A DNA stretch of 32,431 nucleotides, from positions 1 through 32,431 of the forward strand of contig JAAXJF010000002.1 in NCBI GenBank assembly GCA_012269985.1, written 5' to 3'. Under the pieces are notes generated by a model. It made no database searches and was not told the origin of the DNA. It saw only the letters and a list, made by a program, of their open reading frames with translations. Positions 1 through 32,431 of this stretch are shown in pieces. This DNA is from Acidimicrobiaceae bacterium (GTDB lineage Bacteria > Actinomycetota > Acidimicrobiia > Acidimicrobiales > Ilumatobacteraceae). Made by a program: the position numbers and the translations under genes. How positions within the stretch are numbered: position 1 is the first letter of the stretch; each line of letters starts with the position of its first letter.

Positions 1-810
1 CACGACCGCTTCGTTCGCTCCTCCGTGCAGCGGGCCATATAGAGCGCTTGCTGCCGCGGCAGCAGAGGAGTACGGGTCAGCATTTGAAGAACCGACAACT
101 CGCATCGCGGTGGTTCCGCAGTTTTGTTCGTGATCGGCATGGAGAATGAACAGAACGTCCATTGCCTTTTCAAGTACCGGGTCGAGCTGGTAGTCGTCAC
201 CGATCTTCCACATCATCGACAAGAAGTTCGCCGGGAAGGAAATGTCGTTATTTGGGTAGTTGAACGGAAGCCCGACACTGAATCGGTAGCACATCGCGGC
301 AATTGTCGGGGTCTTAGCGATAAGGCGAAGCACCTGCTTGTGGCGACTTACAGGGTCATCGATGTCTTTGGCGCCGTCATAGAACGTTCCCAACGCAGCA
401 AGCGCGGAAACGAACATTCCCATCGGGTGAGCGTCGTAGTGGAAACCGTCGACAAAACGCTTACGCATGTTTTCGTGAATGAACGTGTGGTGCGTGATGT
501 CATGGCTCCAGACAGCAAGTTGCTCAGAGGTCGGAAGTTCGCCGTGAAGGAGGAGGTAGGCAACTTCAAGGAACGTTGACTGTTCTGCCAGTTGCTCGAT
601 GGGGTAACCGCCGTAGCGCAAGATGCCGTTTTCGCCGTCGAGATATGTGATCGCTGACTTGCACGATGCCGTCTGCATATATGCGGGGTCGTAGACAAAG
701 AGTGAAGGGTCTAACGAGCGGATTGCTGACGCAGGAAACACCCCACCTTCAATAGGAACGGTGACGGTCTGTCCAGTCCTGTCGTCTGTAATCGTGATCG
801 TCTCAGCCAC
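1..810 (-). CDS. gltA: Citrate synthase, C-terminus cut by window edge
   Basis: This enzyme condenses oxaloacetate with acetyl-CoA to give citrate, the entry step of the TCA cycle, in the cytoplasm. The frame is open from the GTG at 810 to the left edge and gives the first 270 of about 430 residues. A small N-terminal domain like that of E. coli GltA comes first. HADHEQN lies near residues 224-230, and LHGGAN near 261-266 holds the active-site His262. The GTG start is chosen because GGAGG sits 8 bases upstream and the protein begins as the family does. The second catalytic His and Asp lie beyond the window. It lies downstream of the carboxyltransferase gene on the same strand, 161 bp away, so it probably has its own promoter. 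The identification is secure. Confidence 0.95.
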   Translation of the reverse strand, partial: MAETITITDDRTGQTVTVPIEGGVFPASAIRSLDPSLFVYDPAYMQTASCKSAITYLDGENGILRYGGYPIEQLAEQSTFLEVAYLLLHGELPTSEQLAVWSHDITHHTFIHENMRKRFVDGFHYDAHPMGMFVSALAALGTFYDGAKDIDDPVSRHKQVLRLIAKTPTIAAMCYRFSVGLPFNYPNNDISFPANFLSMMWKIGDDYQLDPVLEKAMDVLFILHADHEQNCGTTAMRVVGSSNADPYSSAAAAASALYGPLHGGANEAVV

Positions 811-971
811 TGTGGCTTCCTCCAAATTTGTAGAGCTTTGGTCGCTTCAAATGTACCGTTTTTGGCCCATATGAAACTAACGCTGGATGAAGTGTCGGGT
901 TTCTTCTACAGCGGAGAGTTGCTGTTTAGACGGTCTGTTCGATGGTCTCGATTGTTTGACTGAAGCGAATG
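811..971 (-). promoter_or_regulatory. Intergenic leader and probable promoter of citrate synthase
   Basis: This non-coding gap separates the carboxyltransferase stop from the citrate synthase GTG. Read on the minus strand it has a -10-like TACATT (850-855) about 40 bases before the start codon, and a clear Shine-Dalgarno GGAGG just before it. I see no convincing -35 box and no strong terminator for the upstream gene. Confidence 0.35.
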
Positions 972-2321
972 CTATGCAGCGATAATTACCCGAGTGTCGG
1001 CTGGGTCGATGACATCGTCGACGTATCCGCGTTCGGCTGCGATGTACGGATTGAGCAAACGTTCGGTGTAATCGCTTTCGAAGGCAATGCGGTCGTCGTC
1101 GGATGCACCTCTGCGAAGAATTGCAGATGCTTGACCGGCGCCCATGACGGCGAGTTCTGCCCATGGCCACGCAAGGCAAACATCATTTCCCATCTTCTTT
1201 GAGTCCATCACGATGTACGCGCCGCCGTAACTCTTTCGAAGTATGACACAGATGCGAGGCACTGTTGCTTGACCGTAGGCGTACACGAGTTGGGCGCCGT
1301 GGCGGATCATGCCGCGCCATTCGAGATCTTTGCCCGGGTAAAAACCAGGAGTGTCAACGAACGTGATGATCGGAAGGTTGAAGGCGTCGCAGAAGTTCAC
1401 GAAGCGGGCTGCTTTCTGCGAAGCCGGAATGTCGAGGGTTCCTGCGAGCGCCATCGGTTGGTTAGCAACAATGCCGACAGGGCGTCCATCGATTGAGGCG
1501 AATGCAGTGACGATGTTGAGGGCCCACTGTGATCGAATTTCGGTGATGACGCCATCGTCGACAACCGACTCGATAACGGAGCGAACGTCATAGCTTCCCG
1601 TGGCGGTCTCGGGAATCTCATCCCCAGCTTCAGGGGTTAACCGATTGATCGGATCTGACGTCGGGAGGCGTGGGGTCTCTGCGTCGACGCGGTCTGGAAG
1701 GTAATTCAGGATTTCAACGATGACATCGCGGCCCTCTTCGCGAGACTCAACAACCGCAGTGGCGAGGCCAGCGGATCGTTCCATCGTCGATGCACTTCCA
1801 AGTTCGTCTTTGGTGATGTCGACACCGGTGAATTGACGGATCATGAGAGGCCCGTTGACGAAGGCATATGAGGTTGAGGTCATGATGACCACATCGACAA
1901 GTCCGAGAAGCAGGGCAGGCCCTGAGACTGCTGGTCCATCGACGATTGCGAATGTCGGCACTCGACCTGAGCATTTAGTAAGCAGCCGTGCCGCAGTGCC
2001 CCAGCCATGAAGCGGGGCGACGCCCTCTGCGATATCGGCTCCCGAGCTGTTGATGATGAGCACAATCGGAATGAGTTCATCGAGGGCGGTACGAAGCCCT
2101 TCGGAAATGATCGTTGTCATCTGAGACGACAGCGGGTGCGCGACCTCGCTTGCGTCGAATTCGATCCACATGACCTTTCGGCCCTCAAGCCTCGTTACTC
2201 GTGCCGAAACGGGGGCAGGAATGCCGGTTGCGATTCCTACGTCGTCAATGGTCATGGCATTGAGACTAGACGTTGTCGGGCTCGTCGACAGGGTAGGCGC
2301 GGTCGATGAGCGCGAGTTCAC
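972..2321 (-). CDS. Acyl-CoA carboxylase carboxyltransferase (beta) subunit
   Basis: This is a biotin-dependent carboxyltransferase of the PccB/AccD family, which moves CO2 from carboxybiotin to an acyl-CoA to make malonyl- or methylmalonyl-CoA. The 449 residues hold two crotonase-like halves. The second half has the typical DTPGFYPG, RKSYGGAY and LAWPWAELAVMG blocks. The protein is shorter than PccB (about 510-540 residues) and lacks most of the usual N-terminal leader. At the position that is Asp422 in Streptomyces coelicolor PccB and Ile in AccB, this protein has Ile (GAYIVM), which by that precedent favours acceptance of acetyl-CoA as well as propionyl-CoA. The GTG start overlaps the LysR stop by 4 bases, which suggests translational coupling; an internal ATG at 2255 is the alternative. 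No biotin carboxylase or biotin carrier gene is in the window, so the substrate is not settled. Confidence 0.85.
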   Translation of the reverse strand: MNSRSSTAPTLSTSPTTSSLNAMTIDDVGIATGIPAPVSARVTRLEGRKVMWIEFDASEVAHPLSSQMTTIISEGLRTALDELIPIVLIINSSGADIAEGVAPLHGWGTAARLLTKCSGRVPTFAIVDGPAVSGPALLLGLVDVVIMTSTSYAFVNGPLMIRQFTGVDITKDELGSASTMERSAGLATAVVESREEGRDVIVEILNYLPDRVDAETPRLPTSDPINRLTPEAGDEIPETATGSYDVRSVIESVVDDGVITEIRSQWALNIVTAFASIDGRPVGIVANQPMALAGTLDIPASQKAARFVNFCDAFNLPIITFVDTPGFYPGKDLEWRGMIRHGAQLVYAYGQATVPRICVILRKSYGGAYIVMDSKKMGNDVCLAWPWAELAVMGAGQASAILRRGASDDDRIAFESDYTERLLNPYIAAERGYVDDVIDPADTRVIIAA

Positions 2322-3232
2322 TCTTCGCTGTGATGCAGGCCCTGATCTTCTGAAATCCGTTGACCGATGACATCAGCGATCACGTCGTGAACCGCCCGAG
2401 TCGCAGCGGATGGGTTTGGTCGCTGGCGCCTCACCCACGCAACGCGCCGGCGGGGGAGGCCGCTCACATGGACCATCGATGCACCTGCCAACTCGGTTTC
2501 GCTCAGAGCCGTTGCAGGAACGATGGTCGCACCATGGCCATCAACTGCAAGCGCAGCGAGAAGGCGCATACTGTCGACTTCTGCAAGTGAGTTCAGAGAG
2601 ACTCCGCGCTCGAGTGACGACCGTTCCAGAATTCTGCGAAGTCCGGCGCCAGCCGGCGGAAGTAGAAGGGGAACTCCGTCGAGATCGGTGATGTCGACTT
2701 CTTCACGTTGCGCAAGGGGATGTTCAGGTGGTGCGAGCAAGAGAAGTTCTTCATCAAAGAGTGGTTCGACGATGAGGTCGGGGTCATCGATGGGAAGGTG
2801 CAAGATCGCCGCATTGAGAAGACCAGAAACGACGTTCGGCACGAGCGCAGACGAGCTTCCTTCGGTGACGACGGTATGAACCCGGGGGTGGGTCTCGGAC
2901 ATTTGGCCGAGCATTGGGGGGATCGCCCATCGTGCGATGGTCCCGATGACTCCAAGGCGAACGTCACCGCTGACATCGTGATCGTTTGACTCCATGTCCG
3001 AGCGGATGTCATCCATCTCGTGCATGCTGCGTCGAGCTCGTGCGAGCACTCGATTGCCGACTTCTGTCATTCGGCCGGTTTGCAGCTCGATGAGGTACGC
3101 ACCGAGGTCTTTTTCGAGGCGTCTGATGTGAGCGGAAACGTTGGATTGCACCGTGAACAGGGCACGAGCAGCTGCAGAGAAACTGCCGTGATCGGCGATT
3201 GCAATCAATGTGTTGAGCTGGCGAAGATCCAT
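2318..3232 (-). CDS. LysR-family transcriptional regulator
   Basis: This 304-residue protein has an N-terminal winged helix-turn-helix (about residues 1-60, opening MDLRQLNTLIAIADHGSFS, with the helix-turn-helix around AARALFTVQSNVSAHIRRLE). A LysR substrate-binding domain follows from about residue 90 to the end. Such proteins bind DNA as tetramers and respond to a small metabolite. The reading frame extends 16 codons upstream, but the ATG at 3232 is chosen because the protein then begins exactly as LysR proteins do, with AGAG just ahead of it. It overlaps the carboxyltransferase gene by 4 bases, so the two are probably co-transcribed and the regulator may act on that gene. LysR genes are often divergent from their target; this one is co-directional. 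A perfect long inverted repeat 27 bases upstream may be its operator. Confidence 0.9.
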   Translation of the reverse strand: MDLRQLNTLIAIADHGSFSAAARALFTVQSNVSAHIRRLEKDLGAYLIELQTGRMTEVGNRVLARARRSMHEMDDIRSDMESNDHDVSGDVRLGVIGTIARWAIPPMLGQMSETHPRVHTVVTEGSSSALVPNVVSGLLNAAILHLPIDDPDLIVEPLFDEELLLLAPPEHPLAQREEVDITDLDGVPLLLPPAGAGLRRILERSSLERGVSLNSLAEVDSMRLLAALAVDGHGATIVPATALSETELAGASMVHVSGLPRRRVAWVRRQRPNPSAATRAVHDVIADVIGQRISEDQGLHHSEE

Positions 3233-3258
3233 CTCTAAAAATGATACGAGGTATCTCT

Positions 3259-3313
3259 GATATTTGCTTGCAAGATGCACTTACACACGTGCATACTTTC
3301 ACAAGCAAATATC
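3259..3313. repeat. Perfect 12-bp inverted repeat with nested dyad upstream of the LysR gene
   Basis: GATATTTGCTTG (3259-3270) and its exact reverse complement CAAGCAAATATC (3302-3313) flank a second dyad, ATGCAC (3275-3280) with GTGCAT (3289-3294), around an 8-base centre. A CTTGCAAG palindrome lies at 3267-3274. The element is more AT-rich than its surroundings and has no T-run after it. It starts 27 bases upstream of the LysR start codon, where an autoregulatory site or a cruciform would sit. The symmetry is seen directly; the operator role is inference. Confidence 0.6.
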
Positions 3314-3472
3314 GTGCGGCACAACCCCCCAACGTACCGCTCGAGGAACCCGTTAGGGATTCCAGGTTGAGACGCCCCCCCCCCCACCCGCGGCTTTACC
3401 CGTGTCCCGGCCTCGCTCGAACAGTCGCAGCCCGCACGAACTCCGGCACACGACCTAACGGGAATCTCTTTT
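3314..3472 (+). ncRNA. Candidate small RNA with C6 hairpin (6C-like)
   Basis: This lies in the 332-bp gap between the LysR gene and aconitase, which holds no convincing gene. On the plus strand a 7-bp stem with one mismatch (3316-3322 with 3334-3340) presents a loop of six C flanked by A residues. A second C-run of 11 follows at 3375-3385. CCCGTTAGG (3349-3357) can pair with CCTAACGGG (3454-3462), which is followed by AATCTCTTTT and could end a transcript. Actinobacterial 6C RNAs have two hairpins with loops of at least six C. Here only the first hairpin is convincing, since I cannot fold a good stem around the 11-C run. Strand and ends are guesses. Confidence 0.3.
3375..3385 (+). repeat. Homopolymer run of 11 C
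   Basis: An uninterrupted run of 11 C lies between the LysR and aconitase genes. It is outside any supported gene, so length variation would alter spacing or RNA structure rather than a reading frame. Its length in the consensus may be uncertain. Confidence 0.9.
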
Positions 3473-3564
3473 ACGGTCTCCCAAACCCTCTGGAGCGTCA
3501 TCGGGAACGCCGCGCGCTCAATGACGTCGGAGGTAATGGCGTGACGACGATGGAACAGCAGCGG

Positions 3565-5829
3565 TTACGACTCGGCCGCAACCTTGGCGCGAACGATATT
3601 GAGGGCCGAACCGGCAATAAACCACTCGACTTGTTCGGGGCTGAAGGTATGGGTGGTCTCGAATTCGTATGTTGACCCATCTGGGCGGGTGCCGACACAG
3701 CGAACCTTTTCACCTGGGACCGGTGGAAGGTTGATGATCGCAAGACGATCCTCCTCGCCAATGACGTCGTAGGAATCTGGATCAGCGAACGTCAGAGGCA
3801 GCATTCCCTGCTTCTTCAGATTGGTCTCATGGATGCGAGCGAACGATCGGGCGATGACAGCGACTCCGTTTCGGAACCTTGGCTCCATTGCTGCATGCTC
3901 GCGTGACGATCCTTCTCCATAGTTGCGGTCCCCAATTGCGACCCATTGAATTCCCGCCTCGTGATAGCGGCGTGCAATTTCGGGGTAGGTACGTCGATCG
4001 CCGTCGGTGGTGTCAAGACCCAGGCGTTGGGGGGCGCCGGAGGCGTTCACCGCACCCGCGAACAGCTTGCCTGAGATATTGTCTAGGGGGCCACGGTATT
4101 TCAGCCAAGGCGCAGCTGCGGAGCTGTGGTCGGTGGTGCACTTGCCCTGTGCCTTCATCAGCACTGGAAGACCCTCGTAGTCATTGCCATCCCACGGGGT
4201 GAACGGCTCGAGCAACTGGAGGCGATCGCTCGTCGGAGCCACCTCCACGCTGACGCCACTCGGATCAGCCGGAGGAGCAGTGAAGGTGTCTTCACCAGGG
4301 TCATATCCATCGGCTGGAAGCACCTCTCCAACTGGAGCATCAAGTGAGACCTCGGTGCCGTCAGGGGCAGTAATCGTCTCGGTGACGGGATCAAAATCGA
4401 GTCGTCCTGACAGAGCGATCGCCATCACCGTGTCAGGAGAGGTGACAAATGAGAACGTATTTGGAGAACCGTCATTTCGCTTCGGGAAGTTGCGATTGAA
4501 CGAGTTGACGATGGTGTTGGGAACCGACGTCACTTCCTCAGGGCGACTCCACTGGCCAATGCATGGACCACACGCATTCGCAAGAACGGTGGCCCCAACT
4601 GCTTCGAGGTCAGCGAGAATACCGTCGCGTTCAATTGTGGCACGAGTTTGCTCTGAGCCGGGGGTGATGAGTAGATCGACCTTGCAGGTCAAACCGTTAG
4701 CAGCGGCCTGACGTGCGATTGACGCAGCACGAGTGAGATCCTCATATGACGAGTTCGTGCACGAGCCAATCAAAGCGGCTGAAACGTCGAGCGGCCATCC
4801 ATTTTCAGTTGCGGCTGCGCCAACCTCAGCACCGGTGCGGTGAGCACGGTCGGGGGAGTGAGGCCCGTTAATCATCGGTCGCAGGTCACTCAAGTTGATT
4901 TCGACGAGCTGGTCGTAACTTGCGCCATCGTCTGGCCGAAGATCGTTAGCAACCTCATCTGCGGCATCTGCGATGTCTGCACGCCCGGTTGAACGCAAGT
5001 AGTCCGCCATGTTGGAGTCGTATGCAAACACCGACGTCGTTGCGCCGATTTCCGCCCCCATATTGCAGATCGTTGCTTTGCCGGTTGCGGAAATGGAGTC
5101 AGCTCCTGGGCCGTGGTATTCCACGATTGCTCCGGTGCCACCCTCGACCGTAAGTTGGCGCGCAACTTCGAGAATGACGTCTTTTGGCGACGACCAGCCG
5201 CTGAGAGAACCGGTGAGGCGGATACCAATGACCTTTGGCCACCGCACATTCCATGGGAAGCCCGTCATGACATCGACGGCGTCTGCACCACCTACGCCGA
5301 TCGCGACCATTCCGAGTCCGCCAGCATTCGGGGTGTGGGAGTCGGTGCCGATCATCATTCCTCCAGGGAATGCGTAGTTCTCGAGCACTACTTGGTGAAT
5401 GATTCCTGAACCGGGGCCCCAGAAACCAATTCCGTATTTTGCTGAGACGCTTCGGAGAAAGTCGTACACCTCACGGTTGGTATCGACAGCCACACCGAGG
5501 TCGATGCTTGCGCCAACCTTCGCCTGAATGAGGTGATCACAGTGAACTGTTGATGGCACGGCCGCTTCAGGAAGGCCGGCCGTCATAAATTGAAGAAGCG
5601 CCATTTGAGCGGTGGCATCTTGCATCGCAACACGATCGGGGTTGAAGTCTGCGTATGAGACTCCGCGCTCCATCTCTTGGCCCTCTGGGTCAGCGAGGTG
5701 GTTGATGAGGATCTTCTCGGCGAGTGTCAACGGGCGACCAAGGCGGGTGCGCCCTAGGTTTACACGCTCAGGAAGGGATGCGTAGACAGCGTTGACGAGT
5801 TTGATCGGTGTAGAGGCGCTCACGGACAT
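3565..5829 (-). CDS. Aconitate hydratase, mitochondrial-type
   Basis: This enzyme interconverts citrate and isocitrate through cis-aconitate using a 4Fe-4S cluster. Its 754 residues match the ACO2 (mitochondrial) type rather than the roughly 900-residue AcnA form common in Actinobacteria. Visible motifs are [14 protein letters not shown], the cluster ligands in [10 protein letters not shown] and [10 protein letters not shown] (three Cys), and the swivel-domain [10 protein letters not shown], with the closing [10 protein letters not shown] typical of the family. The ATG at 5829 is used; a GTG two codons later is also possible, and no strong Shine-Dalgarno is seen. It stands on the same strand as citrate synthase and the carboxyltransferase, but a 332-bp gap separates it from the LysR gene, so co-transcription is doubtful. 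Confidence 0.95.
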
Positions 5830-5872
5830 GCGACCACTATACGGAGCGGATGTCTGAGAGCGAAGACCGGAA

Positions 5873-6529
5873 TTAACTCAGCCGCTCGCCCCACTTACCC
5901 CAGTGTGTGACTTCAGAAGCGGGGAGTCGCGATGCGACCTTGAAGTCGGTCCCGATCGTGTGTGCAATGGGGAACAGTCCTGCTTGGGAGTAGCGGTCGA
6001 AGGGGATTCCGAGAAGTTCAGCAGCCTTTTTCTCGCCGCCATTAATCATGTGTAATGTCGTCCAAGCAGAGCCCAACCCGCGTTCGCGAAGAGCGAGCAT
6101 GAAGCTCCACACCGCAGGAAGCAGAGAGCCCCAGAACGCGGCCGAGTTATCAGCATCTGTTTTGCCCTCGATGCAAGGAATGAGAAGCACAGGCGCCTTT
6201 TCAAAATTGTCGGCGAGGTATTGAGCGGAATCGACAACTCGTGGGGTGGCTGCCGCTCGAGGGTCATCAGCGTCGTATTCGGGGCGAGGCATCTGACGGT
6301 AGAGGGCGAAGTTCTCGGCGTAGATCTCCTTCAGTGTTGCCCGATCGGATTCATCGGTGATGAACATCCACTGCCACCCCTGCCGGTTCGAACCAGTGGG
6401 GGCCTGAAGGGCAATTTCGAGGCATTCCATGATGACGTCGGTTGACACTTCCCGGTCAAAGTCAAGACGCTTGCGCACGCTCCGTGTTGTGGTCAGAACT
6501 TCGTCGGCGGTGAGATTGAGCTTTGTCAT
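5873..6529 (-). CDS. Nitroreductase-family flavoprotein
   Basis: This is an FMN-dependent oxidoreductase of the nitroreductase fold, cytoplasmic, using NAD(P)H; the natural substrate cannot be read from sequence. The 218 residues show the FMN-binding [11 protein letters not shown] near the start, [12 protein letters not shown] around residues 42-53, and the later AWTTLHM and [16 protein letters not shown] segments that close the flavin pocket. The frame continues upstream to a TTG at 6562, but the ATG at 6529 fits the family N-terminus better. It is divergent from the crotonase-family gene, with 93 bp between them holding both promoters. It lies 43 bp before the aconitase start region on the same strand. 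Confidence 0.85.
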
Positions 6530-6622
6530 GTGCAAAGTCTTGCAGAGGCGAGAGTTTTTCAACGCAGCGAAGCGACCAACTGAATTCGTTGTGGATCGTG
6601 ATGATCTGAGAGCATTGAGGTC

Positions 6623-7489
6623 ATGACTGCTACTTCCACCACCATCCTTCCTGAGGGCTTCGTGGCCGAGAGCGTCGACGCATCAGGCCGAGTAACGATT
6701 GCGGTTCACGACCATGTTGCGATCGTGACGTTTGATCGAGCTGACAAGCGAAACGCCCTCGACGGGCATCAATTTGCAGCCATCGAGGCTGCCGGAGCCA
6801 AGTTGAAGACAATGGGAGATGTCCGAGTAGTCGTCCTGCACGGCGCAGGAGCCTCATTTTGTGCAGGGCTCGATTTCTCAGGTTTTGCCGCGATGGCGGG
6901 AGACGGCCCCGACACGGGAGGCGACCCGAACAGCCCAGGGCGACTCACCGAATCAGGATTGACGCACCTTGGCCAACAAGTGTGCTGGGTGTGGCAAGAA
7001 CTCGAAGTGCCGGTGATTGCAGCGATGCAGGGCCATGCGCTCGGAGGAGGACTCCAGATCGCCCTTGGAGCCGACATCCGCGTGGCGCACCCGGATACGC
7101 AGCTTTCCGTGCGCGAGGTGCACTGGGGAATCATCCCTGACATGACCGGTACGCACATTCTTGATCGCCTCGTGAGGCCCGATGTTGCTCGTGAATTGAC
7201 GTATACCGCTCGGGTGCTTGATGCTCGCGAAGGCGCAGATATCGGATTGATCACCAAACTTTCCGAGACACCCCTCGATGATGCGCTTTCAATCGCCCGC
7301 GAGATCGCCGGACGGAACCCTCATGCAATCCGTGCAGCAAAGCGCCTCCTTTCGTCGAGCTTCACGCAGGGTGCTGGCACCCAATTTGCCGCAGAGCGTT
7401 CTGAAATTTCTGCGCTTGTCGGCACACCGAATCAAATTGAGGTCATTCAGGCCAATCTCGAAAAGCGCGTTCCAGTTCTTCACGACTGA
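6623..7489 (+). CDS. Crotonase-family protein (enoyl-CoA hydratase/isomerase-like)
   Basis: This 288-residue crotonase-fold protein acts on an acyl-CoA thioester. The oxyanion-hole segments are GASFCAGLDFSG and GHALGGGLQIALGAD. The first hydratase glutamate (GGGCEL in true hydratases) is Gln here, while a later Glu (REVHWG) and an Asp eight residues on (IIPDMTG) are present. That Glu/Asp pair has the same spacing as Glu196/Asp204 of dienoyl-CoA isomerase, so isomerase chemistry is as likely as hydration. The ATG at 6623 has GAGGT 2-3 bases upstream. A region rich in Gly, Asp and Pro around residues 93-108 is an insert relative to short family members. The exact reaction is unknown. Confidence 0.85.
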   Translation: MTATSTTILPEGFVAESVDASGRVTIAVHDHVAIVTFDRADKRNALDGHQFAAIEAAGAKLKTMGDVRVVVLHGAGASFCAGLDFSGFAAMAGDGPDTGGDPNSPGRLTESGLTHLGQQVCWVWQELEVPVIAAMQGHALGGGLQIALGADIRVAHPDTQLSVREVHWGIIPDMTGTHILDRLVRPDVARELTYTARVLDAREGADIGLITKLSETPLDDALSIAREIAGRNPHAIRAAKRLLSSSFTQGAGTQFAAERSEISALVGTPNQIEVIQANLEKRVPVLHD

Positions 7490-7501
7490 AACGACTATTT
7501 G

Positions 7502-7538
7502 ACTGCGCAGATTTTCGGTATTTCACCGGAAGCGCAGT
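7502..7538 (+). terminator. Hairpin between the crotonase-like gene and gltB
   Basis: ACTGCGC (7502-7508) pairs exactly with GCGCAGT (7532-7538), and the interior pairs further (TTTCGGT with ACCGGAA, one wobble) around an ATTTC loop, with a small bulge on the left. It starts 13 bases after the crotonase-like stop and is followed by the AT-rich ACAATATTT. It may end that transcript. It also abuts the putative gltB -10 box, so it could instead be an operator. Confidence 0.45.
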
Positions 7539-7543
7539 ACAAT
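7538..7543 (+). promoter_or_regulatory. Putative gltB -10 box
   Basis: TACAAT matches the -10 consensus at five of six positions and lies about 66 bases before the gltB start codon. No good -35 box is seen at the right spacing, which suggests activator dependence, as would suit a nitrogen-regulated gene. The gltB ATG itself has GGAGA 6 bases upstream. Confidence 0.35.
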
Positions 7544-7609
7544 ATTTCCGCTGGGCCAGCGTCGTCCCAGAGCTACATCCCCCCAACAACTAAGTAGTGG
7601 AGAAACACG

Positions 7610-10600
7610 ATGCCGAGCTTGATGCCAGCGCGAGGGTTGTACGACCCTCGATTTGAACACGATTCATGTGGCGTGTCGTTTGTCGCGAATCTCCGCGGGG
7701 AACAGTCAAATGAGTTGGTTCAGACTGGTCTGCGCGCCCTCACCAATCTTGAGCACCGGGGTGCGCCCGGGGCCGAGCCTGACACAGGCGATGGCGCGGG
7801 CATTTTGCTGCAAATCCCTGATCGTCTCTTCAGAAATGTCGTATCAGCAGATCTTCCGCCGGCTGGAGCGTATGCCGCTGGCATCGGGTTCCTCCCACAG
7901 GACGGGGGCGCAGAACCAGCGAAGACCGCCATTGAGGGCATCCTTTCCGAAGAAGGACTTGACGTCGTCGCGTGGCGGGAACTGCCCATCGACCCCTCGA
8001 CCTTGGGAACAACAGCTCGCGAGGCAATGCCATCGTTTTGGCAACTGTTTTGCGCAGCGCCCGACGGCCGCACGGGTATTGAGCTCGATCGCCTGACATT
8101 CATTGCCCGCAAACGAATCGAGCACGAACTTTCTGACGTGTACTTTCCGTCACTGTCGTCGCGAACAATCGTCTACAAAGGGATGTTGACGACGCCACAG
8201 TTGAGTGCGTTCTTTCCTGACCTCACGAATCCGTTGATCGAAAGCGCGTTGCTGCTCGTGCACTCTCGCTTCTCGACGAACACCTTCCCGTCGTGGCCGC
8301 TCGCCCACCCGTATCGCTTCGTCGCCCATAACGGAGAAATCAACACAGTCCAAGGCAACCAAAACTGGATGCGCGCCCGAGAGGCCCTCGCATCGAGCGA
8401 ACTTCTGCCCGGTCTTGAACGGGCCCTTCCAATTTGCACACCGGGAGGGTCAGACACCGCACGATTCGATGAAGCGCTCGAGCTGCTTCATCTCGGTGGC
8501 CGTTCAATTGAGCACGCCGTCCTCATGATGATTCCCGAAGCTTGGGAAAACAATTCGGACATGGATCAAGATCGACGTGACTTCTACCGCTACCACGCAG
8601 CCCTCATGGAGCCATGGGATGGACCAGCGAGTGTCACCTTCACCGATGGCGAAGTCATTGGTGCCGTGCTCGATCGCAACGGTCTTCGTCCAAGTCGCTA
8701 CTGGGTGACCGACGACGACCTTGTAGTGATGGCATCCGAAGTCGGCGTAATCGACATTGAGCCCGAAAAGATCGTGACGAAGGGCCGCTTGCAGCCGGGA
8801 CGTATGTTCCTCATCGACACCCGAGAAGGCCGCATCGTTGACGACGAAGAGATCAAGAAGCGGCTTGCAGCAGAGCAGCCGTATGCCGAATGGTTGGCCG
8901 CCGGCATGGTGAGCCTCGATGACCTCCCAGAGCGTGAACATGTCGTCTTTAGCCACGACAGTGTTCGCCGTCGCCAGCAGATCTTCGGTTACACCGATGA
9001 AGAGTTGAAAGTCATCCTCGCTCCGATGGCGAAGAGTGGAATCGAGCCGATCGGCTCAATGGGTACTGACACGCCGCTGGCGGTTCTCTCAGATCGTCCT
9101 CGACTCATTTTTGATTACTTCCAGCAGCTCTTCGCTCAGGTGACCAACCCGCCACTCGATGCAATTAGAGAAGAAGTCGTTACCGCAGTGGCCTCCACGA
9201 TCGGTCCGGAAGCAAACCTTCTCGAGCCTGGCCCTGAAAACTGCCGACAGCTTGTTTTGCCATTCCCGATCATCGACAACGATGAACTCGCCAAAATTAT
9301 TCACGCTGCAGGTGAAGGTGGCCGCGAAGAATTTGTGTCGCACACTGTGCGGGCGCTGTACCCAGTGACCTCAGGTGGAGCGGGGCTTGAGCGTCGGCTC
9401 GAAGAAATCTTCGACGAAGTCAGCACTGCGATCGACGACGGCGCACGCATCATTGTTCTCTCTGATCGAAACACCGACGAAACCTTCGCTCCGATTCCAT
9501 CGCTGTTGGTGACCGCAGCGGTTCACCACCATCTTGTTCGAACGAAGCAACGCACCCAAGTTGGCCTCGTCGTCGAATCTGGTGACGCCCGCGAAATTCA
9601 TCACATGGCGCTCTTGATCGGCTATGGGGCTGGAGCAATCAATCCGTACCTTGCGTTCGAAAGCATCGAAGATCTCATCTCCGCAAACATGCACGGGCTC
9701 GGTGACGAAGACCCCGCAACAGCCATTCGCCGGTATATCAAGGCGTGCGGCAAGGGAGTCGTCAAGGTCATGTCGAAGATGGGCGTCTCAACCGTCGCCT
9801 CATATACCGGCGCCCAGATCTTTGAAGCGATCGGCATCGGCGAAGCCACGATCAACACGTATTTCACTGGCACCGTGAGCCGCCTCGGCGGAATCGGCCT
9901 CGACGAAATCGCAACCGCCGTCGCCATGCGCCATCGTTGGGCACACCCCGAACGCCCTGAGCAGCGAGCACACCGGCAACTCGAAGCGGGTGGCGAATAT
10001 CAATGGCGACGTGAGGGGGAGTATCACCTCTTCAACCCCGAAACAGTCTTCAAGTTGCAGCACGCAACCCGAGAGAAGCGTTGGGACATCTTCAAGGAAT
10101 ACAGCTCTCGAGTCGACGACCAATCGGAGCGCCTCGCAACCCTCCGCGGACTCTTCAAATTTGCAGACGGCCGCACCGCCATTCCACTTGAAGAAGTTGA
10201 GTCGGCATCGTCGATCATGAAGCGCTTCTCAACCGGCGCGATGTCATACGGCTCGATCTCAGCCGAAGCCCATGAAACCCTTGCGGTGGCGATGAACTCC
10301 ATCGGGGCAAAGTCGAATACCGGCGAAGGCGGCGAAGACTCCGATCGCCTGCACGACCCAGAACGCCGTTCATCGATCAAGCAAGTCGCCTCGGGACGCT
10401 TTGGCGTGACCGCGGAATATCTCACCAACTCTGACGATATTCAGATCAAGATGGCTCAAGGAGCGAAACCTGGAGAGGGCGGCCAGTTGCCTGGGCACAA
10501 GGTGTATCCGTGGGTTGCAAAGACGCGTCACTCAACACCAGGTGTTGGGCTTATCAGTCCGCCGCCACACCACGACATCTACTCGATTGAAGATCTCAAG

Positions 10601-12139
10601 CAGCTGATTCACGACCTCAAAAATGCGAACCCGGCCGCCCGAATTCATGTGAAGTTGGTGGCCGAGATGGGTGTTGGAACGGTCGCAGCCGGTGTCTCAA
10701 AAGCGAAGGCTGACGTCGTGCTCATCAGTGGCCATGACGGCGGAACTGGTGCCTCCCCACTGACATCCCTCAAGCATGCTGGTGGTCCGTGGGAGTTAGG
10801 TCTTGCCGAGACTCAGCAGACACTGGTGATGAACGGTCTGCGCGACCGCATCATCGTGCAGACCGATGGCCAGTTGAAAACTGGTCGAGATGTCGTCATC
10901 GCCGCTCTGCTCGGCGCCGAAGAGTTTGGATTCGCTACCGCGCCTCTCGTCGTGTCTGGATGCGTGATGATGCGTGTCTGCCACCTCGACACATGTCCGG
11001 TGGGCATTGCAACCCAGAACCCGGAACTCCGTGCACGATTTGCTGGCAAGCCCGAATTCGTCGTCAACTTTTTCGAATTCATTGCGGAGGAAGTGCGCGA
11101 GTTGATGGCGCAACTTGGCTTCAGGACCATTGACGAGATGATCGGTCGGGTGGAAGCGCTCGACATTCGGCCCGCAGTTGACCACTGGAAAGCATCGGGC
11201 CTCGACATTTCTCCAATGCTGATTCCCGGAGACAACCGTTACGAACAGACACTCCACTGCACGGTTGAGCAAAATCATGGTCTTGACGAGGCCCTCGACC
11301 AGAGCCTCATCGAACAGGCACGTGGCGCGATTGACGATGCAATACCAGTCGTCATCAGTTCGCCGATCAGAAACGTGAACCGGACTGTCGGAACCTTGCT
11401 CGGCCACGAGATCACCAAGAAGTGGCATGACGACGGGCTGCCCGACGGCACGATCACCATCAACTTCACCGGTAGCGCTGGCCAAAGCTTCGGGGCGTTT
11501 GTGCCCAAGGGTGTAGACATCCGACTCTCCGGTGATGCCAACGACTACGTCGGCAAAGGACTTTCAGGTGGACGCATCATTATTCGTCCAGACGAATCTG
11601 CGCGGTTTGTTGCAGAAGACCAAGTCATCGCTGGAAACGTCATCGGTTACGGAGCGACCGGCGGAGAAATTTTCATTAGAGGAGTCGTCGGAGAACGTTG
11701 ATGCTTGAGGAACTCGGTTGCGACTGCAGGCGTTGATTTTTTTGGTGATCTCGCCTGCTAATACATGCCGGGCGCAACGGTGGTCGTGCTCGGCGCCACA
11801 GGACGAAACTTCGGCGCAGGGATGTCCGGGGGGATTGCATACCTGTATGACCGCGACGGAGACGTTGATCGCTGCGTCAACCCAGAGATGGTTGCCATCG
11901 AGACTCTGTCAGACACCGACCGAGAGCAGCTGAAAGCCATTATTGAACGGCACCGAGACTTCACCGGCAGCCAAAGTGCCGAGCGCATGCTTGCGTCCTG
12001 GAGTGTTGAAGTGAGCAAATTCAAGAAGATCATGCCAACCGACTATCGCCGAGTGCTCGAAGTACTCGAGATGGCCGAGCGTGAAGGCGTGAGTGAATCC
12101 GAAGCAATTGACCGTGTCATGGAGGCCGCCCGTGGGTGA
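7610..12139 (+). pseudogene. gltB: Glutamate synthase large subunit with two in-frame stops
   Basis: GltB makes glutamate from glutamine and 2-oxoglutarate with GltD. Read through, the frame gives about 1509 residues, normal for the family. Cys20 (HDSCGVSF) is the N-terminal nucleophile of the glutaminase domain after propeptide removal. The central and FMN domains follow, and the 3Fe-4S cysteines are in [12 protein letters not shown] near residues 1117-1128. The frame is broken by TGA at 11699-11701 and TAA at 11759-11761, both within the C-terminal beta-helix (GXGXG) domain. No frameshift is needed: the 19 codons between the stops still align with the family, though several residues are unusual, and the frame then runs clean to 12139. 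The last stop overlaps gltD by 8 bases. The break is either very recent, a base-calling problem, or read through. If real, the product ends at residue 1363 without most of the last domain. Confidence 0.85.
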
Positions 12140-13583
12140 AACAACAGGATTCCTGCAATGGGAACGGCAACTGCCCGAACGCCGACCGGTTCCAGTTCGA
12201 CTTCGTGACTGGAAAGAGGTGTACGAAGAGTTTCCGGCCGACGAGGTCCGCACCCAAGCCGGTCGATGCATGGATTGCGGCATCCCGTTCTGTAACAACG
12301 GCTGCCCACTCGGCAATCTCATTCCTGACTGGAACGACCTTGTGTACCGAGATCATTGGCGCCAGGCCATCGAACGCCTCCACGCCACGAACAATTTTCC
12401 GGAATTCACCGGCCGGTTGTGCCCGGCTCCTTGCGAGTCAGCATGCGTGGTTGGGATCAATCAACCACCGGTCACCATCAAGCAGGTCGAGGTTGAGATC
12501 GTCGATCGAGCCTTCGATGAAGGCTGGATAACCCCGCAACGACCAACCACGTTGACCGGACGCCGCGTTGCCGTCATTGGCTCTGGACCAGCAGGGCTCG
12601 CCGCCGCTCAGCAGCTCACCCGGGCCGGTCACAGCGTCACCGTGCTCGAACGCGCCGACCGGATAGGTGGCCTCTTGCGGTACGGCATTCCGGAATTCAA
12701 GATGGAGAAGCGCCACATCGATCGTCGCATCGAGCAGATGTCGGCAGAAGGAACCGAGTTCCGAACAGGTGCGATCGTTGGCGACAATATCGACATCGAC
12801 GTTCTGAGAGCGTCAAACGACGCAGTGGTGCTCGCGTGTGGCGCAACTGCATGGCGGGACTTGCCGGTCCCTGGTCGCGAGCTTCGCAACATCTATCAGG
12901 CGATGGAGTATCTGCCGCACGCCAACCGTGTGCAACTTGGTGACATTGACACCTCGCCCATTGATGTCAATGGTGGGCATGTCGTCATTATCGGTGGTGG
13001 CGATACCGGCGCCGATTGCTTGGGAACTGCATTGCGGCAAGGTGCAGCTTCTGTCACTCAGCTCGAAATCATGCCTCGTCCGCCAGAAGATCGCAGCGAT
13101 GGTAACCCGTGGCCGCAATACGCAATGATCTATCGAGTCTCTTCAGCCCACGAAGAGGGCGGAGAGCGCATGTACAGCCTAAATACTGAGCGCTTCATCG
13201 ACGATGGAAGCGGCGCGGTCAAGGCTCTTGCGATTCATGAGGTTGAGTTCGTTGATGGTGCGTTCAAAAAGATTGAAGGCACTGACCGTGAATTGCCGGC
13301 AGATTATGTGTTTCTTGCGATGGGCTTCGTCGGCCCAGAAAAGGGGTCCTGGCTTGACGCTCTTGGTGTCGATCTCGACGAACGAGGAAATGTCGCTCGA
13401 GACGAGAACTTCATGACATCTGTGCCTGGCGTGTTTGTCGCAGGTGACATGGGACGCGGGCAAAGCCTTATCGTGTGGGCCATTGCTGAAGGTCGCTCGG
13501 CGGCAGCAGGTGCTGACTCGTATTTGATGAGTCAGTCACGATTGCCTGTGCCGATCAAGCCTGGTGATCGTCCACTGATGTAA
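12132..13583 (+). CDS. gltD: Glutamate synthase small (beta) subunit
   Basis: GltD passes electrons from NADPH through FAD and iron-sulfur clusters to GltB. The 483 residues carry the N-terminal cluster cysteines (CMDCGIPFCNNGCP and LCPAPCESAC), an FAD-binding VIGSGPAGLAAA, and a second dinucleotide site IIGGGDTGADC. The C-terminal FAD segment (VFVAGDMGRGQSLIVWAI) is typical of the family. The GTG at 12132 is chosen over an in-frame ATG at 12093 because GGAGG lies 6 bases upstream and homologues begin there. It overlaps the end of gltB by 8 bases, so it is translationally coupled, and loss of gltB translation at 11699 would be expected to reduce its expression. The gene itself is intact. Confidence 0.95.
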   Translation: MGETTGFLQWERQLPERRPVPVRLRDWKEVYEEFPADEVRTQAGRCMDCGIPFCNNGCPLGNLIPDWNDLVYRDHWRQAIERLHATNNFPEFTGRLCPAPCESACVVGINQPPVTIKQVEVEIVDRAFDEGWITPQRPTTLTGRRVAVIGSGPAGLAAAQQLTRAGHSVTVLERADRIGGLLRYGIPEFKMEKRHIDRRIEQMSAEGTEFRTGAIVGDNIDIDVLRASNDAVVLACGATAWRDLPVPGRELRNIYQAMEYLPHANRVQLGDIDTSPIDVNGGHVVIIGGGDTGADCLGTALRQGAASVTQLEIMPRPPEDRSDGNPWPQYAMIYRVSSAHEEGGERMYSLNTERFIDDGSGAVKALAIHEVEFVDGAFKKIEGTDRELPADYVFLAMGFVGPEKGSWLDALGVDLDERGNVARDENFMTSVPGVFVAGDMGRGQSLIVWAIAEGRSAAAGADSYLMSQSRLPVPIKPGDRPLM

Positions 13584-13658
13584 CGCTCTTTGATGGTCAC
13601 GTGCCATCGAGTTGGAGGGTGTCATCATCGAAGACACCAAAACGCGTACGCTGTTGGA

Positions 13659-14240
13659 ATGTCTCCCCGCGTCGTCATTGGCCTCACTGGCGTTCTCGTT
13701 GTCGCCATTCTTTCTGCTGGGTGTGCAGGTGGAGCCGCCTCAAGTGCTGCGACTGTTGCCCCGATTCAGCCCACCTCATATGTGGTGAAGGATCTTGTCA
13801 CAACGACAACCACGATCGCTCCGACGACGACAACAACGGTGCCTGGACAGATTTTGGAGCCCTATCTGCACACGATCGTCAAAAATGACAATCCTTCGTA
13901 TCTGGCGGATCTTTACAACATCACCCTCGCTCAACTCAACGACGCAAACCGCTCTAATCCTGACTACTCGGCGTTTCCTATCGGAGGGATGGTGATCATT
14001 CCGGCGGGCGGAATTATGCCGAACGCAGCACTCGTGTTGAATAACGTAAACACCTCGAGTGAGGAATCATCAGGGTGTTCGGTGATTGAGCACACCGTCG
14101 TGAGCGGCGATAACCCAACCGTTCTTGCGAATCAGTATTCAGTTTCACTTGAAGATCTTGCTAGAGCAAACGCAACAAATTCCACCTACTCAAATTTCTT
14201 GCTTGGTGGAACGATCGTGATTCCTGTTGGCGACTGCTGA
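13659..14240 (+). CDS. LysM-domain lipoprotein
   Basis: This 193-residue secreted protein is probably anchored in the membrane and bound to peptidoglycan. A hydrophobic signal segment (residues 5-20) ends at a lipobox-like LSAGC with Cys22 as the likely lipid-modified residue. A Thr-rich linker (about residues 48-61) follows. Two LysM-like modules of about 50 residues come next, one starting near YLHTIVKNDNPSYLADLYN and the other at EHTVVSGDNPTVLANQYS, each ending in a GGxxIIP/GGTIVIP strand. The ATG at 13659 is chosen because it places the signal peptide at the N-terminus; the frame extends upstream but with no signal-like sequence. It follows gltD by 75 bp and is convergent with the plsC-like gene. 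No catalytic domain is visible, so it may be a wall-binding or spacer protein. Confidence 0.8.
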   Translation: MSPRVVIGLTGVLVVAILSAGCAGGAASSAATVAPIQPTSYVVKDLVTTTTTIAPTTTTTVPGQILEPYLHTIVKNDNPSYLADLYNITLAQLNDANRSNPDYSAFPIGGMVIIPAGGIMPNAALVLNNVNTSSEESSGCSVIEHTVVSGDNPTVLANQYSVSLEDLARANATNSTYSNFLLGGTIVIPVGDC

Positions 14241-14253
14241 TAACAGCGAATGT

Positions 14254-15270
14254 TTATCTGGATCGTGGTCCAAGATTCGGCCAGTCACGTTCAGGTCGGC
14301 TATTCCTTCCCGAAACCTCCCGGCGCCGCCTGTCAGTAAGCATCCATTTGCGTCGCCAACTTGCTGTTTCGGGACCGCTAAGTCGGTCTGCGGATCCGGT
14401 GGACGCTTTTCGTGCCGCAGTCCAGTAATCGCTCACCGATTCCTCTGTGAGGCGCCCCACCGCTGACTCAATGCGAGCGTTATAACGACGAGTGTTTTCG
14501 TCTTCGAATGACGTAAGCGGTGCCCCGAAAATCACCCGGGTACGGCCTGGTCGCGGTCGTTTCATGCCTTTGCCAAAGATCGCACCGGTGCCCTCAATGT
14601 GAACCGGCACAACAGCAACCCCGGTTTTCGCTGAGAGATACGCAGCTCCACCTTTGAACGGTTGGGCCCAGCCATCCGGTGAGCGACCGCCCTCTGGGTA
14701 GATCAACAGACTCCGTCCGTCATCGATGAGTTCCTTAAAGAGATCGGCAGATTGGCGTCCTGTTGCTTCCCGATCAATCGGAATTGCGTTCAACGCAAGC
14801 GCAGAAAACGTGGCCTTCCAGCGTTTGTCAAAGAAATAGTCGGCCGCTGCGGCAACGACGAGATCCTGTCGCCATGCGGGAGGGATTGCTCGAATCATGA
14901 CAATGGTGTCGAGATGGCTGTGGTGGTCGGGCGCAAAAATAAGCGGCGGCGAGTCGTCCAGACGCGAAAGGTCAGCGAGGCGATCGAGACCGTGGACCTC
15001 GGGGCGGGCGATCACGGCAGTCATTAATTTCAGTGGGCCAGCGATAAACGCTGATCGAGCGACCGATGCGAGAGGGCGGCGTGCCCAATCGGTTTCGAAG
15101 TTGCTGCCAAGAGTGTCAGGCTTTTCAGGAACCTCAATGCCACGGGGCACCGTTGGCGCGCGCCACGGGAAACCGTACTTTGCAAGGGGCTTCGCAACTG
15201 ACCGAATGGTCTGCTCAGCCCGACCGGCGAACTGCTGTGCCCGCTTGGTGATGTGTCGTTTTGAACGCAT
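14254..15270 (-). CDS. PlsC-type 1-acyl-glycerol-3-phosphate acyltransferase
   Basis: This 338-residue protein is a PlsC/LPLAT-family acyltransferase, which moves a fatty acyl group to a (lyso)phospholipid or similar acceptor at the inner membrane face. The catalytic H-x4-D motif is HHSHLD near residues 116-121, and the phosphate-binding EGGRS motif is in YPEGGRSPDG. A Pro-rich VAVVPVHIEG segment completes block IV. The Arg-rich, low-complexity C-terminus (about the last 40 residues) is unusual and probably a membrane-surface or disordered tail. It is the last gene of a four-gene operon, 5 bp after the LarA-like gene. The context suggests the acyl acceptor may be a product of the upstream enzymes rather than ordinary lysophosphatidate. 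Confidence 0.85.
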   Translation of the reverse strand: MRSKRHITKRAQQFAGRAEQTIRSVAKPLAKYGFPWRAPTVPRGIEVPEKPDTLGSNFETDWARRPLASVARSAFIAGPLKLMTAVIARPEVHGLDRLADLSRLDDSPPLIFAPDHHSHLDTIVMIRAIPPAWRQDLVVAAAADYFFDKRWKATFSALALNAIPIDREATGRQSADLFKELIDDGRSLLIYPEGGRSPDGWAQPFKGGAAYLSAKTGVAVVPVHIEGTGAIFGKGMKRPRPGRTRVIFGAPLTSFEDENTRRYNARIESAVGRLTEESVSDYWTAARKASTGSADRLSGPETASWRRKWMLTDRRRREVSGRNSRPERDWPNLGPRSR

Positions 15271-15275
15271 CAGAA

Positions 15276-16862
15276 CTATTTCACGTCGGCAACGAGAACA
15301 GACGGTACGTGAAGGTGGGTAATGGAAGGGGAGCGGCCGACAACATCGCTTGCCAACTCAAACGCATCGTCCATCGTCGACGCAGGGGTGAATCCCATAC
15401 GTCGCACTGCTGTGGGATCACCTCCAACGATGATGACTTTGCCGGCCCACTGCTGACCATGCGCGCCCCAGTACCAGGCGTAGAACGGATGAACGCCGTG
15501 ATAGGCGTTACCGGTTCGGTAAAGGTGGCGATACCACTCGTCTTCGGCGTACCGCTTTTCCCACTTCTCTGACATGACGGCAGGGTCGGTGGTGTCAGCG
15601 AGAACTTCATCGAAGAAGTCGATGTAGCTCGGGTGATGAACAGGATGGAAATCTCGATACGTCGGGTGGGTCATGATGATGACACCTCCCTCGCGAACGA
15701 GCGGTTTGTTGCGGTACATGTTGAACATGTAGCCAAGTCCCATACACATCACGAGAATCGGATTCATGATCGATTCAGGGTTGTACGGACTGATGAATGG
15801 CACGCCGAGAGTCAAAATGTCAGTTTGGCCTTCAACCTCGACGATGTGCTGGCGGTACACATCTTCAAGAGTCCGTTCATGAACGCTTTCGGTGAAACCG
15901 GCGTAGACGCCGGTCATCGCATACGGCGCCTCAATTCCGTGAAAGATTTTCCGGGCGGCGCGCCGAGGCATACGGTCTAACGTTTTGGCAGTTGCGAGAT
16001 AGGTCATTCGGTCGCGAGCTGTCCACTCCCATTCGCGTTTTGAGAGAAAATCAAATGGTGATGGAAATGCGTCGGTGTTGATCGTTGATTCGATTTGGAA
16101 CACCTTTGGCCCGCTGTCACGTAGCACCTTTCCAAGGCGCCAAATCGAGTGATGAAGGGCGGAATGATGGCGATCCATCAAGCTACGAGTGTTCTGTAGA
16201 GATTCGGGGTTGTGGTGGTAGCTCAAGCATCGATACGAGGCCACCCCGGTGACGAGCGATTTCCAGCCGCCATCCATCGCAACCTGATTGACGTTTGCGT
16301 AGACGACGAGGTCTGATTCAGCGACCCGACGGTTGATCTCAAGAACTTCGCCGTGATCGGTTTCTCCGAGGACTGCGAGATTCTCGGGGTCTTCCGCATC
16401 ATGCTGGTAGAGCGTTCCGTTGGGAGCGAATGCATCAAAGATTCGATCGCCGAGCACGTGACGTAGTTCGTAGTCGTGCATGCGACGGTGAAGGCCAAGC
16501 GCCGCAATGATGTGGACATCATCGACTCCGGCCTCTGCAGCTAGATCGAGTACCGCTTCGATAATCCGTTGGCGCGAATCGGGACGACGCATCTTTGGTA
16601 GCGAGAGACTTGCGTCATCGAAGCAAATGGTGAGCTTCATATCGGCGTGAAGAAGGGCGCGAAGTGGCTCCATATCGAGAGGATTCTCAAGAGCATCACG
16701 AATCGCAGATTGTGGGTCTTCGAGACCTGGGAACGACTCTGCGGGATAAATCACTCGGCTGCGGTCAGCCGGAAGTCGCTCGAGGCTGAACTTCTCCCCA
16801 TGCCAGAACAGCATTGGCGGCGTTGAGCGATCAACGTCTAAGACAAATCCGGGACGTGGCAT
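15276..16862 (-). CDS. LarA-family (DUF2088) nickel-pincer racemase-like protein
   Basis: This 528-residue protein resembles LarA, the lactate racemase that carries a nickel-pincer nucleotide cofactor. His125 (ALGLHRRM), Lys201 (DGGWKSLVTG) and His217 (SYHHNPES) match LarA His108, Lys184 and His200 with identical spacing (76 and 16 residues). Lys184 holds the cofactor and His200 binds nickel. The second LarA catalytic base, His174, should lie 10 residues before the Lys, but there is no His there (the stretch is NVNQVAMD), and the DxTRP motif is altered to DDASLSLP. A changed substrate or reaction is therefore likely. Cofactor genes larB, larC and larE are absent from the window. Its ATG overlaps the dehydrogenase stop by one base (TAATG). 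Its role within a lipid-type operon is unexplained. Confidence 0.8.
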   Translation of the reverse strand: MPRPGFVLDVDRSTPPMLFWHGEKFSLERLPADRSRVIYPAESFPGLEDPQSAIRDALENPLDMEPLRALLHADMKLTICFDDASLSLPKMRRPDSRQRIIEAVLDLAAEAGVDDVHIIAALGLHRRMHDYELRHVLGDRIFDAFAPNGTLYQHDAEDPENLAVLGETDHGEVLEINRRVAESDLVVYANVNQVAMDGGWKSLVTGVASYRCLSYHHNPESLQNTRSLMDRHHSALHHSIWRLGKVLRDSGPKVFQIESTINTDAFPSPFDFLSKREWEWTARDRMTYLATAKTLDRMPRRAARKIFHGIEAPYAMTGVYAGFTESVHERTLEDVYRQHIVEVEGQTDILTLGVPFISPYNPESIMNPILVMCMGLGYMFNMYRNKPLVREGGVIIMTHPTYRDFHPVHHPSYIDFFDEVLADTTDPAVMSEKWEKRYAEDEWYRHLYRTGNAYHGVHPFYAWYWGAHGQQWAGKVIIVGGDPTAVRRMGFTPASTMDDAFELASDVVGRSPSITHLHVPSVLVADVK

Positions 16863-18058
16863 TAGTGGTCCTCTCGTAGATCGAAAGCAATTTTTACGGC
16901 GCCGCGCCGTCCAGCGGAGGCGGCATGGGCGAGCGCCTCAACATGCTCGTCGAGGCGATAGGTGGCAGAGAGCAGGCGTTCGGCATCGATACGTTCGGCG
17001 AGGGCAAGGGCAAGATCGAAGGTTCGCACATCGGCTCCATCGATGTGTTCGGTGCCATAGGTGTACGCGCCCAGCAACGCAACCTCACGATGCCACAGGG
17101 GAGTGAGGTCGAGTTTGGTGTCTCCGGGCATACCGAGCACAACAGCTGCGCCTCGTGGGCGAGTGATGTTGATCGACAACGCAATCGATGCACTGTCGCC
17201 GACGGCATTGATCGTTGCGTGCGCTCCCGACGACAGGCTCGCTCCAATGCGGTGGGCACCCGACATACGACGCACAGCCCGAGAAAGTTCGTCGCCTGGA
17301 GCAACCACGTCAGCCCCAAGACCTTTTGCGAACCTCATCTGGTGGGGGTAACGAGCTCCGGCAATAATCCGGGCATTCGGCAGTGCGCCGCGAACGGCAG
17401 CAATGGCACCCAATCCCATTGTGCCCGCACCGAGAACGGCAATGATGGGTGACTCGGTGTCGGTGAGATGGTGATTCGTGTGTTGCGTTGCAATGAGCGC
17501 GGCGTGAACAGAGCCTGCGAGGGGTTCAACCAGTACCGCCGTCTCATCTGACATGTCATCGGGTACCGGATGAAGTTGTGACTCGTGCGCCCAAAACCAC
17601 GGTGCCCAGCCCCCTCCGGTTGAGCAGCAGAAACCGGTTTGAATTCCGGGCTTCAGGTGTCCTCGAACGAGGTGGGCGTAGTCGTCTCCATCGGCGGGTG
17701 CTGCAGATTCCCATGGTGGCACAGAGCCACGAGCGGCATGTCCGAGAACTGGTTCGATCACAACACGCTGACCAGACTCAAGTTCCCCAATGATCTCATG
17801 CCCGGGAATCAACGGAAATGAGACGAAGTCTTCAAAGTAGGTAGACGCATGGCCATCGATGAGCGCAAGATCTGAACCGCAAATTCCAGCGAGCCGAGTG
17901 GTGACTTTCGACCAGCCCAAACCGGCTGGTTCAGGGGGGTCATCAACGTTCCGTAAATGAACTGGTGCAATCCGAGCCGAGGCTTTCGGGCTCGTGACAG
18001 AGAGCAGGCGAGCAGCACCGAATCGCCGAACATTGTGTTGAACTTGCAGCGCTCTCAC
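16862..18058 (-). CDS. Zinc-dependent medium-chain dehydrogenase lacking the structural zinc site
   Basis: This 398-residue protein is an MDR-family alcohol/polyol dehydrogenase. The catalytic zinc ligands are in place: Cys60 (GICGSD), His87-Glu88 (PGHEI) and Glu178 (VEPLAGS). The Rossmann fold follows at AVLGAGTMGLGA. The lobe that normally carries four structural-zinc cysteines (about residues 105-130, HAARGSVPPWESAAPADGDD) has no Cys, although the surrounding RGxxPP framework is kept. The GTG start overlaps the stop of the reductase-phosphatase gene by 4 bases, so the two are coupled. The context suggests it oxidises or reduces an alcohol or aldehyde linked to the neighbouring reductase; the substrate is not known. 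Confidence 0.85.
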   Translation of the reverse strand: MRALQVQHNVRRFGAARLLSVTSPKASARIAPVHLRNVDDPPEPAGLGWSKVTTRLAGICGSDLALIDGHASTYFEDFVSFPLIPGHEIIGELESGQRVVIEPVLGHAARGSVPPWESAAPADGDDYAHLVRGHLKPGIQTGFCCSTGGGWAPWFWAHESQLHPVPDDMSDETAVLVEPLAGSVHAALIATQHTNHHLTDTESPIIAVLGAGTMGLGAIAAVRGALPNARIIAGARYPHQMRFAKGLGADVVAPGDELSRAVRRMSGAHRIGASLSSGAHATINAVGDSASIALSINITRPRGAAVVLGMPGDTKLDLTPLWHREVALLGAYTYGTEHIDGADVRTFDLALALAERIDAERLLSATYRLDEHVEALAHAASAGRRGAVKIAFDLREDH

Positions 18059-20403
18059 AGGAACTGCCTCCGTTGTTCACGTTCAGATAGCAGCGGGCCA
18101 ATCGGAAGAAGATTCCGGGGACCTCCCTTTGCCTTTGACCAATGTTCAACCAGCCATCCTCGTTTTCTCGCAATCGACGCGAGGCGGGTTTCGGGATTCA
18201 CTGCGACAGGAAAACCGACCGCTTCGAAGAGGGGTAGGTCGGAAGAAGAATCTGCGTACGCCACACATTCGTCGAGACGAAGATTCTCTGCATCGCAATA
18301 TTCAGCCAGGATCTGGGCACGTGCCTCGCCGGTTGGCGGCACGGTCGTCATCTCACCTGAGAGGGTGCCATCGGGCCGGACCGTCATCTCGGCGGCGACG
18401 ATCTCATCAAAGAGGGGGCGCAAACCTGCGACGTTGAACGAAAGTGCGCCGGTGATGAGGACGGTGCGGTGGCCGGCAGCTCGGTGAGCCCTTACACGCC
18501 GTATTCCCTCAGGAAAGCACTTTGAGATGATGAGTCCGGTGAGCATCGCCTCGACATCGGTGTCGATTTGTTCAACAGGTGCATCTGCATATCGGCGATA
18601 GAAGTGGCGTAAAAAGTCGGTGCGGTCGCGCCGATCCATCCGGAGTAGGCCAGGCGCCTCGGCAAGAGTGCGTGCAACATATTTGAGCCGCTCGCGTCCG
18701 TCGAGACGGCGGGTGGCGAGCCATGAGTAGCTTTCGACAACGTTCGACGCAATGAGGGTGTTTTCGAGGTCGAATGCGGCGACCTGACGTTTCGGGTCAA
18801 GTACCTGGCCGCGAAGGCGCGTCGTACGGTCTGCCGTTTTGACTTTGCCGGGAGTGCTCTTCACGCGGGCGTGTTCGATAATTGACGGCAGGTGAATTTC
18901 GTGGACGTAGTGGGTCCAATCGATCACTCGTGGGTCGAAACAGAATGCGTCGCGGTCGGTGTCGGGCATCTCATTCCATAGGCGCATGAGGTTGTCGACC
19001 TGATAGATCGCTTCGCACTCGGTGTAGAGGCCGTAAAGCTCGACGTATTCAAGGGCTCGCTCTACTTCGAGACGCCGGGTCTCCAAGGTGGCAGCGAACT
19101 CAGCCTGGCGCCCTCGAAGCGGCAACATCTGCATTGTGTGTTCGGCACGTTCGATCGCAGTCTTCGCCCGAGATAACTGGGTCTGTACCTTGCCGCGACC
19201 AGGGAATCGCCATTCGGGAACGACGATTGGTTGCCCGTCATTGTCATACAGCGGATTCTCGGTGAACCAACTGCTCACGTGATTGACGAGAGTTCGATAT
19301 TTCAGCGGATTGATTCCACCGGAGGCAACCTGTGTGATGGCCGGCGCGTCATCTGGGCCTGCTGCAGCAACTGCAATGATGGCGGCAACCACGATGTCAA
19401 CCGGTATGACGTCGATGGTGCCTTCTGGAACGCCAGGGAATTCTTTGAGAAGCCCTCGTGCGTAGCTGATGATGACTGGTTCTGCCATACGAAAGCCGCG
19501 AATCCAACCGGGACGAGGTTCTGCCCATGCGGACTCGATAATTGACGGACGCACAATAGAGACAGGAACATTTCCTTTTGACTCGGTAAGCGCTTGTTCA
19601 CCCAAGGCCTTTGTGAACGCATACGCATCAGGCCAACCGACCGAGGCCGCACGTGAACGGCCTGCGCCGACCAATTGATCTCGCACCCAGCGTTCACGCA
19701 GCTGTTCTGTTTTTGCAGCAAGAGCGGGAGCGCCAGCGGCACCAAGTTCGCTTCGGGCTCGTTTGCGAAACTCGCTGAGGCGTTCGGGCTGGCGTGATGA
19801 GGCCTCGGTATCGCCTTTGAGCCGCCGGGCAGATGCGACTTCGTCTTTCCACTCGAGTCCGATGGCGAATGGCCCCTCTGACACAAGTTCTTCGGGTGCT
19901 GTTCCTCGACGGTTGCCTGCCACGTAACAGGTTGACACTGCAACGAGGTGGGGAGTGATGCCCAAGTCGTTGCATAACTGCGCAATGCGGACGGGGCCGA
20001 GAAGGTTGATCTCAACGGCTTGGTCTAACGGAGAGTCGAATGAGACTGTTGCTGCTGAGTGAATGATGGTGTCGGCGGTGGAAAAGATCATTCGGTCTTC
20101 ATCAGAAAGGCCAAGTCCGTCGGCGCTGACATCACCCGCAATGGTGGTAATTCTTCGCGCGCACATGTCGTCAAACGACTCGTCAGAGGTGGCGTGCTCT
20201 TCCCGCAGGCGGTCGAAGGCATCGTTGGCAAGAATTTCTCTCGCCGTTCTACGAGCAGCAGGGGTGCGGCGGCCGTCGCGAACGAGAAGGATGAGTTCGC
20301 AGTCGGGGACGCCGCGCAGAAGACGTTCAACGAGAGCAGTGCCAACAAAACCCGTTGAACCGGTAATCGCGATGCGCCGTTTGGAGAGTGACTGTGCAAT
20401 CAC
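18055..20403 (-). CDS. Fusion of fatty-acyl-reductase-like SDR and HAD-IB phosphatase
   Basis: This 782-residue fusion begins with an extended SDR of the NAD_binding_4 (male-sterility, thioester reductase) type. It has GSTGFVG at residues 15-21 for NADPH, STCY near 157-160 and the catalytic Tyr261-x3-Lys265 (YAFTK). A linker like the C-terminal domain of acyl-CoA reductases spans about 440-515. The last 240 residues form a HAD-IB hydrolase: motif I is FDLENT (Asp545, with Glu547 where the second Asp is usual), motif II is around Thr651 (ITGA) and motif IV is YADSSSD (Asp718, Asp722). The usual motif III Lys is not evident. SDRs of this type reduce acyl thioesters to aldehydes or alcohols; the HAD half would hydrolyse a phosphate. 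The start is GTG. It is the first gene of the operon and is divergent from the TetR gene. Confidence 0.85.
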   Translation of the reverse strand: MIAQSLSKRRIAITGSTGFVGTALVERLLRGVPDCELILLVRDGRRTPAARRTAREILANDAFDRLREEHATSDESFDDMCARRITTIAGDVSADGLGLSDEDRMIFSTADTIIHSAATVSFDSPLDQAVEINLLGPVRIAQLCNDLGITPHLVAVSTCYVAGNRRGTAPEELVSEGPFAIGLEWKDEVASARRLKGDTEASSRQPERLSEFRKRARSELGAAGAPALAAKTEQLRERWVRDQLVGAGRSRAASVGWPDAYAFTKALGEQALTESKGNVPVSIVRPSIIESAWAEPRPGWIRGFRMAEPVIISYARGLLKEFPGVPEGTIDVIPVDIVVAAIIAVAAAGPDDAPAITQVASGGINPLKYRTLVNHVSSWFTENPLYDNDGQPIVVPEWRFPGRGKVQTQLSRAKTAIERAEHTMQMLPLRGRQAEFAATLETRRLEVERALEYVELYGLYTECEAIYQVDNLMRLWNEMPDTDRDAFCFDPRVIDWTHYVHEIHLPSIIEHARVKSTPGKVKTADRTTRLRGQVLDPKRQVAAFDLENTLIASNVVESYSWLATRRLDGRERLKYVARTLAEAPGLLRMDRRDRTDFLRHFYRRYADAPVEQIDTDVEAMLTGLIISKCFPEGIRRVRAHRAAGHRTVLITGALSFNVAGLRPLFDEIVAAEMTVRPDGTLSGEMTTVPPTGEARAQILAEYCDAENLRLDECVAYADSSSDLPLFEAVGFPVAVNPETRLASIARKRGWLVEHWSKAKGGPRNLLPIGPLLSEREQRRQFL

Positions 20404-20423
20404 ATCTATAGTTCTATCACGTC

Positions 20424-20439
20424 TCTACCATTTGGTAGA
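20424..20439. promoter_or_regulatory. Palindromic operator between the TetR gene and the lipid-like operon
   Basis: TCTACCA (20424-20430) and TGGTAGA (20433-20439) form a perfect 7+7 palindrome around TT, in the 57-bp gap between the divergent GTG starts at 20403 and 20461. TetR-family proteins commonly bind such a site and repress both directions. It lies about 20 bases from each start codon, so a bound dimer would block both promoters. Confidence 0.65.
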
Positions 20440-20460
20440 CAAATCTGATACAACTTTTGC

Positions 20461-21057
20461 GTGGTCAACGGGTCAACCCGAATACGAATCCTCGACACGG
20501 CGCTCGATCTATTCGGTACGCGTGGGGTCGGAACTGTCTCACTCGATGACATTGCCGACGCGGTCGGTGTCCGTAAACAGACAATTCTCTACTGGTTTAA
20601 GTCTCGAAGTGGACTCATCGATGCGGTGCTCGACCACGCCGCTGACGAATTGCTGGTGGTGGTTGAGGCCGCAATTCGGTCACGAGGGGATGAACCACTC
20701 GATCGAGTCGATGCCGTTGTTTGCGCGGTGTTCCGGCCGGTCGTGCGTCGGCCAGCACTTCTCGGCCTGATCCGTGAGGTCACTCGACTCGATGAAAGCC
20801 ACATCAACCATTTGCGTGGCCGTTTGTCAGCTGTGGTCGAACGGTGCGTTTCCTACCTCACTTCTGAAATGGAGAAGGGGCGTCTCAGAACATGCGACCC
20901 GATGGTCTTGGCGGGTCTGCTGTACTCGACGGTGTCGGGTACCGGTACCGAACCGATCGTGCTTGAAACGTTCGGATGGGAGCCAAATGCTGCGGGTCTT
21001 CGACAGGTGCGACGCGAGTTGCGCGGCTTCGTGCGAGCGGCTCTGCAACCGAACTGA
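20461..21057 (+). CDS. TetR-family transcriptional regulator
   Basis: This 198-residue regulator has an N-terminal TetR helix-turn-helix (about residues 6-52, containing ALDLFGTRGVGTVSLDDIA and RKQTILYWFKSRSGL). An all-helical ligand-binding and dimerisation domain follows. The GTG at 20461 is used because the domain begins immediately after it; no Shine-Dalgarno is visible in CAACTTTTGC, so the message may be leaderless. The gene is divergent from the four-gene reductase/dehydrogenase/LarA-like/PlsC operon. The palindrome between them makes it the probable local repressor, of itself and of the operon. The effector may be an acyl-CoA or other lipid intermediate, an inference from position only. 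Confidence 0.9.
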   Translation: MVNGSTRIRILDTALDLFGTRGVGTVSLDDIADAVGVRKQTILYWFKSRSGLIDAVLDHAADELLVVVEAAIRSRGDEPLDRVDAVVCAVFRPVVRRPALLGLIREVTRLDESHINHLRGRLSAVVERCVSYLTSEMEKGRLRTCDPMVLAGLLYSTVSGTGTEPIVLETFGWEPNAAGLRQVRRELRGFVRAALQPN

Positions 21058-21149
21058 GGTTGAGTGTCGTGATGGGTGTGAGAAAAAGAGATCGAGCCAG
21101 TGTTCGAGAAGGGCTCTGAGAGCGTCTGCTGTGGTGCTTGCACGGATCT

Positions 21150-21172
21150 GGGTTCGATCGTCAAAAGAACCC
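21150..21172 (+). terminator. Weak hairpin after the TetR gene
   Basis: GGGTTC (21150-21155) pairs with GAACCC (21167-21172) across an 11-base loop, followed by TCGCTTTCC, in the 164-bp gap between the TetR and VOC genes. The T-tract is poor. I see nothing else in the gap apart from the VOC ribosome-binding site. Confidence 0.25.
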
Positions 21173-21221
21173 TCGCTTTCCGCCTGACGGAAGAGGGGAT
21201 TGAGAGTTCTAACGTGAGGTA

Positions 21222-21611
21222 ATGAAAATTGCTCTCACAAGTATCTTTGTCGATGACCAGCAGATCGCCCGTGCGTTTTACACCGAAAAACTTGGATTCA
21301 GGGTGAAACACAATGTGCCAATGGGTGACCACTCGTGGTTGACAGTGACTTCTCCCCAGAGCCCGGACGGGCCGGAACTTTTGTTGGAACCGGCAAGTCA
21401 CCCCGCGGTAAAGCCCTATCGGGATGCATTAGTTGCAGATGGGATTGCTCTCGCACAATTCGAGGTGGAAAATGTGGAAGCCGAGGTTGAGCGTCTTACG
21501 CACCGGGGTGTCCGATTCACTCAACCACCAACTGCGGTGGGCCCGGTGACAATCGCTGTATTTGACGACACGTGCGGAAACCTCATCATGATTCAGTCAT
21601 CTTCTTCATAA
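21222..21611 (+). CDS. VOC-superfamily (glyoxalase/dioxygenase-fold) protein
   Basis: This 129-residue single-domain protein has the paired beta-alpha-beta-beta-beta modules of the vicinal-oxygen-chelate fold. It begins with the strand KIALTSIFVDD and the helix ARAFYTEKLGFRV, and ends with the strand pair TIAVFDDTCGNLIMIQ. Members include glyoxalase I, extradiol dioxygenases and antibiotic-binding proteins. The usual N-terminal metal-binding His is not present (TSIFVDD), so metal dependence is uncertain and the substrate unknown. The ATG is preceded by GTGAGGTA, a good ribosome-binding site. It stands alone, convergent with ddl across a 131-bp gap. Confidence 0.8.
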   Translation: MKIALTSIFVDDQQIARAFYTEKLGFRVKHNVPMGDHSWLTVTSPQSPDGPELLLEPASHPAVKPYRDALVADGIALAQFEVENVEAEVERLTHRGVRFTQPPTAVGPVTIAVFDDTCGNLIMIQSSSS

Positions 21612-21742
21612 CATGAACAGTGTTCGATGAGGAATAGACAATTTCAGAGTACGCCTACTCCGTGGAGAGTGGTTTTTCTGTGTCGCTGCTGAGACTTCTT
21701 TACGACTCCAGCAACCGGAAGGAGCTTTTCGGCCCCACCGGG

Positions 21743-22834
21743 CTAGCGCGCAGTGTTCCGAACCCTCGACGAGTGGCGTTCTACGGCGAGGTCAACAAGG
21801 TTGTTGATGAGGGTTGCATACGTCATGCCACTTGCGGTGACCATCTTCGGGTACATCGAAATCGGAGTGAACCCTGGCATCGTGTTCAACTCGTTAAACA
21901 ACACCCCTCGCCCGTGCTCCTCGAAGAAAAAGTCACACCGAGCGAGGCCTGAACAGCCAAGAGAGGAAAACACGCGAACTGCAAGATCAGTGACTTCAGT
22001 AGCGACGTCCTCCGGCAACTGGGCGGGAAGCTCCGACGTTGAGTTTCCGTCAAGGTACTTATCTGAGTACGAGTAGAAACTGTCAGCCGGAATCACCTCT
22101 CCCGGTGGAAATGCGATCGGAGACTCATTGCCGAGCACTGCGCCCTCAATTTCTCGTCCATCAATTCCTTCTTCCACGAGGACAGAAGAGTCGAACGTAA
22201 AAGCAAGTTTGACTGCGGCTGCAAGATCCTGAGGGCCTTCGACACGCGAGACGCCAACCGATGAACCCATGTTTGCTGGCTTCACGAAACACGGGTAACC
22301 CAGTTCAAGCTCGACACGTTGGGCAATCGATGCCATCGCTTGCAGATCTGCGGTGGTCAACGTGAAGTAGCGAGGAATCGGAATACCGGCTGACGCAGCG
22401 ACGGTCTTCGCCATCGACTTATCCATCGCGAGCGCAGATCCGAGCACACCAGAGCCGACATATGCCACATCGAGCACCTCAAGCAGACCTTGAATCGTGC
22501 CATCTTCGCCGAGTGGGCCATGCAATAACGGAACCACGACAATCTGCTCGGCCGATGATGCAGAAAGCTCGGCAACGAGGTTGAACGGATTAACGGGCAC
22601 GCCCTCAGTCGAAAGGCTTCCATCTTCAGCCAGATCGTGATTCGACTCTGAAAATGGGTCGCTCACGCGATTCCATTGCCCGTCTTTGGTGATGCCAATG
22701 ACTGTGACATCGTGAAGTGATCGATCGATGGCGGCGGCCACGTGCCATGCGGTTGTGCAACTGACATCGTGTTCTGCCGAACGCCCACCAAAGACGACGA
22801 CAAGGTGGGTGCGAAGTTTGGCCACGACCTTCAC
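21743..22834 (-). CDS. ddl: D-alanine--D-alanine ligase
   Basis: This enzyme joins two D-alanines with ATP to supply the dipeptide that MurF adds to the peptidoglycan precursor. The 363 residues form an ATP-grasp enzyme with VVFGGRSAEHDVS at the N-terminus, LHGPLGEDGTIQG (a signature of the family), the ATP-grasp FVKPANMGSSVGVS, and the closing FNELNTMPGFTP with metal-binding Glu and Asn. The frame extends upstream to a TTG at 22921, but the GTG at 22834 is chosen because it has AGGGA about 7 bases upstream and puts the first strand at the N-terminus. That start leaves only 16 bp to the divergent murF start, so the promoters must lie partly inside the opposite gene. It is convergent with the VOC gene. 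Confidence 0.9.
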   Translation of the reverse strand: MKVVAKLRTHLVVVFGGRSAEHDVSCTTAWHVAAAIDRSLHDVTVIGITKDGQWNRVSDPFSESNHDLAEDGSLSTEGVPVNPFNLVAELSASSAEQIVVVPLLHGPLGEDGTIQGLLEVLDVAYVGSGVLGSALAMDKSMAKTVAASAGIPIPRYFTLTTADLQAMASIAQRVELELGYPCFVKPANMGSSVGVSRVEGPQDLAAAVKLAFTFDSSVLVEEGIDGREIEGAVLGNESPIAFPPGEVIPADSFYSYSDKYLDGNSTSELPAQLPEDVATEVTDLAVRVFSSLGCSGLARCDFFFEEHGRGVLFNELNTMPGFTPISMYPKMVTASGMTYATLINNLVDLAVERHSSRVRNTAR

Positions 22835-22850
22835 GGTACTGTCCCTAGTT

Positions 22851-24155
22851 GTGCAGTTGAAGGCATCAGAAGTTGCGTCAGCAATCGGAGGTCGCCTTAT
22901 CGGTGATGACGTGTTGATCAATGGCGTTCATTTCGACTCGCGAGCCGACATCCAACGCTGTATGTTCGTCGCAATTCGCGCTGAGCGGAACGGTCACGAC
23001 TTCGTGCCAGACGCGTTCTCTCGGGGTGCAAGTTGCGCGTTGGTTTCTGAAGATGTTGACGATGTGGCGGGTTCACTCATCGTTGTTGATGACACGATGC
23101 AGGCGTTCTCTGATCTAGCAACACACGTCCGCTCACAGCAGTTATCAGATGTTGCCGTAGTTGGAGTGACGGGCAGTGTGGGTAAGACCTCAACGAAGAA
23201 TCTCATCGCTGGAGCTCTGAGTTCCACTGCGGTATGGGCAAGCCCAAAGAGTTTCAATAATGAACAGGGAGTTCCCTTCACGCTCATCAACACCCCCAGC
23301 GGCGCGCGCACGGTGGTGGTCGAAATGGGAATGCGCGGATTCGGCGAGATCACGCACTTGTGCGATGTGGCCTCGCCAACTATTGGAGTTGTCACTCGCG
23401 TAGGGCAGGCACACACCGCCCGCCTTGGTGGAATCGAAGGGGTCGCTAAGGCCAAGGCGGAACTTGTTGCGTCGCTTCCAACCTCGGGCACCGCAGTGTT
23501 GAACGCCGACGATGAACGCGTGCTCGCAATGTCGGCAATCGCTCCGGGTGCGGTGGTGACCTACGGTCAGCACGGCAACGTCACTCCTACCGAAGTTCAT
23601 TTTGATGCGTTCGGTCGAGCGCGATTTCGTTTTGATTCACCGTGGGGTTCAGCCCAGGTTGCCCTGCAGGTGGCGGGGAAGCACATGATGAGCAATGCAC
23701 TCGCCGCCATCGCGGTCGGAGGTGTGTTGAGGGTTTCTTTGGAGGAAATCGTGGATGGACTTGAGGCCGTGGAGCCGGAGGATCACCGAATGGTGGTCCA
23801 CGAATTGGCATCAGGTTCACTCCTCATCGATGACTGCTACAACGCAAACCCGACTTCAGTTGTTGCAGCATTGCGCACATTGGCCGACCTTGATGTGAGC
23901 CGGCGAATCGCGGTGCTGGGAGAGATGGCAGAGGTTGACGATCCTGTTGCCGCTCATCGGTCGGTTGCCGAAACCGCATCTCACTTGGGGATCGGGGTCA
24001 TTCCGATCATGACCGACTTGTACGGCGAAGAGGGATCAGATGTGCTGCCCGCTTCCGTCATGGAGATGCTCACCACAGGAGACACCGCGGTGTTAGTGAA
24101 GGGAAGTCGGGTTGCTGGTCTTGAACGGATCGTTGAAGAGATACTTCACCGTTAA
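22851..24155 (+). CDS. murF: UDP-N-acetylmuramoyl-tripeptide--D-alanyl-D-alanine ligase
   Basis: MurF adds D-Ala-D-Ala to UDP-MurNAc-tripeptide, the last cytoplasmic step of the pentapeptide precursor. The 434 residues hold the N-terminal substrate domain, the ATP P-loop VTGSVGKTSTKNL, FNNEQGVPFTL, and the typical DDCYNANPTS near the C-terminal domain. The start is taken as the GTG at 22851, where the family N-terminus begins; an ATG at 22728 would lie inside ddl and adds 41 unrelated residues. No ribosome-binding site is seen, but TACTGT (22837-22842) 8 bases before the GTG could be a -10 for a leaderless message. Placing it opposite ddl pairs the two D-Ala-D-Ala steps. Its stop overlaps the stop of the MFS gene by 4 bases. 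Confidence 0.93.
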   Translation: MQLKASEVASAIGGRLIGDDVLINGVHFDSRADIQRCMFVAIRAERNGHDFVPDAFSRGASCALVSEDVDDVAGSLIVVDDTMQAFSDLATHVRSQQLSDVAVVGVTGSVGKTSTKNLIAGALSSTAVWASPKSFNNEQGVPFTLINTPSGARTVVVEMGMRGFGEITHLCDVASPTIGVVTRVGQAHTARLGGIEGVAKAKAELVASLPTSGTAVLNADDERVLAMSAIAPGAVVTYGQHGNVTPTEVHFDAFGRARFRFDSPWGSAQVALQVAGKHMMSNALAAIAVGGVLRVSLEEIVDGLEAVEPEDHRMVVHELASGSLLIDDCYNANPTSVVAALRTLADLDVSRRIAVLGEMAEVDDPVAAHRSVAETASHLGIGVIPIMTDLYGEEGSDVLPASVMEMLTTGDTAVLVKGSRVAGLERIVEEILHR

Positions 24156-25441
24156 TGAAGACGGCTTGGGCCAGTCTCTGGAATTGAGGTTGGTTCGCCG
24201 TCTAAGAAATCATCCTCGTCGAGTCTGCCCAGATCAGAGATCACCCCATTTACCGCCGCAGCGATTGCGCCTACGGCAAGCACCCATCGTGCCCCGACTG
24301 CATCCATGATCGGTCCACCGAGGAGATTGCCGATCGGGATTGAGCCCCCAAATGACATGAACCACAGCGGCATGATCGATGCCCGCTCAGCGTCAGTGAG
24401 GTTGTGTTGCAGTTCGGTCATCATGGCAGTCGCAAGAAGGAAATAGACGACACCGAGTACGAACGAAACCGGTAGGGCAACAGCGAAGTTGCTGGTGATG
24501 GCAAAGAGAAACAGAAAGAGAGCGAAGAGCCTGAAACTCCACCTAATGAGAATGTGTCGCGACACTTCTGAAAACACGGTGCCAACCGATAACGCCCCGA
24601 GAAACGCTCCGAGTCCCCAGGTGATGTAGAGCACCTTGTATGCACCGCTGTCTGCCGCAAGTCCGAGGTTCAGACGCGTGACCGAAGGGAACAAACCGAT
24701 GTACGGCAAGCTGACAACGGAGAAGCAAAACATTGAGCTGAGGAGCACAAGCAGCACTTTCCGGCGTCGAGCAAGACCAACTCCGGCCGTCAGCGCCCGC
24801 CAGCCTTTCGCCTTGTTCATGCCGTTAATCGATGGCAAGTGATTCTTCGCAAGAGGAACCATGATGAAGCAATAAGTAGCGGCATTGATGAGGAAGAGTT
24901 GCCAGAGGTCGAGCCCGATCCATCCGAGGAATGCGGCGAGCGCAGGCCCGGCGATGCGGCTTCCATTGATCATCGCTGAGTTGAGACTCACCGCCCCACC
25001 AATGTCGGCGCGCGGTACGAGCGAAGGCAAGCTGGCGTTGAACGCAGGCGCTTGCACGGTGTTGGCAATGCCAATGCCAAGCTGAATGGCGAAGATCGTC
25101 CAAATTGGTGCGCTCCAGCGTGCGAGTCCACCCAAGACAACCGAGAGCACCATCATCGACGCTTGCATGGCGAGAATCAAACGCGTTCGGTCGACCCGAT
25201 CTGCGAGAACACCTGCGGGTACCGAGCCAAAGAGCATCGGACCGAGTTGTGCGAAAATGAGCAGGCCGACGAACGCAGCCGACCCAGTCCGAACGTCAAG
25301 GTAGGCCGGCAGCATGAAGTTCTGCATCCAGGTGCCGACGTTCGACAGGGACGCACCGATGAACAGCACGCGAAAGTGACGGTGCTGAAGTGCGGAGCGG
25401 GCGGTGCCCGTGCGAGGTGAGGTACTGGTGGGGCTGGACAT
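24152..25441 (-). CDS. MFS transporter, EntS-like (MFS_3) exporter
   Basis: This 429-residue membrane protein has about 12 predicted transmembrane segments and opens with the LQHRHFRVLFIGASLSNVGTW block typical of the MFS_3 group. The MFS loop motif between segments 2 and 3 is VPAGVLADRVDRTR. The group exports siderophores, drugs or metabolites by proton antiport; the substrate is unknown. The ATG at 25441 is preferred over a GTG 33 bases upstream, though neither has a clear ribosome-binding site. It is convergent with murF, sharing four bases at the stops (TTAA), and follows the LLM oxidoreductase on the same strand after 91 bp. The C-terminal tail is acidic (DEDDFLDGEP). Confidence 0.88.
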   Translation of the reverse strand: MSSPTSTSPRTGTARSALQHRHFRVLFIGASLSNVGTWMQNFMLPAYLDVRTGSAAFVGLLIFAQLGPMLFGSVPAGVLADRVDRTRLILAMQASMMVLSVVLGGLARWSAPIWTIFAIQLGIGIANTVQAPAFNASLPSLVPRADIGGAVSLNSAMINGSRIAGPALAAFLGWIGLDLWQLFLINAATYCFIMVPLAKNHLPSINGMNKAKGWRALTAGVGLARRRKVLLVLLSSMFCFSVVSLPYIGLFPSVTRLNLGLAADSGAYKVLYITWGLGAFLGALSVGTVFSEVSRHILIRWSFRLFALFLFLFAITSNFAVALPVSFVLGVVYFLLATAMMTELQHNLTDAERASIMPLWFMSFGGSIPIGNLLGGPIMDAVGARWVLAVGAIAAAVNGVISDLGRLDEDDFLDGEPTSIPETGPSRLH

Positions 25442-25532
25442 GGGGGGAGAAGCAAACCTAACTGCTTGCGGCACAGATGTAGCGGTTCACCTGCGAGAAC
25501 GCAGATGACGCAACGAGGTTAAGGAGTTGGCA

Positions 25533-26570
25533 CTACGAAAGGATGTCGACGTAGGTCTGCAACATCGACGTGGGGCCAGACAGCAGAAGTGTTGTCAGGA
25601 CCGTCTCCTCCCATCGGGAGAGCTCTTCCTTGATCTTTTCGGGAGGACCGACAAGGGCAACGTCTTCCACCATCTTCAATGGGATTGCGGCGGCTGCCTC
25701 TTGTTTCTTCCCTTCGAGGTACAGGTCTTGCACCTTAAGGGCGACATCTTCGTATCCCATTCGTGCGAATACGTCGAAATGGAAGTTCGCGCCTTTCGCT
25801 CCCATGCCGCCGGCATAGAGGGCGAGCATTGGGCGGATCATGTCAGCACAGGCTTCGACGTCATCTCCAGGAATCACCGTGACCGGAGCGATTACCTCGA
25901 AATCATCAGCCTTTTCTGGACTCCCTGACCGCGCGAATCCTTCTTGCAAGCATGATGAGTAAAAGTTGTTCTCAGAAGGTGAGAAGAACAAGGGCAGCCA
26001 CCCGTCGCAAATTTCTGCGGAGAGCGCAACGTTCTTCGGTCCCTCGGCTCCGAGATAGATCGGAATGTCGTTTCTGAACGGATGGACCGTTGACTTGAGA
26101 GGCTTTCCGAGACCGCTCGCGCCCTCGCCGTCGTAGGGCAACCGATATTGATTACCTGCGTGGGTAACGGGTTCGTCGCGTCGCAAGATCGAACGCACGA
26201 TGGACACGTATTCACGAGTTCGCTCGAGTGGTCGGTGGTAACGCTCGCCGTACCATCCTTCAACAACCTGTGGTCCTGAGACACCGAGACCGAGAATAAA
26301 TCGACCTTGCGAAAGGTGATCGATGGTCATCGCTGCCATTGCAGTAGCCGACGGTGTTCGAGCTGACATCTGAATGATGCCGGTACCAAGTTTGATTCGA
26401 GATGTTGAAGCACCCCACCAGGCGAGAGGTGTCAGGGCATCTGACCCATACGCCTCAGCCGTCCAGACCGATTCGAACCCAAGTCGCTCAGCTTCGATGA
26501 CGCTGTTCAACGCGTCTCTGGGAGGGCCTGACGACCAGTAACCAACGCTATATCCAAGTTGTAACGCCAT
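25533..26570 (-). CDS. LLM-class F420-dependent oxidoreductase
   Basis: This 345-residue TIM-barrel protein is of the luciferase-like monooxygenase family, in the branch that uses coenzyme F420 in Actinobacteria. Indicative segments are EAERLGFESVWTAEAYG near residues 27-43, LGTGIIQMSARTP, and the SQGRFILGLGVSGPQVVEGWYG block. Near the C-terminus is a VGPPEKIKEEL segment common in the family. The ATG at 26570 is used; a GTG two codons upstream is possible. The substrate cannot be assigned. It lies 46 bp after alanine dehydrogenase on the same strand and may be cotranscribed with it and the MFS gene. F420 use is inferred from family, not shown by a motif unique to it. Confidence 0.88.
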   Translation of the reverse strand: MALQLGYSVGYWSSGPPRDALNSVIEAERLGFESVWTAEAYGSDALTPLAWWGASTSRIKLGTGIIQMSARTPSATAMAAMTIDHLSQGRFILGLGVSGPQVVEGWYGERYHRPLERTREYVSIVRSILRRDEPVTHAGNQYRLPYDGEGASGLGKPLKSTVHPFRNDIPIYLGAEGPKNVALSAEICDGWLPLFFSPSENNFYSSCLQEGFARSGSPEKADDFEVIAPVTVIPGDDVEACADMIRPMLALYAGGMGAKGANFHFDVFARMGYEDVALKVQDLYLEGKKQEAAAAIPLKMVEDVALVGPPEKIKEELSRWEETVLTTLLLSGPTSMLQTYVDILS

Positions 26571-26616
26571 GCCCACACTGTAGGTCGCACACAGAATTCG
26601 ATGAGAGGTCGAGACC

Positions 26617-27729
26617 TCAGCGTTGCTGCGTGAGAGATTGTGCGACGGTCTCGTTCACCACTTGCCCTGCCTGCACATTTAACCCTTCCGCCAGATGGGC
26701 GTCGATGTCGACTACCGCTGCGCCGTGCTGAGCAAGTTTGCTGATGTGTGGCAATGTGGCGTTGGTGAGCGCCAACGTCGAGGTGCGAGGTACGGCACCC
26801 GGCATGTTGCCCACGGCATAGTGCACAACTCCATGTAATTCTGTTGTTGGCTGGGCATGACTCGTTTCGGTCGATGTGGCGATGCAGCCACCTTGGTCAA
26901 TCGCGACATCGACAATGACAGATCCTGGTCGCATTGTTTTCACCATGTCTTCGGTGACGACGACCGGTGCCTTATCGCCGGCGACGAGTACGGCGCCAAT
27001 GACGAGATCTGCATCGGCGACACTCCGTGCGACCGTTGAGCGGTTTGACGAAAGATGGATAAGGCGACCAAATGAATGTGCGTCGATCCAGCGAAGTCGA
27101 TCGAGCGAGGCAGCGATAACAGTGACTTGGGCCCCGAGTCCCAGAGCCAGGGTCGCTGCGGCCCAGCCGACGTTTCCTCCGCCGATGATGACGACTGATG
27201 CAGGAGCGACTCCAGGTGAGCCTCCGAGCAGCACGCCGGCGCCACCTAAATGCGCCGAGAGATGATGGGCACCCATTTGAGTGGCCAGTTTGCCAGCGAT
27301 CTCGCTCATCGGAGCGAGGAGTGGTAGCCCGCCATGGCGATCGGTGACGGTCTCATACGCAAATGCAGAGCAGCCAGAACTGACGAGTGCTTCCGCCACA
27401 GCTGGATACGCCGCAAGATGAAGGTAGGTGAAGAGTGTGAGGTCGTTTCGTAACTGCGGAAATTCTGATGTCTGCGGCTCTTTTACCTTGACAACAAGGT
27501 CAGCTTCCCATGCCTCATTTGGTGTTGTGGCGATCGATGCTCCTGCTGTTTCGTACATCTCATCGGTGAAGCCCGCTCCGATTCCGGCACCGTGCTCGAC
27601 GCGGACCTCGCAGCCGACTCCGACGAGTTCAGCCGCACCATCTGGAGTGAGGGCGACTCGTCGTTCATCTCCCTTAATTTCTTTCGGAACTCCAACGGTG
27701 GAGAGTGCGGGCTTTGCGGTTGCAGACAT
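26617..27729 (-). CDS. ald: Alanine dehydrogenase
   Basis: This enzyme reversibly deaminates L-alanine to pyruvate and ammonia with NAD, linking amino-acid and carbon metabolism. The 370 residues show the N-terminal GVPKEIKGDERRVALTP, the substrate-binding Lys in VKVKEP and His in YLHLAAYP, the NAD site VIIGGGNVGWAAA, and DVAIDQGGC with the catalytic Asp. The family-typical HYAVGNMPGAVPRTST follows. The ATG at 27729 fits the family start. The gene is divergent from an Lrp/AsnC regulator, the same arrangement as ald and aldR in mycobacteria, and is probably controlled by it. Confidence 0.95.
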   Translation of the reverse strand: MSATAKPALSTVGVPKEIKGDERRVALTPDGAAELVGVGCEVRVEHGAGIGAGFTDEMYETAGASIATTPNEAWEADLVVKVKEPQTSEFPQLRNDLTLFTYLHLAAYPAVAEALVSSGCSAFAYETVTDRHGGLPLLAPMSEIAGKLATQMGAHHLSAHLGGAGVLLGGSPGVAPASVVIIGGGNVGWAAATLALGLGAQVTVIAASLDRLRWIDAHSFGRLIHLSSNRSTVARSVADADLVIGAVLVAGDKAPVVVTEDMVKTMRPGSVIVDVAIDQGGCIATSTETSHAQPTTELHGVVHYAVGNMPGAVPRTSTLALTNATLPHISKLAQHGAAVVDIDAHLAEGLNVQAGQVVNETVAQSLTQQR

Positions 27730-27802
27730 GTCGGTAGTTTGACCGAATTTACGGAATGAATCCGGGCGAAGAACAACTTGCAGACGCGTAAACTCACGGT
27801 TT
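27730..27802. promoter_or_regulatory. Shared promoter region of ald and the Lrp-type regulator gene
   Basis: This 73-bp divergent gap holds an imperfect dyad CCGAATTTACGG near 27742-27753, a candidate half of an Lrp-type operator. On the plus strand TAAACT (27789-27794) ends 8 bases before the regulator ATG, with no Shine-Dalgarno between, which suggests a leaderless transcript. The binding role is inferred from the divergent ald/regulator layout. Confidence 0.45.
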
Positions 27803-28252
27803 ATGAGTGCAATAGATGAGTTTGACGCTCGAATCCTTCGTCAGTTGGAAATGAGTGGCCGAATGTCGTGGGCTGAGCTCTCGAGCCAAGTTCACCTGTC
27901 ACCAACCGCCGTTGCTGACAGAGTTCGGAGAATGGAGCGTGACGGCGTCATCCGCGGGTACCAGGCAAATGTTGACCCTGCGGCGTATGGGCGCACAACA
28001 AGAGCGGTCATTGAAGTCGGGTTAATCGCCGGAGCGCATGCCGAAGAATTTGAAGAGCGGCTGCGCACCCGGGTCGAAATTGCGTTCGCTGCCTATGTCA
28101 CCGGGTCTTCTGATTACTCATTGCAATGCGAGTGCGAGGGCTCGGACGGACTCGACGCTCTCGTTCGGTGGTTGAGAGCTGACCCTGCGGTTGCACGAAC
28201 CGAAACGAGGTTCATTCTCAGAGTGGTACGCGAGGGTGCAGATAAGTGCTAA
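27803..28252 (+). CDS. Lrp/AsnC-family transcriptional regulator
   Basis: This 149-residue protein has an N-terminal helix-turn-helix (about residues 5-50: DEFDARILRQLEMSGRMSWAE, then HLSPTAVADRVRRMERDGVI). A C-terminal RAM ligand-binding domain follows, ending in TRFILRVVREG. Proteins of this family form octamers and respond to amino acids. It is divergent from alanine dehydrogenase, so by analogy with mycobacterial AldR it probably senses alanine or a related amino acid and controls ald. The downstream aldehyde dehydrogenase starts 9 bases after its stop and is likely in the same transcript. Confidence 0.92.
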   Translation: MSAIDEFDARILRQLEMSGRMSWAELSSQVHLSPTAVADRVRRMERDGVIRGYQANVDPAAYGRTTRAVIEVGLIAGAHAEEFEERLRTRVEIAFAAYVTGSSDYSLQCECEGSDGLDALVRWLRADPAVARTETRFILRVVREGADKC

Positions 28253-28261
28253 ACCTCGGGT

Positions 28262-29701
28262 ATGTCAAATGAGCAGTCGTTAGTAAGAAACTTCATTGAC
28301 GGTGAGTGGTGTGACGCAGCCGATGGCGGCCGAAGCAATCTGATCGACCCCACCTCAGGAGAGGTCTACGGAGAAGCGGTCGTGTCAACCGATGCCGATG
28401 TTGACCGGGCGATGGCCGCAGCGAGTGCGGCGTTCGATGGTTGGAAGCGAACGACGCCCGCACAGAGATCGCTCGCTCTACTGAAATTCGCCGATGCTGT
28501 CGAGGCGGCGGGCGACGATCTCATGACTGCCGAATCAAAAAACTGCGGTAAGCCCTACGACCTGCACCGTGAAGAAGAGGTCGGTCCAATGGTCGACCAG
28601 CTTCGATTCTTTGCGGGAGCCGCTCGTCATCTCGAGGGTAAAGCGTCAGGCGAATACATGGATGACATGACCTCCATGATCCGGCGCGAGCCAGTAGGCG
28701 TGTGTGCCCAGGTCGCTCCGTGGAACTATCCGATGATGATGGCGATGTGGAAACTCGCACCGGCGATCGCAGCGGGAAACACGATTGTCCTAAAACCGAG
28801 TGACACCACTCCAGTGACGACGGCCATGCTCGCAGAGCTCGCCGCCGAGCACCTTCCACCCGGTGTCTTCAACGTGGTCTGCGGTGATCGCGATACCGGC
28901 CGCGCAATGGTCGCTCACTCGACGCCATCGATGGTCTCAGTGACCGGGTCGGTACGAGCGGGAACCGAGGTCGCTCAAGCCGCCTCATCTGATTTGAAGC
29001 GTGTGCATCTGGAGCTCGGCGGCAAGGCGCCGGTCATTGTGTTCGACGACGCCGATATCCCTGCTGCTGCTGAAGCGATTGCGGTTGCGGGATACTTCAA
29101 TTCAGGTCAAGACTGCACGGCCGCAACGAGGGTGCTCGTTCATTCCTCAATCCGTCAAGATTTTGTCGATGCCTTGAGCGCTCAGGCGCGTGAGGCAAAG
29201 GTTGGCACGCCGTTTGAAGCGGATGTTCTGTGCGGGCCCTTGAACAACAGCAACCAGCTTTCGCATGTACTCGGATTTCTTGATCGGGTTCCTTCTCACG
29301 CCTCGGTCACCGCCGGTGGTGAGCAGGTCGGGTCGAGTGGCTACTTCGTTGCGCCAACGGTCATCGCTGGTCTCCAACAAGATGATGAGATGAGCCAACG
29401 AGAGGTCTTTGGCCCGGTGATCACCGTGCAAGAGTTCTCAGACGAACGCGAAGCGCTGGGCTACGCAAACGGCGTTGAGTACGGGCTTGCCTCGAGCGTA
29501 TGGACCGTCGATGTGGCCCGAGCAATGCGATGTGCCCGAGACCTTGATTTTGGTTGCGTCTGGGTGAACACCCACATCCCAATCGTCGCTGAAATGCCGC
29601 ACGGCGGGTACAAGAAATCGGGTTACGGAAAAGATCTGTCTGCGTACGCGCTCGAGGACTACACCCGAATCAAGCATGTGATGGTCAACATCGCCGAGTA
29701 A
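28262..29701 (+). CDS. Aldehyde dehydrogenase, gamma-aminobutyraldehyde dehydrogenase-like
   Basis: This 479-residue NAD-dependent aldehyde dehydrogenase has the catalytic Cys in GQDCTAATR, the general-base Glu in HLELGGKAP, and VAPWNYPMMM for cofactor binding. The REVFGPV and C-terminal SGYGKDLSAYALEDYTRIKHVMV segments closely resemble E. coli PatD (YdcW), which oxidises 4-aminobutanal in putrescine breakdown. That likeness supports an amine-derived aldehyde as substrate, but paralogues with other specificities exist. The ATG at 28262 follows the Lrp-type regulator by 9 bases, so it is probably an operon and may respond to the same effector. No amine transaminase or oxidase is adjacent. Confidence 0.85.
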   Translation: MSNEQSLVRNFIDGEWCDAADGGRSNLIDPTSGEVYGEAVVSTDADVDRAMAAASAAFDGWKRTTPAQRSLALLKFADAVEAAGDDLMTAESKNCGKPYDLHREEEVGPMVDQLRFFAGAARHLEGKASGEYMDDMTSMIRREPVGVCAQVAPWNYPMMMAMWKLAPAIAAGNTIVLKPSDTTPVTTAMLAELAAEHLPPGVFNVVCGDRDTGRAMVAHSTPSMVSVTGSVRAGTEVAQAASSDLKRVHLELGGKAPVIVFDDADIPAAAEAIAVAGYFNSGQDCTAATRVLVHSSIRQDFVDALSAQAREAKVGTPFEADVLCGPLNNSNQLSHVLGFLDRVPSHASVTAGGEQVGSSGYFVAPTVIAGLQQDDEMSQREVFGPVITVQEFSDEREALGYANGVEYGLASSVWTVDVARAMRCARDLDFGCVWVNTHIPIVAEMPHGGYKKSGYGKDLSAYALEDYTRIKHVMVNIAE

Positions 29702-29723
29702 TTCACTCTCACCCCCCACCTAC

Positions 29724-30272
29724 ATGAACTCTCAACGAGACCCGCATGACGTCTTAGGCGTGCGTCGAGGCGCGAGCCGAGTCGAAATTAGAGCGGCCTA
29801 CCGCCGACTCGCCCGCAAAGTGCACCCCGATGTCGACGACGGTCGGCATAGCGACGAGATGGCGGCATTGAACGAGGCCTATCGAACGCTCACCAGCGAG
29901 CCCCAACGAGCGCAGGGCACGACGCAGGCTCGTCCGCACGCCGATCACGCGGCGCCGACGCCTCCTCCAACGGTGGTCTCGAGGCCGGTCTCGTTTCCGT
30001 GGCGGGGCGTTGTCATCACCTCTGTGGTTGGTGCGGCGGCAATTGTGGTGCTGTCGCTCTTCGCAGGTCCAGAGGTTGACTCGCCACCTGATGGTGTCAT
30101 CCAATCGGGCTCGTGCGTCGTGATTAATGAGGCGTTGTTTGCTGTTGAGGTGCCGTGTGATCAGGCTGACAGCGAAGTTGTGAAGCAACTGGTTCCGCTT
30201 GATGCCGTGTGCGCAGATGGTGCGCCAGGATTCCTCGATCAACTCGGTATGGGTCGAGTGTGTCTCGAGTAG
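29724..30272 (+). CDS. J-domain membrane protein
   Basis: This 182-residue protein starts with a J domain (about residues 5-62, HPD at 34-36), the DnaK-stimulating module. It has none of the Gly/Phe or zinc regions of true DnaJ. A Pro/Ala-rich linker and a single membrane segment (about 94-113) follow. An outward C-terminal domain with Cys at intervals (GSCVVINE, VPCDQADSE, DAVCADG, RVCLE) resembles septum-formation or LppU-type extracellular modules. This is an unusual join of a cytoplasmic chaperone cofactor to an extracytoplasmic Cys-rich domain. The start ATG lacks a clear ribosome-binding site. Its stop lies within the next gene, an overlap of 13 bases. Confidence 0.8.
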   Translation: MNSQRDPHDVLGVRRGASRVEIRAAYRRLARKVHPDVDDGRHSDEMAALNEAYRTLTSEPQRAQGTTQARPHADHAAPTPPPTVVSRPVSFPWRGVVITSVVGAAAIVVLSLFAGPEVDSPPDGVIQSGSCVVINEALFAVEVPCDQADSEVVKQLVPLDAVCADGAPGFLDQLGMGRVCLE

Positions 30273-30679
30273 TTAGTGGTGCAGCGATTGCGGTGGCGGT
30301 CGCAGTGATCGTGTCATTTGCTGTGATCGGTTCCTCGCAGCGTGACGTCACGATCCAAGATCTCGCCGCTGGCGACTGCTTCTTTCTTCCTGAAGATGAC
30401 ATCGGCTTGTCGATCACGTCCTTTTCGCTTGCCGAATGCGACGACGTTCTGAAGAGGGCGTCAAGCGGTGGGGGAGTCGCAGCCTATGTGTTGAAGGTTG
30501 GAACTCTCGATGAGTCGTCGTCGCAATTTCCAACCGCCAAGGACCTTCTGCAAATGGTCGACGAACGGTGTGATGAATTTGCGTTAACGGTGCCAGCGAT
30601 CTTGCCGCTGGTTCCAGACGAGATTGCGTGGAATGTCGCTGGAGGTCCATACGCATGTCTCTCCGTATCGGCAGGCTGA
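30260..30679 (+). CDS. Membrane-anchored septum-formation-like protein
   Basis: This 139-residue protein has an N-terminal membrane anchor (about residues 4-24) and an outer domain that starts IQDLAAGDCFFLP. Cysteines (GDCF, AECDD, DERCDE, YACLS) and a late Trp (IAWNVAGG) match the layout of the actinobacterial septum-formation family. Its role in the family is poorly defined. The GTG at 30260 is chosen because it places the membrane segment at the N-terminus; an upstream ATG at 30209 adds an unrelated, Arg-rich leader. It overlaps the J-domain gene by 13 bases, and both have similar outer domains, so they may act together. Confidence 0.7.
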   Translation: MSRVVSGAAIAVAVAVIVSFAVIGSSQRDVTIQDLAAGDCFFLPEDDIGLSITSFSLAECDDVLKRASSGGGVAAYVLKVGTLDESSSQFPTAKDLLQMVDERCDEFALTVPAILPLVPDEIAWNVAGGPYACLSVSAG

Positions 30680-30723
30680 CGTGAGTTCTCGACACGAGTG
30701 GCTGGTAGCCTCGCCGGTGCTGA

Positions 30724-30796
30724 GGGCGATTAGCTCAGTTGGAAGAGCGCCACGTTCACACCGTGGAGGTCATGGGATCGAGGCCCGTATCGCCCA
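30724..30796 (+). tRNA. tRNA-Val (anticodon CAC)
   Basis: The 73-nt cloverleaf has acceptor GGGCGAT/ATCGCCC with discriminator A, a D-arm GCTC/GAGC with the GG pair in its loop, an anticodon stem CCACG/CGTGG around TTCACAC (anticodon CAC), and a T-stem ATGGG/CCCGT. The T-loop reads ATCGAGG, so the normally invariant T54 is A. CCA is not encoded. All stems pair. Confidence 0.92.
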
Positions 30797-30801
30797 CTCA
30801 T

Positions 30802-30820
30802 CGAGGAAGTGTTCTCCTCG
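30802..30820 (+). terminator. Hairpin after tRNA-Val
   Basis: CGAGGA (30802-30807) pairs with TCCTCG (30815-30820) over a 7-base loop, and ACTCA/TGAGT (30796-30800 with 30827-30831) can pair outside it. It begins 6 bases after the tRNA and may stop or process the transcript, although only two T follow. Confidence 0.4.
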
Positions 30821-30847
30821 TTGCGCTGAGTCGCCTACCCTACAGAC

Positions 30848-31270
30848 GTGGCCTCATGTGATCGTCCGGGATGTGCTCAGCCCATGGCGCTGAGTTACGG
30901 GTTTGATCCTGTTGGGGCTGTGGTGTGGCTTGACGTGCCGTCCGACTCAACAGCAACTGGTCTTTGCCTGCAACATGCCGAACGGCTTACCGCTCCCAAG
31001 GGCTGGACGATTGATGACCGCCGAGATCCTACGCTGAGGTTGTTTCGACCTGGGCCTGTCGGTGATCGTGCAGAGAAACCGTTGCGGCGCCGACGCAGAA
31101 CATCGACGGCGACGGCGCCACAGACATCATTATTTGAGGCCGATCAGCAGAGCGTCCTGCGAGACGAACACTCGGTAGTTGAAAGTGACGCACAAACAAA
31201 TGAGAGCCCACAACGACTCTCTCCATTACTGGCTCGGGCCTTCCGAGGTACTCCGTTCTTACACGACTGA
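30848..31270 (+). CDS. DUF3499-family protein
   Basis: This 140-residue actinobacterial protein is of the DUF3499 family, whose function is unknown. The conserved N-terminal half has CDRPGCAQP and GLCLQHAERLTAPKGW, giving a CxxxxC plus CxxH set able to bind one zinc. The C-terminal half is Arg/Ser-rich and probably disordered. The GTG at 30848 is the family start. TACCCT (30836-30841) ends 6 bases before it with no ribosome-binding site, so the message may be leaderless. The SRPBCC gene follows after 8 bases, a likely operon. The tRNA lies just upstream with its own probable hairpin. Confidence 0.82.
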   Translation: MASCDRPGCAQPMALSYGFDPVGAVVWLDVPSDSTATGLCLQHAERLTAPKGWTIDDRRDPTLRLFRPGPVGDRAEKPLRRRRRTSTATAPQTSLFEADQQSVLRDEHSVVESDAQTNESPQRLSPLLARAFRGTPFLHD

Positions 31271-31278
31271 CCTCGGCA

Positions 31279-31713
31279 ATGGCATTCACCGTTTCTCGCA
31301 CAGTTGAGTTCGCCGCATCGATGGAGGCTGTTCGCCCATTGCTGCGAGATCTGTCGACGTATCCGAAGTGGGTGCCGATCGTTTCGTCGGTGACACAAGA
31401 TGGGGAACAGCATTGGATTGTTGAACTCAGGGTGTCGATCGGGCCGTTCGCACGTTCGAAGCAACTCCGAATGGAGCGTTCGGTCGACAATGATGAACAC
31501 ATCATGTTCACGCGAAATGAGTCCGACGGTCGACAACATGCACATTGGGAATTGCGTTTCGACATGAGCGACGTGGGTTCGCAGACCTCGGTCACTGCTG
31601 TTCTTGAATATCGGGGAACGATGTGGACCCCGGGCCCGGTCGAAGACGCCCTCCACAACGGCCTCGATGCTGCGGTTGAGCAGCTTCGAGAATTACTTCA
31701 GCAGACGCAGTGA
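31279..31713 (+). CDS. SRPBCC (START/Bet v1-fold) family protein
   Basis: This 144-residue protein has the layout of polyketide-cyclase-like SRPBCC proteins: an opening strand FTVSRTVEFAASMEAVRPLL, the LSTYPKWVPIVSSV loop, a central antiparallel sheet, and a long C-terminal helix (EDALHNGLDAAVEQLRELL). Such proteins bind hydrophobic ligands in a helix-grip cavity. No catalytic residues can be named, and the ligand is unknown. The start ATG is 8 bases after the DUF3499 stop, with no clear ribosome-binding site. It is convergent with the ABC ATPase gene, 14 bp apart. Confidence 0.8.
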   Translation: MAFTVSRTVEFAASMEAVRPLLRDLSTYPKWVPIVSSVTQDGEQHWIVELRVSIGPFARSKQLRMERSVDNDEHIMFTRNESDGRQHAHWELRFDMSDVGSQTSVTAVLEYRGTMWTPGPVEDALHNGLDAAVEQLRELLQQTQ

Positions 31714-31727
31714 CCTCTCCGAGGTGG

Positions 31728-32431
31728 TCAAACGCCGTGGGCTGCAACGGCCCTCAAGCGGCCTTCCTCAGTGGCGGTTACGGAGAGGTTCACGCCAAAG
31801 GTGTCAGACATCGTCGCACTCGTCATTCCCGACGACATTGAGCCTCTAAAGACTGTGGCTCCATCGCGAAGGCACAAGAGGTTGGTCATCCCTTTGGGGA
31901 CTTCCTCAAGGTGGTGAGTGACAAGAACCAACGCGCCGATCGAACCGTCTTGGGTAAGGCTGCCAAGTGCATCGATGAGGTCTTCTCGGGCGACGAGGTC
32001 AAGACCGGCGAAAGGTTCGTCAAGAATGATGAGCGCCGGGTTATTAATGAGCGTTCGGGCCAACAGCACACGTTGACGTTCGCCCGACGAGAGAGTGCCA
32101 AAGGTCTGCTGAGAAAGGTGAGCGATGCCCAGCCGATCAAGTTGTTGATGGGCCATTGCGACATCGTCTTGCGAATATTGATGCCACCACGGCTCGAGAG
32201 CTGCATGTAAGGCCGTCACGACCACGTCGATTGCTCGTAGATCGGGTCGAAGCTGATCGGTGAGCCCCTGGGCGGCGAACCCAATTTGTCTTCGCATCGC
32301 TCGAACGTCCATTCGACCGAGACGTTCCCCAAGCACGTCAATTGTGCCCGCTGACGGATGTTCTCGCAGCGCCATCATCCGCAGCAGCGTCGCCTTGCCG
32401 CTGCCGTTTCCACCAACCACAAGCCAACGCT
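31728..32431 (-). CDS. ABC transporter ATP-binding protein, N-terminus cut by window edge
   Basis: The frame is open to the right edge and gives the last 233 residues of an ABC ATPase. Visible are Walker A (GGNGSGKAT), the Q-loop region (FAAQGLTD), the signature LSSGERQRVLLAR, Walker B LIILDEPFAGLD and the switch His in VTHHLEEVP. Walker A has Ala (codon at 32391-32393) where Ser or Thr should bind Mg-ATP. The THHLEEVPKGMTNLLCLRDG segment places it among stand-alone actinobacterial ATPases similar to the YlmA/ModF type, often without an adjacent permease. The start codon and any partner gene are outside the window. The GTG at 32420 is within the Walker A segment and is not the real start. Confidence 0.88.
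   Translation of the reverse strand, partial: RWLVVGGNGSGKATLLRMMALREHPSAGTIDVLGERLGRMDVRAMRRQIGFAAQGLTDQLRPDLRAIDVVVTALHAALEPWWHQYSQDDVAMAHQQLDRLGIAHLSQQTFGTLSSGERQRVLLARTLINNPALIILDEPFAGLDLVAREDLIDALGSLTQDGSIGALVLVTHHLEEVPKGMTNLLCLRDGATVFRGSMSSGMTSATMSDTFGVNLSVTATEEGRLRAVAAHGV

Follow-up and report, generated by a model that had tools for sequence, protein, structure and literature searches.

A gene set common to many early-branching actinobacteria couples a fatty acyl-CoA reductase, a nickel-cofactor LarA homologue and membrane-lipid acyltransferases

The elb operon of Myxococcus xanthus, which belongs to the ElbD route to alkyl ethers, resembles the locus described here in that it brings together a domain like that of fatty acyl-CoA reductase (FAR), a HAD protein and an AGPAT-like acyltransferase, according to the accessible parts of PMC9131029. 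In the same parts of that source no LarA is described, and ElbC is given no assigned function. ElbD itself carries acyl-CoA synthetase and ACP domains, neither of which was found with Pfam in the five proteins of Table 1. In the route through alkylglycerone phosphate synthase (AGPS), three steps, namely those of the fatty alcohol, the acyltransferase and the ketone reductase, have counterparts in the present operon; however, the operon itself contains no AGPS. If the ether reading proposed below is right, the PlsA/Ger ester-to-ether reductases would yield end products of the kind expected here, but these were rejected as an explanation, as their marker PF09989 (DUF2229) was absent from all the 12 operon-bearing genomes searched, four of them Rubrobacteraceae, while 4 of 14 control genomes were positive.

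The characterised LarA enzymes work on 2-hydroxy acids, as far as the available portions of the literature go. The nearest solved structures to the LarA homologue of our locus, both by sequence and by fold, are LarA_Bw (9q3j) and LarA_Sp (9q2u/9q3k), which share with it one catalytic histidine, the NPN lysine and the nickel histidine; in the accessible description of these two proteins, an Asn replaces the second histidine, and sugar genes lie nearby. Our homologue differs from them by a loop that is shortened in the alignment before the NPN lysine, and by its lipid-synthesis context. The NCBI family LarAH14/15/16 (NF052592), which covers groups 14 and 15 of the Desguin 2020 study, shows the same absence of the second catalytic histidine (PMC12611868, seen in part), and the homologue studied here differs in being tied to a lipid operon. 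LarAH14 of Frankia sp. showed none of the seven activities tested on small hydroxy acids (PMC7583248, accessible part), whereas a protein of Phytophthora that bears the name LarAH15 belongs to the GntE branch and acts as a gluconate 2-epimerase (PMC11770544, accessible part), with no kinship to the "15" of the NCBI name implied. The available part of the Desguin 2020 study judged the NPN site to be unconserved in group 16, also part of that name, which counts against the explanation proposed below.

The locus lies in a stretch of 32,431 nucleotides of an Acidimicrobiaceae bacterium (GCA_012269985.1, contig JAAXJF010000002.1), hereafter the window, and its features are collected in Table 1. A first-pass annotation of the window had described four tightly packed minus-strand genes with a perfect operator and a divergent TetR at their head, and had proposed that they likely form one pathway. 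The packing is as described: the first two genes share 4 bp (GTGA, 18055-18058), the next pair overlaps by 1 bp (TAATG, 16862), and 5 bp (15271-15275) separate the last two. Both the regulator and the palindromic operator are present beside the FAR-HAD end.

Table 1. Operon genes, regulator and putative operator, with positions in the window
Feature	Position	Strand	Domains and remarks
FAR-HAD fusion, 782 aa	18055..20403	-	NAD_binding_4 + Sterile + HAD (Pfam, NCBIfam)
Zinc-dependent medium-chain dehydrogenase, 398 aa	16862..18058	-	ADH_N + ADH_zinc_N; ketose reductase / sorbitol dehydrogenase type
LarA homologue, LarAH14/15/16 family, 528 aa	15276..16862	-	Lar_N; NF052592; predicted NPN enzyme, single catalytic histidine
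PlsC-type 1-acylglycerol-phosphate acyltransferase, 338 aa	14254..15270	-	PF01553, 65.6 bits
TetR operator TCTACCATTTGGTAGA, putative	20424..20439	.	in divergent TetR/FAR-HAD spacer
TetR-family regulator, 198 aa, divergent	20461..21057	+	PF00440 (TetR_N)

The first two domains of the fusion protein make up a fatty acyl-CoA reductase, and the domain joined to them is HAD-IB phosphatase-like. The solved chain closest to the fusion protein is the fatty acyl-CoA reductase 7eoz (E 1.3e-65), and Y261 and K265, of the Ser/Thr-Tyr-Lys site of fatty acyl reductases, are invariant among 18 aligned sequences. The same alignment shows D545 (the first Asp), D718 and D722 of the HAD domain to be invariant, while at the second Asp of the DxDx(T/V) motif several sequences, that of the window among them, have a Glu and the three Rubrobacteraceae rows have an Asp. 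The PlsC protein matches the solved 1-acyl-sn-glycerol-3-phosphate acyltransferase 5kym, and the HHSHLD and EGGR motifs can be read in its translation. The zinc dehydrogenase, for which alcohol/aldehyde redox had been suggested earlier, has C60, H87, E88 and E178 invariant in 11 sequences, and its closest solved relatives are the ketose reductase and sorbitol dehydrogenase chains 1e3j and 1pl6. It is not an obligate member of the operon, because no tblastn match to it was found beside LarAH in 14 of the 72 named loci with room for one, which also weighs against the explanation proposed below.

The LarA homologue scores 851.4 bits against NF052592, for which the cut-off is 740. Its residues H125, K201 and H217 do not vary among the 20 sequences aligned; K201 (the NPN-bonding lysine) and H217 (the nickel histidine) align with K195 and H211 of LarA_Sp. 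Although one catalytic histidine is kept along with the NPN lysine and the histidine for nickel, the second catalytic histidine (His174 in L. plantarum LarA) is missing, no His being present at positions 185-199 before K201 in the 20 sequences. Judged by its aligned residues, the protein is thus not a canonical two-histidine racemase. The structure model (pLDDT 85.8) has the LarA fold, matching 9q3k with a TM of 0.76 of the query. A search for plasmid-borne relatives of the protein returned none at E 1e-20.

It had also been suggested that carriers of the operon be examined for the genes larB, larC and larE. In the genome that the window comes from, LarB and LarC are encoded on one contig (C31) and LarE on another (C35), and a profile search found a single LarA-type match and no other LarA. 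Among 30 good-quality relatives, all three genes were present in 22 of the 26 genomes with LarAH and none of them in the four genomes without it. In the larger phylum sample, no LarC was shown in 6 of the 64 LarAH14 genomes, which counts against the explanation proposed below.

The operator TCTACCA-TT-TGGTAGA is the only site of its pattern in the genome. Its arms are 7 nt long, and it was found by reading and by a script; a repeat search with arms of 8 missed it, probably for that reason. The pattern TCTACCANNTGGTAGA occurred at one site per genome in nine of the ten genomes searched and at none in the tenth (G005), and the reversed control pattern gave 0 sites in the same search. A divergent TetR homologue adjoins FAR-HAD in 55 of the 59 named loci with room for one. 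In these 55 TetR-FAR spacers, the window's own counted, the operator is exact in 45, and with at most one mismatch it is present in 48, versus 0 of 1092 control stretches from the same loci; the operator is therefore beyond chance.

The earlier annotation had named the lack of any conservation of gene order in relatives as one outcome that would speak against a joint pathway. On the contrary, the order is kept throughout the order of the host, the Acidimicrobiales, as well as in other actinobacterial families. The named loci comprise the 80 nearest by LarAH similarity and are therefore skewed towards this order, and a gene is called unmatched there when no tblastn match of at least 60 bits lies within a set distance. 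In a sample of 296 genomes from the phylum, the FAR-HAD fusion is present in all the 64 genomes with LarAH14 and in only 2 of the 232 without. A score above 550 bits against profile A1 was required for the LarAH14 class, to which a single fragment at a contig edge (G173) was added, and lower-scoring LarA matches (42 of the 106 genomes with a match) are left out; the Fisher tests applied to such co-occurrences ignore kinship among genomes. The single operator site, the kept order, the near one-to-one tie of LarAH14 and FAR-HAD, and the presence of larE, larC and larB bear out the idea of one regulated unit, and both the coupling within the operon and the supply of the cofactor are well supported. 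This gene set is common to many early-branching actinobacteria.

The Rubrobacteraceae have a version of their own, consisting of PlsY, FAR-HAD, the dehydrogenase and LarAH, with counts for this family taken among the matches listed. PlsY was found in all eight loci whose upstream flank was covered, and the family of this version is linked to R. radiotolerans and R. tropicus through identical plasmid sequence. TetR homologues gave no match in the nine loci scanned (of ten), and in 6 of 10 loci the dehydrogenase and LarAH are 0.7 to 6.6 kb apart, some with other genes between; both observations count against the explanation proposed below. A putative ether-lipid operon, possibly the same one, has reportedly been described in a paper on Rubrobacter or Rubrobacterales. 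Rubrobacterales are reported to be rich in ether phospholipids, and about 46% ether-linked lipids are cited for them in PMC10821996 (accessible part). The suggestion of the first-pass annotation that an ether- or alcohol-containing lipid is formed thus gains weight from the PlsY-containing version and from these lipids, and the product itself we infer. The part of the literature that was surveyed mentions no ether lipids for Acidimicrobiia, a point against the ether reading, though routine fatty-acid methods would hardly reveal them. Nor does that part treat LarA together with ether lipids, or DUF2088 together with acyl reductases.

Our best explanation, to which we give a probability of about one half, is that this is a TetR-controlled operon of deep-branching Actinomycetota dedicated to a membrane lipid, namely a glycerophospholipid that derives from a fatty alcohol and is probably a 1-O-alkyl ether, and that an NPN enzyme acts in a central step. 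The order of steps that we infer would be as follows. FAR is predicted to reduce a long-chain acyl thioester to a fatty alcohol, the chain of which would be joined to glycerol phosphate as the backbone, most probably through a 1-O-alkyl ether bond. In loci that have it, the dehydrogenase would interconvert the backbone ketone and secondary alcohol (DHAP-like and G3P-like forms). PlsC (PlsY in Rubrobacteraceae) would attach an acyl chain, and a phosphate would be stripped off by the HAD domain. We hypothesise that the LarA homologue is an NPN-loaded enzyme of a central step, which would oxidise its substrate, allow chemistry at the adjacent carbon, and reduce it again. Since it has only one catalytic histidine, the hydride would be expected to be taken and given back on the same face, rather than with racemisation. 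A specific form of this hypothesis, which we regard as doubtful, makes LarAH14 an NPN alkylglycerol-phosphate synthase, which would abstract the C2 hydride of 1-acyl-glycerol phosphate to form a ketone, let a fatty alcohol displace the C1 acyl group, and return the hydride on the same face. If so, LarAH14 would be a non-racemising NPN enzyme that provides a new biological route to the ether bond in place of AGPS. Even a share of LarAH in ether-bond formation would extend NPN chemistry beyond isomerisation; the NPN enzymes that we know of only isomerise hydroxy acids, which counts against our explanation. No reaction of group 14 is known to us. LarAH14 was inactive in the published assays with small hydroxy acids; its near-perfect tie to FAR and phospholipid acyltransferases suggests substrates to assay. 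The operon may be a new route to ether lipids, and it is a concrete candidate for the source of the ether phospholipids of Rubrobacterales, in the examined members of which neither AGPS nor the PlsA/Ger marker was found.

An alternative source of the ether bond is AGPS encoded elsewhere, with the operon giving only the fatty alcohol and LarAH playing a peripheral role, e.g. in the isomerisation of a small metabolite. The host genome does encode an AGPS-like protein with an HHH motif, a homologue of which (in genome G265) matches the solved AGPS chains 2uuu and 4bby, and ether lipids in the order could come from AGPS, because 13 of its 18 operon-bearing genomes, that of the host among them, hold an AGPS-like gene outside the operon. 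However, such genes, a loose class defined by E up to 1e-45, are distributed independently of the operon (19 of 64 genomes with it vs 56 of 232 without in the phylum sample; p 0.42, Fisher, kinship ignored). One is present in all nine members of the order that lack the operon in that sample, and in 0 of the 23 listed Rubrobacteraceae, and a peripheral role would not predict the near-perfect tie of LarAH14 to FAR-HAD. We therefore rejected AGPS as a hidden partner of the operon and consider this alternative unlikely. A similarly low probability is given to a 1,2-diol or other 2-hydroxyacyl-derived lipid, for which LarAH would interconvert or oxidise a long-chain 2-hydroxy acid, FAR would reduce the 2-hydroxyacyl thioester to a 1,2-diol and PlsC would acylate the latter. 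The substrates of the characterised LarA enzymes and the sharing of one operon by FAR and an acyltransferase fit such a pathway, but the LarAH family lacks the second histidine required for inversion, the phosphatase domain, like PlsY in Rubrobacteraceae, speaks for a backbone of glycerol phosphate, and no hydroxylase or AMP-ligase family was matched among the five window proteins.

In other bacteria, the alcohol moiety of wax esters comes from FAR, so that storage or surface lipids (wax esters, free fatty alcohols) might be made instead of membrane ether lipids. This is rather improbable, since no wax-synthase family was found among the same five proteins, the acyltransferases (PlsC or PlsY) belong to phospholipid synthesis, and LarAH would be left without a job. 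LarA serves the depsipeptide cell wall of Lactiplantibacillus by making a D-2-hydroxy acid, and a Ddl homologue (21743-22921) that converges on the TetR gene and recurs in the order would fit a like role here. Nevertheless, only one of the 24 loci from outside the order was found to have Ddl, it lies outside the operon, and its omega-loop reads DKY, which we take to be the D-Ala-D-Ala type motif; the idea was thus rejected as very improbable.

As to the wider surroundings of the operon, a convergent Ddl gene and a Mur ligase gene are recurrent neighbours, among those identified, in 40 long loci of the host's order.

The four minus-strand genes of the operon nearly touch one another, as the first-pass annotation had described, with junctions read in operon order as a 4-bp overlap, a 1-bp overlap and a 5-bp gap (see the table). 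The organism belongs to the Acidimicrobiia and, going by its closest named records, probably to the family Ilumatobacteraceae. Its genome totals 2.15 Mb, and the contig that holds the window runs to 90,965 bp. Among solved structures, the fatty acyl reductase (FAR) is closest to 7eoz, a fatty acyl-CoA reductase (E 1.3e-65), and the dehydrogenase to ketose reductase and sorbitol dehydrogenase.

Features of the operon and its neighbourhood (window positions)
Feature	Position	Strand	Basis or remark
PlsC acyltransferase	14254-15270	-	family profiles
LarA homologue (LarAH)	15276-16862	-	family profiles
Zinc-dependent medium-chain dehydrogenase	16862-18058	-	family profiles
FAR fused to HAD-IB domain (FAR-HAD)	18055-20403	-	family profiles
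Palindrome TCTACCATTTGGTAGA	20424-20439		predicted operator, between TetR and reductase genes
TetR gene, divergent from operon	20461-21057	+	family profiles
Small glyoxalase-family (VOC) protein	21222-21611	+	between TetR and Ddl
D-alanine-D-alanine ligase (Ddl) homologue	21743-22921	-	convergent with TetR
Mur ligase	22728-24155	+	

Neighbours of LarAH were counted in 80 named loci, each partner only where a locus had room for it. FAR-HAD adjoins LarAH in 67/67 loci, PlsC in 74/74 and the dehydrogenase in 58/72, and all three partners are present in 52 of 63; the four-gene order noted earlier recurs in other genomes and is kept in other families too. In the 14 other-family loci outside the window organism's order (L121-L132, L153 and L154; Rubrobacteraceae are treated apart), the dehydrogenase and LarAH were found in all 14, and FAR-HAD and PlsC in 13 each, the two misses falling at contig ends. 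In a phylum sample of 296 genomes, each at least 90% complete, the FAR-HAD fusion occurs in 64/64 genomes with the LarAH14 type (a class defined by profile score) versus 2/232 others (G080 and G261), as raw counts uncorrected for kinship; inside the order the figures are 18/18 and 0/9. The operon is taken as one coupled unit, with a probability above 0.95. The Ddl homologue was matched in 66/106 loci of the order (many of these loci truncated or overlapping) versus 1/24 outside it. Two loci titled Bifidobacterium breve and Acidobacteria (L079 and L100), with LarAH at 68% and 66% identity, have FAR-HAD and the dehydrogenase adjoining LarAH as in Acidimicrobiia, and are probably mislabelled genome bins.

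The perfect operator previously noticed at the operon head recurs in relatives: of 55 homologous spacers, counting that of the window, 45 contain the palindrome without change and 48 contain it with at most one mismatch, versus none of 1092 control stretches at the latter threshold. The pattern TCTACCANNTGGTAGA has one site each in nine of ten genomes searched and none in the tenth, and its reversed control does not occur in these ten. Judged from these motif counts, TetR looks like a local regulator with a single site at the searched pattern. A divergent TetR gene lies beside FAR-HAD in 55/59 named loci with room. The homologue is less constant outside the order, being matched in 8/14 other-family loci (one divergent, seven same-strand downstream of PlsC) and in none of nine Rubrobacteraceae loci scanned.

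The window LarA scores 851 bits on the NCBI LarAH14/15/16 model (cut-off 740). Its predicted structure (pLDDT 85.8) best matches single-histidine LarA structures (9q3k, TM 0.76 of the query). Residues H125, K201 and H217, invariant in 20 aligned sequences, align with the catalytic histidine, nickel-pincer nucleotide (NPN) lysine and nickel histidine of LarA_Sp, and none of the 20 has a histidine within residues 185-199, the stretch that should hold the second catalytic one. Passages of PMC12611868 already note this loss in LarAH groups 14 and 15, and homologues without such residues may run another hydride-mediated reaction according to part of PMC7583248. The same study puts group 16 aside, its NPN site being judged non-conserved, unlike the sequences compared here, which keep it, and reports 0/7 assayed activities for a Frankia LarAH14. 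A Phytophthora protein named LarAH15 is given as a gluconate 2-epimerase in an excerpt of PMC11770544. A second, more distant LarA type occurs in other actinobacterial families (L138-L143, L159), with no operon gene found beside it except a weak HAD-region match in L138. Four of its members (L138, L139, L140, L142) are 37-40% identical to protein P0002 and share H125, K201 and H217, also without the second histidine. Two scanned proteins of this type fall short of the LarAH14/15/16 cut-off (NF052592), with scores of 525 and 398 bits.

The organism's own genome encodes LarB and LarC near each other on contig C31 and LarE on C35, and has one LarA-type match and no other NPN client found. Among 41 relatives, 33 with LarAH and eight without, LarB was matched in 30/33 versus 1/8, LarC in 27/33 versus 1/8 and LarE in 31/33 versus 3/8. 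Of the 30 good-quality relatives, 22/26 with LarAH have all three genes and 4/4 without it have none, which answers the earlier question of whether hosts also carry larB, larC and larE. In the phylum sample, LarC was matched in 58/64 LarAH14 genomes (unmatched in six) and in 113/232 others, in which its clients may be LarA proteins of other types. The genomes with no LarC match and the loci with no dehydrogenase may reflect assembly gaps or different suppliers. This gene distribution supports LarAH as an NPN-loaded enzyme. On C35, a 335-aa protein, acyltransferase-like by eye (L157 6968-7972), overlaps the larE end by ~22 bp and has no NCBIfam match at E 1e-10.

The Rubrobacteraceae were assigned to Rubrobacter because the first 8,000 bases of a 51,047-bp contig of G091 are identical to R. 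radiotolerans plasmid NZ_CP007517.1, which is equally long, and a contig start of G211 is likewise identical to an R. tropicus plasmid. The R. radiotolerans order is PlsY, FAR-HAD, dehydrogenase and LarAH (856 bits on the same LarAH14/15/16 model), tightly spaced. PlsY was found in 8/10 loci of the family, the remaining two starting inside FAR-HAD, and no PlsC was matched in the loci scanned. The dehydrogenase lies 0.7 to 6.6 kb from LarAH in 6/10 loci (L133, L135, L136, L150, L152, L155), its match being split in three pieces in L152. Among the genomes listed, which are only those with a match, 23/23 have FAR-HAD and 22/23 LarAH14. The FAR-HAD match contains one in-frame stop in nine of the 23 (G066, G102, G123, G145, G154, G221, G245, G261, G269).

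A study of Rubrobacterales reportedly put forward a candidate operon for making 1-O-alkyl glycerol phosphate, somewhat like that of other aerobic bacteria, and this may be the present operon. The aerobic ether-lipid pathway is known from eukaryotes, and when the families are taken together, each of its steps except AGPS can plausibly be paired with an operon gene. FAR would yield the fatty alcohol, PlsY or PlsC would acylate the backbone, the polyol-type dehydrogenase would reduce the ketone and the HAD domain would act as phosphatase, while LarAH would take the place of AGPS. We rate the chances as about even that the product is a fatty-alcohol-derived, probably ether, glycerolipid. It is a rather unlikely, speculative extension that the single-histidine LarA would oxidise C2 of a glycerol-phosphate ester, let exchange occur at C1 and give the hydride back on the same face. 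Ether-linked phospholipids make up ~46% of core lipids in Rubrobacterales, as cited in a passage of PMC10821996; the portions consulted of Acidimicrobiia strain descriptions give routine fatty acids or polar lipids only.

Known ether-lipid routes were compared with the operon. PF09989, part of PlsA/Ger, was found in 0/12 operon genomes and 4/14 control genomes. The M. xanthus elb operon likewise unites FAR, HAD and acyltransferase functions, and therefore resembles the present one functionally; it also has an uncharacterised ElbC (both from part of PMC9131029), and ElbD's synthetase and carrier domains are missing from the five window proteins. Among the 12 operon genomes, that of the window organism and three more carry an AGPS-like gene showing the HHH motif. 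In the phylum sample (E up to 1e-45), such genes are independent of the operon (19/64 with versus 56/232 without, p 0.42); inside the order they occur in 9/9 operon-less and 13/18 operon genomes, and they were matched in none of the 23 Rubrobacteraceae listed. The own-genome copy (L197 5570-7072, contig C74) has neighbours resembling a glycerol-kinase type cluster, as judged on first residues only, and its protein is ~57% identical to one of G265 that matches solved AGPS.
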